64,000 nt of DNA from NCBI GenBank assembly GCA_035591015.1, contig JAXIUW010184736.1:85043-149042 (forward strand), given 5' to 3'. The notes below the pieces were generated by a model. That model did not search any database. It was given only the letters and a program-made list of their open reading frames with translations, and was not told the DNA's origin. How positions within the stretch are numbered: the first letter of the stretch is position 1; each line of letters begins with the position of its first letter. The stretch comes from Cephalothrix simula (Eukaryota; Nemertea; Palaeonemertea; Archinemertea; Cephalotrichidae). Positions 1 to 64,000 of the stretch are shown here, in pieces. A program made the translations under genes and the position numbers.

Positions 1-315
1 AACTCTACCAATAATCGCATGGAGCTAAGGGCAGTGATTGAATTGCTGAAAGCCTTTCCGAAGCAGGCCAATGTTACCGTGCATACTGATAGCAACTACA
101 CCAAGCAGGGCATTAGCACTTGGATTAATCGCTGGCGCATGAATGGCTGGAAGACCGCTGATGGCAAGCCGGTTAAAAATGATGACCTCTGGCGTGAACT
201 AGACCGAATTAACTCTAGTCTTAACGTAGAGTGGAAGTGGGTTAAGGGACACTCTCAAGACCCCCATAATGACCGCTGTGATGAACTAGCTACCTTGGCC
301 AGACAAAGCCTTTAA
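1..315 (+). CDS. rnhA: Ribonuclease HI, C-terminal part (5' end outside window)
   Basis: RNase HI cleaves the RNA strand of RNA-DNA hybrids, for example R-loops and Okazaki primers. The reading frame is open from base 1, so the gene begins upstream; about 104 residues are present. The order of motifs is that of bacterial RNase HI: NNRMEL with the catalytic Glu, HTDSNY with a catalytic Asp, the basic segment WKTADGKPVKNDDLW, and NDRCDE with the last catalytic Asp. WVKGHS carries the active-site-flap His. The protein ends soon after CDELA, without the longer tail of the E. coli enzyme. The family assignment is firm; only the missing N-terminus is unknown. Confidence 0.93.
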   Translation, partial: NSTNNRMELRAVIELLKAFPKQANVTVHTDSNYTKQGISTWINRWRMNGWKTADGKPVKNDDLWRELDRINSSLNVEWKWVKGHSQDPHNDRCDELATLARQSL

Positions 316-334
316 GATGCCTGACTTCAAATCT

Positions 335-425
335 GCATAGTATTTCTACATAGTATTTCTACACAGTATTTATAAATAGTGTTTATAAACAGTATTCCTA
401 CAAAGTGTTTCTGCGTAGCACTTCA
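335..425. repeat. Seven degenerate 13-bp tandem repeats upstream of the Rrf2 gene
   Basis: Reading in steps of 13 from base 335 gives seven consecutive units of the form ACATAGTATTTCT (335, 348, 361, 374, 387, 400, 413). Neighbouring units differ at a few positions and the last is the most decayed. The tract fills much of the 370-base gap between rnhA and the Rrf2 regulator. The rest of the gap is AT-rich with no convincing ORF and should hold the promoter of the Fe-S locus. The function of the repeats is unknown. Confidence 0.8.
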
Positions 426-685
426 TACATTGCATCAGCGTTATAAGCATGATAAATGCTCGCGTGCGCTAAAGAAACTGCGGGTAAACAACTGAATATA
501 AATTCTAAAATAAAGCCTACCGTAAGACTTAACATGAACCTGCAAATAGTCTTCACCGTTAAATAGTAGTAAAAATTTACTATTTATTTTTTTTGTGTTA
601 GACTGCTTTGCATTGATGGTGAGCATACTTAATTAATCTATATACTATTTATAAACAATATATAATCATATAATGTAATTAGCGC

Positions 686-1111
686 ATGTTACAGCTAACG
701 AAAAAGATTGACTACGGATTAATAATTATGACTGACCCCCTTCTTAGCACGGCTGGAGCCAGTGCGAGGGATGTATCGTTGCGCAATAATATTGCGTTGC
801 CCACAGTGCAGGGCATACTTAAAGAAGGTGCCAAAAATGGCTTGCTCACCTCTACAAGGGGCGTTCAAGGCGGTTACAAGTTAGCACGCTCAACTGATAA
901 AATAAGCCTTGGTGATGTAATAAAAGCCTTAGAGGGTGATTTTTCCGTGGTTGAGTGCATTAGCAGTCCATTGCGTTGTGAGCGTTCTGCAGAGTGTCGC
1001 TCAAGACCGCACATGCATAATCTGCAAAACAGACTAGAGGGCTTCTTGAATGAAATTACTCTGGCACAAATAATGGTTAAAACTGAACTTAAAGAAGTAA
1101 ACTATGCTTAA
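686..1111 (+). CDS. Rrf2-family Fe-S cluster regulator (IscR/SufR-like)
   Basis: This 141-residue Rrf2-family transcription factor opens the Fe-S assembly locus and probably senses the cell's Fe-S status to repress or activate it. A winged helix-turn-helix fills the first two thirds, including the family signature [13 protein letters not shown] around residues 56-68. Three cysteines follow with C-x6-C-x5-C spacing (ECISSPLRC, then SAEC). E. coli IscR has C-x5-C-x5-C-x2-H. The x6 spacing resembles the gammaproteobacterial SUF regulator type, so I give no gene symbol. The gene overlaps iscS by 8 bases, which points to co-transcription. Start is ATG at 686; no strong ribosome binding site is visible. 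Confidence 0.88.
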
Positions 1112-2321
1112 ACTACCCATATACATGGATAACCACGCTACCACCCCCATGGATAAGCGTGTATTAGATAAAATGTTGCCATACTTCACTGCTGTCTACG
1201 GCAATGCTGCCAGTCGTAACCATTCTTTTGGCTGGCAGGCTGAAGAAGCCGTTGAAGAAGCTCGCCATGAGCTAGCCGCCCTAATTGGCGCAAGCAGCAA
1301 AGAAATCGTATTTACCAGCGGTGCCACCGAGTCTGATAACTTAGCCCTCCGTGGAATAGCAGAACTTTATAGTGAGCGAGGCAATCATATAATAACCTCA
1401 GCCATAGAGCATAAAGCCATCTTAGATACCGGCTATATGCTTAAACAGAACGGCTTTGAAGTTACATTCTTGCCGGTTGACCGCTACGGCTCTATTGATC
1501 TCAATCAGCTTGAAGACAGCATTACCGATAAAACACTGCTTGTATCATTAATGGCAGCGAATAATGAGATTGGCACTCAAAACCCCCTCGCCGAGATTGG
1601 TGCTATAACCCGCCGGAAGGGAGTTTTATTTCACTGCGATGCCACACAGGGGGTCGGTCATCAAAAGATTGATGTTGAGAGTATGAACATTGATCTACTC
1701 TCATACACCGCCCACAAAATTTATGGCCCCAAGGGCGTAGGGGCGTTGTACGTAAGGCGTCGCAATCCACGGGTTAGACTGCGCCCCACAATTTATGGCG
1801 GAGGGCATGAGCGTGGAATGCGCTCTGGAACGCTTAATGTGTCTGGCATAGTTGGTTTTGGTGAAGCCGCACGCTTAATGCGGATTGAGTATGATGAGCA
1901 TGTTAAGCATCTGCATCACCTGCGTGAACGGTTGCATAATGCGCTTAACAGCGAGCTAGATGAGATTCATCTTAATGGCCACCCCACCCTGCGCCATCCC
2001 GGCAATCTCAATATTAGTTTTGCCTATGTTGAGGGAGAAAGCCTGCTGATGGGCATTGAAGAAATTGCCGTATCTTCGGGTTCGGCCTGTACCTCGGCCA
2101 GCCTTGAGCCATCTTATGTTCTGCGAGCATTAGGAGTGGGCGATGAGTTGGCTCATTCGTCAATTCGCTTTGGGCTTGGCCGGTTTAATACTGAAGAAGA
2201 AGTTGACTATACCGCTGATAAAGTAATTCAAACCGTACAGAAATTACGCAAAATGTCACCGCTGTATGAGATGCATCAGCAGGGCATTGATTTATCTGCA
2301 ATTCAGTGGGAGGTGCACTAA
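1104..2321 (+). CDS. iscS: Cysteine desulfurase IscS
   Basis: This PLP enzyme takes sulfur from cysteine and passes it as a persulfide to IscU and to other acceptors such as tRNA thiolation and selenium metabolism. At 405 residues it is practically the length of E. coli IscS (404). Visible landmarks are the N-terminal [11 protein letters not shown], the PLP-lysine segment [13 protein letters not shown] near residue 205, and the loop [14 protein letters not shown] with the persulfide Cys near residue 329. The full loop and C-terminal extension mark it as IscS rather than SufS or NifS. It starts within the Rrf2 gene. A 224-base spacer with short degenerate repeats separates it from iscU. Confidence 0.97.
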
Positions 2322-2406
2322 CGGCGTAGTTAAATCTGTGAGTGATTGCATAAAATAGTGAATCACATAGCAATAACATAATAATATAGCATAACAAATA
2401 GCGTGA

Positions 2407-2505
2407 ATGACTGCGGAAATAACTGTGAAGCGACTGTACAATTAACTATGGGAATACCTGTACAACTGACTATGAAAGTAACTTTGTAACCGTAACTGCA
2501 TAAAT
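2407..2505. repeat. Degenerate 11-14-bp tandem repeats between iscS and iscU
   Basis: The spacer consists largely of units beginning ACTGT or ACTAT, such as ACTGTACAATTA, ACTATGGGAATAC, ACTATGAAAGTA and ACTTTGTAACCGT, spaced 11-14 bases apart for about eight units. A longer period of about 36 bases also shows, because CTGTACAA...ACTATG occurs twice. No ORF or clear hairpin is present. The tract splits an otherwise tight Fe-S operon, so iscU may have its own promoter just downstream, where the sequence is very AT-rich. Confidence 0.6.
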
Positions 2506-2545
2506 AATATAATCTTGCTAATAACCCTATACCACTAAAATAATT

Positions 2546-2956
2546 ATGGCTTATTCAAAAAAAGTTCTTGACCACTACAACAACCCACGTAATGTGGGTT
2601 CATTTGATAACTCTGAAGCCAATATTGGCACCGCTATGGTTGGTGCTCCAGAATGTGGCGATGTCATGAAGCTGCAAATTAAGGTTGAAAATGATGTCAT
2701 CGTTGATGCAAAGTTCAAAACCTTCGGCTGTGGCAGTGCTATAGCCAGCTCTTCGTTAGCCACAGAATGGCTGAAAGGTCGCAAGCTAGAAGATGGGCTG
2801 AAAATTGACAACACTTCTATCGTCAGAGAGCTATCTTTGCCGCCGGTTAAGATACATTGCTCAGTTTTAGCCGAAGAAGCTATCAAAACGGCTATAGCTG
2901 ACTATCGTAAAAATGCGGGCAATGCCTCTGATACAGCTGATGCTGCCACTGATTGA
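2546..2956 (+). CDS. iscU: Fe-S cluster scaffold IscU
   Basis: IscU is the scaffold on which [2Fe-2S] clusters are built from IscS sulfur before transfer with the help of HscA and HscB. All ligands are present: Cys37 and Asp39 (APECGDVMK), Cys62 (FGCGSAIASSS) and Cys105 (KIHCSVLAE). The HscA recognition motif LPPVK lies at 98-102. The length is 136 residues against 128 in E. coli; the extra residues are an Ala/Asp-rich tail. Its stop codon overlaps the hscB start by one base. Identity to known IscU is very high by eye and the call is secure. Confidence 0.98.
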   Translation: MAYSKKVLDHYNNPRNVGSFDNSEANIGTAMVGAPECGDVMKLQIKVENDVIVDAKFKTFGCGSAIASSSLATEWLKGRKLEDGLKIDNTSIVRELSLPPVKIHCSVLAEEAIKTAIADYRKNAGNASDTADAATD

Positions 2957-3441
2957 TGGTTGACTTCTTTAAGTTATTTGATATTCAACCGCAGCACAAT
3001 CTAAATCTTAGCCAGCTAGAACAGCGTTATCAAGAGCTGAGTCTGCGCTATCATCCCGATCTTAACCAAGACGATAACGCCGCTGAGCTGTGCGCGCAGG
3101 TTAATGATGGCTATCGGATTTTGAAGGATGAGGCCAGCCGATCGCAGCATCTGATTGACCTTTGGTTGCCCCAAGCGAATAAAAACGATCTACCACAAGG
3201 TTTTTTAGAAGAGGCTTTTCAGCTTCAAGAAGAGATAGAATCTGCTCCAGACAAGTCTATTTTTCAGGAACAAGCCCAGCATGCGCTGCAAAAATTGTTA
3301 GCCGAGCGCCATGAGCTATTCAGTAGCTATAGCCAAAACCAAAGCCAAGAATTGTTGCGCAGCGTGCAAATCAACCTAAATTGTATGCGCTACTGGAATA
3401 GAATAATCAATAACCTTAGTGATAAGCATGTTGAATTATGA
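2956..3441 (+). CDS. hscB: Fe-S co-chaperone HscB (J-domain protein)
   Basis: HscB is the J-domain co-chaperone that brings IscU to HscA and stimulates its ATPase. With the ATG at 2956 the protein has 161 residues. The J-domain motif HPD is at residues 33-35 in the segment RYHPDLNQ. The C-terminal half is helical and rich in Glu and Gln, as expected for the IscU-binding three-helix bundle. A TTG three bases upstream is in frame, but ATG gives the usual TGATG-type coupling with the iscU stop. No zinc-finger extension is present. hscA follows after 7 bases. Confidence 0.92.
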   Translation: MVDFFKLFDIQPQHNLNLSQLEQRYQELSLRYHPDLNQDDNAAELCAQVNDGYRILKDEASRSQHLIDLWLPQANKNDLPQGFLEEAFQLQEEIESAPDKSIFQEQAQHALQKLLAERHELFSSYSQNQSQELLRSVQINLNCMRYWNRIINNLSDKHVEL

Positions 3442-3448
3442 ATAAATT

Positions 3449-5236
3449 ATGACTGCTAACACCGCAATACTGGGCATAGACCTTGGCACCACCAATAGCA
3501 TGGCCACCATTATAATTGATGGCCAAGCCCATGTTTTAAGCGGCATAGTGCCATCTGTGCTTAGTCTTCAGAATGACCAGTGGCTAGTTGGCAGCGAGGC
3601 TTTACCCTACCTAATTACCAACCCGCACACCACCGTATATTCGGTTAAACGCTTGATGGGTGATACCTTTAAGCCACAGCAGCACTTTGCCTATCAAATA
3701 CTGCCCTCCGCTCAGGGAACGCCACTAGTAAAACTTGGCGATAAAACCTTTAGCCCCGAAGAGCTTTCAGCCGAAATACTTAAAAAAGTTATCAGCCTAG
3801 CCGAGCAGAACGCTCAAACAAAATTTAAGCAGGCCATCATCACGGTTCCGGCTTACTTTAATGATCTACAGCGTCAGGCTACCCGCCATGCTGGCGAGTT
3901 GGCCGGGCTTGAGGTTCTACGGATTATCAATGAACCCACAGCGGCATCATTAGCCTATGGTCTTGATGCTCAAAGTTCGGGAAATGTTGCGGTGTATGAC
4001 TTTGGCGGCGGCACCTTTGATATATCTGTGCTTGAGCTTAAAGCTCCGCTATTTAAGGTTTTATCAACCTTTGGCAACACTAAACTAGGCGGTGATGACT
4101 TTGATACTTTAATTGGCGAACAGCTTCGGCATGAATTATTAAATAAATTCCCTAGCTTTAGAGTTAGCGAAAACGAGCGCAGTATTATTCGCAAAGCTGC
4201 AGAAGGCATCAAAATAGAGTTATCGTCAAGCCTAGAAACTGAATATGTGCTGTCTTTTCCGGCTCAAAAGGTTGAGTTTGGAGGCGTCTTTACCGTAGAA
4301 AGACTAAACAGTCTCATTCAACCGCTAGTTGAAAACTCTATCAGCAATTGCCAAAAAGCCTTGAACAGTGCCAATCTTAGCCCTGAAGATATTGATGAAG
4401 TCGTCTTGGTGGGTGGCTCTACTCGTATTCCGCTGATTCGTGCTGCGGTAGGCGAGTTTTTTGCTAAAACACCACGTGTTGCGCTTGATCCCGACCGTGT
4501 AGTCTCAATTGGTGCAGCCATTCAAGGGCAGCTGCTAAGTGGTCAACGGCGTGACTTTGTGCTGATGGATGTGTTGCCCATTGCGCTGGGAATAGAGACC
4601 ATGGGCGGAGTTTTTCAAAAGCTAATTTCGGCTAATACGCCCATACCCTTTAGCATTAGTGAACTCTTCACTACTCAGGTTGACAACCAAACCGCTGTAG
4701 AGATTAATATTTACCAAGGTGAACGTGAGTTGGTCAAAGACTGTCGGCGTTTGGGACGCTTTAAGTTGCGAGGCATACCACCCATGCCAGCCGGATTACC
4801 CAAGGTTGAGGTAACCTTTAGCATTGATGCTAACGGCATTATGAAGGTTAGTGCCCTAGAGCAGCGTAGCGCAAAATCGGCAGAGCTAGAGGTTGTTCCC
4901 AGCTATGATCTTGAGCAGCACGAAATTGACGCCATGCTTGAAGAATCCTTTCAACATGCCCATCAAGACTTTGCCCAGCGGCAATTAATTGAGTTTCAAC
5001 AAAAGGCTACTGCCGTATTGAGGGGCATTGAAAAGCACTACGACCAAGCCCAGCGACTATTAGAAAAAGACGTTCTAGCAGCGATTGAAAAGCAGAGCGC
5101 AGTAGTTAGGCAAGCTATGCAGCAAGACAATGCTCAACAATTAAAGCAAGCCCTAGATAAGCTGGGTGAGCTAACTCGCCCCTTAGCCGACCTGCTTATC
5201 AGTGAGCAGGCCTTAGAATACCTTGGTAATCAGTAA
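3449..5236 (+). CDS. hscA: Hsp70-family Fe-S chaperone HscA
   Basis: HscA is the specialised Hsp70 that releases clusters from IscU. It has 595 residues (E. coli 616). The ATPase domain shows the phosphate-1 motif DLGTTNS at 11-17, phosphate-2 [12 protein letters not shown] near 182-193 and the adenosine motif [10 protein letters not shown] near 330. The substrate-binding domain begins after about residue 370. The last 100 residues are the helical lid and lack the EEVD-like or DnaK tail. Neither ferredoxin nor iscA/iscX follows, so this ISC cluster is shortened. A long repeat-containing spacer comes next. Confidence 0.95.
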
Positions 5237-5350
5237 TCCGTCTAATAGTCTAATAGGCAGCACCAGTGGTTCGCTACTAGGTATTTAGGTATAGCGATAG
5301 GCAATTGTCGCTCGGCAGAGCTTGCCGCAAGGATAATTCAGAGGCAACCT

Positions 5351-5466
5351 TCTTTAATGGCTCTTTGCGGCGGTTGTCTTCAGTAGCTTTCTTTAATAGC
5401 TATCCTTAATAGCTCTCTTTAGCGGCTCTCTTTAGCTAATATCATCAGTGGCTCTCTTCTGTAACT
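5351..5466. repeat. Eight to nine degenerate 13-bp tandem repeats after hscA
   Basis: Units of the form TCTTTAATAGCTA start at about 5351, 5362, 5377, 5390, 5403, 5416, 5429, 5442 and 5455. From 5377 onward the step is exactly 13. The unit sequence is unrelated to the 13-bp unit upstream of the Rrf2 gene. The tract lies in the 530-base spacer between hscA and pdxS. Apart from the repeats and the pdxS promoter, I see no gene or terminator with a T-run in that spacer. Confidence 0.75.
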
Positions 5467-5698
5467 TGCGTCTGCGCAATATCTTGTAGTTAATAACAGT
5501 GGGCATCGTCAATCATCGCCGGTCATCTTTCCAAGGCCATCCAGCAATCTTTTCCATACTACGGCACTGAGGTTGTTGTCTTATTCAGCACTAAGGCAAC
5601 TGCCAGAAACTCTTGGCTCTACTCCGCTGAGATTATCTTAACAGAGTCAGACTGTTGACTAGTATTGCCATACTTAATCATCTATCCCTAAAATTAAT

Positions 5699-5727
5699 GC
5701 ATAGGCAGTCGGCTTGTATGCTATAAT
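5699..5727 (+). promoter_or_regulatory. Probable sigma-70 promoter (extended -10) of pdxST
   Basis: The sequence TGCTATAAT at 5719-5727 is a perfect extended -10 element (TGn plus TATAAT). No good -35 is found at the usual spacing, which is normal for extended -10 promoters. The site lies 39 bases before the pdxS start and is followed by a GGAGG ribosome binding site at 5754-5758. Location and strand fit pdxS transcription. Confidence 0.65.
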
Positions 5728-5766
5728 CTGCCTTTCAAGCGTGCATAAGCTGTGGAGGAAAATTAA

Positions 5767-6645
5767 ATGAGCGATGGTCTAAGACTTAAAACAGGTTTGG
5801 CAGAAATGCTTAAAGGCGGCGTTATTATGGACGTTGTTGATGCCGAACAGGCAAAAATAGCCGAAGATGCTGGTGCCGTTTCAGTTATGGCACTAGAGCG
5901 TGTTCCATCAGATATTCGTCGTGATGGAGGAGTGGCACGTATGTCAGCTCCAGAAATGATTCAAGAGATTATGAAGGCGGTACGCATTCCCGTAATGGCT
6001 AAATGCCGCATCGGCCACTTTGCCGAAGCACAGCTTCTGCAAACTCTAGGCGTTGACTACATTGATGAAAGCGAAGTTTTAACACCTGCCGATGAGGCTC
6101 ATCATATTGACAAATTTGGCTTCAAGACCCCCTTTGTATGTGGAGCGACTAATCTTGCCGAGGCTCTACGCAGAATCGGTGAGGGCGCAGCTTTGATTAG
6201 AACTAAGGGCGAAGCCGGCACCGGCGATGTTGTTGAAGCTGTGCGGCATATGCGCCGCATTAATCGTGATATTGCCACCTTGGCCGGCCTGCGTCATGAC
6301 GAACTAATGAGCGAGGCCAAACAGCTGGGCGCACCCTATACTTTAGTCAAGTGGGTTCATCAGCATAAAAGCTTGCCAGTACCCAACTTTTCTGCTGGAG
6401 GCATTGCTACTCCGGCCGACGCAGCCCTAATGCGCCAACTGGGTGCTGAGGCTGTTTTTGTGGGCTCCGGCATCTTCAAATCCTCTGATCCGCAAAAGCG
6501 AGCTAAAGCCATTGTTCAGGCAGCCACTCATTACGATAACCCCGATGAGGTGCTTAAAGCCTCAACAGGACTGGGTAAGGCCATGGATAGTGTAGCTGTA
6601 CACAGTATTGATGCTGAAGAACGTTTTTCAGGTCGCGGTTGGTAA
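5767..6645 (+). CDS. pdxS: Pyridoxal 5'-phosphate synthase, synthase subunit PdxS
   Basis: PdxS condenses ribose 5-phosphate, glyceraldehyde 3-phosphate and ammonia into PLP in the DXP-independent pathway; the ammonia comes from PdxT. Its 292 residues are the family's usual size. Family segments include [20 protein letters not shown] with the substrate Asp, [11 protein letters not shown] with Lys79, and [21 protein letters not shown] ribosome binding site precedes the ATG. The stop codon directly abuts the pdxT start. The presence of PdxST implies that PLP is made without the PdxA/PdxJ route, though this window cannot exclude both. Confidence 0.97.
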
Positions 6646-7230
6646 ATGATTGGTGTATTGGCTCTTCAGGGAGCAGTAAAACCTCATCTAGATAAATTTG
6701 AATCCATTGGTGTTTCTGCTATTGCTGTGCGCTATCCGCAGCAGTTAGATAACTTGCAAGGGTTGGTCTTGCCCGGTGGTGAGAGTAGCTCTCAACTAAT
6801 TTTGCTGCAAAAGTTTGGCTGGATTAACGCCTTGAACGATTTCGCTAAATCGCATGCACTGTGGGGTGTTTGCGCTGGCTGTATTATAATGAGCGAAAAG
6901 GTTGTTCCTCAACAGCAATCATTGGGCGTTATTGCGATAGAATCCCAGCGCAATGCTTATGGCCGACAAAATGAAAGTTTTATTGGGAAGATTGAGGCCC
7001 ACAGCCCAAATTTGTCAGCTTCAGAAAGATTTTTAGAGGGATTATTTATACGTGCGCCTAAAATTAAATGTCTTGATGACAGCACAACAGTCTTAGGCAC
7101 TTGTGATAACGAAGTTGTGGCAGCCACTAATAATATGCATTTGATAACCACTTTTCATCCAGAATTAACACAGCACACCCAGTGGCATAAATACTTTATA
7201 AACCTTGCACAAAGCAAAATTTACGGATAG
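6646..7230 (+). CDS. pdxT: Pyridoxal 5'-phosphate synthase, glutaminase subunit PdxT
   Basis: PdxT is the class I glutamine amidotransferase that hydrolyses glutamine and feeds ammonia to PdxS. It has 194 residues. The oxyanion/substrate motif GGES is at 44-47, the nucleophile Cys76 is in WGVCAGCIIM, and the His171-Glu173 pair is in TTFHPEL. The loop around the nucleophile has two Cys and a Trp where many PdxT proteins have GTCAGL. This is a modest variation and the triad is intact. The gene starts immediately after the pdxS stop codon, so translation is probably coupled. Confidence 0.95.
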   Translation: MIGVLALQGAVKPHLDKFESIGVSAIAVRYPQQLDNLQGLVLPGGESSSQLILLQKFGWINALNDFAKSHALWGVCAGCIIMSEKVVPQQQSLGVIAIESQRNAYGRQNESFIGKIEAHSPNLSASERFLEGLFIRAPKIKCLDDSTTVLGTCDNEVVAATNNMHLITTFHPELTQHTQWHKYFINLAQSKIYG

Positions 7231-7249
7231 TGTTGTTGAGCCAATCTGT

Positions 7250-7320
7250 GGCGATGTGGCCGAGTGGTCAGGCAGAGGTCTGCAAAACCTTCCACGCCGG
7301 TTCGATTCCGGCCATCGCCT
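7250..7320 (+). tRNA. tRNA-Cys (GCA)
   Basis: This is a complete cloverleaf of 71 nt. The acceptor stem GGCGATG pairs with CATCGCC at 7313-7319, followed by discriminator U, which is typical of tRNA-Cys. The anticodon GCA is at 7282-7284 in the loop CTGCAAA. The T-arm reads GCCGGTTCGATTCCGGC. CCA is not encoded, so it must be added after transcription. Confidence 0.95.
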
Positions 7321-7332
7321 GATTTGCCTTTA

Positions 7333-7372
7333 TTTACATTGTTTTACATTGCTTTACACTGCCTTACTCGGC
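7333..7372. repeat. Four 10-bp tandem repeats after tRNA-Cys
   Basis: Units TTTACATTGT, TTTACATTGC, TTTACACTGC and CTTACTCGGC lie end to end. They belong to the spacer between the two tRNA genes, which shows no ORF of its own. A second direct repeat, AAGGCATCAA...AAGGCATCAA, lies near 7473-7500. Confidence 0.7.
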
Positions 7373-7570
7373 ATGGCCTCTATCTATTTATGCTCACAAG
7401 GTTGTTGCTGTAGCAGCTTATGCTTTGGTTATTGATTATAAAATGTGGCAGTTTATAGTTAGCACTTTTGCAAGGCATCAATTTCAAGGCATCAAGAGCC
7501 ATGTAATATCAGCTGTATTGCATGCAAGATTTGAAAGATGCTACGCTTAATGCTAATCTTGGGCGGGTTT

Positions 7571-7655
7571 GCGGATGTGGCGAAATAGGTATACGCAGCA
7601 GACTTAAAATCTGCTGCCCGTAACGGGCGTATGGGTTCGACTCCCTTCATCCGCA
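7571..7655 (+). tRNA. tRNA-Leu (TAA)
   Basis: This is an 85-nt class II tRNA with a long variable arm (TGCCCGTAACGGGCG). The acceptor stem GCGGATG pairs with CATCCGC at 7648-7654, followed by discriminator A. The anticodon loop CTTAAAA contains TAA. The T-arm reads ATGGGTTCGACTCCCTT. CCA is not encoded. Confidence 0.95.
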
Positions 7656-7749
7656 CCGTGTTCATTGCCAGAAATCTTGAGCGATGGCGCACCTAATCTG
7701 GTCATTTTTGAGTAACCGAAATAGGGCTAACGCTGACTGAGAGTGGCTA

Positions 7750-8457
7750 ATGCCTAAGCACCTACTATATATATATATTTTCATTGCTACTGTGGCGTGG
7801 TTGCTATCAGCCTGTGGCAATCGGGGTGAGCTTGTTCCTCAAGAAGACCAATTGGTTGCCCCCACTCTGCCCATGCTACGCATTCAAGCTCCAGATCTGC
7901 TTGTTACATGGCCAAGAACGCTGAGGCGCATTGAAATTGAGATTGCTGAATTTCCTAGCTGGTGCCGACTATGCGATGCTTTAAGCTCTAAGACAGTCAT
8001 CTTTCCTGATCAGATTGATAGCTTATCGCCGCCGGCTTCCATCAGTATTGATAACGGCTATCAGCTAGCGATAGCGGCTCCAACCAGCGGATTATGGGCG
8101 GTGCGTTATCGTCAGTTAAGTCAGTTTGGACCATCACCATGGTCTGGCCGAACTTGGATTAGCTTGCCGATTAAGATTCCCACCACCAGCATAACCGTTG
8201 CCGACGGGCAAATTATTTGGCCTCATATTAAAAGCGAAACTGTATATCGCTATGATGGTGAACGATTTACTCTTAACCAGCTTTATTATGCTGCCACTAT
8301 CTATAAAGCAACCGCCGATAATCCAGAACTGGCCATGAATAAAACACCCATCACGCAAAATAATTGGATAATTCCCGAAAAGGGCAGCTATTTTATTCGC
8401 CTCACCGACCGCCATGGCAATGAGGGCGAGCCATCTAACCGAATCGAAACTCCATGA
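7750..8457 (+). CDS. Outer-membrane-type lipoprotein, LptM-like N-terminus
   Basis: The protein has 235 residues. A lipoprotein signal peptide ends in the lipobox LLSAC, with Cys22 as the expected lipidated residue. The next residues, GNRGELV, resemble the start of the small LptM/YifL-type lipoproteins (Cys-Gly-Lys/Asn-x-Gly-x-Leu). LptM is only about 60 residues long. Here a further 190 residues follow with Trp, Tyr and Ser-Pro patterns like fibronectin-III or other beta-sandwich domains. The gene overlaps the next lipoprotein gene by 4 bases (ATGA), so the two are probably made together. A periplasmic role on the outer membrane is likely; the actual function is unknown. Confidence 0.7.
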   Translation: MPKHLLYIYIFIATVAWLLSACGNRGELVPQEDQLVAPTLPMLRIQAPDLLVTWPRTLRRIEIEIAEFPSWCRLCDALSSKTVIFPDQIDSLSPPASISIDNGYQLAIAAPTSGLWAVRYRQLSQFGPSPWSGRTWISLPIKIPTTSITVADGQIIWPHIKSETVYRYDGERFTLNQLYYAATIYKATADNPELAMNKTPITQNNWIIPEKGSYFIRLTDRHGNEGEPSNRIETP

Positions 8458-10289
8458 TACCTAGGCTTGCCAAGTGGCTTATCGTGCCGTGGCTGGTTGC
8501 TTGTAGTAATGCTTCAACAATGCCATTAGCACCGCAAAATCTCAATAGTTGTAGGCCAATCGTCAATCTTTCACCACGGCATCCTCACTATGCCGAGCAG
8601 TTTGCCGCCTTGGAAATGATTAAAAATAATCAATTTGAGAGTGTCGCAGAACGCTGGGAGAACAATCAAACGCATTTTCAACCAGTAGAAATAAATCTTC
8701 TGGCCTTCGCTAAGCTAGCCGAGGGCGACTACATTACCTCCATTACGCTACTTGATCAAAGCCTAATCATCGCTCCTAATCGTTCTGATACCTATCGCCT
8801 AAAAGCTCAAGCCTTAATTGACAGTCAGCGCAATGAAGATGCCTTAGCCCTTTTGAATGCCGCCGCCGCTAAACTGCCCTTGGATGGCGGAATTGAATTT
8901 GATTTAGCCAGATTAAACTATCAGCAAGGCCATTGGCAAAAAGCTGCCTACCATGCCGAGCGTGCTGCGCAATTTCGGTTTAACCCTAGTGATCAAGCAG
9001 AGCTAAATCTACTGCGGCTTTATATTGCATGGGCGGGTAACTCTCCAGAAAATGCCGCTAGTTTTATACAGCAACTAAGCGTGGATGATGCATCTTCGGG
9101 TAACTTGCTGATGCTACACCATCTTGTAGCACAACAAAATTGGTCGGCTGCCAACCAATTATTAAGCAAGATAGACTCTACCGACCCACGGCTTGAGCTA
9201 ATAAGTATCCGCATTATGCTAAAGACTGGAGAATTTGAAGCCAGCTATCAAAAACTAGAACAATACCTTGCTCAAAATCCCGATGACTTTTCAGCATTAG
9301 AATTAAAGCTAGATTTGGAAATCAGCCTTGGTGCAGAAGAAAAAATCCTCAGCGTTGCCGAACAAATAATCAATAATTTTCCTAAAAACGCACTTGGCTA
9401 TGCAGGCTCTGCCATTGCTTACATTCTGGGTGAAGATACCCTCAAGGCACGCACATTCTACAACCTCACCGCTGCCTTTGAGCAACAGCACGTGTTGGTT
9501 GAGGTTTTAAGCATCTGGTTTTCAATATATGACAACCAGTGGGAGACTGCGCAAAGAAAACTGAACAATTACAAACATTATCTTGGTGAAGATCGCATTT
9601 ATTTTATTCTATCAGCCTTGCTCCAAACCATTGTTGATGCTAACCCCGTTGCAGCTCAAACCTTAAACTTTAGTGAGGTTACTACCGAAGAATTGAATCT
9701 GGCTTACTTTAAGAATCTGATTAACTTCTATCAAAAAAAATATTCGGCGATTAATGCCCCAGCCCCAGATTTGCCGTGGGAGTTTACCTATCTGCAAGCC
9801 ATGACGCTTATACAACAAAACTCGCTTGATGAGGCATTAGACACAATCAGCAATTACGCTAACTACCAGCGTTCAGCAGAATTTTTAGAGCTAATTGGCG
9901 ACATATACTGGATTAAAAAAAATAATAATAGGGCATTGAGCCATTATTCACGGGCATTAACTCTAACCGACAATAACATTAGGCTAATCAATAAATTAAG
10001 TCTGTTGGCCGTGGCCAACCAAGACTATGACCTAGCTTTGAACTGGCTGGGAATAGCACTATCTAATGCTGAAGGCACTCAGCGAGCGCAGGTTTTAGAG
10101 CATCTTTATATGGCTTCAAAGTTAGCTAACAATGCTGAAGACACCCTTAAATGGCGCAATGAGCTACTTGATAACCAGTACGGGCTAGATAATCTTAGGC
10201 CAGCGGTGTTGCCGATTATTGGTCTAAGGCTGCTCTTTCGTGGTCAACTTCCGCAAACACCGCCTAAGCTAGACATTCTGTGTTATTAA
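8454..10289 (+). CDS. TPR-repeat lipoprotein
   Basis: The protein has 611 residues and a signal peptide ending LVACSN, so Cys17 is probably lipidated. The rest is a chain of helical hairpins with TPR character, such as SYQKLEQYLAQNPDDFSALEL near 265-285 and a cluster near 480-540 containing LELIGDIYWIKKNNNRALSHY split over two helices. Proteins of this kind are scaffolds for envelope complexes. The 4-base overlap with the preceding lipoprotein gene suggests a joint function, for example in exopolysaccharide or outer-membrane assembly, but nothing here identifies the partner. Confidence 0.75.
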   Translation: MIPRLAKWLIVPWLVACSNASTMPLAPQNLNSCRPIVNLSPRHPHYAEQFAALEMIKNNQFESVAERWENNQTHFQPVEINLLAFAKLAEGDYITSITLLDQSLIIAPNRSDTYRLKAQALIDSQRNEDALALLNAAAAKLPLDGGIEFDLARLNYQQGHWQKAAYHAERAAQFRFNPSDQAELNLLRLYIAWAGNSPENAASFIQQLSVDDASSGNLLMLHHLVAQQNWSAANQLLSKIDSTDPRLELISIRIMLKTGEFEASYQKLEQYLAQNPDDFSALELKLDLEISLGAEEKILSVAEQIINNFPKNALGYAGSAIAYILGEDTLKARTFYNLTAAFEQQHVLVEVLSIWFSIYDNQWETAQRKLNNYKHYLGEDRIYFILSALLQTIVDANPVAAQTLNFSEVTTEELNLAYFKNLINFYQKKYSAINAPAPDLPWEFTYLQAMTLIQQNSLDEALDTISNYANYQRSAEFLELIGDIYWIKKNNNRALSHYSRALTLTDNNIRLINKLSLLAVANQDYDLALNWLGIALSNAEGTQRAQVLEHLYMASKLANNAEDTLKWRNELLDNQYGLDNLRPAVLPIIGLRLLFRGQLPQTPPKLDILCY

Positions 10290-10355
10290 GCAGAGGCTAT
10301 ATTTCTAAAACGGTGTCTATTATGTTAGGGTTTTGCAAAGAGGGTGAGGGTGTAA

Positions 10356-10409
10356 GAGCTGAGCAAACGACGTAGCGCGGGCGTTGAGTGATGGCCGTGT
10401 GCTCAGCTC
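10356..10409. other. Large hairpin with perfect 10-bp stem
   Basis: GAGCTGAGCA at 10356-10365 is the exact complement of TGCTCAGCTC at 10400-10409, with a GC-rich 34-base loop. It lies in the 193-base gap between the TPR lipoprotein and the HAD phosphatase. No T-run follows on either side, so it is not a classical terminator. It may be part of a small RNA or a 5' leader. Confidence 0.4.
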
Positions 10410-10482
10410 CACAACTCTTGGTTTCTAATTCTGAAAAACGCCTCCGCAACGATTATTGTTCCGTTATATATGACTATGGCCG

Positions 10483-11175
10483 ATGTATTCTAATTTAGTT
10501 TTATTTGATATTGACGGAACACTTCTTGCTGATAATCGTCAAAGTATTCAATGTATTGACTATGCTATCCGTAAAATCTATGGCTTAAGTAGCATTGATT
10601 GGTCTCAGCAAGTTATTGGCGGTAACACTGATCTTGGCATTGTGCATGGTGTGTTGACACAGCATGGTTTGAGTCATGAGTTAATATCAAATCGCATCAA
10701 TGCTTTGTGGGAATTTTACACTAACCACTACTTGGCAACAGTTGATAAGCGCAAAATAACCATTTTGCCCGGCGCCAAAGAGCTAGTGCAGCGCACACTA
10801 CTTGATGAAAAATTATTGCCGGGCCTGCTAACTGGCAACACCGAGGCCACAGCCAAAGCTAAACTAACTGCTGCTGAAATAGACGGCTTAGAGTTTGGTG
10901 CCTTCGGCCAGCACAGTCTTCAACGCCAAGAGCTACCTCAATTGGCACTTGAGAGAGTGCGCAAGATTACCTCAAGCACTTTTAGTGGCAAACAAATTGT
11001 AATTATTGGTGATACACCTAATGATATTGCCTGCGGCCAGTATGCTGACGCCAAAACGATTGCCGTATGCACGGGTAACTATAATTATGAACAGCTAAGT
11101 GCTTGCGCTCCAGATTTTGTCTTTGAAGACCTTTCTAATACCGATGCTGTGCTAGAAGCCATCTACGCTGGCTGA
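10483..11175 (+). CDS. HAD-superfamily phosphatase (phosphoglycolate phosphatase-like)
   Basis: The protein has 230 residues. HAD motif I, FDIDGT, at 8-13 supplies nucleophile Asp9 and acid/base Asp11. Motif II is GLLTGN near residues 113-118, a conserved Lys follows, and motif IV is IIGDTPNDIACG near 179-190. A helical cap lies between motifs I and II. This is the Gph/PGP branch, whose members dephosphorylate phosphoglycolate or other small phosphate esters; the substrate cannot be read from sequence. A Nudix gene follows after 4 bases, so both may belong to a clean-up operon. Confidence 0.85.
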   Translation: MYSNLVLFDIDGTLLADNRQSIQCIDYAIRKIYGLSSIDWSQQVIGGNTDLGIVHGVLTQHGLSHELISNRINALWEFYTNHYLATVDKRKITILPGAKELVQRTLLDEKLLPGLLTGNTEATAKAKLTAAEIDGLEFGAFGQHSLQRQELPQLALERVRKITSSTFSGKQIVIIGDTPNDIACGQYADAKTIAVCTGNYNYEQLSACAPDFVFEDLSNTDAVLEAIYAG

Positions 11176-11179
11176 GCTT

Positions 11180-11674
11180 ATGCAAAGACCTATGAAAAGC
11201 AAACAATATCGCCCCTGCGTAGCCTGCATTATCACCGATGCCTCGCGCGAACAAGTGTTGGTTTTTCAGCGGATTGATCGCTATCAATTTCAACAATGCT
11301 GGCAGTTTCCACAGGGTGGATTAGAAGCATCAGAAGAGCCAATTGATGCACTGTATCGTGAGCTTGCCGAAGAAATTGGCACTAATGATATTACTATCTT
11401 AAACAAGCTAACAGACCCTATCGCCTATACTTTTTCTGAAGATACGATTCGTGAGGGCATCGCCGCCCATTACTGCGGACAAAATCAATACTGGTTTTTA
11501 GCCCTGCTCAATCAGCCAACATCGGCTATTCATTTTAATCATCTTCCCCGTGAATTTGACAAGTTTAAGTGGGTGTCGCCCCAAGAGGCCATAGAGCTAG
11601 CAGTACCCTTTAAGCAAGACGCCTACACCCAAGCCCTCAGCAGTTTTGGACTACTAAAGCACAGCCTTACTTAA
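11180..11674 (+). CDS. rppH: RNA pyrophosphohydrolase / Nudix hydrolase (RppH-like)
   Basis: The protein has 164 residues. The Nudix box at about 47-67 matches GX5EX7REXXEEXG: GGLEASEEPIDALYRELAEE. The preceding WQFPQGG and the early YRPCVACII are typical of RppH, which removes pyrophosphate from mRNA 5' ends and starts decay, and of diadenosine polyphosphate hydrolases of the same branch. A later ATG (residue 5, MKSKQYRPC) is a plausible alternative start. The gene converges with the SPOR gene and overlaps its end by 4 bases. RppH is preferred over Ap4A hydrolase because of the proteobacterial-type N-terminus. Confidence 0.8.
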   Translation: MQRPMKSKQYRPCVACIITDASREQVLVFQRIDRYQFQQCWQFPQGGLEASEEPIDALYRELAEEIGTNDITILNKLTDPIAYTFSEDTIREGIAAHYCGQNQYWFLALLNQPTSAIHFNHLPREFDKFKWVSPQEAIELAVPFKQDAYTQALSSFGLLKHSLT

Positions 11675-12297
11675 CGACTGACTTTAACAATAAACATGCC
11701 GTCAAGACCGGTGTTGCGCTGCTTGAGTTCATCTAACTTGCTTTTAGCACCTTCTAAAGAAAAACCTACTATTTGAATGCGCTTGATGTTGTTTGCATCG
11801 GATTGAACCTTAATGCGATCTTGGGGCATCTCAACCAGTTGCTTGGTTTTGTCGACGCAGGCACTGCTACGACAAGCGGCGACCTGAATAGCATAAGCAC
11901 CGGCTAGCGGTATGCTCGGAGCTGGCTTTGCAAGTACTAGCGGTGCGGCTTCTTCAAGCGGTAAAACTTTGCTGACGGGCTGCTCTTCAAACTGCGCTGG
12001 AACACTATTAGACGGAATATCAAGAGCCAGCCAACCCACAAACAACCCCAGCAAGAAGACTATTACTCCCACTCCAACGACACTCCATGAAAATCTTGTC
12101 TTGGCTTTGGGCTTAGCGGGTAATTGCTCGCTATTCAACATTGCCGGAGCCTTTTTTGTAGCTGGAGCATCTTCCATGTCTATTAATTCTTTGAAAAAAG
12201 GACTCAATTGCTCGTCTTCATCTTCTATTTCTTCTGCTCCCAACAAAAAATCTGGCCGCTTATTGCTCCGATTTTCTGCATTTAATGTGTCTTGCAT
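11671..12297 (-). CDS. SPOR-domain membrane protein
   Basis: The protein has 208 residues. A charged cytoplasmic N-terminus (1-68) rich in Asp and Glu is followed by one membrane helix at about 70-92 (VVGVGVIVFLLGLFVGWLAL). After a Pro-rich linker, a SPOR domain occupies about 133-207, beginning AYAIQVAAC. SPOR domains bind denuded glycan strands at the division septum, so the protein is probably an inner-membrane cell-envelope or division protein with its SPOR domain in the periplasm. Two Cys in the SPOR domain could form a disulfide. It is transcribed in the same direction as the DUF350/ATP-synthase genes, after a 149-base gap. Confidence 0.85.
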   Translation of the reverse strand: MQDTLNAENRSNKRPDFLLGAEEIEDEDEQLSPFFKELIDMEDAPATKKAPAMLNSEQLPAKPKAKTRFSWSVVGVGVIVFLLGLFVGWLALDIPSNSVPAQFEEQPVSKVLPLEEAAPLVLAKPAPSIPLAGAYAIQVAACRSSACVDKTKQLVEMPQDRIKVQSDANNIKRIQIVGFSLEGAKSKLDELKQRNTGLDGMFIVKVSR

Positions 12298-12399
12298 AAT
12301 TCCCTTAGCCTCTAAAATTAACCCTCGGTATTGACGGTTTAACTAAGGTAAAGCAAATCAGAAGCCACAAACCTCACCGTACTGCTCATAAAACATAAA

Positions 12400-12443
12400 A
12401 TATAGCCCTAACTTATTAGTGATGCGCTAAAATCAGGCTATAT
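12400..12443 (-). terminator. Possible intrinsic terminator after the DUF350-like gene
   Basis: On the minus strand ATATAGCC and GGCTATAT (complements of 12436-12443 and 12400-12407) can form an 8-bp stem with a long loop, starting 4 bases after the stop codon. It is followed by TTTATGTTTT. The long loop and interrupted T-run make this a weak call. It would end the hemL-atpZIBE-DUF350 transcript before the SPOR gene. Confidence 0.4.
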
Positions 12444-12446
12444 CAA

Positions 12447-13373
12447 TTAAAATCCATACGCCGCACGCACAAGAATAGAAAATACAAGGGCAAAGGTCAA
12501 AAAGCCCTCTATGAGACCCCAAGTTTTTTTTTCGTAAATATTGTCTACAGCTTGTTTCCAAGTTATGCCTTTAGCACTTAGCGTTGACACAAGCACCACA
12601 GCCAACAACATATGCAAAATTAACCTAAAAATAATAATTGCCACCACAAGCTCCTTCATGTCCCAAGTAGCAGCAATAAACGGCGACGAACTAAAACAAT
12701 CAGCAAAACTATCACAACTACTATCCACATAACTGCCCGTAATACCTACACCCACCGCCCACATTATTTGAACAGTCAGCGTCAACCACATTAATGACAA
12801 ACCTGCTGCCAGTGAACCATTAGCTATTTCTTTCAGAATATTGCGTAATTTCAACCCTATACAGCTAGTCAGTATCACCATTGCAAAAGTTGCCAGTGCC
12901 GCAGCACTGCCGATGCTGGTTGGATAAAAACTGGCCACAGTATTAGATATGGAAGTCTCTACAGCAATCGCAGTCAAAAGCCAAATGTTCAGCATTACCA
13001 TAAGCAGCGCAACTGACAAATTATTATCGCTAAACAACTTTTGATTTAGGCTTGCCCCATCACGAAAACTACCGGCAAAAAAACCTAACACAGCACCAAA
13101 AAATCTGCGCAACACCACCAAGATAACTATTTGCAGCAATAACATTGCTAATAGACGTTGATTTAAGACCTCGCCTTCAGCAGTCATTATATAGAACAAC
13201 CACAAAACCATCAGTGTTGCCGCAAGGCTACTCAAGGCATCAATCGCTACTGCCCGATTTGGCTTGTAATTCACCCATAACCAGCGCCACCCGGGCACAA
13301 TCACCACACTATACAATAGCCACCACAGCCCAATGACCAGTATGGGTAATGCACTCTTTATAAAGACTTCCAT
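12447..13373 (-). CDS. DUF350-like multi-pass membrane protein, copy 1
   Basis: This is a 308-residue inner-membrane protein with about eight hydrophobic helices in two similar halves. The first half contains NNLSVALLMVMLNIWLLTAI and the second NGSLAAGLSLMWLTLTVQIM. This N(x)AxA(x)SL pattern and the ending WGLIEGFLTFALVF resemble the DUF350 family, whose function is poorly known. Residues CDSFADC in a loop hint at a periplasmic disulfide. Two paralogues of similar build lie upstream in the same orientation, directly after atpE. I cannot assign a substrate; the DUF350 link is by pattern only. Confidence 0.55.
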   Translation of the reverse strand: MEVFIKSALPILVIGLWWLLYSVVIVPGWRWLWVNYKPNRAVAIDALSSLAATLMVLWLFYIMTAEGEVLNQRLLAMLLLQIVILVVLRRFFGAVLGFFAGSFRDGASLNQKLFSDNNLSVALLMVMLNIWLLTAIAVETSISNTVASFYPTSIGSAAALATFAMVILTSCIGLKLRNILKEIANGSLAAGLSLMWLTLTVQIMWAVGVGITGSYVDSSCDSFADCFSSSPFIAATWDMKELVVAIIIFRLILHMLLAVVLVSTLSAKGITWKQAVDNIYEKKTWGLIEGFLTFALVFSILVRAAYGF

Positions 13374-13522
13374 AGCGAGTAATCCTCAGTAATTAACAAG
13401 GCCCGTTGCCTACTCTATTATTGGTATATAACAAACCATCAGCTAATTTTGGCATTACCAGCAATGCCCACAATGTATTAAATCTACTGGCATTTTAATA
13501 TCTGCTAGTGCTAGCGAGCCGT

Positions 13523-13585
13523 GTAACAACGCCGTGTAACAACTTTGTGGCAGCCTTTGTAACAGACTTTGTAACAAACTTTGGA
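13523..13585. repeat. Degenerate 12-13-bp tandem repeats between two DUF350-like genes
   Basis: About five units begin GTAACA: GTAACAACGCCGT, GTAACAACTTTGT, a decayed unit, GTAACAGACTTT and GTAACAAACTTT. They lie in a 312-base spacer that contains no credible gene; the small ORF across them is a by-product of the repeats. A short GGGCTA/TAGCCC stem near 13677-13700 overlaps the end of the neighbouring minus-strand gene and could be a terminator. Confidence 0.65.
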
Positions 13586-13685
13586 CTTAATAATTTGGAG
13601 ATAATCGCCCCTAAGCATTGCTATCAGGCTATATTAACCATTAAGCCAAGTTTGCTCGCCTGCGTATATCATTTAGCTAGCCCAC

Positions 13686-14444
13686 TCAAATTAGGCGGGC
13701 TATAAGTTTTTGTAGTAAGCGCACCACTAAACTTAACAAGATAATCAGCACTAATGATGATAGAACAACCATCAGCATATTCATAATATATTCAGCATCA
13801 TAGCATGAATATGCCGTAGAGCAGGTGCCAGCAGCAATCTTAATAGAATTATATATATCTATTATAAGCTGATACAGAACTATAAAAAGCAACCCCGATA
13901 TCGCCCTAGGGTGGCCATTACTCACAAATATATAGTGAATTACACGCTTAAATGGCGTCCACATAAATGCTGTACTCAGCGTAAACACCAGCCTTGTGAG
14001 CAAAATCAACCAAAAAATAACCGTAAGCGTAGCGATGAAGCCCTCTAAACTACCTACAGAAACTTCTACTATGACTAATGGAGATACAACTCTAGCAACG
14101 CACAAGTGCATAACCAGCAGAAATATGCCCGGCGCAACTTTGGGTTGATTAGATAGATCAAGATTAGGCCGGCTGCTCCAAGCTCTGACCAGAGGTGCTA
14201 GCATGTAAAAACGTATCACCACCAGCAAGGCCGCTAAGGGTACTATCAGCCATGAGACTCTGCCCACATAAACCAGTGCTTGACTGGCCAAATAGATTAC
14301 TGATAATAGTCCGCCAACTTGGTCTAAGTTAAACTTAAGTCTCTGTTGTCGTAGGTATTTTGCTGGGAGGTGGTGGTAAAATGCCATATACAGCATCCAC
14401 CACAGCGCACAGGCCAATACAATAACAATTGCATTCTGCAACAT
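13686..14444 (-). CDS. DUF350-like multi-pass membrane protein, copy 2 (diverged)
   Basis: The protein has 252 residues with six to seven hydrophobic helices. It shares the N-terminal ALWWMLYMAFYHH-type start with the flanking paralogues (WWLLYSVVI and LWWVLYDLV) and the same overall arrangement, but it is shorter and lacks the clear N-x-A-x-A motifs. Copy 1 carries CDSFADC in a loop at the equivalent place where this protein has CSTAYSC. That paired-Cys loop is absent from copy 3. Function is unknown. It is probably co-transcribed with atpE and copy 3 (128-base gap upstream). Confidence 0.5.
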   Translation of the reverse strand: MLQNAIVIVLACALWWMLYMAFYHHLPAKYLRQQRLKFNLDQVGGLLSVIYLASQALVYVGRVSWLIVPLAALLVVIRFYMLAPLVRAWSSRPNLDLSNQPKVAPGIFLLVMHLCVARVVSPLVIVEVSVGSLEGFIATLTVIFWLILLTRLVFTLSTAFMWTPFKRVIHYIFVSNGHPRAISGLLFIVLYQLIIDIYNSIKIAAGTCSTAYSCYDAEYIMNMLMVVLSSLVLIILLSLVVRLLQKLIARLI

Positions 14445-14571
14445 AGCCCTATCTACTCTTTCGCTCTAACAGCTCGCACAATATAAAACATGCACCGAAC
14501 CGGTAAATTAAAACTGAATAAAAAAGAATTACAGATGGTAGATGTCAATCGCCATTAGCTGGTAGCCGTGG

Positions 14572-15498
14572 CTACCAATACCACGTAATCGCAAAGGCTA
14601 AAACGAACACCATTTGCCACACAAAGCTAGATACACCATCAAACAAGCCCCACACAATGCTTCTATCAACGGTTAGAGCCTTGTAGATGTTTAAGCCAAG
14701 CAGTATGCGTAGCAGCAAGAACAGCACCAAGCGCAACACAATGGCTGACGCAACCACTATGCCAAAGAATATCCACAAATAACGGCCGTGCTTTAGATAC
14801 TCATCAGAAAGAAAAGCTCCGTAGTAACCCACCCCCAGATAAACGTAGATCATAATCAACTGCGACGCTGATGACAGCCCCATCAAAGAGAAGGCCGCCG
14901 CAAGATTGTTATGCTTAAAAATCTCGCCCAAAACACTGCGCCCCAAAAAGAACACAGAATGCACCCAGCATATTATCATGCACATTACTAAGGTTGAGGC
15001 GGCCACAAGTGTAGAAGCTAAAACGGCCTCGGTATCACCAAAGTCAGTAACTAAGTACTGCCCCAAGGCAATGGCCACCCAAACATAGAGCACCAGCATC
15101 AACACTCCGCCGGCTATGTTGCGCTGCTTGAATAACTCATGATCAATATTGATGATGGCTCCGTGGCTATCACGAACTCTGCCAAACACCACCCCCACTA
15201 AAGCTCCGAGAATCTTTCTGGTAAAGCCCAAAGCCAACACCATGAACAGCATGTAAACGGCCTTATACCATAGCGGTAATCCATACTGTGCCACCAAAAG
15301 ACCTACCATGAATAGTCCAATGGCCATCAACCCTCCCAAAAGGTCTAAGGCCACGGCCACGTTAGGGCGTTTACCAAATAAAGAACGCGTTGCTTGATGC
15401 TGTGGCGTAAGAACTAAATCGTATAGAACCCACCACAGCACGAAAGAAAGTAGGCACAGCAGAAAATCTGCCAAGGGATTGATAAGGTGTATAATCAT
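14572..15498 (-). CDS. DUF350-like multi-pass membrane protein, copy 3
   Basis: The protein has 308 residues and about eight membrane helices in two halves. Each half carries a DUF350-like motif: RNIAGGVLMLVLYVWVAIAL near 125-145 and NNLAAAFSLMGLSSASQLIM near 205-225. It is the closest of the three to the family pattern and ends VWGLFDGVSSFVWQMVFVL, similar to copy 1. It lies only 31 bases after atpE on the same strand, so it is very probably on the Fo transcript. A link to ion or membrane-potential handling is inferred from location only. Confidence 0.55.
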   Translation of the reverse strand: MIIHLINPLADFLLCLLSFVLWWVLYDLVLTPQHQATRSLFGKRPNVAVALDLLGGLMAIGLFMVGLLVAQYGLPLWYKAVYMLFMVLALGFTRKILGALVGVVFGRVRDSHGAIINIDHELFKQRNIAGGVLMLVLYVWVAIALGQYLVTDFGDTEAVLASTLVAASTLVMCMIICWVHSVFFLGRSVLGEIFKHNNLAAAFSLMGLSSASQLIMIYVYLGVGYYGAFLSDEYLKHGRYLWIFFGIVVASAIVLRLVLFLLLRILLGLNIYKALTVDRSIVWGLFDGVSSFVWQMVFVLAFAITWYW

Positions 15499-15529
15499 TT
15501 TCTGCAGTACCTGAAAACAGAGCTAAGCC

Positions 15530-15838
15530 TTACAGCTTGGCCTGTAGAATAAAGGCGATGACCAAACCATAGATAACTAGTGATTCAATCAAGGCCAAAC
15601 CGATAATCATCGGAGTAAAGATTTGACCTGCCGCATTAGGATTACGAGCAATGCCTTCTAAGGCAGCTGCCGTGGCTCTGCCCTGTGCTAAACTGCCTCC
15701 AAGGGCGGCCACGCCAATCGCAAAACCGGCACCGATAGCCAAACCAAAGTTAGCCAGCTCGCCTTCCGCAGCAAAGACAGGGCTAGCTGTAATTAAGGCT
15801 AAAAAGGTAAAAGAAAGTATTTTAGTTAGTTTCTTCAT
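15530..15838 (-). CDS. atpE: ATP synthase Fo subunit c
   Basis: Subunit c forms the proteolipid ring that carries ions through Fo. The ORF of 102 residues includes a cleavable-looking signal peptide (1-23, ending VFAA), as seen in several deltaproteobacterial c subunits; the mature part is about 79 residues. Helix 1 contains GSLAQGRA with Gln52, then the polar loop EGIARNPNA. Helix 2 contains ALIESLVIY with the ion-carrying Glu85, Ser86 and Tyr90. Gln, Glu, Ser and Tyr are four of the positions that bind Na+ in sodium-type rings, but the Thr after Ser is Leu here. Normal atpF/F1 genes do not follow. Confidence 0.95.
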
Positions 15839-15873
15839 TTACTTATTCTCACAATAGGTTAGGGGTTAACTAA

Positions 15874-16587
15874 TCAATGGGCTTCTTCCAAGGCATCTTG
15901 AAAGTATACACACGACAGCAATACAAAAACAAAGGTTTGAAGCACTGAAACAAATATTCCCAAGCCAATAAACGGTAAGGGCAGGAACAGTGGCAACAAA
16001 GATGAAAATAACACAATAACTTTATGGTCACCGGTTAGGTTACCAAACAAACGCACCGATAACGACACCGGTCGCACCAAATGACTAATAATTTCAATGG
16101 GCATAATCAACGGTGCCAGCCACCAAACCGGTCCCATAAACTTTTTTACATAACCAAAACCATGGGCTTTAATGCCCATAGCATGCGCAACGGCAAAGGT
16201 AACCAACGCTAAAACAATAGTCACGTTAAATTGGCTAGTTGGTGACTCCATTCCCGGCACCAAACCAATAATATTATTCACTAAAATAAAAAATACAAAG
16301 GTCGCCAACAACGGATATAACCGCCCCACACCACCCTTGAGCATCGAATCAAAAAAATTATACATGCCCCTTAAGGCATAACGAATTACAAAGTTAATTC
16401 CGGCAGTTCCTTCTGGACGCATGTACTCTGAACGCCGAAAAGGTATTCCCAAAAAGAATGCGACCACTATCAATACTATTGAACCCAGCAAGGCATCAAT
16501 CGCCGGCACAGGGTCTACACCGTAATGGGCTAAAGTTTCACCCAAGCTATGAAAAAACCAGTCTCTAATTGTCGCCGCATGTTCCAC
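15874..16587 (-). CDS. atpB: ATP synthase Fo subunit a
   Basis: Subunit a forms the stator half-channels next to the c ring. The essential Arg is in SLSVRLFGNLTGDH (Arg179 with the start used here), preceded by MPIEIISHLVRP; both are family hallmarks. Five to six membrane helices are visible, and NNIIGLVPGMESPTS in the middle is typical. I chose the GTG at 16587 (237 residues) because TTAGGGAG lies 8 bases upstream of it. The in-frame TTG at 16608 would overlap atpI by 19 bases and has no such site. atpE follows after 35 bases. Confidence 0.95.
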   Translation of the reverse strand: MEHAATIRDWFFHSLGETLAHYGVDPVPAIDALLGSIVLIVVAFFLGIPFRRSEYMRPEGTAGINFVIRYALRGMYNFFDSMLKGGVGRLYPLLATFVFFILVNNIIGLVPGMESPTSQFNVTIVLALVTFAVAHAMGIKAHGFGYVKKFMGPVWWLAPLIMPIEIISHLVRPVSLSVRLFGNLTGDHKVIVLFSSLLPLFLPLPFIGLGIFVSVLQTFVFVLLSCVYFQDALEEAH

Positions 16588-16589
16588 AA

Positions 16590-16988
16590 TTAACTCCCTA
16601 AGTACCAATTCTCACGGTTAGACACCATCACAAAAATTACCACTGCCAAAACAATCGCCGACAGTCCAATAATTAGCCCCACCAAGTTTACATCCCAATA
16701 CACCAACGACCCGTACAGTACAAATCCCGTTAAGCCCATCTTTAGCATCCACAGTACCGCAATAATAACACGGAAACCACGAACACCAGACAGCCGTATC
16801 ACAGCCAAGGCCGAGCCGAAAAAATTAAAACTAACTACTGCCCATCCTATCAACACGGCAGTAGCTATGTCAATACCTCCATACAGCCAACCTCCACAGG
16901 CAATAACCGGCAAAATAATAACTAATATCAAAGAAAATCTAAGCACATGGCCAGAGCCGGCTTGAATATTGTTGTTTTTGCTCATCAT
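16590..16988 (-). CDS. atpI: ATP synthase protein I (AtpI-like)
   Basis: The protein has 132 residues with four hydrophobic helices, for example LILVIILPVIACGGWLYGGI near the start. The C-terminus NRENWYLGS is cytoplasmic. Position directly before atpB and the four-helix layout identify it as the AtpI family, which assists assembly of the c ring and may help Mg2+ uptake. It lies two bases before the chosen atpB start. Confidence 0.75.
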   Translation of the reverse strand: MMSKNNNIQAGSGHVLRFSLILVIILPVIACGGWLYGGIDIATAVLIGWAVVSFNFFGSALAVIRLSGVRGFRVIIAVLWMLKMGLTGFVLYGSLVYWDVNLVGLIIGLSAIVLAVVIFVMVSNRENWYLGS

Positions 16989-17017
16989 TCGCTATCACTA
17001 TTCTCTTTCACTATCCG

Positions 17018-17251
17018 CTATTCGCTATCAATTTGTAGCTGCCTAACCACACGCCACAGGCTACGTCCGCCGGCCGCTAAGCCCATCAGCAATCCTAGTA
17101 GCATCAGCCACGGTGCAGAGTTTAATTGACCATCAGCCCAATTACCAATTAATATGCCCACCACTACCGACAAGCTAAACTCTATGCCCACCGCCCCATA
17201 GCGCAAATATTTTTTATAGAAATTATTGTTCTGAACTGGCCGCTTTACCAT
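17018..17251 (-). CDS. atpZ: AtpZ/AtpI-family small membrane protein
   Basis: The protein has 77 residues with two membrane helices. The first begins GIEFSLSVVVGILIGNWAD; the second is WLMLLGLLMGLAAGGRSLWR. This GxEF...G...G.W.D pattern and the AAG.R.L end are characteristic of the AtpZ family found before atpI in many bacteria with split Fo/F1 operons. AtpZ works with AtpI, probably in c-ring assembly or divalent cation transport. It overlaps the end of hemL by 7 bases. Confidence 0.75.
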   Translation of the reverse strand: MVKRPVQNNNFYKKYLRYGAVGIEFSLSVVVGILIGNWADGQLNSAPWLMLLGLLMGLAAGGRSLWRVVRQLQIDSE

Positions 17252-18534
17252 TCTCTGAATACCGATTGAATGGCCGAACAGGTTTGATCTATATCGGCAT
17301 CAGAATGCGCCGTAGATATAAACCACGCCTCATAGGCCGATGGCGCAATGTAAATGCCCTCTGCCAATAATCTGCGGAAAAACTTGACGAAAGATTGCGT
17401 ATCAGTAGCCAAAGCATCAGCATAATTGCGCACAGGCTTGCCTGTAAAGAACACACCGCCCATCGCACCAAAACTGTTAGTTTGCACAGGAATACCCTGC
17501 TGCGAGGCTCCGTGCTTAATTTCATCTAAAATTAAATTCAGATTGCGATTAAGGTCTACAATAACATCATCACGCTCAATTATCTCAAGAGTAGTCAAGC
17601 CACTCTGCATGGCCAAGGCGCATCCAGCATAGGTTCCCGCTTGATAGACCTCGCCCAGCGGTGCCAAGTGATTCATAATGTGCTTGGCTCCACCAAAAGC
17701 TCCCACCGGCAAGCCTCCGCCGATTATCTTCCCCAACATGCATAAATCAGGCAGCACCTCAAACAATGATTGCGCTCCACCCCAGGCCACTCTAAAGCCC
17801 GTCATTACCTCATCAAAGATCAATAAAATACCTTCTCGATCGCATAATGCCCGCAGATTAGTCAAAAAACTTAGTTCTGGTGCTACCAAGCCCATGTTGC
17901 CGGCTATCGGCTCAACGATGATTGCCGCTACCTCGCCATAATGCTCTTCGCAGAGTTGGCGTACTGAATCAAAGTTATTGAATTGAGCCAGCAAAGTGTC
18001 TTGCGCTGTTGCCGAGGTTACTCCCTTTGAATCTGGCATACTCAAAGTAGTTGCCCCCGAACCAGCCTTAATCAATAAAGAATCAACGCTGCCATGATAG
18101 CAACCCTCAAACTTAATCACCTTATCACGGCCGGTATAACCCCGAGCTAGGCGCAATACTCCTAATGCGGCCTCTGTGCCCGAATTAACGAATCTAATAA
18201 GATCTATTGATGAAACGGCTTGCTTGATTTTTTCAGCCAGCTGAACTTCTTTGTAAAAGGGCGCACCATAGATACTGCCACGCTGTAATTGCTCTTGAAC
18301 AGAGGCAACAACTTCTGGATGGGCATGCCCCAAAATCAGTGGTCCCCATGCTCCCACATAATCTATAAAGCTATTCCCATCTACATCCCAAATGCGTGAA
18401 CCCTGCCCACGCTCAATGAACAAGGGTGATGGCATATTGACCGAACGAAAGGCTCTGACTGGGCTATTGACCCCTCCAACCAAAGAATTTAGAGCTTCTT
18501 TGGTAAATAAATTATTGCTGCGCTCAAAATCCAT
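17245..18534 (-). CDS. hemL: Glutamate-1-semialdehyde 2,1-aminomutase
   Basis: HemL converts glutamate-1-semialdehyde to 5-aminolevulinate in the C5 heme pathway and uses PLP. From the ATG at 18534 (MDFERSNNLFTKEAL) the protein has 429 residues, the usual length. The longer frame starts with TTG and adds a Cys-rich stretch foreign to the family. Landmarks are GGVNSPVRAF, WDVDGNSFIDYVGAWGP, FVNSGTEAALGVLRLAR, LIFDEVMTGFR and the PLP Lys in LCMLGKIIGGGLPVGAFGG. It is the first gene of the hemL-atpZIBE-DUF350 run, an uncommon neighbour for Fo genes. Confidence 0.95.
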   Translation of the reverse strand: MDFERSNNLFTKEALNSLVGGVNSPVRAFRSVNMPSPLFIERGQGSRIWDVDGNSFIDYVGAWGPLILGHAHPEVVASVQEQLQRGSIYGAPFYKEVQLAEKIKQAVSSIDLIRFVNSGTEAALGVLRLARGYTGRDKVIKFEGCYHGSVDSLLIKAGSGATTLSMPDSKGVTSATAQDTLLAQFNNFDSVRQLCEEHYGEVAAIIVEPIAGNMGLVAPELSFLTNLRALCDREGILLIFDEVMTGFRVAWGGAQSLFEVLPDLCMLGKIIGGGLPVGAFGGAKHIMNHLAPLGEVYQAGTYAGCALAMQSGLTTLEIIERDDVIVDLNRNLNLILDEIKHGASQQGIPVQTNSFGAMGGVFFTGKPVRNYADALATDTQSFVKFFRRLLAEGIYIAPSAYEAWFISTAHSDADIDQTCSAIQSVFREW

Positions 18535-18683
18535 TTCAATAACTAAGGCTGTACTGCATATACTGCAATTTAACTCAAAGCTGCGCTTCTCTACCAAGCG
18601 CGCTCCATCATGCCCTAGCTAGCTGGCACATCAAAGTGATGGGCTCTAGGGGTGATGGACTACAGTAAGAGGCTACTGGCTAA

Positions 18684-20222
18684 CTAAAAAGAGTATATCA
18701 CTCTTAGTACGCCCTGCATCAGAAACTTGCTATTGTCTTTTCCTAAGGGCTGATTAAAGTCTGAGGTGGCAAAGCCGGGCATCGTGTACATAAAGTTGCC
18801 CTCAAGCTCTATTGATAATGGCGGATACGGCCTGTAATACAGAATATTATCAAGCTCTATGCCAATGCCCGTTTGCTCTTCTTGAAACTTATCATAGACC
18901 GGCTCCACATAATTAAGCCAGTACAAACCAACCTGATAGGCCAGTTCTTTCTTAACCGGCTCTTCATAAAAAAAGAAGGTTCCCACCATTTGCGTATTAG
19001 ACACAGACCTTCCCAAACCCAAGCCTGAGTTTTCAGCACTGGCTATACCGTTAAAATAGAGCCGTGTTCCGGCATAGCTACCCGGAGTAATCTCATTATA
19101 GCCAGTAAAGCGTTCTGGTAATGAGAAGCCATCTTTGTACTGATTTTTATCGCCGGTGGCCAGCATGTAATGCAGGCCAATGTACCATGCTGGCGTTCTG
19201 TAAATAAACTGCGCCTCTACCGCATGCCCCATCATTCTGATTTTGCGTTCAGAGAATGTGTCTGTGCCTAACGTAACTACATCGCTGTCTTTGAAGCGCT
19301 TCACCTTCTTATGCCCCACAGCTAAGGTGTAGTCTAGGTGCAGAAAGAAACCACTTTGGGCATATTGAATTTTAGTGCCAAAATATATGGTGTTGTCAGC
19401 GTCATAGAAGACCGTTTTGCCAGCGGTGTCAAGCATTTGCAGAGGGCTATCTGCTGACGGATTAGTTGGGTCGGGGTTAGCGGTTGAATAAAAGGCTGGG
19501 CCGTAGTTTTTACCCATGGGTACGTTGACCTCATTATACCCAGTCAAAAAGGCTCCTAACGACAATGACTCTTGGTTAAAGCCTTGGTTGAGGTTGTACC
19601 AAAATGGATAATAGGCCTCTACAAAGTATGTCCAGCTAAGTTCTTCGGTGCCCAGCCGCACCACACCAAAGGGAACGCACCATGTTCCAATGGTACAGCT
19701 AAACCTTAGCGCAGCACCGCCACCCGTAAATACCTTGCCCTGATCATCGCCAATAGAAAACTGCAAAATACCTAAATCAACCGTTGAATTAGGCGTAAAA
19801 CTATAGCTGATAAATGCCTCATCAACGTTAATGCCTATCTTTCTTGACGCAAGTTGGTCACGGTAAGTCTCTAAGGCACTTAATGAGCGATAATTACCGA
19901 TAACATAAGGGTATGATGCCGTTTGTATAGCTAGCTCAAAGCGAATGGGGTCTAGGGTTGCCGTGGCCAAGCGCAATTCTGCAAAAAGACCGTAATTGAT
20001 CTGCTCTTGCTGCTTAGTCAAGCCCCGGTGGCGGCCTATCCAAAAGCCTCCCAAGGCATAGCCTGATGCCTCTAATGCATTGACTAAGTTGATTTCTTGC
20101 TCAACTATCTCGTAGTCATTCTCTTGCAACGGCTCAAAACTTACAATCTGAGCCTTAGCTACAGATGCCCAAGTTACCATTATTATGGCAAATACAATAC
20201 AAAACAGGCGATTAGATAGCAT
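18684..20222 (-). CDS. Outer-membrane beta-barrel protein (porin-like)
   Basis: The protein has 512 residues with a signal peptide ending SVAKA, so mature Gln25 is likely. The mature part alternates aromatic and small residues in short strands typical of barrels, such as WYIGLHYMLATG, QYAQSGFFLHLDYTLAVG and FLMQGVLRVIYSF. It ends in Phe, the C-terminal signal for BAM-dependent insertion. It resembles alginate-export-like or uncharacterised porin families, but no specific family motif is certain. It stands alone between hemL and a repeat tract. The substrate is unknown. Confidence 0.7.
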   Translation of the reverse strand: MLSNRLFCIVFAIIMVTWASVAKAQIVSFEPLQENDYEIVEQEINLVNALEASGYALGGFWIGRHRGLTKQQEQINYGLFAELRLATATLDPIRFELAIQTASYPYVIGNYRSLSALETYRDQLASRKIGINVDEAFISYSFTPNSTVDLGILQFSIGDDQGKVFTGGGAALRFSCTIGTWCVPFGVVRLGTEELSWTYFVEAYYPFWYNLNQGFNQESLSLGAFLTGYNEVNVPMGKNYGPAFYSTANPDPTNPSADSPLQMLDTAGKTVFYDADNTIYFGTKIQYAQSGFFLHLDYTLAVGHKKVKRFKDSDVVTLGTDTFSERKIRMMGHAVEAQFIYRTPAWYIGLHYMLATGDKNQYKDGFSLPERFTGYNEITPGSYAGTRLYFNGIASAENSGLGLGRSVSNTQMVGTFFFYEEPVKKELAYQVGLYWLNYVEPVYDKFQEEQTGIGIELDNILYYRPYPPLSIELEGNFMYTMPGFATSDFNQPLGKDNSKFLMQGVLRVIYSF

Positions 20223-20275
20223 TACTTTAATTGTTCCCCCTAGGGAGACTAGAATAAATTAACCACTGCCACTAT

Positions 20276-20368
20276 ATACTATATAGGCGATACTATATAA
20301 GTGATACTACATAAGCGATACTTCATAAGTGCCACTATCACACTGTATAACGTATAACTGTATAAGCG
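20276..20368. repeat. 14-bp tandem repeats between the barrel gene and hpf
   Basis: Four nearly identical units lie exactly end to end at 20276, 20290, 20304 and 20318: ATACTATATAGGCG, ATACTATATAAGTG, ATACTACATAAGCG and ATACTTCATAAGTG. Decayed units continue to 20368. Several contain TATACT/TATAAG boxes that could act as fortuitous -10 elements. The tract reaches to the hpf stop codon. Confidence 0.85.
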
Positions 20369-20716
20369 TCAGCCGGCAACAACCTCCTTATGCTCTGCCC
20401 CTGCCGATGAACGAGCACGACTGATCTTATCACTATAGCGCGATACTTCGCTAATGATAGCATCAAAACTCTTATCAATGGCAGAACGTAAATCTCCAGC
20501 ACTTTTTTTAGAGAAAAAATTCTCCGTAAAGGCCTTCAAATGCAAATTACATTCGTAGGAATTATCTTTAGGATTATGTAATAAACGCATACTTAAATGC
20601 GAAGAGTCAAGCTGATCTCGCTTTATTCTAGAGCTCACCTTATTGATTTTATTATCAATAACGCCCTGGAGACTCTTTGAAACAACTATACTATTTTTAT
20701 GGATTTCGTAACGCAT
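20369..20716 (-). CDS. hpf: Ribosome hibernation factor, HPF/RaiA family
   Basis: The protein has 115 residues, the size of short HPF/YfiA proteins. The beta-alpha-beta-beta-beta-alpha fold is recognisable: MRYEIHKNSIVVSKSLQGVI, then HNPKDNSYECNLHLKAFTEN, then the long helix DLRSAIDKSFDAIISEV followed by a basic KISRAR end. HPF binds the 30S decoding centre and stabilises inactive ribosomes in stationary phase. A GGAG-like ribosome binding site lies just upstream (complement of 20720-20730). It follows leuB after 44 bases on the same strand and is usually found near rpoN; that context is absent here. Confidence 0.82.
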   Translation of the reverse strand: MRYEIHKNSIVVSKSLQGVIDNKINKVSSRIKRDQLDSSHLSMRLLHNPKDNSYECNLHLKAFTENFFSKKSAGDLRSAIDKSFDAIISEVSRYSDKISRARSSAGAEHKEVVAG

Positions 20717-20760
20717 ATGCTACTCCTTCTAAACAGATGTTGATCCCACACTAACCTGCT

Positions 20761-21834
20761 TTAGGCGTTAAGAGCTTTGACTATTAGGCTTCCCATTCTT
20801 CTACAGCCAACACGCTCTTTGCCCGTAGCCATTATATCAGAGGTACGATAGTTTTCCAAAACATGACTAAGTGCTTTATACAAACGTTGCTCAGCTTGAG
20901 GTGCATTGAGGCTATGGCTGAACAGCATTCCCACCGATAGTATGGCCGCAATAGGATTGCAAACATCCTTCCCAGCAATATCTGGCGCAGAGCCATGAAC
21001 CGGCTCATACAAGGCATGCTTTACGCCAAGACTAGCCGAGGGCAGCATTCCGATAGAGCCAACCAACATCGCTGCTTCATCACTAAGAATGTCGCCAAAT
21101 AAGTTAGTGGTTACTATGGTGTCAAAGCGCCTTGGTTCACGAACCAGCTCCATAGCGCAAGCATCAACATAGAGGTGCTCTAGCTTGACTTGTGGATAGT
21201 CAGCACTTAAGCGCTGTGCAGTTTTGCGCCATAGCATAGACACTTCTAATACATTAGATTTATCGGCTGATGTTAGTAGTTTACGGCGTTGTGTTGCGGC
21301 CTCAAAGCCCTTACGCAGAATGCGCTCTATTTCATCCAGCGTATAGTGCATGGTATTGCGCACGGCAGGCTGTCCATTATAGCTATATTCACCGCGCGGC
21401 TCTCCATAGTAAATGCCGCTAGTTAGCTCACGCACGACCATAATATCAACGCCACGTACAACGTCTTTACGCAGGCTAGAGGCATCAAGCAGCGCATCAA
21501 AGGCCATGGCTGGTCGCAAATTAGCAAATAATCCCAACTCTTGACGAATGGTCAACAGGGCTCGCTCAGGACTGTCTTTTGCCCCTAAGCCGCTCCATTG
21601 CGGACCGCCCACTGCCCCAAAAATAATCGCATCAACGGCCTTGGCCAGTTCTAGGGTTTGCGGTGGCAAGAATTGTCCGCATTGCTCATAGGCCACGCCG
21701 CCCATGCTCGCCGAGCAAAATTCTAGCTTAACCCCTTCTTGAGCAGCCAACACCACAGCTACTGCTTGAGCTTGCTCGGTAACTTCTGGTCCCACGCCAT
21801 CACCGCCAATCACTAATATCCGTTTGCTTACCAT
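20761..21834 (-). CDS. leuB: 3-isopropylmalate dehydrogenase
   Basis: LeuB oxidises and decarboxylates 3-isopropylmalate to 2-ketoisocaproate with NAD+ in leucine synthesis. It has 357 residues. Family features are the N-terminal VIGGDGVGPEV, GAVGGPQWSG, RPAMAF plus LRKDVVRGVDIMVVRELTSGIYYGEPRG split over the substrate region, the metal-binding Asp cluster in TNLFGDILSDEAAM, and the NAD-binding LYEPVHGSAPDIAGKDVCNPIA. The latter is the IPMDH version rather than isocitrate dehydrogenase. leuA, leuC and leuD are not in the window. Confidence 0.96.
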   Translation of the reverse strand: MVSKRILVIGGDGVGPEVTEQAQAVAVVLAAQEGVKLEFCSASMGGVAYEQCGQFLPPQTLELAKAVDAIIFGAVGGPQWSGLGAKDSPERALLTIRQELGLFANLRPAMAFDALLDASSLRKDVVRGVDIMVVRELTSGIYYGEPRGEYSYNGQPAVRNTMHYTLDEIERILRKGFEAATQRRKLLTSADKSNVLEVSMLWRKTAQRLSADYPQVKLEHLYVDACAMELVREPRRFDTIVTTNLFGDILSDEAAMLVGSIGMLPSASLGVKHALYEPVHGSAPDIAGKDVCNPIAAILSVGMLFSHSLNAPQAEQRLYKALSHVLENYRTSDIMATGKERVGCRRMGSLIVKALNA

Positions 21835-21929
21835 AGTTCTTTGCTGTTCAAATGCTTACTGAATTATTATTAAATAATTAATTGCTGATTATAGCTTGCT
21901 CGGTTGAATAATCTATTCTTGATTAAACC

Positions 21930-22610
21930 TTAGCGGGCATAGCCAAAATTGCGTAGAAAATCGGTTTTAGAAGAAAAAGAGAAAAATGGATTGGTCTGCT
22001 TTTCTTGACCAATGGTGGTTTCTAGCTGATGTTCAGCGTAATTATGCCCCGGAAATACTCGGGTTGCTTCATCTAATCGCATTAACTTATCAGTTATGCT
22101 CTCATAGAGCTGCTCGGGGTTACCGCCGGGCAAGTCAGTCCGCCCGCAAGAACCAATAAATAAAGTATCGCCAGATATCAATCGGTTGCCCACCTTAAAG
22201 CACTGCGAGCCCGGAGTATGACCCGGTGTGTGGATAAACTCAATCTCAACATCACCCACAGTTAGTCGGCTATGAGCATCGGTCAGTACTAAATCGCTGC
22301 GTGATACATGTAAAAACTCGGCTTCTGCCTTATGAACATGAATGGGAGCTCCCTGTAATTCTAAAAAATCCTCTACGCCGCTTATTCTAAAACCGCCCAG
22401 CACTCCACCTACATGATCAGGGTGGGTATGGCTAACTAACAAGGCGGTTATCTGCATATCATCGGCATTGGCTATGTTGCACACTTTGGGAATATCCCAT
22501 GCCATATCTATGGCCACGGCTTGCCGAGTTTTAAGGCATCCAATCAGGTAGACAAAGTTTTGCATTACTCCAACTTCAATTTGTCTGATGTAGATGTCTT
22601 CAGTGTTCAT
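21930..22610 (-). CDS. Metallo-beta-lactamase-fold hydrolase (glyoxalase II-like)
   Basis: The protein has 226 residues. The di-metal motif HTHPDH is in LLVSHTHPDHVGG at about 58-70; the later metal ligands are His in HTPGHTPGSQC, Asp in LISGDTLFIGSCGRTDLPGG, and His in VFPGHNYAEH near the end. Among MBL proteins the GSCGRTDLPGG segment points to the persulfide dioxygenase/glyoxalase II-like branch (ETHE1 or YcbL type). The protein starts MNTEDIYIRQIEVGVMQNFVYLIG. It may act on glutathione- or sulfur-linked thioesters; which one is not determinable here. Confidence 0.85.
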   Translation of the reverse strand: MNTEDIYIRQIEVGVMQNFVYLIGCLKTRQAVAIDMAWDIPKVCNIANADDMQITALLVSHTHPDHVGGVLGGFRISGVEDFLELQGAPIHVHKAEAEFLHVSRSDLVLTDAHSRLTVGDVEIEFIHTPGHTPGSQCFKVGNRLISGDTLFIGSCGRTDLPGGNPEQLYESITDKLMRLDEATRVFPGHNYAEHQLETTIGQEKQTNPFFSFSSKTDFLRNFGYAR

Positions 22611-22716
22611 TATCTTATATAGTCTTAATATATTTATTCGCTACGTTTATGCTAGAATACACGATTGCGACTATTGCACGCCATGCCAAATGATTATTGC
22701 GTAGCTACATTATAAT

Positions 22717-22850
22717 GTTTTTAAGTGCTTCTAAGTGCCTTTATAGTAACTTTATACGGTAGCTTTTACGGCATTTTTTTAACAGTTTTTGGTAGTTTTT
22801 ACAGCAACTGCTAAAGTCTATAGTAACCGCATAGCGCATTTGTATTACTT
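22717..22850. repeat. Degenerate 11-13-bp repeats in the divergent promoter region
   Basis: The 297-base gap between the divergently transcribed MBL and HIT genes contains serial variants of TTTAAGTGCTTC, TTATAGTAACTT, TTATACGGTAGC, TTTACGGCATTT and TTTTACAGCAAC, spaced 11-13 bases. No perfect copies remain. No ORF occurs. Promoters for both genes must lie within or beside this tract. Confidence 0.5.
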
Positions 22851-22907
22851 ATATTGCTGAAGCTATACAATTTTTTTGATAATTAAAACGCCAACGCCAC
22901 CAATACC

Positions 22908-23300
22908 ATGAGTTCTATTTTCACCAAGATAATAAACGGCGAAATGCAATCGCACAAGGTATATGAAGACGACCACAGCCTAGTCATTTTAGATGCCTAC
23001 CCTAAAAGCACCGGGCATACGCTAATTATTCCGAAGCATGAAGTTGTTTTGTTTGATGAGCTGTCTCTGCCTGAAGCCCAGCAGTTGCTAGCGGTTGTCT
23101 ATAAGGTAACTCAGGCCGTTAAGCAAAGCCTTAGCCCTCACTATAATATAGTGCTTAATAATGGACCCACGGCCGGGCAGGTGGTGCCTCATGTGCATTT
23201 TCATGTTATACCACGCTATTCACCCGGCGAGAACATAGAGCCTAAGGATGAATCATCTGCGGAAATTGCTCAAAAAATCGCCGATTCTATGCTAACTTAA
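22908..23300 (+). CDS. HIT-family nucleotide hydrolase/transferase
   Basis: The protein has 130 residues, a complete histidine triad protein. The triad HVHFHVIPRY is near residues 96-105 and is preceded by NNGPTAGQVVPH. The N-terminus SIFTKIINGEMQSHKVYEDD is typical of the Hint/HinT branch, which hydrolyses adenosine phosphoramidates and aminoacyl-adenylates. It stands alone with its own promoter region. The length and QxVxHxHxH motif make the family certain, while the physiological substrate is open. Confidence 0.92.
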   Translation: MSSIFTKIINGEMQSHKVYEDDHSLVILDAYPKSTGHTLIIPKHEVVLFDELSLPEAQQLLAVVYKVTQAVKQSLSPHYNIVLNNGPTAGQVVPHVHFHVIPRYSPGENIEPKDESSAEIAQKIADSMLT

Positions 23301-23556
23301 CCCGATAATTTATTGTCTTTATCTATTTAAACCGTTTTGGGCTACGTTCGGAAAAGACTAAGCAGCGCATCTGGTTTTGGCATTTACTGCATAGCACCTT
23401 AGTTTTTTAATCTAAAATAATTTCAATTTTTAGAAAATAATTTTTACATCTGTTGCGACATCAACTTGAAAAAGATAAATCATAATCAAGCCAAACTAGT
23501 ATTAGGTTGAAGACAAACTAACTTAAAAATAGATTAACTTAAAAATAAACTGGACT

Positions 23557-24801
23557 GTGAAATCAAAACTTACTAAAGAAACACGCCTTATTCATGACCG
23601 TGGCACAACGTGTTTTGCCGAAGGCACCATACCGCCAATAAGTTATTCTACGGCCTTTCCAACCCACAAAGCCGCTGATTTAGAGGCCATAATCTGTAGA
23701 GAGCGTGATGGCTACTCATACTCACGTTTTAGAAACCCCACCATCCGTGCCTACGAAAACCGCCTTACTGACCTTTGCGATGTTAAAGATACAATAGTTG
23801 CCTCATCGGGCATGGCAGCAATTAGCCTAACTTTGCTAAGCCTATTACGCAGTGGTGATCATATTTTGGTGAGCCGTGATTTATTCTCTTGCACCTACAT
23901 TTTAGTTAAAGAAATTTTGGGCAATCTTGGGGTTACTGCCGATTATTTTTCTACCAATGACACCGCAGAGCTAGCACAACTGCTAAAGCCCAATACTAAA
24001 GCTGTATTTGTGGAGGCCATTAGTAATCCGTGCTTGGTTATTCCGCCCTTTGATGAGTATCATGAATTACTTAAAGCAAGGCGCATTCCGCTTATTGTTG
24101 ATGCTACGTTTTTGTCGCCCTACCTATTTGACCGACACAAAATACCAGCTGACATTGCCATTTTTTCATCATCAAAGTTTATTGCTGGCCCCGCCAGCAT
24201 TATCGGCGGCATAATTATGGACTGCCAGCATTATGACTGGCGCAATGGGCTGTTTCCAGATATAGCCGAGATGGATGAAGCCGAACATGGCACCGGCTTT
24301 ATAGTCAAGACCGGGCGGCGATTAATGGGCAATATGGGCATGACGCCCTCACCAATGGATTGCTTTTTACAAATGCTGGGGCTTGAGTCTTTAGGAGTGC
24401 GCATGACTCATATGTCAAACAGTGCCCTTGTGCTGGCCAAGCTGCTAGAGCAGCATCCACGTGTGCAGGGTGTGAGCTATCCTAATCTTAAATCTAGCCC
24501 TTATTATCAGAGGCTACATCAATATGTTGGCGAGTTGGGCAGCTCTATTATTTCGTTCTGCCTCAAAGATAAGGCTGAAGCCTTTGCCTTTATTGATGGA
24601 TTAAAATTGCTAACCGGTGCCCTTAATATTGGCGATAGTCGCTCATTAGCCTGCCACATAGCTTCAACCGCCTATGTTGTTCTTCCACCTGAAGAGAGAA
24701 GTTTTCTTGGTGTTTCAGATGGCCTGATCCGTCTTTCAGTCGGGCTAGAAAATGTTGACGATCTTGCTGAAGACATAGCCCAGTCTTTGGATAAGCTCTA
24801 A
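23557..24801 (+). CDS. Cys/Met-metabolism PLP-dependent enzyme
   Basis: The protein has 414 residues and belongs to the cystathionine gamma-synthase / beta-lyase / methionine gamma-lyase / O-acylhomoserine sulfhydrylase family. Family features are YSRFRNPTIRAYENRLTDL, SSGMAAISLTLLSLLRSGDH, VEAISNPCL, the PLP Asp in LIVDATFLSP, and the PLP Lys in IFSSSKFIAGPASIIGG. The usual segment after the Lys is YINGHSDVVGG; here it is FIAGPASIIGG, close to the MetY-type version found at 46230. Reaction specificity is therefore uncertain. Start is GTG at 23557, preceded by two 16-bp direct repeats (AGATTAACTTAAAAAT-like). No strong ribosome binding site is visible. Confidence 0.85.
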   Translation: MKSKLTKETRLIHDRGTTCFAEGTIPPISYSTAFPTHKAADLEAIICRERDGYSYSRFRNPTIRAYENRLTDLCDVKDTIVASSGMAAISLTLLSLLRSGDHILVSRDLFSCTYILVKEILGNLGVTADYFSTNDTAELAQLLKPNTKAVFVEAISNPCLVIPPFDEYHELLKARRIPLIVDATFLSPYLFDRHKIPADIAIFSSSKFIAGPASIIGGIIMDCQHYDWRNGLFPDIAEMDEAEHGTGFIVKTGRRLMGNMGMTPSPMDCFLQMLGLESLGVRMTHMSNSALVLAKLLEQHPRVQGVSYPNLKSSPYYQRLHQYVGELGSSIISFCLKDKAEAFAFIDGLKLLTGALNIGDSRSLACHIASTAYVVLPPEERSFLGVSDGLIRLSVGLENVDDLAEDIAQSLDKL

Positions 24802-24855
24802 TCAATCTCATCACGCAACAGCAACAGCAACGATTACCAAAAAAATATGTAAGGT

Positions 24856-24911
24856 TTGACACCCACAATCTGAGGTGTTAGTCTTACAACAATCGTGGGG
24901 AAAACCCCACG
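24856..24911 (+). other. Two adjacent hairpins after the PLP enzyme gene
   Basis: GACACC at 24858-24863 pairs with GGTGTT at 24874-24879. Fifteen bases later, CGTGGGG at 24894-24900 and CCCCACG at 24905-24911 form a perfect 7-bp stem with an AAAA loop. An A-rich then T-rich stretch follows, but without a clean T-run. They could be the terminator of the upstream gene or part of the leader of the peptide transporter operon. I do not recognise a known riboswitch. Confidence 0.45.
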
Positions 24912-24960
24912 GGCTGCTTGGCTAAAAAATAATTTTATTTATCTGCGGTTTAATTTGGGT

Positions 24961-24978
24961 TAATGACCTAGGTCATTA
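24961..24978. promoter_or_regulatory. Perfect 18-bp palindrome, candidate operator of the peptide transporter
   Basis: TAATGACCTAGGTCATTA is its own reverse complement over all 18 bases. It lies about 150 bases upstream of the binding-protein gene in a 328-base gap that otherwise contains only the two hairpins. A dimeric repressor or activator site is the simplest reading; the regulator is not in this window. Confidence 0.5.
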
Positions 24979-25129
24979 GCTGTTGCCCAGAGGTCTATGT
25001 ATTAGAATCTCTATGTATTAAATACAATGCAGCAAATAAAATTATAGCTCTTGAATTAGAGCCAGCCTTTTATATGCGGTCAATTTTTGGATGGCAATTA
25101 TTGGTCAATCTATATAACTAAAACAAAAC

Positions 25130-26827
25130 ATGACAGAACTAAAAAAACTACACGAACTTGTACAGTACAGTGCTGATGAACTTGAAGCAGGGCGCATTAG
25201 TCGCCGTGAATTTGTTAGAAACGCCTGCCTGATGGGCGCATCATTTTCAGTAGCTTGGAACATTGCCTCCAAAATATCTGGCGGAGGCTCTGGCATGGCC
25301 TATGCTCAAACCCCAAAAATGGGTGGCAATTTAAGGTGCTCAATGAGCGTTCAAGAGATGAGCGACCCGGCCACCTTTGATTGGACAGAAAAATCTAATG
25401 TAGGCCGACAGGTTATGGAATACCTCACCCAAACTGATGAAATTGGAATTACTCATCCTGTTCTATGCACTAAGTGGCAGGCTTCTCCTGATCTTAAAAC
25501 TTGGACGCTGAAACTTCGTGAGGGAGTAAAATTTAACAATGGGCAAGAGTTTAATGCCGATGACGTGGTCTATAACATTAAACGCTGGCTAGATTCTAGG
25601 GTTGGGTCATCTATGCAAAGTCTGTTGGATGCTATGATTACCACCTCGGATACCGGCAAAAAAGACGCTAATGGTAATCCGGTTATGACCAAAGCCATGA
25701 CCAGCGGTGCTGTAGAGAAGACAGATAGTCATACTGTGATTATCCATCTTAGCCGTCCTGAAATAATTATTCCTGAAATACTAAGCCAATACCCAGCAGC
25801 AATAGTTGATAGGCACTTTGATGACGAAGGTGGCGACATCTCTAAGCGACCGGTGGGCACCGGCCCGTATACTCTAGCTGAATTTGAAGTTGGCACTAAG
25901 GCCGTACTCAAAAAGCGACCACCAGCCGATTATTGGGGTAAAGAGGTTTATCTTGATCAAATAACCTATATTGACCATGGTGATGAGAGCATGGTTGGCA
26001 TTTCAGCACTGATCTCTAATCAAGTTGACATGATTTATGAGCTGGCCGTAGAAAATGCACCGCTGATTGAGCGCTATCCAGAAATTAGTATCCACGGGAT
26101 GCCTTCTTCACGCACGTGCGTAGCTAGAATGCAGGTTGATAGCCCGCCCTTTGATAATCTGCAACTGCGCAGAGCTATTCGGCTTTGCCAAGATCGTCAA
26201 CGTTTGATTGACATTAGTTATGGCAGTGTTCCCGAGATAACCCAGATAGCCGGCGACTATCATGTAGCACCGTCACAGCCTGATTATTTTCCGCTAGCTA
26301 ATCCTAAGCAAGATATTCCGCTGGCAAGACAATTAGTTAAAGATGCTGGCTACCCTGATGGCGTAGATGTAGAGATAGCCATCAGAAAATCACCGCCATG
26401 GGAGCTGGCCTGCATGCAAGGCTTTGCTGAAATGTGCAAAGAGGCCAATATCCGCATGAAACTGAATGTTATGCCCAATGCCCAATATTGGGAAATCTGG
26501 AATAAGGCGCCCTTTGGCTTTACCAATTGGGGGCATCGCCCCTTGGGAGTTATGACGCTTAATTTAGCCTACCGTGGCGGTGCGCCGTGGAATGAAACTC
26601 ACTACAATAATCCAGAAGTAAATCAGCTGCTTGACCGTGCCAGCGGCATACTAGACAACAAAGAACGCTCTAAGGTTATTGGCAAGATTGAAAAGATTAT
26701 TCAAGAAGACTCGATTATCGCTCAACCGCTATGGCAGCCGGCTATGCTAGCGTCACGCAATTACGTTAAGGGCTTTGAGGTGCATCCTTTCTTATTCCAT
26801 AACTTTAACAATACTTGGCTAGCCTAG
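25130..26827 (+). CDS. Peptide/nickel-type ABC transporter, substrate-binding protein (family 5)
   Basis: The protein has 565 residues. The N-terminus carries a twin-arginine-like signal, ISRREFVRNACLMGASFSVAWN, split here as SRREF plus a hydrophobic stretch, which suggests Tat export. The mature part has SBP_bac_5 features such as LREGVKFNNGQEFNADDVVYNIKRW in two pieces near 125-150, RPVGTGPY near 241-248 and RRAIRLCQDRQRLIDISYG. Such proteins bind oligopeptides, dipeptides, nickel or sugars; the ligand is unknown. It is the first gene of a compact operon with two permeases and a fused ATPase, and overlaps the next gene by one base or more depending on start. Confidence 0.9.
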   Translation: MTELKKLHELVQYSADELEAGRISRREFVRNACLMGASFSVAWNIASKISGGGSGMAYAQTPKMGGNLRCSMSVQEMSDPATFDWTEKSNVGRQVMEYLTQTDEIGITHPVLCTKWQASPDLKTWTLKLREGVKFNNGQEFNADDVVYNIKRWLDSRVGSSMQSLLDAMITTSDTGKKDANGNPVMTKAMTSGAVEKTDSHTVIIHLSRPEIIIPEILSQYPAAIVDRHFDDEGGDISKRPVGTGPYTLAEFEVGTKAVLKKRPPADYWGKEVYLDQITYIDHGDESMVGISALISNQVDMIYELAVENAPLIERYPEISIHGMPSSRTCVARMQVDSPPFDNLQLRRAIRLCQDRQRLIDISYGSVPEITQIAGDYHVAPSQPDYFPLANPKQDIPLARQLVKDAGYPDGVDVEIAIRKSPPWELACMQGFAEMCKEANIRMKLNVMPNAQYWEIWNKAPFGFTNWGHRPLGVMTLNLAYRGGAPWNETHYNNPEVNQLLDRASGILDNKERSKVIGKIEKIIQEDSIIAQPLWQPAMLASRNYVKGFEVHPFLFHNFNNTWLA

Positions 26828-27771
26828 TGGCTTTTATCAGCAAACGATTGTTATGGATGCTGCTCACCATGCTGGCGACGTCTTTTGTTTTATTTCTTCT
26901 TTTAGAAATATCACCGGGTAGCGTAGCCACTAAGGTGCTTGGTCCGTACTCATCGGAAGAGCAGCGTATGCTGTGGATGACTGAAAATGGCTACGATCGC
27001 CCCTTTTTAGAGCGTTATTTTAGTTGGCTGGGCAATGTTGTGCGTGGCGACTTTGGCCACTCAACACGCTTTAATGTGCCGGTTAATGACATTCTTTGGG
27101 ATAGACTAGCCAGTACTGCTTTGCTTGGCGGAATAGTGCTAGCTATCGTCTCGCCGTTATCCATATTGCTAGGCTCCTTAGCTGGTATGAATGAGGGTAG
27201 CATCACTGATCGTAGTGTATCGTTTATTAGCATCATTACTACCTCTATGCCAGAATTCGCCACGGCGGTATTCATGCTGTCTATTTTTGTGTTTTGGCTG
27301 GGCTGGCTGCCCGGAACCAGCAGTATGACCGGAGGGCTATCAATTAAAGAACTGATTATGCCCGTCTTGGTACTGGTTTTGTACGATACAGGCTATGTGA
27401 TTAGAATCATGCGTCAATCAATGATTGATGTTATGAGCAAGCCCTTTGTGCGTACTGCCATTCTTAAAGGCTTACCTCGGTATCGGATCTTTTTGCACCA
27501 TACCCTGCGCAATGCGATTATTGCTCCCTTTACGGTTATTATTCTGCAAATAAATTGGCTACTGTCTGGAGTGATTGTGGTTGAGTTCTTCTTTGCTTAC
27601 AAGGGCTTCGGCAGTTTACTGCTAGAGGCATCACTTAATCAAGATATTTACCTGATTGAGGCCTGCGCTTTGGTCGGCGTGGTGGTGGCGGTTTGTTCGC
27701 AAACCTTAGCAGACATCTGCTATTCGCTAATTGACCCACGCATCAGAACCATGGGGAACACTAGCACATGA
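26827..27771 (+). CDS. ABC transporter permease, DppB type
   Basis: The protein has 314 residues from the GTG at 26827, which overlaps the stop codon of the binding-protein gene by one base. An in-frame TTG at 26815 would add four residues. Six membrane helices are visible. The N-terminal RLLWMLLTMLATSFVLFLLL and the loop VRGDFGHSTRFNVPV are typical of DppB/OppB permeases. The EAA-like cytoplasmic loop is VRTAILKGLPRYRIFLHHTLRNA near residue 220. It pairs with the next permease to form the channel. Confidence 0.92.
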   Translation: MAFISKRLLWMLLTMLATSFVLFLLLEISPGSVATKVLGPYSSEEQRMLWMTENGYDRPFLERYFSWLGNVVRGDFGHSTRFNVPVNDILWDRLASTALLGGIVLAIVSPLSILLGSLAGMNEGSITDRSVSFISIITTSMPEFATAVFMLSIFVFWLGWLPGTSSMTGGLSIKELIMPVLVLVLYDTGYVIRIMRQSMIDVMSKPFVRTAILKGLPRYRIFLHHTLRNAIIAPFTVIILQINWLLSGVIVVEFFFAYKGFGSLLLEASLNQDIYLIEACALVGVVVAVCSQTLADICYSLIDPRIRTMGNTST

Positions 27772-28622
27772 GTGCCTTAAAAACTACTGCTAGCTTGGCA
27801 TCTAGCTTTGTATACAACATTACTCGCAGTAAAATCAGCAGTATTGGCTCTGTAATCGTTATGCTGTGGCTGTTGGTGGCGTTACTTGCGCCGTGGTTGG
27901 CACCCTATCCGCCCAATGAGATTATCTCTCCCTTTGTTTTGCCTTTCGGCACCGATGCGCTGGGTAATTTTTTCTTACTAGGCACAGATCATATTGGTCG
28001 CGATATACTATCGCGGATTATGTGGGGTTCACGAACTACGCTAATCTATGCTCCCCTAGCTACGTTTATCGCTTATCTTATTGGCATTTCAGTCGGCATT
28101 GCCTCTGGCTATTTTAGAGGCCTGATTGATGATTTATTATCACGGCTGGCTGACCTTATTTTATCTTTCCCGGTAATGGTGCTTTACGTAATCATTATCG
28201 CTAACTACGGCTCTAGTGCCTTTAATATTATTGTGGCCATTGTCTTTGCGGTTTCACCAGCTATTTTTAGGATAGTGCGGGGATTAACGCTAAGCATTCG
28301 TGAGGCTGACTATATATCCGCAGCGCAGTTGCGTGGCGAAAGCAGCTTTTACATCATGTTTTTTGAGATACTGCCTAACATTCGTGGGCCTATAGTTGTT
28401 GATGTCTGCCTTAGAATGGGCTATGTGACTATCACTATTGGAATTTTAGGCTTTTTAGGATTGGGCTTACCACCACCAAACCCCGAATGGGGCGCAATGA
28501 TCAGCGATGCGCGTTCAATGGCACTGTTATTTCCGCACATGTTGATTGTGCCGTGTATAGCCATAACTTCTTTTGTATTAGGGCTAAATATGATTGCTGA
28601 TGGATTAAATAAAGAGAATTGA
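27768..28622 (+). CDS. ABC transporter permease, DppC type
   Basis: The protein has 284 residues with a 4-base overlap (ATGA) with the DppB-type gene. The early segment LLAPWLAPYPPNE and GTDHIGRDILSRIMWGSRT are hallmarks of DppC/OppC permeases. The ATPase-contacting loop is EADYISAAQLRGESSFYIMFFEILPN, shown here as part of residues 183-208. GLGLPPPNPEWGAMISDAR follows near the end, as usual for the family. It forms the heterodimeric channel with the preceding protein. Confidence 0.93.
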   Translation: MSALKTTASLASSFVYNITRSKISSIGSVIVMLWLLVALLAPWLAPYPPNEIISPFVLPFGTDALGNFFLLGTDHIGRDILSRIMWGSRTTLIYAPLATFIAYLIGISVGIASGYFRGLIDDLLSRLADLILSFPVMVLYVIIIANYGSSAFNIIVAIVFAVSPAIFRIVRGLTLSIREADYISAAQLRGESSFYIMFFEILPNIRGPIVVDVCLRMGYVTITIGILGFLGLGLPPPNPEWGAMISDARSMALLFPHMLIVPCIAITSFVLGLNMIADGLNKEN

Positions 28623-28632
28623 GAATCTAAGT

Positions 28633-30654
28633 ATGTCTAACTTATTAAGCATTGAAAATATTAATATATCTTATCAGAGACGCTATGATGAGATTCATGC
28701 CGTCCGCAATGTTTCATTACAGTTGGGGCATGGTGAACGACTGGGATTAGTTGGCGAGTCTGGTTGTGGAAAATCTACGTTGGCCTTTGCCATTTTGAAC
28801 TGGATCTCCAAAAATTCTACCGTTAATGGTCGGATTCTTTTCAATGACCGCGATATTCTCACCATGCCTGAAGCTGAGTTGAGGAAAATCCGTGGTTCTA
28901 AAATCTCTATGATCTATCAAAATCCGGCCGGCAGTCTTAATCCGGTAACGGTAATCGGCAAGCAGCTGATAGAAACGGTGCAGTCTCATGAAAATGTTTC
29001 TTACCAAGATGCTTATCAGCGTTCCCTCGCTATGCTTGAAGAAGTAATGATGCCCGATCCTGCGGCGGTAATGCAACGCTATCCGCATGAGATGTCTGGT
29101 GGGCAAATACAACGTGTGGTCATTTGCATGGCCTTGCTCACCAAGCCCGACTTGCTGATTTTGGATGAGCCCACCACCGGCCTTGATGTAACCATTGAAG
29201 CCTTGATTATGGACTTGCTAGAAGTTCTTGCAGAGCGTCATGGCATGGCCATCATCATGATTAGCCACAACACCGGCATTGTAAACCGCCTCTGTGAGCG
29301 AGTGGGAGTAATGTATTCAGGCGAGATAGTTGAAGAAGGCTCTACCAAAGAAGTTTTCACCAATCCTCTGCATCCCTACACTCGTGGCTTGCTAGATAGC
29401 TTGCCCAGCCTAGAACATAGCCACCACAGCTGGCAGCTTAAACCTATTGATACCCTGCGTGAAAGCGTTAAGACTATACCTAATGGCTGCGCCTATACTC
29501 AGCGTTGTTCAGAGTACAAGTCTGGGTTGTGTAATCAGCAGGCTATGCAACTCAAACAGGCTAGCCCAGCGCATCATGTAAAATGTATCAGGCATGAAAA
29601 ATTAGACCACTGGCTGCCACCACAGGCCGTAAAAAACATAGACGAGCTTCAGCCAATGGCTCAATCAACTGATTATGCTTTAGAAATCAAATCATTATCA
29701 AAAAACTACCGCCAGTCAGTGGGGACTATTTTTGCTAAAAGCCGCCGTGCCCATGCGGTTAATAATCTTTCTACCAAGATAGTTCGCTCACAAACTACTG
29801 CCATTGTAGGTGAATCTGGTTGTGGTAAATCAACCTTAGCCAAAATCATTACTGGACTAACTAAGGCCTCTAACGGAAAATTGATGCTTTTTGGTCAGAA
29901 CGTGGCTCAACTGCCCAGCAGCAAACGGCCTAATAAACTTAAAGAGGCGGTGCAGATTATCTTTCAGCATCCAGACCTAAACCTTAACCCATCGCATACT
30001 ATCGGCTATGCTATTGCTCGTTCGCTAAAGAGCTTTGGCCATAAGCCTAAGAATTTATCTAAACAGATTGGGCATCTGCTGGATAAAGTTCAGTTGCCGG
30101 CGGGTACTGATAAGGCTCTTCCCAGACAGCTCTCTGGCGGTCAAAAACAGCGAGTAGCCATTGCCCGAGCCATTGCTAACTCTCCGCAGATAATTGTTGC
30201 TGATGAACCCGTATCGGCCTTAGATGTTAGTGTTCAGGCCTCAATTATCAATTTATTTCTGAAACTCAAAGAAGAACAGCAGGCGACCACGCTGTTTATT
30301 TCGCATGATCTAGCCGTAGTCCGCTATCTAGCTGATAATGTGTTGGTGCTGTACCGGGGTTCTGTGGTTGAGGGTGGCCCATCCGAGCAAGTTTTTGCGC
30401 CGCCCTATCATCCCTATACCAAAAAGCTACTTAGCTCTGTTTCTAACATATATTCTAAAACGCCCCGCTTGCCGACCAAGGCCATGGCCACACCAACTAC
30501 CAGCCAACTACCCACGGGATGCCCGTACTTTACAGCCTGCGACAAAGCTGTTGAAGGCCTTTGTGATAAAACTCCGCCGTCTCAACACAAGCTAAATCAA
30601 GGGCATATTATCGCCTGCCACTTAGAGATTGCCGAGCTTGAAGAAGCCGTTTAA
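28633..30654 (+). CDS. ABC transporter ATPase, DppD-DppF fusion
   Basis: The protein has 673 residues with two complete nucleotide-binding domains in one chain. Domain 1 has Walker [10 protein letters not shown] near 41-49, signature MSGGQIQRV near 155-163 and Walker [13 protein letters not shown]. Domain 2 repeats GESGCGKST near 396-404, LSGGQKQRV near 497-505 and [12 protein letters not shown]. Each domain is followed by an oligopeptide-transporter C-terminal segment with Cys-rich patterns (GCAYTQRC...GLC and GCPYFTAC...GLC) that bind an Fe-S cluster in some homologues. It is separated from the permease gene by 10 bases. The gene ends exactly one base before the convergent lipoprotein gene. 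Confidence 0.94.
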
Positions 30655-31326
30655 CTAGCCCTGCTTGTATCCAAAGAACTCTGAATGTTCAGCCCATTCA
30701 GCGCTATCTTCACCAAGAATCTCAATGGCTGTATCAACGGCCTCTTTATCGGCATATTCGCTCTGACCAAAAACGTAGCGGCTATCTTGTTCCATATAGG
30801 CGGAATCCTCACCCAGCCTTGTGGTTAGAATATTCTTCATATAAAGGGTCAAGTTGCCCATGTATACAATCTGATTTGGCTTCACAAGCACCACTGTTAC
30901 CGGGTGCTGACCAGAAATATCATCGGGCAATTCGTATTCTGTCGTAATTTCATTCCAGTGCATATTACTGTATTCATATGCACCATAGGATATTGAGATT
31001 AAGTCATACTCCCCAAAAGGTACTACCATTACAGAGTAAGGCCCTATGTTGTTTAATGACGAATAATCTCCGTTACCAGAGCGACTGCGTAGGGTAAAGC
31101 TCTTTATATTATTCTCATAGGCAGCTCTGCCCGTAAGATCATCTTTAATTACGCTGCCCTCAAAAATAACCACGCCGGTCTGCTCTATGGGAAAGCCATA
31201 TAGCATCACATTAGAACAGCCCACCACTATAAATGAAAGTAACCCGACTAAAATTGAAATAATCACCACATACCCCACAGTTGACACACACCACTGATTA
31301 TATGCTATGGAACAGGCATTAGTCAA
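30655..31326 (-). CDS. Predicted lipoprotein of unknown function
   Basis: The protein has 223 residues in the longest frame. A hydrophobic segment VVIISILVGLLSFIVVGCSN carries a lipobox-like VVGC, so Cys37 is probably lipidated. The rest is Tyr- and acid-rich and beta-like (VVVPFGEYDLISISYGAYEY is within it), with an acidic C-terminus. I recognise no family. The frame starts with TTG at 31326 and no good ribosome binding site is visible, so the true start may be a nearby GTG just before the hydrophobic stretch. It converges with the ATPase gene with no gap. Confidence 0.5.
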   Translation of the reverse strand: MTNACSIAYNQWCVSTVGYVVIISILVGLLSFIVVGCSNVMLYGFPIEQTGVVIFEGSVIKDDLTGRAAYENNIKSFTLRSRSGNGDYSSLNNIGPYSVMVVPFGEYDLISISYGAYEYSNMHWNEITTEYELPDDISGQHPVTVVLVKPNQIVYMGNLTLYMKNILTTRLGEDSAYMEQDSRYVFGQSEYADKEAVDTAIEILGEDSAEWAEHSEFFGYKQG

Positions 31327-31434
31327 TTATAATTTTTACGATCAGCTATTTAGCAAACTCAACCAAAAATAATGCTGAGTTCTTAAGCTAAGAATTCCGC
31401 AAGATATTTACGGCTAGACATTAAGATATGATTA

Positions 31435-32490
31435 TTAAGATATGATGATGTGCTTCCCCTCAAAGCCATCAACCCTACCGATAATGCTTGCACTGCGTAA
31501 GCCACGACTATGTAGCTCAGCGATGCAGTCTTCGGCCTCATCAGCAGGCAGGCAGGCCAACAAACCGCCCGAGGTTTGCGGTTCTACCAAAATATCAATT
31601 TTATCTTCAGGTAGTTCACGCATAAGTTGTAGGTGGCCTTCAACGCGATCATAATTAGGAATATTAAGACCAGTGCTTATTTTTCCACTGCGATAAAGGT
31701 CTAACACCCCATCTATTAAGGGGATGGCATCTATCTCAATATGATAGCTTAAACCTGAATGAATCGCGCCATTTAAGGCATGGGCAGCTAATCCAAAGCC
31801 CGTAACATCGGTGCAACAATGCACGTTGAAATTCTGCAAAACTTCCATAGCTGAACGATTAAGGGTGTTCATGCTCTCAACGCAAGCATCAAGCAGAACT
31901 TTGCTAACCAGCTTCTTGCGCAAACCATTGATGATAACCCCGCTGCCAATAGGTTTGCTCAAAATTATGGCATCGCCTACCTTAGCACCGTAGTTTTTCC
32001 AAATCTTATCTGGATGCACCATCCCGGCCACTACTAGGCCATACTTGGGTTCTACATCGTCTAGGGTGTGTCCACCACCAATAAATGCACCGGCCTCAAG
32101 CACCTTGCTTTCACCGCCTTTGAGAATCATCTCCATCACGTCAATGCCGACCTGTTTAGTAGGCGTTCCCAGTATGTTAAGGCATAGAAATGGCGTTCCA
32201 CCCATGGCATAAACATCGCTGAGCGCATTGGCTGCCGCAATTTGACCAAAGGTGTACGGATCATCCACCGGTGGCGTTATAATATCGGTGGTTAGCACCA
32301 ATGCCTGCTCATCACTAATGCGCCATACTGCAGCATCATCGCCAGAGCTATGGTCTACCAGCAAATCGCTAGTCTTGAGCGGATAGAGCTTCCGCAGCAC
32401 GTCCGACAACCCTGTCGGACCCAATTTTGCCGCTCAGCCACCGGTCTTAGCCAGCTTTGTCAGCTGTTTTTTGAACCTTAATCCAAACAT
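31435..32490 (-). CDS. selD: Selenide, water dikinase SelD, selenocysteine-containing
   Basis: SelD makes selenophosphate from selenide and ATP for Sec-tRNA and selenouridine synthesis. The frame open from 32424 lacks the family's catalytic N-terminus. Reading upstream in the same frame through one TGA (32434-32436) gives a start ATG at 32490 and the sequence KQLTKLAKTGGUAAKLGP with U at residue 19 and catalytic Lys22. This matches SelD proteins that carry Sec instead of Cys in the glycine-rich loop. Full length is 351 residues, normal for SelD. Later motifs include SSGDDAAVW, TTDIITPPVDDPYTFGQIAA in two halves, and the C-terminal QTSGGLLACLP. A hairpin follows the UGA. It lies 30 bases after argS. 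Confidence 0.93.
32401..32420 (-). promoter_or_regulatory. Candidate bacterial SECIS hairpin in selD
   Basis: On the mRNA strand GTCCGACA GGGT TGTCGGAC forms a perfect 8-bp stem with a 4-base G-rich loop. It begins 13 nt after the UGA at 32434-32436. Bacterial SECIS elements lie directly downstream of the UGA inside the coding sequence, with the apical stem-loop about this far away, and bind SelB. Lower-stem pairing and SelB recognition have not been tested. Confidence 0.75.
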
Positions 32491-32520
32491 ATTATTCTCA
32501 AAAACTTATCACCAAAGACG

Positions 32521-34233
32521 CTACATGCGCTGCGGGGGTTCCATTCCCAATAACTCCATGCCCTGCCTTAAAACCTTACTAAATGCCTGAAACAAAGCTA
32601 ATCTGCTCTGCGCCAGTTGCGGATTAGGCGCATTGAGCACCGAAGAACTATTATAAACACGAGAAAACTCTCTGGCTAGCTGATAGATAAAATTAGCCAC
32701 CAAATTGACCTTTAATTTTTCGCCAGCCTGCTCTATTACATGATTAAACTCGTATAGTCGTTTAATCATTTGTCTTTCAGCAGGTTGGTCAAGTAGTTGG
32801 TGGTCAATTTGTTCTTCATCTAACTCAAAGTTAATGCGGCGCAAAATGCTTTCAACACGAGCATAGGCATAGCAAAGATAACTGCCCGTATCGCCCTCAG
32901 AGACCAGCCATTCATCCATTTCAAAAATTATTGCTCTGTCAGAATCTTGCTTTAACATGCCATAACGAATGGCCGCTACAGCTATACGGCGTGCTGTTTC
33001 TTCAATTTCTGCTGCTGGCCAATCACGGTCATTAAGGTAGTTTTGGATGACGTAATCATGCAAGTTTTGCCGAAGCTGCTTGAAGGCGATTACATTACCT
33101 GCTCGTGAGCTCATTTTGCCGTCTTTCAGCATCACCAAGCCATAAGATAAATGACTACAGCGCACAGCCACGCCCATAGTCTGCAAGGTTTTGAATAACT
33201 GCTTAAAGTACAGGCTTTGCTCCATGCCCACCACATATATTGAATGCTCTAGGTTGTATTCTTTAGCTTTTCGCCTCGCCAAGGCTAAATCTTTAGTGCT
33301 ATAGAGCGTGCTGCCATCAGATTTAAGCAGCATAAAGAAGCCCTCTTCGGGCAGATTGATGCCCACTGCACCTTCAGACAAGTAAAAAATGTCCTGCTCC
33401 AGCCCCTCTTTGACCATTTTTAAGCCCTCAGCCACCATCTCTGACTCAAAGTAAACTACGTCAAACTTTACGCCTAGCCACGCATAAATCTGCTCAAAGT
33501 CATCTAGCGACCACTGCCGTGTTTGTTGCCAAAGTTCTTGCAGCTCTTGGTTGCCGCCTTCTAGGCTTTGTAAGAGGGCATCTATTTCTTGCTTGGCTGC
33601 TGCTCCGCCTTGCTTTAAGGCTTGTTCAGCCTCAGTATAAGTTTTGCCTAGCCAATCACCGTGGTCGCTGGTTGGCAACTTGCTTTTTAGACATTGCCAC
33701 AGACACTTGGCAACGTGCGTGCCGATGTCGCCAATGTAATTGGCTGCCAGCACCTTATAGCCGTTATAGCGCAAAATGCGTACTAAACTGTCTCCTAGAG
33801 CCACATTGCGCATATGCCCTACATGAAAAGACTTATGCGTGTTTGGCTGCGAAAACTCAACCATTATGCTCTCTTGGTGGCGACCTTGATTAGCCCTAAA
33901 GTAATTGCCATTTAATATTTCAGGAATAACCATCCTGCTCATGGTGGCAATATTGATATGAAAGTTAATATAAGCTCCGCGCACCTCAACCTGACTAACA
34001 TATTGATTGCCATCAATGGCTAACTTTAGTTTGTCTGCTATTTGCTGGGCAATGCGTGGCGGCGGCATTTTCAGCTTAGGAGCAAGTGTAAAGCAGGGCA
34101 GAGCATAGTCGCCCCAGCTAGAATCTGGCGGGGTTTGCAATAGTGAATAGACCTCTGCCGCCGACCAATCACTGCATTCAGCGGTTAGCTGGCTTAGTTG
34201 TTGTTTGAATATATCTCGCATTTCCATCATCAA
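32521..34233 (-). CDS. argS: Arginyl-tRNA synthetase
   Basis: The enzyme charges tRNA-Arg. It has 570 residues, the class I size. The HIGH motif appears as FHVGHMRN near residues 136-143, in the context MVEFSQPNTHKSFHVGHMRN. The KMSKS region reads DGKMSSRAGN near 373-382, the version found in many ArgS proteins. The C-terminal anticodon domain includes LRQGMELLGMEPPQRM. The frame starts MMMEMRD; any of the Met codons could be used. selD follows 30 bases downstream on the same strand. Confidence 0.96.
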   Translation of the reverse strand: MMMEMRDIFKQQLSQLTAECSDWSAAEVYSLLQTPPDSSWGDYALPCFTLAPKLKMPPPRIAQQIADKLKLAIDGNQYVSQVEVRGAYINFHINIATMSRMVIPEILNGNYFRANQGRHQESIMVEFSQPNTHKSFHVGHMRNVALGDSLVRILRYNGYKVLAANYIGDIGTHVAKCLWQCLKSKLPTSDHGDWLGKTYTEAEQALKQGGAAAKQEIDALLQSLEGGNQELQELWQQTRQWSLDDFEQIYAWLGVKFDVVYFESEMVAEGLKMVKEGLEQDIFYLSEGAVGINLPEEGFFMLLKSDGSTLYSTKDLALARRKAKEYNLEHSIYVVGMEQSLYFKQLFKTLQTMGVAVRCSHLSYGLVMLKDGKMSSRAGNVIAFKQLRQNLHDYVIQNYLNDRDWPAAEIEETARRIAVAAIRYGMLKQDSDRAIIFEMDEWLVSEGDTGSYLCYAYARVESILRRINFELDEEQIDHQLLDQPAERQMIKRLYEFNHVIEQAGEKLKVNLVANFIYQLAREFSRVYNSSSVLNAPNPQLAQSRLALFQAFSKVLRQGMELLGMEPPQRM

Positions 34234-34399
34234 TTAGGCTGAACCATCAGGCTATCATTGTAGCGCAGCTACATAAAATAAATTGAACTCGGCAACATAC
34301 ATTATGGCAAGAGCTTGGCTGAACAAGCTAATTCATGCTACAATTCGCTGTAGCGCCTTGGTATTCATTGCATAGCTCTCTAGCTAAACTTTATACTTC

Positions 34400-36622
34400 A
34401 TGGAAGAAGAAAGCATCATCGGCACCGTGCGACGCCTAATATTCCGCAATGCTGTTAACGGCTATGCAGTAGCTCTGCTTGAACTTGATGACAATCAAAA
34501 AGAGCTTGTAGCCGCCGGCATTATGCATGATATTGATGTTGGCCATCACTTGCAACTATGGGGCAAGTACGTTGAGCATCCTAAGTATGGTCAGCAGTTT
34601 AAGACATCAGGCTCTATGCCGGTACAGCCAAGCACCAAAGATGGCTTAGTATCTTATTTAGCATCAGGCATAATCAGCGGCATTGGTCTTAAAACAGCCG
34701 AGCGCATTGTAGACCGTTTTGGAGATGATACCTTTGAAATCATTGATAATAACCCTGAAAGACTGCTTGAACTACCACGCTTTCCACGCAAGGCCTTAGA
34801 CAGCATCAAAGAGCATTGGGCCGGCCAGCGTGCTGTGCGTGATATTATGCTGGTTTTGCTTGAAAGTGGACTTTCACCCAATTTATCTAGGCGCATTTAC
34901 GATACATATAGTTTTGCTGCGGTTGATATATTAAAATCTAATCCCTATAAACTAATTAAAGACATAAAATCAATCGGCTTTAAGTCTGCTGACAGTATCG
35001 CTGCTAAGGTGGGCATTGCGCTCACTGCCAGAAACAGGCTTAAATCTGGCGTAGTCTATGTGCTTGAAGAAACTACTAAACGTGGTCATACGGCCTATCC
35101 GCTAGCTAACCTGATTGACTACAGTAGCAAGCTCCTAAAAGTAGACCCTGAATTGGTTGAAGAAACCGTGTCAGGAATGCTTGAAAATAATGACTTAATC
35201 TTGTTAGATGGCAATACTAATACGGCTACCGTAGCCTTAAAGTGGCTGTATCTGTCTGAAAAAGCCATTGCTCAAGATCTTCAACGCTTAGTCAATGGTC
35301 CACGCTCAATCAGTACTGAAAGTGCTGACGCCGCCTTGAAAGAGCTTCAAGTACAGACTAATCTTAGCTTAAATGTTCAGCAACGGCAGGCTATCCATAC
35401 GGCAACATCGTCAAAGGTCTGCGTTATCACCGGCGGCCCCGGAACCGGCAAAACTACTATCGTACGCTTTATAACCAAGGCTTTGGGCAATGCTCGCCTC
35501 ATGATGTGCGCTCCAACCGGCCGAGCTGCTCGTAGACTTGCCGATACTTCTGGTCATCCGGCCTTTACTATTCACCGAATGCTGGGCATAACACCCGAAG
35601 GCAGCCGCTTTCATGAAGAAAACCGCCTTGAAGTTGATCTTGTTGTAGTTGATGAGTTTTCAATGGTTGATACCATTCTGATGTACCGACTACTAAAAGC
35701 TCTGCCCGATAATTGCCATCTGCTACTAGTTGGTGATGCCGAGCAATTGCCCTCGGTTGGTGCTGGAGCTTTGCTGACTGATTTAACCCAATCAAAAACC
35801 GTTCCGGTGGTCGTGCTAAAAACTATCTATCGGCAATCTAAGCGCAGTACCATTGTTTCATTGGCGCATTCTATACTAGAAAAGCCCGGCTCAACCAGCA
35901 TGGCTGAGTTCAATAGTGGTCAATCGCAAGACTTTTTGTTTTTACCGCAAAGACAACCTGTAGAAATTAGCCAAGCGATCTGCTCAACCATCAACAATAT
36001 GAATATGCTCACTGGAGGACAACACTACGACCCCTTGCGAGAAATACAGGTTATTACCCCCATGCATCGTGGTGAAGTTGGCACCGAAAATCTAAATCAT
36101 CAGCTGCGCCAAGCCCTCAATCATAAGGGCAGTCCAATTCCTATTGTCAAAGACTGGCGCATCGGTGACAAGGTGATGCAAATTAAGAATGATTACGAAA
36201 AAAATATTTTTAATGGCGAGCTGGGCATCATTCAAGGCTATGACGAAGACCAGCGCAATATTATGGTGCGCTTTGAAAATCGTGAACACCCCATTGCCTA
36301 CGATATTAACGATGCCGAAAATATTATTCCCGCTTACGCCATATCGGTGCATAAGTCTCAAGGTTGTGAGTTTCCGTGCGTAATCTTGCCTCTTTCTGTG
36401 CAGCACTATGTGATGCTACAGCGTAATTTAATTTATACCGCTATAACCAGAGCCAGAAAAATGCTGATTATTATTGGCGAAGAGCGTGCCTTTACTATTG
36501 CAGCCAAAAACATTCATGTTAATAATCGCCATACACGGCTAGCCAAACTTTTGCAGCAATATCTGCCTCAGCATCTTGCCCAATCGCCCCATAGTCATGC
36601 CCACTCACAGCCAAGACGATAG
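34400..36622 (+). CDS. recD2: ATP-dependent DNA helicase RecD2-like
   Basis: RecD2 is a 5'-3' superfamily 1B helicase present in bacteria lacking RecBC and involved in DNA repair. It has 740 residues. The N-terminal OB-like domain (EESIIGTVRRLIFRNAVNGYAVA, residues 3-25 in part) and helix-hairpin-helix modules (LVSYLASGIISGIGLKTAERIV region) are typical. Helicase motifs are Walker A GGPGTGKTT near 345-353, GRAARRLADTSG, VVDEFSMVD, LVGDAEQLPSVGAGALL, and the C-terminal AISVHKSQGCEFP and YTAITRARK. Divergent from argS across a 166-base gap. Some ATP-dependent exonuclease annotations are for the same family. Confidence 0.92.
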   Translation: MEEESIIGTVRRLIFRNAVNGYAVALLELDDNQKELVAAGIMHDIDVGHHLQLWGKYVEHPKYGQQFKTSGSMPVQPSTKDGLVSYLASGIISGIGLKTAERIVDRFGDDTFEIIDNNPERLLELPRFPRKALDSIKEHWAGQRAVRDIMLVLLESGLSPNLSRRIYDTYSFAAVDILKSNPYKLIKDIKSIGFKSADSIAAKVGIALTARNRLKSGVVYVLEETTKRGHTAYPLANLIDYSSKLLKVDPELVEETVSGMLENNDLILLDGNTNTATVALKWLYLSEKAIAQDLQRLVNGPRSISTESADAALKELQVQTNLSLNVQQRQAIHTATSSKVCVITGGPGTGKTTIVRFITKALGNARLMMCAPTGRAARRLADTSGHPAFTIHRMLGITPEGSRFHEENRLEVDLVVVDEFSMVDTILMYRLLKALPDNCHLLLVGDAEQLPSVGAGALLTDLTQSKTVPVVVLKTIYRQSKRSTIVSLAHSILEKPGSTSMAEFNSGQSQDFLFLPQRQPVEISQAICSTINNMNMLTGGQHYDPLREIQVITPMHRGEVGTENLNHQLRQALNHKGSPIPIVKDWRIGDKVMQIKNDYEKNIFNGELGIIQGYDEDQRNIMVRFENREHPIAYDINDAENIIPAYAISVHKSQGCEFPCVILPLSVQHYVMLQRNLIYTAITRARKMLIIIGEERAFTIAAKNIHVNNRHTRLAKLLQQYLPQHLAQSPHSHAHSQPRR

Positions 36623-37790
36623 CACTCGCTATGTAGTCGGATTGATGTCTGGAACCTCGGTAGATGGCTTAGATATCAGCCTATGTGAGTTTCGCTCAGA
36701 TACCGCAATAAGGCTGCTTGATCAACACACCGTTCCTTATACAGCGCAGCAACGCCAGCTTATTTTAGAACATGCCTTCCAGCCGTCTTGCTCAACCGCA
36801 GAGCTAGCCCGTCTTAATGTATGGCTCGGCAAACTGTTTGCCCAGCATGTGCTTGAGGCTTGGCATAGTCGCCCATGCTGGCAGTCTGTAAAGATTGATC
36901 TTATTGCATCACACGGTCAAACCGTATTCCATGCCCCAGCCTACAGCCACGATGATTCAGTATTGGGCAGCCAAAACGCAACCCTGCAAGTGGGTGATGG
37001 TGATGTTATCGCCACGTTGTGCGGTGTGCCCACACTGTCTGATTTTAGGCTGAAGTTTATTGCCCACGGGCTAATGGGTGCGCCACTAGCACCTTTTATA
37101 GATCGGCTACTATTTAGCCACCCCACGCTAAACACCGTATTGATTAATCTTGGTGGCATAGCCAACTTTACTATTGTGCCGACAGGTGGTTCTTGGGCGG
37201 GTTTTGCCTATTCAGATACTGGCCCCGCCAACTGTATGCTTGATATGGCCATAAAGCACTTCTACCCCAGCTACAAGCACGCCTTTGACCTTGATGGGCG
37301 GCTGGCTAGATCAGGCTGCTGCAACAACGCCCTGCTTAATAAATTAAAAGAGCATTCTTTTTTGAGAATGCCTGCCCCTAAGTCATGCGGGCCAGAAGAC
37401 TTTAACCTCAACTACTTATTAAATGCCATCGGCGCAGCAGAAATTGCCCCTGCTGATATTATGGCCACGCTAACCGAGTTTAGTGCCATTACTATAGCGT
37501 CAGCCCTCGCCGCTACGTCATCAATACCGCCCCATGCAACCCCAGCAACGCCAGAATCATCAGCGGGACCTCGCATTTTGATCTCGGGTGGTGGCGCTGA
37601 AAATAGTTTTTTGGTTGAACGCCTTGAAGCCGCTCTAGGTCAGAGCGTTGCTATATTTGATGCTTTTCCCCACTCTCACAAAGAAGCCGTTCTGTTTGCA
37701 ACCTTGGGTTATCAAAGCCTGTTTGGGCAGGGCACAGCCATCAGTAGTAGTCTAAGCATTCGCGCTGGAAAGCTATCTCTGCCAAACTGA
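36597..37790 (+). CDS. anmK: Anhydro-N-acetylmuramic acid kinase
   Basis: AnmK phosphorylates and opens 1,6-anhydro-MurNAc during recycling of murein. From the ATG at 36597 it has 397 residues, overlapping recD2 by 26 bases; a TTG at 36576 is also in frame. Landmarks are the N-terminal VVGLMSGTSVDGLD, IASHGQTVFHAP, LSDFR, GAPLAPFIDRLLF, INLGGIANFTIVP, AYSDTGPANCMLD and LISGGGAEN. All are positions of the family's sugar and ATP sites. It shows a Pro/Ala-rich insertion (about residues 312-330) not usual in E. coli AnmK. Confidence 0.93.
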   Translation: MPTHSQDDSTRYVVGLMSGTSVDGLDISLCEFRSDTAIRLLDQHTVPYTAQQRQLILEHAFQPSCSTAELARLNVWLGKLFAQHVLEAWHSRPCWQSVKIDLIASHGQTVFHAPAYSHDDSVLGSQNATLQVGDGDVIATLCGVPTLSDFRLKFIAHGLMGAPLAPFIDRLLFSHPTLNTVLINLGGIANFTIVPTGGSWAGFAYSDTGPANCMLDMAIKHFYPSYKHAFDLDGRLARSGCCNNALLNKLKEHSFLRMPAPKSCGPEDFNLNYLLNAIGAAEIAPADIMATLTEFSAITIASALAATSSIPPHATPATPESSAGPRILISGGGAENSFLVERLEAALGQSVAIFDAFPHSHKEAVLFATLGYQSLFGQGTAISSSLSIRAGKLSLPN

Positions 37791-37824
37791 AACGGAACAG
37801 CAGGTAATCATAGTTCTAATACTA

Positions 37825-39096
37825 TTAGGCTTTCTTATTGGCACTCTGTAAGCGTAGGCGATGTGCCTTGCGTGCCAAAACTCGTGCGGCATTATCATCA
37901 GGTGCAATATTGAGGCACTTAATAAGCCCAGCTAAAGCCGATGCATAGTCTTTTTTATCCATATCAGCCAGAGCTTTCTCAAATAGCTTGCGTGAATCTA
38001 TCTTTTTCTGCACTAATGCTGAGTTGCCAATGCTTAACACCTCATAGAGATTAACTCTTTCTTTTATGCCACGCAGTCTGGCTAAATCTAGCCGCCGTAA
38101 CTCAATTTTTTGCTTTATAGAATCATCTAAAGAGCGGTAAGTATCTTCTGAAATAACAAAGTCTGCGCCATAATCTCTAGCCGCATTTTCAATGCGTGCT
38201 GCTAGATTAACCGTGTAACCAAAAACAGAGCTATCCATGCGCTTATTATTTCCAATAAGCCCCATCACTACCTGACCGGTACTCATGCCAATCCTTATTT
38301 TGGCCTCATTCATGCCTTGAGATAAATGACTAGCATTAAACTCACGCAAACGCTCAAAAATCTTGAGCAATGCCTCCATGGTTTGAGATGCGCTACACGG
38401 AAAAATAATCATCAAACCATCGCCAATGAACTTGTCAATAAAGCCCCCGTAATGAACTATATCCTGAGTTATTTCATCGTAGAGAAGGTTAAGAAAATTC
38501 AAAACCTTCGCCGGCGGGTTAGTCGCAATCATACTAGAAAATGATTGCACATCAAGAAATGCTACTGAACAGTTAATAACTTTGGGTTTAAGCCCCGATA
38601 AATCGTAATCTTCGTCAATATCTAAGGTTTCAATAAACTCTATCGGCACAAACTTGCGGAACATATCTAGGCGCCGTTTGCCTTGCTCAACTAAGTTTCG
38701 CTTTCTTAAACCCTGAGCAACACTCAGCAGTAGGTCTTCTTCAGACCACGGTTTAGCCAAGAATCTAAATAAGCCGGCATTGTTGACAATATTGGCCGCA
38801 ACCTCAATACTCGCCTGACCCGTAAGCAGTATATTGACCACATCAGGATGCCTTAAATGCAGCTCGTACAAGAACTCATCGCCAGACATTTCTGGCATTA
38901 TCTGATCTGAGATTACTAGGTAAACCTCATCACCCCTTTCGTATATTCCGTCAATCACTTCAAAGGCTTCGATGCCACCTTCACAAAACTCATACGAATA
39001 GTCGGTGCCGAACCTAGATCTAAGTTGAGCACCCAGTGTGTTTAGGATAAATCCTTCATCGTCCACACAAACGATATACTTACGTCCTGCTTCCAT
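37825..39096 (-). CDS. Response regulator with class III nucleotide cyclase domain
   Basis: The protein has 423 residues. A receiver domain (about 7-130) has the acidic pair DDE, phospho-acceptor Asp near 63 in VISDQIMPEMSG, and Lys near 118 in FLAKPW. A class III cyclase domain (about 180-350) contains metal Asp residues in VAFLDVQSFSSM and FIGDGLMIIF, and the transition-state region FGYTVNLAARIENAAR. The C-terminal 60 residues are helical and TPR-like. Catalytic residues seem intact, so it probably makes cAMP when phosphorylated by the kinase encoded 2 bases upstream. Purine specificity (cAMP or cGMP) is not certain. Confidence 0.9.
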   Translation of the reverse strand: MEAGRKYIVCVDDEGFILNTLGAQLRSRFGTDYSYEFCEGGIEAFEVIDGIYERGDEVYLVISDQIMPEMSGDEFLYELHLRHPDVVNILLTGQASIEVAANIVNNAGLFRFLAKPWSEEDLLLSVAQGLRKRNLVEQGKRRLDMFRKFVPIEFIETLDIDEDYDLSGLKPKVINCSVAFLDVQSFSSMIATNPPAKVLNFLNLLYDEITQDIVHYGGFIDKFIGDGLMIIFPCSASQTMEALLKIFERLREFNASHLSQGMNEAKIRIGMSTGQVVMGLIGNNKRMDSSVFGYTVNLAARIENAARDYGADFVISEDTYRSLDDSIKQKIELRRLDLARLRGIKERVNLYEVLSIGNSALVQKKIDSRKLFEKALADMDKKDYASALAGLIKCLNIAPDDNAARVLARKAHRLRLQSANKKA

Positions 39097-39098
39097 AT

Positions 39099-41123
39099 CT
39101 AATTAATGGCATGTCTTTCCTTACTGTTAGAAGAGCTTTCTACAAGAGTAACGTCTGTTTTACGGCGACGGTCATCACTCACACAAGGTAATATAACCTC
39201 AAATATAGTTCTGCCCGGCCGCGATATCACAAGAACTCTTCCCTTGTGCTCTCTAACTATTTGTTTAACCATGCTCAATCCTAAACCAGTACCCTCTCCC
39301 TTCTTCTTAGTAGTATAGTAAGGCTTAAATATTTCTTTAAGACTTGAAGCCGGAATACCCTCACCCGTATCTTCAATCTGAATAGCAAGATCATTGCCAC
39401 TGCGCTTGAATGTTCTTATATTAAGGCTACCGCTGTAATTCATAGCATGTAGCGCATTGTCTATAATAATCGTCCACACCTGACCCAGCTTTGAGCCGTC
39501 GGCAAGCACATCTGGCAAATCATCATATTGCCTTGATACATTAACACCACGCTTTATTTTAGAACTTAGAATAATAAGTGAATCTTCAATGCCATCTTTA
39601 ACAGAAATTCTCTTGAACTCCAAATGTTCGCCATCTGGTCTTGTTGCGCTTTTTAGAGCATTGACCAAGTTTACGATTCTTGATATCGCCACTTTCATAT
39701 TGCGAACATGAATCCTAAGCATCCCCAGCATAACAACCAACTTCTCGGCAGATTTATTTTTACCATCCTGACCAAACAGTTGCGCTAAATCCTCTGCATA
39801 CCCATCATTGATGCCGGCAAAGACAATTCCACGCACATCAATCGCTGATACATCACAGAACTTAGAAAGCGATTTAGAAAGTCTATCAGAAATAATCCTT
39901 TGCTCACGTGTAGATAGCTCAAGCAGCGGATCATCTAAAAAGCGAACGGCAATAGCCTTAAAGGCATCTAATTGGTCACGATTTGCCTTAGCAGAAAATT
40001 CAATCAAACTGCCCAATAATTCTTGAAAGTCTGCATCAAAACTATTCGCCACAGAATGAATAGCTGCAGCCGGAGTGTTTACCTCATGCGCAATGTTGGC
40101 CACTAAACGCCCTAAAATAGCCAGTTTTTCTTGCTCAACGGCCTTCTGTTGAGATGTTTTAAGATTATGCAATGCTTGTTCAAGCAACTTGTTTTGTTCT
40201 TCAATAGTTTGGGTTCTTTGCTTAACCTGATTATCCATATCACGGTTATAGTCCCAAACCAATTTTGAGAACTGGTTAAAACAGTCTATTAAGTCGCCAA
40301 CCTCATCTTTAATGGTTGATGGATACTGCGCACCGTAATTCTCTGATTTAACCGTGTTGCTGATAAAATTTGAAAACCTGAATATCCGATGCGCCAGCAA
40401 ATAAACAAAGTACACAAAAACCCCTAACACCAGTAAAACAACTGCCACGGTTGTATAAAAGGCCAAGTTTTGCGCTAAATAGAGCTGTTCACTGGCTCTT
40501 TCAGTTTGGCGGCTTCCCAATAGCTCGTAGTATGAAGCCAGCCCTGATAACTCGCTAGAAAACCAACCTTCAAAGCGCCTTAGTGCCTGCAAAAAACTAT
40601 AGCGTGATACACTGCCGCTGGGGATATCAACATCAGTTACCTGTCCGGTTAAAGACCGCGGTAAGTAAACCGTCTTGCCACGCCCTGTAACGAATATATT
40701 CGTTAATCCTTGAACGGCACTGTACTGCGCCTGCAAGTTATTAAGCAATTCGTCAAGAGTTGCCAGCTCTTCTGCACTGGCTATCTGCAAGGCAAAGGGT
40801 TTTATTTCTAGCTGTTCATTGAGCTTGCTCAAAAAATCGTTGAGTGGCTCAACTACTCTTTCTTCTACTCCTTCGCCGCTTTCATGCTCTTCTGCAATGT
40901 AAGACAATACCCCGTTGACCAGCGTACTATACTCTGCAGCTAAAACATTGTAGTCCTCAAAAGCTGCCTGGCTTTCAGCCCGGCCAACATCTATGCCCGC
41001 CTTCTCATTTAGAATATAAAAGGTAGTGGCCGCACTAATCGTTACTATCAAAGCCGCAGTAGTAGCGGCCATGATAAGAACGCCCCTATGAACGCCATAT
41101 TTAGACAATAAAACGCCAAACAC
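39099..41123 (-). CDS. Sensor histidine kinase with HAMP domain
   Basis: The protein has 674 residues. A membrane helix near 17-40, a periplasmic four-helix-like sensor of about 180 residues, and a second membrane helix near 222-245 are followed by a HAMP linker and a coiled coil (QRTQTIEEQNKLLEQALHNL). The phosphorylated His is in NIAHEVNTPAAAIHS near residue 345. The ATP-binding domain has N-box DNALHAMNYSG, G1 DTGEGIP, and G2 GTGLGLSM. A long insertion lies between the H-box and the rest of the dimerisation domain. It is the likely partner of the receiver-cyclase downstream (2 bases). The signal is unknown. Confidence 0.92.
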   Translation of the reverse strand: MFGVLLSKYGVHRGVLIMAATTAALIVTISAATTFYILNEKAGIDVGRAESQAAFEDYNVLAAEYSTLVNGVLSYIAEEHESGEGVEERVVEPLNDFLSKLNEQLEIKPFALQIASAEELATLDELLNNLQAQYSAVQGLTNIFVTGRGKTVYLPRSLTGQVTDVDIPSGSVSRYSFLQALRRFEGWFSSELSGLASYYELLGSRQTERASEQLYLAQNLAFYTTVAVVLLVLGVFVYFVYLLAHRIFRFSNFISNTVKSENYGAQYPSTIKDEVGDLIDCFNQFSKLVWDYNRDMDNQVKQRTQTIEEQNKLLEQALHNLKTSQQKAVEQEKLAILGRLVANIAHEVNTPAAAIHSVANSFDADFQELLGSLIEFSAKANRDQLDAFKAIAVRFLDDPLLELSTREQRIISDRLSKSLSKFCDVSAIDVRGIVFAGINDGYAEDLAQLFGQDGKNKSAEKLVVMLGMLRIHVRNMKVAISRIVNLVNALKSATRPDGEHLEFKRISVKDGIEDSLIILSSKIKRGVNVSRQYDDLPDVLADGSKLGQVWTIIIDNALHAMNYSGSLNIRTFKRSGNDLAIQIEDTGEGIPASSLKEIFKPYYTTKKKGEGTGLGLSMVKQIVREHKGRVLVISRPGRTIFEVILPCVSDDRRRKTDVTLVESSSNSKERHAIN

Positions 41124-41277
41124 CAGACAATCTACCTCGCTTCAAGAAAACACCAACCCCCCCCTACAAAATATGCAGTGTCCCCAAGTTGTAATAGAGT
41201 TTAATAAAATTTAAGCCATCCTACTATATAACAGGATCGTAATCAAGAACTGACTAACAATTTTTTTTAACCTAAAC

Positions 41278-41316
41278 AAAAAAGAGCACCTCCTCCATCA
41301 GGAGGTAAGTGCTCTA
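41278..41316 (-). terminator. Rho-independent terminator of pckG
   Basis: On the minus strand AGAGCAC...CTCCT pairs with AGGAGGTGCTCT across the loop GATGG, with a small bulge, and is followed by TTTTTTG. It begins 11 bases after the pckG stop codon. Strong stem, correct distance and T-run make this the best terminator in the window. Confidence 0.85.
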
Positions 41317-41325
41317 TCAGCAGTG

Positions 41326-43077
41326 TTAGCCTGCACTTATCTCGGTTTCTATGCGATCAATATGCTGGCTTATTTCTTGGGGAAGATGCTCCCCATAGTC
41401 ACTAAAATAGCGCCTCAACTCAGCCATTTCAGCCTTCCATGCTTCGCCATTAACGGTTGTTAAACGTTGCATGATTTTTGGATCTAAATCTAGCCCATCC
41501 ACGTTAATAGCACCGGGCTCAGGCACATAGCCAATAGGAGTTCGCACCGCACCTGCTGTACCGGCACAGCGTTTGAGAACCCAATCTAGCACCCGCAGAT
41601 TGTCACCAAAGCCGGGCCACATAAAACGCCCGTTCTCTTTGCGGAACCAATTAACATTGAAAATTTTGGGTTGATGCTTGAGGCGCTGACCCATTTTTAT
41701 CCAATGCCCCCAATAGTCAGCCATGTTATAACCACAGAATGGGCGCATAGCCATTGGATCATGCGCTACCACACCGGTTTTACCCGTAGATGCCGCCGTA
41801 CTCTCCGAGCCTACACCAGCACCCATGAACACACCATGGTTCCAATCAAAAGACTCATAAACTAAAGGCGTAAAATCGGCACGCCGTCCGCCAAATAAAA
41901 TAGCCTTAATGGGCACTCCGTTTGGGTTTTCGGCATCATCAGAATAGGCCGGATTTTGCTTCATCGCTACAGTAAACCGTGAATTAGGATGCGCCGCCAC
42001 ACCGTCTTTATTGTATGGATTGCCACGCCAATCGGTGAGGTTGCTCGGTGGAGAGTCGCTTAATCCTTCCCACCACGGCTCGCCCTTGTCTGAGACGGCC
42101 ACATTAGTAAATATGGTGTCATGCTGAATTGAGCGCAGGGCATTCGGATTACTCTGCTTATTAGTGCCCGGAACAACCCCAAACATGCCCGATTCTGGAT
42201 TGATAGCCCACAGTCGACCATCGCTACCCACCTGCAACCAAGCTATATCATCGCCGATGGTGGTTACCTTATAGTTGTCAAAGGTTTCTGGCGGTATAAG
42301 CATGGCTAGATTGGTTTTACCGCAACTAGATGGAAATGCCGCCGTAATGTAAGATTTTTCGCCGTGCTTGTCTTCAAGCCCCATAATTAGCATGTGTTCA
42401 GCCATCCAACCTTCACTACGAGCTTGATAACTGGCCAAGCGTAGCGCATGGCACTTCTTGCCGAGCAGAGCGTTGCCGCCATAGCCCGAACCATAGCTCT
42501 TAATCATCAATTCGTAGGGAAAGTGCATTATGTAGCGGCGATCAGGGTTGAGATCACCAATAGAGTGCAGGCCACGCACAAACGGAACATCGCTTTCACG
42601 CTCAATACGACTTAAAGCAACCTTTCCCATGCGCGTCATAATCCGCATGTTAATGGCTACATAAGGACTATCAGTTATCTCTACACCCGTTCGCGCAAAA
42701 GGAGAATCAACAGGACCCATAATATAAGGAATCACATACATTGTTCGTCCCTTCATACAGCCCGCAAACAACGCATCAAGTTTAGAGTGAGCCTCTTCGG
42801 GCTTCATCCAGTTATTGCTGGGGCCAACTTCATCTTCGGTATTGGCGCAGATAAAGGTTAGATGCTCTACTCTAGCTACATCGGTGGGGTCTGACCGATG
42901 CAAATAGCTGTTGGGATAATTATCAGAAAGTCGCATTAGCTCTTTACTTCCCAACATCTGCTGGATTATAGCGTTGTATTCTTCTTCGCTGCCATCGCAC
43001 CAATGTATTTTATCGGGCTTGGTCAACTGGGCTACTTCTTCAACCCATTCACTTAATTTAGTATTTGTAGTACTCAT
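41326..43077 (-). CDS. pckG: Phosphoenolpyruvate carboxykinase (GTP)
   Basis: This enzyme interconverts oxaloacetate and PEP with GTP/GDP, the entry to gluconeogenesis. It has 583 residues. Key regions are RSDPTDVARVE (substrate Arg), YVIPYIMGPVDSPFARTGVEITDS in two parts, GSGYGGNALLGKKCHALRLAS, the P-loop AAFPSSCGKTNLAML with the reactive Cys, TIGDDIAWL with the metal Asp, and NWFRKENGRFMWPGFGDN for guanine binding. This is the GTP-type, not the ATP-type, enzyme. It is transcribed alone: a terminator follows and a 287-base divergent promoter region precedes it. Confidence 0.97.
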   Translation of the reverse strand: MSTTNTKLSEWVEEVAQLTKPDKIHWCDGSEEEYNAIIQQMLGSKELMRLSDNYPNSYLHRSDPTDVARVEHLTFICANTEDEVGPSNNWMKPEEAHSKLDALFAGCMKGRTMYVIPYIMGPVDSPFARTGVEITDSPYVAINMRIMTRMGKVALSRIERESDVPFVRGLHSIGDLNPDRRYIMHFPYELMIKSYGSGYGGNALLGKKCHALRLASYQARSEGWMAEHMLIMGLEDKHGEKSYITAAFPSSCGKTNLAMLIPPETFDNYKVTTIGDDIAWLQVGSDGRLWAINPESGMFGVVPGTNKQSNPNALRSIQHDTIFTNVAVSDKGEPWWEGLSDSPPSNLTDWRGNPYNKDGVAAHPNSRFTVAMKQNPAYSDDAENPNGVPIKAILFGGRRADFTPLVYESFDWNHGVFMGAGVGSESTAASTGKTGVVAHDPMAMRPFCGYNMADYWGHWIKMGQRLKHQPKIFNVNWFRKENGRFMWPGFGDNLRVLDWVLKRCAGTAGAVRTPIGYVPEPGAINVDGLDLDPKIMQRLTTVNGEAWKAEMAELRRYFSDYGEHLPQEISQHIDRIETEISAG

Positions 43078-43364
43078 GCTGAAATTCTAAAGGTCTGCCC
43101 TGGCGTCACCACAACGGCTTGCCTTGAGGGCTGCAAGAATATTTATATAATCTTAGTAATCCTTGCACGTTCCAATCATACACGCTCCGTGCGTTGTTAT
43201 GCAATAATTTCTGTGCTACAGCTTGATAGTTAGTATTGTGCAGCCTTTACTATTGAAGCAATCAATATAGAGCGACCATCTCTATATAATTATTGGTCTA
43301 TCAATTTTTTAACTGCATCTTTTTAACTGCATCAAGCAGTCTTCTTTAGCGCAAAAAAATCACT

Positions 43365-44435
43365 ATGCTTAATTCTCAAGAAACATTGCCCCATCCACAA
43401 TTCTATAAACCTGAAGCAGCTACTGACCCAAATTACAGCCCTAATCAGCAATCTTTATTTGATGCAGCCGTTGAGTGGCGCAAATTGCACTCTATTCAGC
43501 CCTCAGCCCAAGATAAGCAAAATATTCAACTTTTGTTAATTGATGTGCAAAAGGATTTCTGTTTCCCCAGCGGAACGCTATATGTTGGCGGCAAAAGTGG
43601 TCGGGGAGCTCTTGATGATAATCGCCGTACGGCCGAGTTTATTTATGCCAATTTGCATCGTTTAACCGGCATAACTGCCTCATTAGACACTCACTCTGCC
43701 TTTCAAATTTTCTTTGCTCCCTTTTGGATTGATGCCCACGGTGAATCCTTGCAACCCCACCGTGAGTTAACCGCACAAGATATCCGCCTTGGTAAAGCTC
43801 GGCCTAACCCCAATATAGTTGACTGGATTAATGCTTCGGCCTTTAGTAGCACTGAAGACTGGTTGACCGAACAGGTTTGCTTTTATTGTGAAGAGCTTGA
43901 GCGTGCCGGACGCTATAAACTCTATTTATGGCCACCGCACTGCATTTTGGGCAGCGCAGGGCATGGGCTGGTAGGCGTTATCCACGAGGCACGGATGTTC
44001 CATGCTTACGTGCGCTTGGTTCAATCATGGACTGAATCGAAGGGGCAGCATCCCCTAACCGAAAACTACTCAATATTCTCACCAGAAGTCACCCAAACTT
44101 ACAACGGCAAGCCCTTTGCTCAGACCAATGAGCAGCTCATTAAAACCTTGCTTAAGGCTGACGCCCTAATTATTGCCGGGCAGGCAGCTAGCCACTGTGT
44201 AATGAGCTCAGTTGATGACCTTTTGGGCTACATTCAACACACCGAACCGCAACTAGCTCGCAAGGTCTACTTGCTTGAAGATTGTATGTCTTCTGTGGTT
44301 ATTCCAGACGGCAAGGGCGGTTATTTGGCAGACTTTACCAACTATACCAAGCAAGCCTTCAACCGCTATCGCCAAGCCGGCATGAACATTGTTCAGTCAA
44401 CCGCACCCATGGCAGACTGGCTCCCCAAGGGTTAG
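43365..44435 (+). CDS. Isochorismatase-family cysteine hydrolase (nicotinamidase-like)
   Basis: The protein has 356 residues, longer than usual nicotinamidases (about 200). Catalytic Asp is in LLIDVQKDFCFPSGTLYVGG, presented as residues 63-82, and the Cys nucleophile in IIAGQAASHCVMSSVDDL. The catalytic Lys is expected between. WPPHCILGSAGHGL is the family's metal/substrate region. An N-terminal 55-residue extension and an inserted segment make it unlike PncA, and the substrate (an amide of a pyridine or other ring) is uncertain. It converges with the DUF2939 gene with a 4-base gap. Confidence 0.8.
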   Translation: MLNSQETLPHPQFYKPEAATDPNYSPNQQSLFDAAVEWRKLHSIQPSAQDKQNIQLLLIDVQKDFCFPSGTLYVGGKSGRGALDDNRRTAEFIYANLHRLTGITASLDTHSAFQIFFAPFWIDAHGESLQPHRELTAQDIRLGKARPNPNIVDWINASAFSSTEDWLTEQVCFYCEELERAGRYKLYLWPPHCILGSAGHGLVGVIHEARMFHAYVRLVQSWTESKGQHPLTENYSIFSPEVTQTYNGKPFAQTNEQLIKTLLKADALIIAGQAASHCVMSSVDDLLGYIQHTEPQLARKVYLLEDCMSSVVIPDGKGGYLADFTNYTKQAFNRYRQAGMNIVQSTAPMADWLPKG

Positions 44436-44439
44436 CCAG

Positions 44440-45129
44440 CTACTGTGTATCAATGAGTTCCTTCATTTGATTAATCAAATACATAGCTTGGCCAACGCCA
44501 CGCAACTCAGTAACCTTCCAAACGCCATTGGCTTTAACCAGCTTGAAGGTTAGCGGAAAAATTATGCCATAAAATTGGTGCCGAAACATAACCGGTATAC
44601 TGGCCTCATTACCCACAGAATGAGCTGTTCCTAGGCTTTCAAATTTTATCGCCCGTTCTTCAATGGCCTCGACCAATTCAACTAAGTCTGGAAAGTTATT
44701 CATCAAATCCGCACGATCACTGTTTGAGAAAAATAAATCCTGAGGCGAAGTGCCATTGTCTAAGATATCAAATATTCTGTCTTTAACCACAAAGATTAGT
44801 GCTTCTCTGAACTGCGAAAAATCTGCATAGGCCGTAACGACTTCACGAATAGGCGGCGTTCTTACGGAGCTATCTTCATCAGATTGGCTAGAGGCATCAA
44901 CCTCTTTTTGGTTAGCTAAATCAATAAGAAAAACCTGATCCACCGCTGAGCCAATTAGACTATCTAGGTCAGCATAGTTTTCAAGTTTAATCGAATCGCG
45001 TTGTCGGATGGCTCTGGCAAACTCTGCTAATGAATACAATGGGTATCCACCTAAGTTCAAAAACACTCCTATGCCTATGCCTGCCAAAATAAATATAACT
45101 ATGACTACTGCTATAATAGCTTTCTTCAT
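44440..45129 (-). CDS. DUF2939-like membrane-anchored protein
   Basis: The protein has 229 residues. A single N-terminal membrane helix (KKAIIAVVIVIFILAGIGIG) acts as anchor, followed by GYPLYSLAEFARAIRQRDSIKLENYADLDSL, whose YxLxxxxxAIxxxD...L..Y.D pattern is that of the DUF2939 family. The remaining part is likely periplasmic, with a basic-acidic mix and a VTELRGVGQAMYLI end. A strong GGAGG ribosome binding site precedes the ATG by 7 bases. Function of the family is unknown. Confidence 0.7.
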   Translation of the reverse strand: MKKAIIAVVIVIFILAGIGIGVFLNLGGYPLYSLAEFARAIRQRDSIKLENYADLDSLIGSAVDQVFLIDLANQKEVDASSQSDEDSSVRTPPIREVVTAYADFSQFREALIFVVKDRIFDILDNGTSPQDLFFSNSDRADLMNNFPDLVELVEAIEERAIKFESLGTAHSVGNEASIPVMFRHQFYGIIFPLTFKLVKANGVWKVTELRGVGQAMYLINQMKELIDTQ

Positions 45130-45284
45130 CTACAATCCTCCAAAAAATGTTCCGGTAATATTACAATCTATCCTCTAAAAATATCCGCTAAAGCTCCAAA
45201 CAATACAGCATAACAAACTTGCTGAATTGCACCTCAAGCATATCACAACAATACACATTCTGCGTAGTTAGCGCATCTGAAAAA

Positions 45285-45332
45285 TCTTGGGAAAAGTTTT
45301 GGGAAGGATTCTGGGAAACGTCTGCGGATATT
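45285..45332. repeat. Degenerate 12-bp tandem repeats upstream of metY
   Basis: Units TCTTGGGAAAAG, TTTTGGGAAGGA and TTCTGGGAAACG are exactly end to end from 45285, followed by the decayed TCTGCGGATATT. They lie in the 481-base gap between the divergent DUF2939 and metY genes. The rest of the gap is AT-rich and contains the inverted repeat at 45537. Confidence 0.75.
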
Positions 45333-45536
45333 GCTTAGATTAAATATCTTCGCAGCAGTAATCAGCCTTTTGAATTGTTCTTTGTTTAGATATTAACAAA
45401 TGAGCGACCCTAGCTCATAATATATACTAGATATGCTGGCAAAGCAAAAAATAGCAACATGTTGATATTAAAGTGTTTATGTATAAAATAACTATAAATG
45501 TGATTATTTACTTTATGTGACTAAATAATTCTGATA

Positions 45537-45560
45537 GGTATTACAGAATCTGTAATTACC
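45537..45560. promoter_or_regulatory. Inverted repeat upstream of metY, candidate operator
   Basis: GGTATTACAG and CTGTAATTACC flank AAT; ATTACAG/CTGTAAT is a perfect 7-bp dyad and the outer GGTA/TACC continues it with one extra base. It ends about 50 bases before the metY ATG. It could be a repressor site or a short hairpin in the leader. It does not match the E. coli MetJ box AGACGTCT. Confidence 0.4.
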
Positions 45561-45610
45561 GAGTTTAGTGAGGCTTGGCCATAATATTTAATTTGAGGAG
45601 ACAATTAATC

Positions 45611-46903
45611 ATGACAGAGAACAATAACCTTCACTTTTCAACATTAGCTGTTCATGCTGGTTCAGCACCAGATCCAACAACTAATGCAGTAGCAACACCT
45701 ATCTATCAAACTACATCTTACACTTTTAATAGTGTTGAGCACGCCGCCAATCTGTTTGCTCTAAAAGAGTTTGGCAACATATATTCACGAATTATGAACC
45801 CTACCACCAATGTGCTTGAGCAACGAATTGCTGCACTAGAGGGTGGTACTGCGGCTTTGGCAACATCATCAGGCCATGCTGCCCAGCTTCTTGCGTTATA
45901 TAGTGTAATGCAGCCCGGCAAAAATATTGTGGCTGCTCGGCAGCTTTATGGGGGCAGTGTTAATCAGTTAGGACACGCTTATAAAGGCTTTGATTGGCGG
46001 GTTAAGTGGGTTGATGTTCATGATTTAGATGGCATTAAGAGTGCCATTGATGCCGACACCCGAGCTATTTTTGTAGAAAGCCTTAACAACCCTTCGGGAA
46101 GCGTTACCGACCTTGAAGCACTGGCCAAGATAAGTGCTGATGCTCATGTGCCACTTATCGTTGATAACACACTGCCCACGCCCTATCTGCTGCGTCCGAT
46201 TGAGTATGGAGCCAACGTGGTTGTTAACTCTTTAACCAAGTTTATTGGCGGGCAGGGTAATTCCATTGGAGGCATTTTGGTTGATGGTGGTAACTTTGAC
46301 TGGTCTGATGCCCAAAAGTTTCCGATGCTGGCCGCACCAAGACCAGAATATAATGGCTTAGAGTTCTATAAAACCTTCGGCAACATTGCCTTTGCTATTG
46401 TTGCTAGAACGCTAGGCTTGCGTGACTTGGGTCCAAACATATCACCCTTTAATGCCTTTTTAATCTTAAATGGTGTTGAGACCTTACCACTACGGATGCA
46501 GAGGAGCTCTGACAACGCTCTTGAGCTAGCTAAATTTTTAAGTGAACACCCGCAGGTGAGCTGGGTCAACTATGCCGGCCTGTCTTCGCACCCAAATTAT
46601 TCTTTAACTAAGAAATATCTTCCTAAAGGTGCTGGAGCTGTGTTTACCTTTGGCGTAAAGGGCGGTTATGATGCTGCCGTTAAGCTGGTTGAAGCAACTA
46701 AGCTCTTCTCTCACTTGGCTAATGTTGGTGATATTCGCAGCTTAATCATTCATCCGGCATCAACAACGCACAGCCAGCTAACCTCTGAGCAAAAAGAAAA
46801 GGCTGGTGCTCACGAAGATGCCCTGCGCTTGAGCATTGGCATTGAGGATATTAGAGACCTAGTTGCTGATATTGAACAAGCCTTGAGTGCGGCCTCGGCT
46901 TAA
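45611..46903 (+). CDS. metY: O-acetylhomoserine aminocarboxypropyltransferase/sulfhydrylase
   Basis: MetY joins O-acetylhomoserine and sulfide to homocysteine in methionine synthesis, with PLP. From the ATG at 45611 (MTENNNLHFSTLAVHAG) the protein has 430 residues. GAGGAG at 45595-45600 sets this start over an upstream TTG in frame. Landmarks are TPIYQTTSYTFNS, YSRIMNPTTNVLEQRIAALEGG in part, ATSSGHAAQ, VDNTLPTPYLLRPIEYGAN in part, and the PLP Lys in NSLTKFIGGQGNSIGG. The long form with the KTFGN-like insertion is typical of MetY rather than MetB or MetZ. Confidence 0.95.
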   Translation: MTENNNLHFSTLAVHAGSAPDPTTNAVATPIYQTTSYTFNSVEHAANLFALKEFGNIYSRIMNPTTNVLEQRIAALEGGTAALATSSGHAAQLLALYSVMQPGKNIVAARQLYGGSVNQLGHAYKGFDWRVKWVDVHDLDGIKSAIDADTRAIFVESLNNPSGSVTDLEALAKISADAHVPLIVDNTLPTPYLLRPIEYGANVVVNSLTKFIGGQGNSIGGILVDGGNFDWSDAQKFPMLAAPRPEYNGLEFYKTFGNIAFAIVARTLGLRDLGPNISPFNAFLILNGVETLPLRMQRSSDNALELAKFLSEHPQVSWVNYAGLSSHPNYSLTKKYLPKGAGAVFTFGVKGGYDAAVKLVEATKLFSHLANVGDIRSLIIHPASTTHSQLTSEQKEKAGAHEDALRLSIGIEDIRDLVADIEQALSAASA

Positions 46904-46990
46904 CTTATGGTTTGTATTTTGATGCAAGGCGAGCAGTACGGCGGTGCTCTTCTATGCAAAGAAGGGCACTTGCCTATGTGGTTAAGGCGG

Positions 46991-47632
46991 TTAGGTGGTT
47001 AGGTTAAAGGTTTCTTTAATACCTTCAATCACAAAGCCAACGGCGATAGCACCCAAGAATAATCCAAATAAGCGTTGCAATACCATAGGGATAGCCGTAC
47101 CCAGCACCCTCAGCAAAAACGAAGAAGCCAGCATTGCTATGCAGGTTATCGCCATTACCGCCGCAATTGGCAAAAAGCCGATGAAGTACTCACCAGTGCC
47201 AAATTGCTGACGGCTGGCTATGACCATGCTTAACAAAATTGCTGCCGGGCCAGCTATTAAAGGAATGGCCAAGGGAAACACCGCTAAGTTCATAACCTGC
47301 TCACGGAGGTCGGCTTTTTTAGCAGCATCGCTGGCGGTTTCATTTTTTCGGGCATTGCGAGACTCAAATAGCATGTCAATAGCAACTATCATCAAAAATA
47401 CTCCCCCCGCTATTCTAAAGGCTGACATGCTTATTCCAAGCGTCAACAATAGATTATTACCAATTGAATAGAACAGCATTAGTATGCCAAGGCTCACCAA
47501 AAATGCCACTAGAGCTATCCTAATGCGTAGCATAGAGCTACAACCAGCAGTCAAGCTAATAAACATTGGTGCCAATGCTATGGGATCAATGGCCACAAAA
47601 GCCAACGTAAAGTCGTGTAAAAAGTTTGCCAT
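46991..47632 (-). CDS. MarC-family integral membrane protein
   Basis: The protein has 213 residues with six membrane helices. FVAIDPIALAPMFISLTAG near residues 13-31 and the later FPLAIPLIAGPAAILLSMV are the two conserved MarC/UPF0056 segments, with VFLMIVAIDMLF between. Function of the family is not established; E. coli MarC is not needed for multidrug resistance. It converges with metY across an 87-base gap. Confidence 0.88.
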   Translation of the reverse strand: MANFLHDFTLAFVAIDPIALAPMFISLTAGCSSMLRIRIALVAFLVSLGILMLFYSIGNNLLLTLGISMSAFRIAGGVFLMIVAIDMLFESRNARKNETASDAAKKADLREQVMNLAVFPLAIPLIAGPAAILLSMVIASRQQFGTGEYFIGFLPIAAVMAITCIAMLASSFLLRVLGTAIPMVLQRLFGLFLGAIAVGFVIEGIKETFNLTT

Positions 47633-47877
47633 TACTAAATTATAAAAATCTAAATACCCTTCTCCTTATGACACTAAGGCAGTCTAGCAAACTCAAAACC
47701 TGTTATCAATCTATTGGCACATGCACAGCATCAGAACGAATAAAGTAAGCAGTATGTGCAGGTCAGCTAAGTAATCGTTAGGTACTTAGCCCATGAATGA
47801 TGGTGGGCAAAGACATCGCTAGGCAGCACCTTACACCAAACATAGGTGGTTCGCTTAGATGGGTTAAGTGCCGATGG

Positions 47878-47950
47878 CTCCCCGGACAGGACTCGAACCT
47901 GTGACAAATTGGTTAACAGCCAACTGCTCTACCAACTGAGCTACCGGGGA
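47878..47950 (-). tRNA. tRNA-Asn (GTT)
   Basis: On the minus strand the acceptor TCCCCGG pairs with CCGGGGA, followed by discriminator G; the D-arm is GCTCAGTTGGTAGAGC; the anticodon GTT (complement of 47915-47917) lies in CTGTTAA; and the T-arm is CAGGTTCGAGTCCTG. It is 73 nt long, with no encoded CCA. Confidence 0.95.
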
Positions 47951-48676
47951 ATCTGCACGGCGATATAAAATCTTGCGAAGTTAACCACACGAACGGCTGT
48001 CATGCTACACCACCCAATATAATTTAACAATACCTAGCACTAATATTGTACTATGAGCAGTGGAATTATAGCCTTAACTAACTTTTGATACAGAAAACTT
48101 AGCTGCTGGTTTAGCCTGTACTTAGCGCAACATGATGCTTTGTTGTTCGGCGCATAATTTTTCAAGGCTAGGGCATGACTTGTTAAATAAAAATCACCGG
48201 CGTTTCATAGTAAAATAAAGTCGGTTATTGCTGGGCATCAATGGCTAGGGATTGTCTAGGTTTAGATATCGTATGGGCCAGGGCTGCATAAGATTGGGGC
48301 TATACAGGGCTAGAAATCATATATGATATATGGACGACATAGCACCTATTGCTAAATAAGTTTAAGTATGCGCCCCAAAGATGCTTATCAGCAAGCCTGC
48401 CGCTTAGAAGTATTATAATGCAATTGCTTGATTATCACTTGAGCTAGTTGAACCTCTATCACATATGCTAAAAACAAGAATACTCGTGGCTGATGGCAGC
48501 AAATGGCCGGCTTTTGGACACAGCAAATTTATAAATACTCGGCCATAACCCTAATGATTAAAGTTATTGAAGTTAATGCTTTGGTTGACCCAGCAATTTT
48601 GATTAAAATTATTCAAATTATTCAAATTGAGGCCAAGACCTTTGTAAGTGTGGCAGATAAACCTACATAGGCCATC
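47951..48676. other. 726-base region without a recognised gene
   Basis: No credible ORF is present on either strand. The part near 48240-48320 repeats GGGCTA/GGCTAGGG-like words without a clean period, and near 48600 AAATTATTC recurs at 10 bases. TATAAT near 48415 and similar AT-rich boxes could be promoters. The end of the region should contain the promoter for the acetyltransferase. I recognise no structural RNA. Confidence 0.5.
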
Positions 48677-49252
48677 ATGAAAGATTATCAACGCATCAGA
48701 ATTGCTCAAATAGAAGACTGCCCCGATATGCTGTCTATTTATGCGCCATTTGTTACCAATACGGTTGTTTCATTTGAAGCCAATGTACCTGATCTTCATG
48801 ACTTTGTACATCGCTTCAAGAGCATAACTGTAGGCTATCCATGGCTTGTGTGCGAGCATAATCGGCAGATTTTGGGCTATGCCTATGCTTCTAGCTATCG
48901 CTCGCGGGCGGGCTATGCGTGGTCAACAGAGGTTACCATTTATGTGGCAGAGCAGCATCATGGTCAAGGTATTGGCCGAGCCTTATATACTAAACTATTT
49001 GATTTATTGAAACTTCAGGGCTATCGCAATGCGCTGGCAACTATTGCGTTGCCTAATCCTAGTAGTGAAAAACTGCATACAAAGCTAGGATTTTTCAAAA
49101 TTGGTATTCAAAAAAATGTTGGCTACAAGCTCAGTCGCTGGATTGACGTTGTTTGGTATCAGCTAGAATTAACCCAAAATGATAACTTAACTCGGCCCAA
49201 GCCCTTTGCTGCACTTAAAGAAAGCCTTGTTTCTGATGTATTTGATGCCTAG
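48677..49252 (+). CDS. GNAT-family N-acetyltransferase (PAT-like)
   Basis: The protein has 191 residues. It begins IRIAQIEDCPDMLSIYAPFV and shows the phosphinothricin/methionine-sulfoximine acetyltransferase layout: VSFEANVP, then GYAYASSYRSRAGYAWSTEVTIYV, then the acetyl-CoA loop QHHGQGIGRALYTKL near residues 95-109. The C-terminus has LHTKLGFFKIGIQKNVGYK and WIDVVWYQLEL. Chromosomal PAT-like proteins often acetylate amino-acid analogues, and resistance to a particular compound cannot be claimed from sequence. It is the first gene after a long non-coding region. Confidence 0.85.
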   Translation: MKDYQRIRIAQIEDCPDMLSIYAPFVTNTVVSFEANVPDLHDFVHRFKSITVGYPWLVCEHNRQILGYAYASSYRSRAGYAWSTEVTIYVAEQHHGQGIGRALYTKLFDLLKLQGYRNALATIALPNPSSEKLHTKLGFFKIGIQKNVGYKLSRWIDVVWYQLELTQNDNLTRPKPFAALKESLVSDVFDA

Positions 49253-49334
49253 GCCAAGCAGCAAAGTTTGACAATATTCACCTTGGGCATTACCATAGGC
49301 GTGATTTAGCTTGATTAATATTTTCTACTTACAA

Positions 49335-49427
49335 ATGCACGAAATAGAAATTTTGATTACCTTTGCCGTTATCTGCGCCGTATACCTAGGAGTGTTCTTC
49401 TATTCAGAGCGCTTCATGGGGCGCTAG
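49335..49427 (+). CDS. Possible 30-residue single-helix membrane protein
   Basis: An ATG at 49335 opens a 30-codon frame ending TAG at 49427, one base before the TTG of the next gene. The product MHEIEILITFAVICAVYLGV continues to a basic FMGR end, with one membrane helix over residues 6-22. It is positioned like a translationally linked leader gene, but there is no clear ribosome binding site and so short a frame may be chance. It could be a small subunit of a membrane complex. Confidence 0.35.
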   Translation: MHEIEILITFAVICAVYLGVFFYSERFMGR

Positions 49428-49428
49428 A

Positions 49429-50163
49429 TTGCGAATATCTTCCAAGCTGTGCCTTGGTCTAGCCTTTATTCTGGCGAGTTGCTCAGTCATTACGCCGGTT
49501 GATCTGCGTGTTCCTGCATCGGAATTTAGCACTTGGCATGTGCAGCATTCACTGACTCCGTTCTATGTAGCCGGGGTTATCCGCACTATAAATAATGATA
49601 GCGTTGAGCAGGCTGACTTTGAGCTTTATGCCCTCAGCGAAGATACGCTTCAGTTTAGCCTAAAGGCTCCGCTTGTCGGCAAAAAGATTCTAGAAGCCTA
49701 TGTTGAGCCTGACCTAATTTATCTGGTTGACTACAACGATAAGGTTTGGGTTAAAGATAAAGCTATCTCAAGCCTAACTGAAATTCTTTTGGGAATAAGC
49801 CTTAATACTGCCGAAGTTATCAGTGTTTTTACTGCACGACTAATCGGCACTGCCGAAGGTACACGCCTGCCCTTTGATGGTGGCTACTATACGGTAGCTC
49901 TCAATAAAAATGATTTGCCCGAGCATCTAGCCCGCCATTCAAAAGCAGAAACCGACTATGAGGTTCGCTATAAAAGCTATTTGCAGTTGCAACTGCGGGG
50001 CGAAGAAATGCTGGCCTTACCACGGCAGATAGAGCTTAGCAGTGGCAATATACGCATTATTTTTGGCGTAAAAAGGTTGGTGATTGGCCAAAAGCCACAG
50101 ACTATACTGCCCGAATTGCCTCTGCCAGAAGGTTTTACCAGAGCCCGACTTGCTGTAGAGTAG
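49429..50163 (+). CDS. LolB-like outer-membrane lipoprotein
   Basis: The protein has 244 residues with a lipoprotein signal peptide ending FILASCS, so Cys18 is likely lipidated. The mature part is beta-rich (FYVAGVIRTINNDSVEQADF, then LQFSLKAPLVGKKILEAYVE, then LYKSYLQLQLRG-like strands) and fits the LolA/LolB half-barrel of lipoprotein carriers. Identity to E. coli LolB is not obvious. The start is TTG at 49429; no better start exists after the preceding small frame. Confidence 0.55.
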   Translation: MRISSKLCLGLAFILASCSVITPVDLRVPASEFSTWHVQHSLTPFYVAGVIRTINNDSVEQADFELYALSEDTLQFSLKAPLVGKKILEAYVEPDLIYLVDYNDKVWVKDKAISSLTEILLGISLNTAEVISVFTARLIGTAEGTRLPFDGGYYTVALNKNDLPEHLARHSKAETDYEVRYKSYLQLQLRGEEMLALPRQIELSSGNIRIIFGVKRLVIGQKPQTILPELPLPEGFTRARLAVE

Positions 50164-50172
50164 GGTTAGGCT

Positions 50173-50586
50173 CTAAACCGTCTGATGCTTGTTGTTAATT
50201 TGGTCAAGTATGGCTTCGCAAAGCTCGGATTGAGCTTTCGCCTCACTAATTAGCTCATGATATTGTTTATCTAGCTCTGCCAAAAATGGATTGCGAGGCA
50301 TCACTGTAGCGGCCCCTTGAAAAGAAGAATACTGCTTTTCTAAAATAGCGTGGATGTTAAAGTCCATAATCTGTCGCAGCATAATTATGGTGTTTTCTGG
50401 TTCTTTGCTCTTAGACAGACTGGCTAAATTGATAAAGTGCTTGGCATTTTGCAGGCTTTGCTTGAACTCAGACAATGTTTGTATATTCATAGCAATAAAG
50501 GTCTGCACCTTTCTTTCAAACTCACCATCTTGAAGGGCTTTTTCAATATTGACTGAAGAGCTGATTTTGGAGGATTGCTCGCTCAC
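50173..50586 (-). CDS. Small helical protein of unknown function
   Basis: The protein has 137 residues from a GTG start with AAGGA upstream. It is predicted almost entirely helical and polar, with no signal peptide, membrane segment or motif that I recognise. It follows the LOG gene after 23 bases in the coaE-aminotransferase-LOG run and is probably co-transcribed. Lengthwise it resembles small adaptor or antitoxin-like proteins, but nothing supports either. Confidence 0.6.
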   Translation of the reverse strand: MSEQSSKISSSVNIEKALQDGEFERKVQTFIAMNIQTLSEFKQSLQNAKHFINLASLSKSKEPENTIIMLRQIMDFNIHAILEKQYSSFQGAATVMPRNPFLAELDKQYHELISEAKAQSELCEAILDQINNKHQTV

Positions 50587-50609
50587 AATTTTTCCTTGGT
50601 CTGATAGGG

Positions 50610-51173
50610 CTATTTTAGTCGTGATAACACTTTTTCCACAAGCTCTTGAGGACTGTTCTCAACTAAAAATGAATCTTCAGGGTTGGCACCTAAGTAGGTA
50701 TCTGTAAAACCCTCTACCTTTGTATGATGAAGAAAAGCTAGCATTTTGGCAAAAAAATCTCTGGTATTAAGCAAACCTACTGGCTTTTGATGCAAGCCCA
50801 ACCGCAGTGAAGACAGTGCCTCAAATAACTCATCTAAAGTTCCTAAACCACCGGGCAGGCAAATAAAAGCATCTGAAGCATCAAACATCAGTTTTTTGCG
50901 CTCGGCCAAACTTTCTACATAATGAATACGCTGGCAATAGTCAGATAGCCTATCTTTACCCTCCGCCCAGCCCAAAGGTGCCACGGCAACTATATCTTGG
51001 CTGCCCAAGGCGGCCATCGTTTTGGCCACGGCATTCATCAAGCCTTCTCGCCCTCCACCAAAGACCAAACCCGCACCTTGAGCATGCAAAGCCTTGGCAA
51101 TCCGTTGAGCATCTTCGGCATAAACAGGGTCATTCCCACCTTGAGAACCGCAAAAAACACAAATATGAGGCAT
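50610..51173 (-). CDS. LOG-family protein (cytokinin riboside 5'-monophosphate phosphoribohydrolase-like)
   Basis: The protein has 187 residues. The nucleotide-binding motifs are ICVFCGSQ near residues 4-11, GGGREGLMNAVA near 39-50 and the family signature LPGGLGTLDELFEALS near 106-121, with Arg and Glu of the active site. LOG proteins split nucleoside monophosphates into base and ribose phosphate. In bacteria they act as nucleotide clean-up enzymes; a cytokinin role is not implied. It lies one base from the aminotransferase gene. Confidence 0.92.
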   Translation of the reverse strand: MPHICVFCGSQGGNDPVYAEDAQRIAKALHAQGAGLVFGGGREGLMNAVAKTMAALGSQDIVAVAPLGWAEGKDRLSDYCQRIHYVESLAERKKLMFDASDAFICLPGGLGTLDELFEALSSLRLGLHQKPVGLLNTRDFFAKMLAFLHHTKVEGFTDTYLGANPEDSFLVENSPQELVEKVLSRLK

Positions 51174-51174
51174 G

Positions 51175-52329
51175 TTAGCTCATGGCAAGAGTTTTTAAGT
51201 AGCGGCTTAGTCTAGCCATGCCTTCTTTAGTGCGTTGATGGTCAGTGGCATAGCTAATCCGAATATAATTCTTACCACCGGGACCAAAATCGATTCCGGG
51301 GCTAAGGGCCACGCCTTCTTTATGGAGCAAGTCTAAGGCAAAAGCCATGGTATCATTGGTGTATTTAGAGACATCAGTGAAACAATAAAAAGCACCCTGC
51401 GGCTGGTATTTTAGACCAATACCCATCTGTTCAAGCTGCTCAATCACATATTCACGATTAGTGGCCAAGGCCAGTTTGTTCTTATCAAATACTGAGCGAT
51501 CAACCTTTAGAGCGGCCAAAGCACCATGCTGGGCAAACTCAGAGGCCGATAGTGCCAAATACTGATGCACTATGTTGGCCTTATCAATAAAGCTCTTGGG
51601 CATAATCAAATAGCCTATGCGCCAACCCGTCATTGAATAATACTTAGAGAAACTACCTACCACAAAAGCATTTTCTGTATAACTGAGAATGCTCGCATCA
51701 CGACCATAGTAATTAAGACCATGATAGGCCTCATCAGCAATCAATGTGATGCCTAACTTACTTAAATCTTGCAATGATTGAGCATCGCAAACTGCACCGG
51801 TCGGATTGTCTGGCGAGCAAAAAATAAGTGCCTTAGTTCTATTGTTGAGCAGCTTTTTTATTCTTTCGGTTGAAAGATTAAAGCCTTCGTCTTCGTATAC
51901 ATCTACATAAACCGGCTGACCGCCTGAAGCCGAGATTAAGTTTTTGTAGCTAGGATAGGCAATGCTTGGAATAATCACTTCATCACCAGACTCAATCAGC
52001 ATGTGGGCGACTATGTATAAAGATAATGAGCTGCCCGCAGTAATCACTATGCGCTCAATATCTACATCTACGGCGTATTCTTGCTTGTATTTGTTAGCCA
52101 GAGCCTGACGCAACTCAACTAATCCGGCAGAACTTGTGTAACCAGAGTGTCCATGACGCAAAGCCCAGCAGGTTTGCTCAATTACTTCTGGCGGTGGTTC
52201 TGTAGCCGGCTCTCCCAATTCATGATGAATAACATCGCCACCCTTGGCCTCTATTTTTCGGGCTTCGCTAAAAATGCTCATTGCTCTAAAGGCGACCACG
52301 CTATCCATTCTTTTAGCAGCTTTGCTCAT
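51175..52329 (-). CDS. PLP-dependent aminotransferase, class I/II
   Basis: The protein has 384 residues. Family features are HHELGEPATEPPPEV, GYTSSAGLVELRQALANKY, ITAGSSLSLYIVAHML, the Asp in LIADEAYHGLNY near residue 195-206, and the PLP Lys in VVGSFSKYYSMTGWRIGYL near 229-247. The C-terminal YIRISYATD carries the substrate Arg. Overall it is like aspartate/aromatic or alanine aminotransferases of subgroup I-gamma. AAGGAAAATACT precedes the ATG. It lies between coaE (26 bases) and the LOG gene (1 base). Confidence 0.92.
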   Translation of the reverse strand: MSKAAKRMDSVVAFRAMSIFSEARKIEAKGGDVIHHELGEPATEPPPEVIEQTCWALRHGHSGYTSSAGLVELRQALANKYKQEYAVDVDIERIVITAGSSLSLYIVAHMLIESGDEVIIPSIAYPSYKNLISASGGQPVYVDVYEDEGFNLSTERIKKLLNNRTKALIFCSPDNPTGAVCDAQSLQDLSKLGITLIADEAYHGLNYYGRDASILSYTENAFVVGSFSKYYSMTGWRIGYLIMPKSFIDKANIVHQYLALSASEFAQHGALAALKVDRSVFDKNKLALATNREYVIEQLEQMGIGLKYQPQGAFYCFTDVSKYTNDTMAFALDLLHKEGVALSPGIDFGPGGKNYIRISYATDHQRTKEGMARLSRYLKTLAMS

Positions 52330-52355
52330 AGTATTTTCCTTAGAAAATTTAGTTT

Positions 52356-52973
52356 TTAAGCAAGAAGTTTAGCCAACTCTGACTGCACTTGCTGCTTAAG
52401 ATGCTGCATTGTGTGGTTATTGTATATTATTGTAGCTCGTTGGCAAATATCAGCAGAAAAGTCGTCTTGAGACGCTAACCGTTGCTGTGCCTGCTTGAGG
52501 CTCAGGCTGCGCTTATCCATAAGGCGTTGCTCTGCCAAGTGCGATTTAATAATCCAAATCTCATTGCAAAGCTGCCACAACGGTGTTTGAAAGAGCAAAG
52601 CGGCATCAATAGCGACTAAATAGGGACGATGCTGTTGTTTGATGGCTTCTATTTTGGCTAGAATCATAGTGCTGATCTGTGGCAGACAGAGGCTATTTAA
52701 TTGCTCTAGCTGGCTTTGACTAGCGAACACGATAGCACCAAGTTTCGCCCGTGATATAGCTCCGCCGTCTTCAATAATTTGACTACCAAAAGTATCAATT
52801 AACTGGGTGTAGATAGGGCTATCTGGCCACAATAGCTGATGCCCCAACTTGTCGGCATCAATAATTGTAAAGCCACTATCAACCAAGCATAGTGCGACAG
52901 TACTCTTGCCACTGGCAATACCACCGGTCAGCCCGAGGATAATACTTTTGCGCTGGGGTGTTGTTGGAAGCAT
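52356..52973 (-). CDS. coaE: Dephospho-CoA kinase
   Basis: CoaE phosphorylates dephospho-CoA in the last step of CoA synthesis. It has 205 residues. The P-loop GLTGGIASGKST is near residues 14-25, followed by IDADKLGHQLL with the substrate-binding Asp pair, and DAALLFQTPLWQLCNEIWII, which is the family's lid-proximal segment. LMDKRSLSLKQAQQRLASQ matches the lid. The gene heads a four-gene minus-strand run. Confidence 0.95.
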   Translation of the reverse strand: MLPTTPQRKSIILGLTGGIASGKSTVALCLVDSGFTIIDADKLGHQLLWPDSPIYTQLIDTFGSQIIEDGGAISRAKLGAIVFASQSQLEQLNSLCLPQISTMILAKIEAIKQQHRPYLVAIDAALLFQTPLWQLCNEIWIIKSHLAEQRLMDKRSLSLKQAQQRLASQDDFSADICQRATIIYNNHTMQHLKQQVQSELAKLLA

Positions 52974-53101
52974 TTTTAGATTACGTCTATTAAATATCTT
53001 AGCTGTATTTATGCTTAGTCAATTATTAACTAATGATTAGACGATGTTAGACCAAGAATTTGAGAACGACTTGAACAAAATAACCCAGTGTCTCTCACAT
53101 A

Positions 53102-53236
53102 ATAGTTACTTATATGGCAGCTATTCTCATGGTAACTATTCTAATAGCAGCCTTTCATCTAGTAGATGTTTACCTTGTAGCCATTTGCTAAGTAGCTGTT
53201 CATATAGTAACTATTCACATAGTCTTATAGCTAATA
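53102..53236. repeat. Eight to nine 15-bp tandem repeats between coaE and the K+ channel
   Basis: In steps of 15 from 53117 the units are GCAGCTATTCTCATG, GTAACTATTCTAATA, GCAGCCTTTCATCTA, GTAGATGTTTACCTT, GTAGCCATTTGCTAA, GTAGCTGTTCATATA, GTAACTATTCACATA and a decayed ninth; a partial unit precedes. Consensus is roughly GTAGCTATTCATATA. Because 15 is a multiple of 3, a Ser/Tyr/Asn-rich 69-codon frame (53044-53253) runs across it; I do not call this a gene. The repeats fill the main part of a 463-base gap. Confidence 0.88.
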
Positions 53237-53436
53237 ATGCCTCAGACTACTAGCCTTGCCAGCTCTTTTGAATATAATCTTGTTGGTGGCAAGAGAAACC
53301 GTGGCCATGCTAGACTTTTAATCTTTATGAGGCATTTTATCAATTCATCAGTGTAAGCTGTATTACTGTATTGGTGAAATATTGCCCATATTAGGCCGTT
53401 AAAGCTCAGTCTTTACAAATCAACCGTAGGTAAACC

Positions 53437-54483
53437 GTGGTCTACAGCGAAAGACGCTATGCAATTCGTTATAAAGTTCGGGCATCGCTACGATCTTTTG
53501 GGATGCTTATTACGGTGATTATATCGGGCTCATTAGGCTACCGCTTTATTTATGACTGGAGCTGGCTTGATGCAATATACATGACCATTATCAGCGTTAC
53601 CACCGTAGGCTTTGGTGAGCTACACCCCCTCAGCGAATCCGAGCGCATTTACACCGGAGCAATGATTATTATTTGCGTAGGCTTAGGAGCCTATGCGTTA
53701 TCATCATTCACCTCAATGCTCGCCGATATAGAGTTTAATAAATATAGAAAAAGCATGAGAGAAAAAAATAAAATAAGCAAACTAAGCAATCATTTTATTA
53801 TCTGCGGCTATGGTCGCATCGGAAGGGAAGTCTCAAAGAACTTGCTTAAAGAGGGCATTGAACACGTAATTGTTGATGCTGATGAAAATAACCTAAGCAC
53901 CTCAACTAGCAACTATAATGTGCTGGGTGATGCCACTGCCGATGAAGTACTGAGCGATGCCGGCATTGCCAAGGCCAGCGGACTGGTGGCCTCACTAGGC
54001 AGTAATGCTGACAACGTTTACCTAATCTTAACGGCACGGCAAATCAATCCTAAGCTAACCATTGTATCGCAGGCCTCTGATACAGAAGGTGAACGCAAAA
54101 TGCTTCTTGCCGGCTCTACCTATACTTACTCACCCTACGTTATTGGAGGCGCACGGATTGCGCATCAGCTTATATCTCCACACATGGTTGAATTTTTTGA
54201 CACTTTAATCAACAAAAGCATCAACGAGCATAGCTCTGTAGAACACCTATACGTAACTGATAGTTATAGTATGGCCGGACAAAGCATTGGTAGCATTCGT
54301 GATCAAGAACAGTTGAAATTCATCGTTCTCACCGTAAAAAACCAAAAAGAACGCCAGCACGTACCACCCCGCCACTACATACCCAAGGTTGGCGATGAGC
54401 TATTATGCATGGGGCCTGCCGCAGATATCTATAAACTCAGCAGAATACTGGGTAAGCCCATTGATACCGCTCCAGACAACTAA
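53437..54483 (+). CDS. Potassium channel with RCK (TrkA-N/TrkA-C) domains
   Basis: The protein has 348 residues. Two membrane helices (MLITVIISGSLGYRFI and MIIICVGLGAYALSSF) flank a pore loop with the K+ filter TTVGFGE near 58-64, so it is a two-helix (Kch/MthK-like) channel. TrkA-N domain follows with the Rossmann motif IICGYGRIGREV near 120-131 and acidic VDADE. TrkA-C occupies the last 90 residues. The RCK domain gates the pore in response to Ca2+ or nucleotides. Start is GTG at 53437. Confidence 0.93.
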   Translation: MVYSERRYAIRYKVRASLRSFGMLITVIISGSLGYRFIYDWSWLDAIYMTIISVTTVGFGELHPLSESERIYTGAMIIICVGLGAYALSSFTSMLADIEFNKYRKSMREKNKISKLSNHFIICGYGRIGREVSKNLLKEGIEHVIVDADENNLSTSTSNYNVLGDATADEVLSDAGIAKASGLVASLGSNADNVYLILTARQINPKLTIVSQASDTEGERKMLLAGSTYTYSPYVIGGARIAHQLISPHMVEFFDTLINKSINEHSSVEHLYVTDSYSMAGQSIGSIRDQEQLKFIVLTVKNQKERQHVPPRHYIPKVGDELLCMGPAADIYKLSRILGKPIDTAPDN

Positions 54484-54504
54484 CTTATGAGACTATTTTT
54501 CCGC

Positions 54505-54549
54505 AGACTTTATCATCTAAGACTTTATCATTTCAGACTTCATCATTTA
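54505..54549. repeat. Three 15-bp tandem repeats at the end of the flagellar block
   Basis: AGACTTTATCATCTA, AGACTTTATCATTTC and AGACTTCATCATTTA lie end to end at 54505, 54520 and 54535. The last overlaps the stop codon of the minus-strand gene at 54543. The spacing is again a multiple of the usual 12-15 step. Confidence 0.8.
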
Positions 54550-54923
54550 GAGTCGCCCATAATGTTATTTATGAGTGCCTCCAGATTCTGCTCGCCCTCT
54601 TTAGATAAGCGTCTTGCGCGCGGCACATGATTAGTGTGTTCAGCGGCTTGGCCACTAAAGCTACTAGCCCGGCGCTCTTGTTCTTCAGCGGTAATTCTAT
54701 CAGTAGATAGTCTTTCTAAAACGTCATCGGCGGTGGTAAAGCTAATCTTGGTTTGGCTCCGGCGCATTTTTGATGAAAACCGTACCGGAGTAACCTGATG
54801 CTGCTTATGACTAAGCGTAACCTTATCTGCCTGCTGATTATTACGAGCAGACATAGTCTGTAGCTTCTTCCACAGCTTGCGTTGCTTAATTAACCACTCA
54901 ACTTGGTAACCAGAAACACCCAT
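54543..54923 (-). CDS. Flagellar-block protein of unknown function
   Basis: The protein has 126 residues, rich in Gln, Arg, Lys and Ser, with no signal peptide or membrane helix. The N-terminal VEWLIKQRKLWKKLQTMSA is basic and amphipathic; the C-terminal EGEQNLEALINNIMG is a helix. It starts 4 bases after the end of the FlaG-like gene, so it belongs to that transcript and may be a flagellar accessory protein. I recognise no family. The start has no clear ribosome binding site; Met23 is possible. Confidence 0.55.
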   Translation of the reverse strand: MGVSGYQVEWLIKQRKLWKKLQTMSARNNQQADKVTLSHKQHQVTPVRFSSKMRRSQTKISFTTADDVLERLSTDRITAEEQERRASSFSGQAAEHTNHVPRARRLSKEGEQNLEALINNIMGDSK

Positions 54924-54927
54924 GCAA

Positions 54928-55359
54928 CTATGCTTTGCTATTTAACTTTTCCACTATTCCTGATTGCTCACGCAGTCGTGCCGCCAACTCTAAAATATAA
55001 TCGCTCTGAATTTGCTTAAGCGTTGTTCCTTCACGCATATCACGAATCATAACATAGTCACGATTGGCTTTTTTATACAGCTGAAAGCGCAAGCCAATAT
55101 CACGGTCTGAGCTCTTAATATATTCATTGAGGCTCTTGATAGAATCAGCCAACCTTTTAGAGCTTTCCTCTTTAATCTCTTTGGGATTAATCGGCTTAAA
55201 AACCTCTAAATTACGCTCTATGCCCTTATGACCCGATACATGAGCTGCAGGGTCAAATAAAAAATTAGTTTTATGCCTGGGCTTATTAATTTTCATTGGT
55301 TTTGGAAGTTTGTAAGCCTTATCAAACTCACCAAGCACTAAGTTTATCTTCATTACCAT
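54928..55359 (-). CDS. FlaG-like flagellar protein
   Basis: The protein has 143 residues. The C-terminal 75 residues match the FlaG pattern: helix ESSKRLADSIKSLNEYIKSS, then strand pair LRFQLYKKANRDYVMIRDM in which FlaG has FxxDxxxxxxVVxV(I/V)D, then IQSDYILELAARLREQSG, like IPSEEVLRLAERL. The N-terminal 65 residues are a basic linker. FlaG is encoded next to flagellin or fliD and affects filament length. AAAGGAGAAAGCTC before the ATG is a strong ribosome binding site. Confidence 0.7.
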   Translation of the reverse strand: MVMKINLVLGEFDKAYKLPKPMKINKPRHKTNFLFDPAAHVSGHKGIERNLEVFKPINPKEIKEESSKRLADSIKSLNEYIKSSDRDIGLRFQLYKKANRDYVMIRDMREGTTLKQIQSDYILELAARLREQSGIVEKLNSKA

Positions 55360-55418
55360 GAGCTTTCTCCTTTGTTAGTTATTGCTCGCTGTACTGTCTA
55401 TAATAATCAAAACAGTCA

Positions 55419-55766
55419 TCACCCTTTTCTGCCGGCCAGTAAGTAGGCCTTAACACTAGACTGCTTCTCTAGCAGCCTTAACTCATTATGTAGATGATTT
55501 TTAACATCATTTAATCGTTTTTCCATGCTATCTTCATTTTCAATAATCGCTTCAATCAAGGTTTGCGCCTGGCTTGAGTATTCTGCATCGGCTTCGGTGA
55601 GCTGGGGTAGCTGCTCATCAATAACGCTTATTTGGCGCAAAATATCATCTTTACTGTTCAGCAAGTCTGCCACCTCTTCTTCTATGTGTACCACCAGCAT
55701 TTGCCGCATACTTAAATTAAGTAGCTGATTAAGCAGTCCTAGTTTTTGTTTCAATAGAGGCTGCAT
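55419..55766 (-). CDS. FlgN/FliT-like flagellar chaperone (helical)
   Basis: The protein has 115 residues from the ATG at 55766, preceded by AAGG; a longer frame from a GTG at 55889 would add 41 residues in repeat-like sequence. It is a long alpha-helical hairpin: LLNQLLNLSMRQMLVVHIEEEVADLL, then ILRQISVIDEQLPQL, then a second long helix up to LRLLEKQSSVKAYL. This fits FlgN, FliT or another small export chaperone, and its position before a FlaG-like gene agrees. No sequence motif separates these. Confidence 0.55.
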   Translation of the reverse strand: MQPLLKQKLGLLNQLLNLSMRQMLVVHIEEEVADLLNSKDDILRQISVIDEQLPQLTEADAEYSSQAQTLIEAIIENEDSMEKRLNDVKNHLHNELRLLEKQSSVKAYLLAGRKG

Positions 55767-55892
55767 GGTTACCTTATTATACTGTTTATATGCGTCATTT
55801 ATACTTGCCAGCTTATGATTATTGCCTAGTTTACCTACTATATCTACAGAATATCTATAGCATGGCTTGTTGATTGACCCGTAATCCACAAA

Positions 55893-56130
55893 GCCGCTTC
55901 GCTATTACTTCGGTTATTATTTCTTTATTGCTTCGCTATTACTTCATTATTACTTCGCAGTTACCTACCACTTCTTTACCTATTAGTTGCCTATTCCTTA
56001 GCCATTACCTAATAATCACTTAACAATTACTTACTTTCCAAGTCCTTGCCCACTACTTGCCACTTACTTAACAATTCTTTACTAGCTACTTACCTATTAC
56101 CCACCACTTCCTTACCTATTACTTAACAAT
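55893..56130. repeat. TTACTT-rich degenerate repeat tract between mnmE and the chaperone gene
   Basis: Short words CTTCGCTATTACTT, TATTACTTC, TTACCTATTA and CTTAACAATTAC recur for 235 bases. A 34-base unit is visible at the start (55897 and 55931 both begin CTTCGCTATTACTTC); later copies drift to CTTAACAATTACTTAC. The strand is strongly pyrimidine-biased (C and T). No gene is present here. Confidence 0.7.
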
Positions 56131-57494
56131 TACTTGCCAATGCAAAATTCAGAAAAAACGGCATCCAGCACCTCTTCAGAAACATGCTCGCCGATAATCT
56201 CACCCAAGGCATCTAAGGCTGCCTGAATGTTAGCAGCGATTAATTCTTCGCTACGCCGCAGACGAGCAAGCTCTAGCGCATCATTAAGATGCTTATCAGC
56301 CTTAGTTGCGGCCTCGTATTGCCTAAGGGTTGTCAGCGATGGGTCTTCAATCTGCCCAATATTTTCGGCGATGAATAGCTCAAAAATATGCTCTAATAGC
56401 TCATCTAAGCCACTTTTGGTAAGCACTGAAATAGATTGGCAATCAAAGCTCGCTAAGTCTGACAGTGATACCCGTTGTGGAAGGTCATTCTTATTCAAAA
56501 CGACCACCGTGTTTTGAGGCGCTAAACTTTTTAAGATTTGCCGTGTATCCGTTGCCAGAGGATGACTGCTATCAATAACCAACAAGCATAAATCGGCCTG
56601 TTGAGCCTGCTCCTGCGCCCGGCGAATGCCCTCATCTTCAATACTATCGGCCTGTTTACGAATACCGGCCGTATCAATCACCTGTACATTTACGCCTTTA
56701 ATTTCAATGCTTTCTTCAAGTGTATCACGAGTAGTCCCGGCAATATCGCTAACAATGGCACGGTCATAGCCTAGCAAAGCATTCAGCAAGCTAGATTTGC
56801 CCACATTAGGTGCGCCAACAATTGCCATGCGCAAACCGCTCTTCAAATAGCGCATACTGTGTCCGGTCTTTAATAAATCTTTAATTGCGCTATGCGCCTT
56901 GGTTGTGGCGTCTTCAACCTGCGCCCACTCTACGCCAAGGTCTTCATCAGGAAAATCAAGGGCTGCCGTCAGCAGAGCGGCGGCGTGTATCAGCGGTTGC
57001 TTAACCTCAATTATTGACTGATACAACTTACCCCGAAGCTGATTGATATTGGTCAGTAGCTCTCTTTCAGCACGAGCATTAACAACATTATTAATGGCCT
57101 CGGCACGGGTTAAGTCTATCCGACCATTAACATAGGCTCGCATGGTGAACTCTCCGGCACGAGCCAATCTGGCTCCATGTTTAAGCAGCATTTGCAGAAT
57201 CATCTTGGCGATTATCGGTCCGCCATGACAATGGACTTCAACCACATCTTCAGCAGTAAACGAGCGTGGAGACCGCATCAGCACCAGCAGAACTTCATCT
57301 AGCAGCTGGCCTTCATCAATCACCCAAGAATGCAATACCCGATGCGTACCTAAGCTAAGCAAGGCTTGCTTGTCTTTGATAATTGACGCAGCAATGCTTA
57401 CAGCATCGGCACCACTAAGGCGCACAATGCTCACACTACCCCTGCCCGCTGGTGTGGCAATAGCAGCAATGGTATCGGTAATAAGCTTCTTCAT
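56130..57494 (-). CDS. mnmE: tRNA modification GTPase MnmE
   Basis: MnmE, with MnmG, modifies U34 of tRNAs reading NNA/NNG codons. From the ATG at 57494 (MKKLITDTIAAIATPAGRG) it has 454 residues; an upstream in-frame start would add eight residues foreign to the family. The N-terminal folate-binding domain has VHCHGGP. The GTPase domain has G1 GAPNVGKSSLLNAL, G3 DTAGIRKQAD and G4 NKND. The C-terminus ends CIGK, the essential Cys motif. Location amid flagellar genes, 36 bases after a flagellin, is unusual. Confidence 0.97.
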   Translation of the reverse strand: MKKLITDTIAAIATPAGRGSVSIVRLSGADAVSIAASIIKDKQALLSLGTHRVLHSWVIDEGQLLDEVLLVLMRSPRSFTAEDVVEVHCHGGPIIAKMILQMLLKHGARLARAGEFTMRAYVNGRIDLTRAEAINNVVNARAERELLTNINQLRGKLYQSIIEVKQPLIHAAALLTAALDFPDEDLGVEWAQVEDATTKAHSAIKDLLKTGHSMRYLKSGLRMAIVGAPNVGKSSLLNALLGYDRAIVSDIAGTTRDTLEESIEIKGVNVQVIDTAGIRKQADSIEDEGIRRAQEQAQQADLCLLVIDSSHPLATDTRQILKSLAPQNTVVVLNKNDLPQRVSLSDLASFDCQSISVLTKSGLDELLEHIFELFIAENIGQIEDPSLTTLRQYEAATKADKHLNDALELARLRRSEELIAANIQAALDALGEIIGEHVSEEVLDAVFSEFCIGK

Positions 57495-57530
57495 CGCATT
57501 CTCTATGGTTCGGCGCAAACTTACGCAACA

Positions 57531-59006
57531 TTAGCGTATTAAATCAATAACTATTGACGGCTTATGATTAGCGATTGATAAAGCCGAGGCCGAAGCCTGC
57601 ATTCTTAGCCTGTCAGTAGTCACGCTAACCAACTCTTGCACCAAATCAGCATCACGAATAACTGAATCCGCCGCCATCAGGTTTTCTGTAGCCACCCTTA
57701 GCGTATTAATGTTCTGCTCAATGCCATATTTTTGGAACGAGCCCAGCTTGCCACGAATAAGATTTATCTCATCAATAGAGGCATTAACTAAGCGCACGCT
57801 ATCAACAGCATTTTGAAGAGTGCCAATTCTAGCATCGGCTAAGCTACTAAAATTACTACGATTAACCACCGTAGTACCCAGATTAGCCGGCGATACTCTT
57901 GGTAATGATATTGATATATTCTGCCCAACATCAGTAGAAACCTGAAAGCGTGGCGATGAGTTATTCAGATAGACTAATCCTATTGTACCCAGTTGAAACT
58001 CTCTGCCCATAATCGGATTGCCATCTTGATCAACACCAACTTGTTTTTGAGTACCTTCGTAGCGAATGGTCAGCCCCTCGGGATCAGAACCCTCAATGCC
58101 CGTTAGCAACTGCCCATCGCCATGGGCTGGACTGCCACCGATAGTACCCTTGATGTCTCGTCCCGGCACAGCATCTTCCATTTTATCAGGCTCTTCAGAC
58201 AATACGCCATCAATTGAGCTACTGGCCTTGAACACAATGTCACTGCCATACTCAAAATGGGTTAGCCTGATTTTTCCATCAACCAATCGGGCTGTAACGG
58301 GTAAATCAGCATCAGAAATACTTTGGCTGAGTTTGCCAAAAAAAGTTTCTGGGGTTTCGTTTTCAGCACCACGAACGCTAACAAACTTGTCGCCAACGTT
58401 AATCGTAATATCTAAGCTAGAAAGCTCAACGTCTTCTAAGGCTTGCGAACCCTCTATATAGGGTTGTGAGGGAGTTTGCTCAACCTTTACCGCATAGCCA
58501 TCCGTTGGAGAGCTTTTAGTTTTCTCATTACCACGCACAAAGATAATGCCCGGGCCTATGGCTTCACCAGCAATTCCCGATGAACCATCAAACAAATTAC
58601 GCTTGCCAAACTTAGCTGTACGAGAAAAATCATTCAACGTTCTAAGGATGTCGTTAAATTCAGTGGTCATCGCCTGTAATGAGGCGTCATCATTAGCACC
58701 CTCATTGCCAGCTTGCAGAGCAATTTGCCGTAAGCGCATCAATAGCCCCGTAACATCGCCAAGCGCTCCTTCCGCCGTTTGTACCATCGTGTTATCTAAC
58801 TCTGCATTAGCCAAAGCCTGATGCAGACCGCTAAGTTGCGACCTAATCTGCTCGGATATAATTAGCCCCGATGGACTATCAGAACCCCTATTTATCTTTA
58901 ACCCCGAAGATAATCTCTCTAATGACTTAGATAGCCTTTGATCAATATTTTCAAGATGTCGTGCATTGGTTAATGCCGATATGTTCTTATTTATTCTTAT
59001 ACTCAT
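57531..59006 (-). CDS. fliC: Flagellin, copy D
   Basis: The protein has 491 residues. The N-terminal D0/D1 region is canonical: MSIRINKNISALTNARHLEN, then LERLSSGLKINRGSDSPSGL. VQTAEGALGDVTGLLMRLRQ is D1. The C-terminal coiled coil ends ALSIANHKPSIVIDLIR, with Ile-Arg instead of the common LLR/LLG. The central domain has SPTDGYAVKVE and GRDIKGTIGGSPAHGDGQLL, shared with its paralogues. Such 480-500-residue flagellins are common in deltaproteobacteria. The ribosome binding site is weak (AGG 10 bases upstream). mnmE follows. Confidence 0.95.
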   Translation of the reverse strand: MSIRINKNISALTNARHLENIDQRLSKSLERLSSGLKINRGSDSPSGLIISEQIRSQLSGLHQALANAELDNTMVQTAEGALGDVTGLLMRLRQIALQAGNEGANDDASLQAMTTEFNDILRTLNDFSRTAKFGKRNLFDGSSGIAGEAIGPGIIFVRGNEKTKSSPTDGYAVKVEQTPSQPYIEGSQALEDVELSSLDITINVGDKFVSVRGAENETPETFFGKLSQSISDADLPVTARLVDGKIRLTHFEYGSDIVFKASSSIDGVLSEEPDKMEDAVPGRDIKGTIGGSPAHGDGQLLTGIEGSDPEGLTIRYEGTQKQVGVDQDGNPIMGREFQLGTIGLVYLNNSSPRFQVSTDVGQNISISLPRVSPANLGTTVVNRSNFSSLADARIGTLQNAVDSVRLVNASIDEINLIRGKLGSFQKYGIEQNINTLRVATENLMAADSVIRDADLVQELVSVTTDRLRMQASASALSIANHKPSIVIDLIR

Positions 59007-59089
59007 TTCTAGTACCTGAATAAGATTATAGACTCAAAAAATATCCTATATTTTGGAGAATCATCATGTTTATATACGGTTAATCCTAT

Positions 59090-60529
59090 TTATCCCGCAA
59101 GTAACTGTCTTACACTATCCTGTTGCAGATTTAACTGCGACAAAAACATTTTGCGCCAGTTGTCAGCCTCATTCAAACGCCTTATCCACTGGGCTAGATC
59201 AGGGCTGCCACTGAGCTTGCTCCAACCTTCAAGACGACTATAAATGCTATCCCAATTAGCTTGTAGAGCTTCAGCAAATGGCCCTTCAATGCAATGTTTC
59301 ATGCTCAAAACCTCATTCATAGCACTTTCAATGAGCCTCAAGCCATCTTCATATTCGTATTGATGGTGCGCTTGAATGTCTGCCAAACTATTAAATCCAC
59401 TAACATTGATTATCTGGTTAGCCAAACATTGTGGGTGCGCACTATTAATCAACACCTGCGCCCAGCGACCTACAAAATCAAGACGCCCGACATTATTCCG
59501 CAGATGAACCCTGCCCGCTGTATCACTTTGAGCTCTATTATTTTGAGCATTACCATATTGAGCACTATTTACCGCCAGAGCATCTAAATAAAACTCGTTT
59601 TTTGAGCAAGTCTGATCATCAGCAGCAGTGCCTGAAACTAAAATCTTTAGCCCTAGGGTAGATTTAGACCTGCCCAGCAGCATATTGCCCAAGCCAGTGG
59701 CCATTTCTCCATCAATGCTGCCCTCTACGTCAGAGCCATTGGTTACCGACAACTCTTGCGGCAACCAACGGTGAAGATTACTATCAAGCCGAAAACCAAA
59801 GCCTTGACCAGCATAGGCATGCTTTATCAGCAAGCCATCATGGCCATCGGCCTCAATTATCAGCGGCAATCTTCGGCAATGCTCTGCGAGGCGGCCTATG
59901 AACGTAGCGCAATCATCACTTAGATATAATGGACAAACTACACGCTGTTCAGCCACAGTTACGCCCAACACACCACCATTCAGCCGCACAGTTCGGGCTG
60001 GCCAAGCTAGACGATGACTAGCCGGCTGCGCCTTCCTAAAAATACTGACTGCGTAGCCATCTGGCGGTGATGTTCGTGTAGTGTAATCACCACTAATAAA
60101 GCGCAAGCCTGCTCCACTGGTATGGCCTTCTACACCTAGCCCACCGTTGAGCAAGTAGATGCCATTCCACTCTAAGGTTTGAACCAGCTTGTGCATCCGC
60201 TTTAAGACACTGCTCCACGTTGTGGGCGCATCGGATAGCGTAGCGGCTTGAGCCTCGGACAGCCAACTTTCAACACTATCCAAACCCTGCCAACACATAG
60301 AGAGCATCTCATTAAGATACTCATAGCGTTCAAACTCTTTTGAGAGTTCGGCTAGTTCAGCCCTTTGTTTGCCCTGCTTGCCTCGTTGGTCTCTAAAAGT
60401 ATGAGCCGTATTGGTTTGATTCCCAAAGTTTGGCTCTTCTTTAGCTGACCCACGCCGAGGCATTGCCTGAGTTTTATTAGACATGCCCCGGTTGAGCACG
60501 GCAGAACGATTAAGCTGATTTATGTTCAT
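59090..60529 (-). CDS. Highly diverged flagellin paralogue, copy C
   Basis: The protein has 479 residues. It aligns by eye with the flanking flagellins over its whole length. LEWNGIYLLNGG corresponds to the D1 end (QFGKKKLLDGS in copy A); SPPDGYAVSIF and SDVEGSIDGEMATGLGN are the shared central motifs; DGLRLIESAMNEVLSM and the end DSVRQLLAG correspond to the C-terminal helix pair. But the hallmark N-terminal LxSGxxINxAxDxxAG segment is replaced by unrelated basic sequence, and Cys and Trp, rare in flagellins, are frequent. It may be a minor filament subunit, a junction protein or a decaying copy. No frame break is present. Confidence 0.65.
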   Translation of the reverse strand: MNINQLNRSAVLNRGMSNKTQAMPRRGSAKEEPNFGNQTNTAHTFRDQRGKQGKQRAELAELSKEFERYEYLNEMLSMCWQGLDSVESWLSEAQAATLSDAPTTWSSVLKRMHKLVQTLEWNGIYLLNGGLGVEGHTSGAGLRFISGDYTTRTSPPDGYAVSIFRKAQPASHRLAWPARTVRLNGGVLGVTVAEQRVVCPLYLSDDCATFIGRLAEHCRRLPLIIEADGHDGLLIKHAYAGQGFGFRLDSNLHRWLPQELSVTNGSDVEGSIDGEMATGLGNMLLGRSKSTLGLKILVSGTAADDQTCSKNEFYLDALAVNSAQYGNAQNNRAQSDTAGRVHLRNNVGRLDFVGRWAQVLINSAHPQCLANQIINVSGFNSLADIQAHHQYEYEDGLRLIESAMNEVLSMKHCIEGPFAEALQANWDSIYSRLEGWSKLSGSPDLAQWIRRLNEADNWRKMFLSQLNLQQDSVRQLLAG

Positions 60530-60546
60530 AATCCGCCTCGCAGTTG

Positions 60547-61698
60547 CTAATTTAACAACTCAACGATTACTCGCCGTTGTTGCTTAGGTTCTGATTCCTT
60601 ATCACCAAAAACGATGTGCTGACCATAAGAGACCTGTTGCAACGAAACACGCAACCCTCTTATGTATTGACTCATTTTCAGTAAAAAGTGTGGATCATTT
60701 TGAGCACACTTTAAGGCAGAATCCACATCAGACTGTCGCAGATCATCTTTAACGCTAGCATGTAACAGGCGTAGATTGTGCCACGATTTCACGGCCATTC
60801 GACTCATACGAATGCCCTTAAAAAGTGGTTTTAATCTAACCCAACCGGCTTGATGAGGATGCTCTGCTTTGTCTAGCGGCGATGTATAGGTAAGGTGCAG
60901 CCCCTCAATGGCGGTTCCCGGACTACCATAAATATGGTTGCCCGTACCAATGGTTGGCATTCCACCTACATAAGCCTCTATATCGCTACCAGCTGATGAG
61001 GATATCCATTTAAGACGATCCGAAAACAGACCAGTATTAGTCTTAACCGCAAACTTGTGTACAAGCCCGTGCAGTCTGTGCGCTATAATCAAGCGCAAAT
61101 TCTGATCAATGCCTACCTCTACCTTAACATCATGCGTGTTCAGCTTTTTCTGCCACAGCATAACGGTTTCAAAGATAGATTGAGCCTCATCAAAACGTAG
61201 ACTAACTTTTTCTGATTGCTCACGAATCAACAGCGTATTACCCTCAATTCGTATGTAATCATCCAAAGCATTAAGACTAACCAGCTGTGCCTTCTGCGGA
61301 GAGCGCGATACATAAACCTCGTACCCACTCTCCGGAGACGGCTCTGTTCCGCTGGGCGCTCCAATGAATTCTAAGCCCTGACCTTCTACCAAACCTAAAA
61401 CATCGGTTTGGCCATCAATCAGTCCCGACAGTAGCTGCTCTGCTTCAACTAAAGTCTTAGCTAGCGTAGTGGCTAACTGCCGGCTCTGACGGCCATTATC
61501 AATACCCTCTAAAATGCTAAAGTATGACTCTTTGAGCTTATTCTCAATACATACCAGCCAATAGAAAATATTTTCATGCTTATCCAGCGGATCGCCCGGA
61601 TTGACTGAATCAGGAACCCTTAGCCCACCAAACATATTGGGCTTTTGCCCATATGTCGCTGGTGCATAGTTGTATTCTTCTTTCATATCAGTCTCCAT
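60547..61698 (-). CDS. Highly diverged flagellin paralogue, copy B
   Basis: The protein has 383 residues. The central motif pair is present: GQGLEFIGAPSGTEPSPESG with GYEVYVS, and AGSDIEAYVGGMPTIGTGN followed by GTAIEGLHLTY. The N-terminal 85 residues are a helical segment without the flagellin LSSG signature, and the C-terminus ends VIVELLN, faintly like VLSLLG. It is shorter than the others because the C-terminal helices are reduced. It lies 17 bases from copy C and 47 from copy A, so all four probably share a transcript. Role unknown; the intact frame argues against a pseudogene. Confidence 0.6.
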   Translation of the reverse strand: METDMKEEYNYAPATYGQKPNMFGGLRVPDSVNPGDPLDKHENIFYWLVCIENKLKESYFSILEGIDNGRQSRQLATTLAKTLVEAEQLLSGLIDGQTDVLGLVEGQGLEFIGAPSGTEPSPESGYEVYVSRSPQKAQLVSLNALDDYIRIEGNTLLIREQSEKVSLRFDEAQSIFETVMLWQKKLNTHDVKVEVGIDQNLRLIIAHRLHGLVHKFAVKTNTGLFSDRLKWISSSAGSDIEAYVGGMPTIGTGNHIYGSPGTAIEGLHLTYTSPLDKAEHPHQAGWVRLKPLFKGIRMSRMAVKSWHNLRLLHASVKDDLRQSDVDSALKCAQNDPHFLLKMSQYIRGLRVSLQQVSYGQHIVFGDKESEPKQQRRVIVELLN

Positions 61699-61745
61699 AT
61701 TCTAATTCACGTTCTGTGGCCATTAAGCCACTTTTAGTAAACGGA

Positions 61746-63200
61746 TTATCCTAATAGTGAAAGAACCGTTCTTGGCACCTGATTAGCCTGCGCCAACATT
61801 GCTGTAGCCGCCTGCGTCATGATGGTATCTCTGGTGAACTTAATCGTCTCATAAGCCATATCAGCATCACGAATAACTGATTCTGAACGAGTTAGTTCTT
61901 CAGCATTAACACGTAATTGCCTCAAATTGGCCTCTAAGGTGTTCTTTTGGAAAGCACCAATACGAGCCCGCATTGAGTTAATGCTGTCTAAGGCAACATC
62001 AGACAATAACTGAGTATCTTCAGCAGCCTGTGGTGTCAATAAATTGACATCATGGAGGCTTTTGAAGTTACTCTTATTCTCTATGCCACGGCCCAGCAAG
62101 CGTGTTTTGGCATCAACCAACGATATGTTAGTTGTTTGACCAACGTTTGGCCCAACCTGAAAGACTAGCGAGTTTTGAGCAACAAATACTCTACCCGCAA
62201 CATCATCATCAGGCCCACCGTTGGGTTCTGCAACCTTGTTACCGTTGTAGAACAGAGTTAAACCTTGAGCCTCTGTGCCCACAGCACCGCTTAGATACTG
62301 ACCTTCGCCCTTGGCAACTTCACCACCAATGGTGCCAGCTATGTCTTTGCCAGATTCCGCAACCGCAATCACATTACCCTGCTCAGAAAGCACGCCATTT
62401 GTAGATGAAGAAACCGAAAAAGTTGGCTCAGAGCCGTACTTATTATGCCTAACAGATAAGGTGTCATCTTCGTTTAAGCTAATATCAAGGTCTAACTCAT
62501 TTGCTTTTAACTCATGACGCAACCTATTAACCATTGAGCGTACTGATTCACCAGTTTTGGTTAAAAACTTAAGCGTTCTACCGCCTTCGGTTAAAACTAG
62601 CTCTTCGTTGCCATCAATAATCTCTTGAGTCATGGGCTGTGTACCCTCTATGCTGGCCTGCGTAGCTGGTTGGAACACCCGCACCCGATAGCCTGCAGTT
62701 GGCGAAGGCTTGGTATCAGGCTCGGCAGATATAAATGCCATTCCATCACCCGTAGCCACACCATTGGCTGAAGTACTACCGTCAAGCAGCTTCTTCTTAC
62801 CAAACTGTGCATTACGAGATATTCTATCAATGGTTTGCAGTATGTTATCTAGCTCTAGCTGATCGGCCGCCAACATTTTATCGTCGTTAGCACCCTCGTT
62901 AGCAGCATGTATAGCCAGTTTTCTAATTCTGACCAGCATACTACTAAGCTCAACCATAGCCGCTTCTGTAGTTTGCACCATACTAACCGCTGTCTCTGAG
63001 TTATCAATTGCTTGATTGATACCTCCAACCTGCGATCGTAACTGTTCTGAAATAATCAGACTAGCTGGCGCATCGGCTGCTCTATTGATCTTCATCCCCG
63101 AGCCTAATCTTTCGATAGTTCGGGTTAAATCCTTAGAGTTAGTTACTAATTGGCGATGAACATTTAACGCCGTTATATTATTATTTATTCTCAAGCTCAT
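61746..63200 (-). CDS. fliC: Flagellin, copy A
   Basis: The protein has 484 residues from the ATG at 63200 (MSLRINNNITALNVHRQL); the open frame upstream to 63332 has no flagellin character. D0/D1 is canonical with IERLGSGMKINRAADAPASL and VQTTEAAMVELSSMLVRIRK. The central domain holds SPTAGYRVRVF and GKDIAGTIGGEVAKGEGQYL. The C-terminus is perfect: IRDADMAYETIKFTRDTI and AMLAQANQVPRTVLSLLG. AGGAAGTAGGGATAG precedes the start. It is probably the major filament protein and the first gene of the block. No clear sigma-28 or sigma-54 promoter is found in the 800 bases upstream. Confidence 0.97.
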   Translation of the reverse strand: MSLRINNNITALNVHRQLVTNSKDLTRTIERLGSGMKINRAADAPASLIISEQLRSQVGGINQAIDNSETAVSMVQTTEAAMVELSSMLVRIRKLAIHAANEGANDDKMLAADQLELDNILQTIDRISRNAQFGKKKLLDGSTSANGVATGDGMAFISAEPDTKPSPTAGYRVRVFQPATQASIEGTQPMTQEIIDGNEELVLTEGGRTLKFLTKTGESVRSMVNRLRHELKANELDLDISLNEDDTLSVRHNKYGSEPTFSVSSSTNGVLSEQGNVIAVAESGKDIAGTIGGEVAKGEGQYLSGAVGTEAQGLTLFYNGNKVAEPNGGPDDDVAGRVFVAQNSLVFQVGPNVGQTTNISLVDAKTRLLGRGIENKSNFKSLHDVNLLTPQAAEDTQLLSDVALDSINSMRARIGAFQKNTLEANLRQLRVNAEELTRSESVIRDADMAYETIKFTRDTIMTQAATAMLAQANQVPRTVLSLLG

Positions 63201-63792
63201 ATAGCTATCCCTACTTCCTTGTATCATCAACACCCAAGGGTGCTGACTAACATATCTGCCCCATATACCTATAACCCTATATAAGGCTTTAGGTTTGTAT
63301 ATATTGAGCAGATTAAAAGCCGTCCAGGCCATCCAAGAACCACAATCTTTGTGGCTCTTCTAAAGAGTGCATGATATAAACGCCCTAAGGCATCTCAAGG
63401 CACACTGAGGCGTACCTCTGCCTTGCACCGGGCATACTACTACACTTACCCAGCTATCACGCACTACAACGATGCCTAAAGAGATTAAGCCTATACTGGC
63501 CTAGACCACTCCCTAAAACGCACCTACCGGTACACCTAGAGTGCAGTAGCACCTCTTTCTAAGCACGCCCCCGCCAGGCGAGCTAGTACATACACCAGCC
63601 CACCAGCACGAACACGCCGCCTAGGGAAGATACACGCCAACACAGCACCACAGAGCCCAAACACACTACCACACCTAAGCGTGTATTCGTGCCGGGCACG
63701 CAGTCAGGCAGCGTCTAGCTCCCAGACATCCCAAATTGTCAGCCAACCCAAGGCATACTAATGCACACCAATAATCTGCATTGACCAATGCG
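63201..63792. other. Non-coding region upstream of flagellin A, CA/GC-rich part
   Basis: No ORF with coding character exists in this stretch. From about 63360 it is richer in G+C than the rest of the window. It is also skewed to C and A on the plus strand, with many CACACC, CACGCC and CTACCACA words, so the minus strand is G/T-rich. The words recur loosely every 11-14 bases. The flagellin promoter should be near 63210-63350. I recognise no structural RNA family. Confidence 0.5.
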
Positions 63793-63900
63793 CCATCAGG
63801 CTAGCAGCATAGCCCCGTAGGGGGCTATACAAGATTTCAAGCAGCTCCACCGAGAGCTACACAAGATTTTAAGCAACCCCATCAAGGGCTATAGCCTTTC
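63793..63900. repeat. Three 32-bp repeats, each with a hairpin
   Basis: Copies start at 63793, 63825 and 63857, with a fourth partial at 63889. CTATACAAGATTTCAAGC and CTACACAAGATTTTAAGC are spacers. Each is followed by a stem: TAGCCCC-GTA-GGGGGCTA, AGCTC-CACCGA-GAGCT and an AGC..CCC..GGGCT pair. The stems differ in sequence but keep pairing. On the right the tract runs into a palindrome, GGCTATAGCC. Confidence 0.65.
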
Positions 63901-64000
63901 AGTTCTGCGGATAGACTAATCCCTTCCAGCCGACAACAGCCACCACCACTAGTGATAGCCTCGCCAAACGCTAACCAAGCGATAAGCCTCCGCACTTCAA

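Follow-up and report, generated by a model that had tools for sequence, protein, structure and literature searches.

Sec-containing SelD is a known kind of bacterial selenoprotein, a point that a first-pass annotation of the locus described here had already made and that the literature bears out: FdhA and SelD have been described as the most widespread bacterial selenoproteins (PMC1794560). A further report names SelD as the second most expansive selenoprotein family (PMC13188914), and in marine samples SelW-like proteins and SelD were reported to be the most widespread (PMC2398784). In the bacterial pathway outlined in PMC13188914, tRNA-Sec is first aminoacylated with serine and then converted by SelA, using the selenophosphate supplied by SelD, and SelB together with Sec-tRNA binds a SECIS hairpin and delivers Sec at UGA. 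For Helicobacter mustelae, Sec-SelD has been reported as the sole selenoprotein (PMC4607533).

Here we describe a selD gene that belongs to this known kind and is a new member of it, from a SAR324-related lineage. Judging from sequence comparisons, we hold with high confidence that it is a functional SelD selenoprotein gene, whose UGA codon 19 would be read as Sec via SelB at a downstream hairpin.

The selD reading frame and its catalytic site

The window, the 64,000-nucleotide stretch of DNA that was analyzed, lies on contig C175 of assembly G000 (8,596,813 bases in 580 contigs). Five features of the window are used below.

31435..32490, minus strand: selD, selenide water dikinase, 351 amino acids with predicted Sec at residue 19 (translated with TGA as U; TIGR00476, E value of 1.4e-101; PF00586 and PF02769)
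32434..32436, minus strand: in-frame TGA, predicted to be read as Sec, residue 19 (comparison with Cys17 of 3u0o; codon counts in relatives)
32425..32427, minus strand: codon for Lys22 of the active-site loop (comparison with Lys20 of 3u0o; conserved in all 80 relatives kept)
32401..32420, minus strand: SECIS-like hairpin, 8-bp stem, its GGGU loop beginning at +22 from the UGA (folding, chance tests, and bSECIS constraints)
32521..34233, minus strand: upstream gene, presumably argS-like (open reading frame [ORF] coordinates; 30 nt from the selD ATG, same strand)

On the minus strand, the selD frame starts with an ATG at 32490-32488, carries TGA as codon 19 at 32436-32434, and ends with a TAA at 31435. 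The TGA is its single interruption, and the frame is otherwise open. A mechanical ORF search begins at a TTG at 32424 and yields 329 amino acids. The first-pass annotation had placed the TGA, Sec19, Lys22, and the 351-residue product correctly to the base, and it had rightly described the conventional frame from 32424 as lacking the catalytic loop. The upstream gene looks argS-like from its sequence, and it may be cotranscribed with selD. Downstream of selD, a 223-amino-acid ORF (30655-31326, minus strand) has a lipoprotein-like start, as judged by eye, and no Pfam match.

Aligning the read-through protein with SelD families, as the first-pass annotation had suggested, favored the longer form. 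Against TIGR00476, a SelD equivalog with a cutoff of 125, the read-through form scored 339.8 bits with the match starting at profile position 2, compared with 316.5 bits and a start at position 16 for the 329-amino-acid form. The score for a second SelD equivalog, NF002098, was narrowly below the cutoff (297.8 versus 299). Both AIRS domains of SelD were recovered, the N-terminal one (PF00586) with 90.8 bits and the C-terminal one (PF02769) with 64.5 bits. In alignments with PDB entries, from which the residue numbers were counted, residues 19 and 22 align with Cys17 and Lys20, respectively, of 3u0o, which we take to be E. coli SelD, and with the corresponding Cys and Lys of 2yye.

Searches of a genome collection returned at least 590 matching stretches from at least 581 relatives, and the best 80 were kept. 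Of these, 59 carry TGA at the codon for residue 19 and 21 carry a Cys codon (TGC or TGT); all 80 have Lys22, and the closest is 50% identical. The residues encoded ahead of the UGA are likewise conserved in relatives. A protein database gave 7,995 SelD matches, with identities of up to 55% among the 120 listed. None of these 120 proteins starts earlier than 22 residues into the query, and 67 start at exactly 22, so that all of them lack the catalytic loop, probably because gene callers truncated the genes at the Sec codon.

The same shortening in all 120 listed relatives might be taken to mean that the real product is the 329-amino-acid form from the TTG at 32424, a loopless SelD-like protein of other function, and it is this open frame that gene-calling software would give. 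Such a protein would be without the catalytic loop, however, and the residues that it omits are both conserved in relatives and worth additional score against the SelD profile, so that we give this reading almost no credence.

The hairpin downstream of the UGA codon

The arms of the hairpin (32420-32413 and 32408-32401) enclose a GGGT loop at 32412-32409, and the first arm begins 13 nt after the UGA, exactly as the first-pass annotation had it. Folding of the RNA after the UGA, a check that it had also proposed, gave a stable structure: the UGA plus 49 nt folds with -20.3 kcal/mol (z score of -2.27), and 6 of 200 shuffled sequences were equally stable. The bSECIS constraints comprise a loop of 3 to 9 nt, an upper stem of 4 to 16 bp, a G in the first two loop bases, a spacing of 16 to 37 nt, and an MFE of at most -7.5 kcal/mol, all as given in PMC13188914. 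Checked one by one against the published limits, the selD hairpin falls within all of them, having a 4-nt GGGU loop, 8 bp, 21 nt between the UGA and the loop, and an energy of -20.3 kcal/mol.

A stricter rule was used to estimate how often such a hairpin would arise by chance, namely, at least 8 Watson-Crick bp and a loop of 3 to 14 nt starting at +16 to +37 with a G in its first two bases. In long ORFs of the same contig, hairpins of this description follow 68 of 39,831 codon positions, and they appeared in 11 of 20,000 synonymous recodings of the 20 codons after the selD UGA. A chance hairpin was rejected on these two counts.

Across the family the picture is less sharp. With a loose loop rule, hairpins were scored in 43 of 60 TGA genes (the 59 relatives plus selD here) versus 11 of 21 Cys genes, and with a looser stem rule, in 41 of 60 versus 10 of 21. 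Mean folding energies were -11.92 kcal/mol for TGA genes versus -12.62 (TGC) and -11.73 (TGT) kcal/mol, with mean z scores of -0.59 versus 0.11 (TGC) and -0.14 (TGT). With these loop counts, and with mean energies that do not differ, the hairpin, as scored, separates the two groups only weakly; the case for it rests on the selD gene described here and not on the family. A search of the SECIS stretch against Rfam returned two weak snoRNA matches, far below gathering scores.

Sec decoding genes in the assembly

Both protein-coding genes expected for Sec decoding are present. selA lies on C175 at 58786-60153 (430.1 bits versus a cutoff of 267.9; PF03841), and a full-length selB lies on contig C1 (363 bits versus a cutoff of 242.25), encoding a GTPase domain, the SelB beta-barrel, and a winged-helix domain (PF09107) near the C terminus. 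One selD was found in the assembly, and it is the TGA-bearing gene; a separate Cys-type selD, which the first-pass annotation had named as possible counterevidence, is not among the genes recovered. The ORF before selA, which we take to be hisH, ends in TGA, and selA begins in the same frame, its ATG being the third codon past that TGA (C175:58147-60177; positions 862 to 2892 of locus L014). Read-through of that UGA would fuse the hisH-like ORF to selA, and the arrangement is probably due to chance.

The Rfam model for tRNA-Sec (RF01852) gave nine matches over the assembly, the best with 45.3 versus a gathering score of 47 (53 of 380 candidates scored); in control searches this model exceeded its cutoff in 5 of 14 genomes. 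ARAGORN calls the nine matches Ser, Leu, Tyr, Cys, Thr, or Lys tRNAs, and they were rejected as tRNA-Sec. A tight DNA pattern for tRNA-Sec had one match, which was not called a tRNA, versus one in the reversed control. A looser pattern had 41 matches versus 19 in the reversed control; 7 were tested and none was called a tRNA, and among the other 34, judged by their letters, no tRNA-Sec was recognized. No tRNA-Sec was found on C175 or near selB, where Rfam returned no match up to an E value of 5 for the selB locus. As a control, ARAGORN calls tRNA-Sec in the loci of 23 of the 80 relatives.

The general tRNA model (RF00005) gave 42 matches over the assembly, of which 31 exceeded the cutoff (63 of 693 candidates scored; 4 of the 11 weaker ones examined). 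This search missed a tRNA-Tyr on C11 and a tRNA-Ser on C47, both of which are present. Any bacterium needs tRNA-His and tRNA-Asp, and neither was among the ARAGORN tRNAs in 72 loci of this assembly (251,022 bases, overlaps included). These gaps and misses point to an incomplete search and perhaps also an incomplete assembly, so that failure to detect tRNA-Sec is weak evidence of its absence. The implication drawn in the first-pass annotation, that the organism has SelA, SelB, and tRNA-Sec, was thus borne out for the two proteins, and tRNA-Sec was not found in these incomplete data. Separately, a weak tRNA-Gly with anticodon CCC (C1:73270-73530, locus L139; 28 bits, below the Rfam cutoff) appears to be divergent or decaying.

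The failure to find tRNA-Sec could suggest that the TGA arose from a Cys codon by sequencing error or by mutation in a pseudogene, and TGA is indeed one base from both TGC and TGT, the Cys codons that 21 of the 80 relatives have at this site. The stop nevertheless coincides with the catalytic codon, and 59 of the same 80 relatives have TGA there too; it is followed by a SECIS-like hairpin at the right distance in a frame that is otherwise open, and selA and selB are present. A corrupted Cys codon is, in our estimate, very unlikely. We conclude that the core claim of the first-pass annotation, a Sec-containing SelD, is strongly supported by the conservation of the site, the hairpin, selA and selB, and the presence of a single selD with TGA.

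Search for other selenium users

Over the whole assembly, PF00384 matched two pieces of one ORF, and no FdhA-type selenoprotein was found. From its letters and its neighbours, we take this ORF to encode NuoG rather than formate dehydrogenase. MnmH, which makes selenouridine, was not detected with TIGR03167 over the assembly (control over the cutoff in 1 of 14 genomes). PF00578 (AhpC-TSA) had one match over the assembly, with no internal stop, and SelW-type proteins (PF10262) had none (control over the cutoff in 2 of 14 genomes).

A scan of C175 for TGA read-through gave eight motif candidates, four of which were followed: selD, the hisH-selA junction, and two more. None of those followed, other than selD, was a convincing case of read-through, and the translations of the last two resemble normal gene termini. 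In 34 other loci (104,564 bases, partly overlapping), a less refined scan produced 16 motif matches; two were read, and neither was convincing. The first-pass annotation had expected the organism to make other selenoproteins, and this expectation found no support in any of the three families examined assembly-wide or in the C175 candidates followed.

The scan also bears on whether UGA has been reassigned to Trp or Gly in this genome, in which case residue 19 would not be Sec. There is precedent for this among bacteria, some of which decode UGA as Trp or Gly. TGA nonetheless terminates 15 of 92 ORFs of at least 150 amino acids on C175, which argues that it also serves as a stop there and is not reassigned as a sense codon. 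Of the seven other motif-filtered TGA candidates on this contig, the three that were examined look like normal gene termini, and either Trp or Gly would be a misfit at the catalytic site. Reassignment is therefore extremely improbable, and Sec remains our assignment for residue 19.

The host bacterium

The assembly has one rpoB, on C175, with at most 67% identity to database proteins among the 120 listed. Six of these are named SAR324 cluster bacterium (the top-ranked one at 66%) and one is named Lambdaproteobacteria; Deltaproteobacteria, Geobacter, or Myxococcales appear lower down, and most of the 120 are without an organism name. The C1 SelB has at most 42% identity to its database matches, 6 of the 120 listed being named SAR324. 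As RpoB and SelB have the same kind of neighbours, C1 and C175 probably come from one organism. These comparisons suggest a little-known bacterium that resembles SAR324, in a mixed assembly. The SelD neighbours with an organism name, 9 of the 120 listed, are eight Acidobacteriota or Thermoanaerobaculia and one Proteobacteria.

Short contigs of about 11 to 14 kb carry tRNAs or tRNA-like stretches of eukaryotic look (loci L140 to L143), and by eye, L141 and L143 look like two copies of a single tRNA-derived repeat. The combination of large contigs, with their one bacterial rpoB, and short, eukaryotic-looking contigs probably represents a eukaryote with its bacterium.

Two SAR324 single-cell genomes are listed as "orphan SelD" in PMC5029168. 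Our database matches include six SAR324-named SelB proteins (P0277, P0283, P0290, P0328, P0341, and P0356), which contrast with that label; it may have arisen because the single-cell genomes are incomplete.

Discussion

A plausible mechanism follows the known bacterial pathway. SelB carrying Sec-tRNA would bind the hairpin that starts 13 nt downstream of the UGA, and the ribosome would for this reason read codon 19 as Sec. The residue would then lie in the mobile N-terminal selenium-binding loop, at the site of Cys in other SelDs, with Lys three residues on. The predicted activity is conversion of selenide and ATP to selenophosphate, which SelA would use to make the Sec-tRNA needed to make SelD itself. 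By this account the organism presumably has a tRNA-Sec, inserts Sec at codon 19, and uses it in catalysis. At the level of annotation, the gene model is corrected: a standard caller would give a 329-amino-acid SelD without the catalytic loop.

Were SelD the sole selenoprotein and no selenouridine made, selA, selB, and tRNA-Sec would be kept only for SelD, as a closed loop, and the bacterium would be a SAR324 relative that lives with a eukaryote. The H. mustelae precedent, together with the finding of no other selenium user in the searched families (MnmH and FdhA-, peroxiredoxin-, and SelW-type proteins), makes such a loop possible; the link to a eukaryote is drawn only from the mixed assembly, and we consider the whole scenario unlikely. 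If SelD were the sole Sec user, one could test directly why cells retain the ability to decode Sec.

The present case resembles H. mustelae in having Sec-SelD in a genome where no FdhA-type protein was found. The H. mustelae SelD is reported to be the sole selenoprotein, whereas here sole status is only a possibility, three other selenoprotein families having been searched over the assembly. Compared with Cys-type SelD, as in E. coli (3u0o), the gene described here belongs to the same family and has the same catalytic layout, but the E. coli protein has Cys in place of Sec and its gene has no UGA. The closest likeness is to bacterial Sec-SelD, with which it shares the position of the catalytic Sec (many relatives continue with Ala-Ala-Lys), both AIRS domains, a hairpin after the UGA, and selA and selB in the assembly. 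Sequence divergence is the only difference (50% identity to the best relative kept and at most 55% to the listed database proteins).
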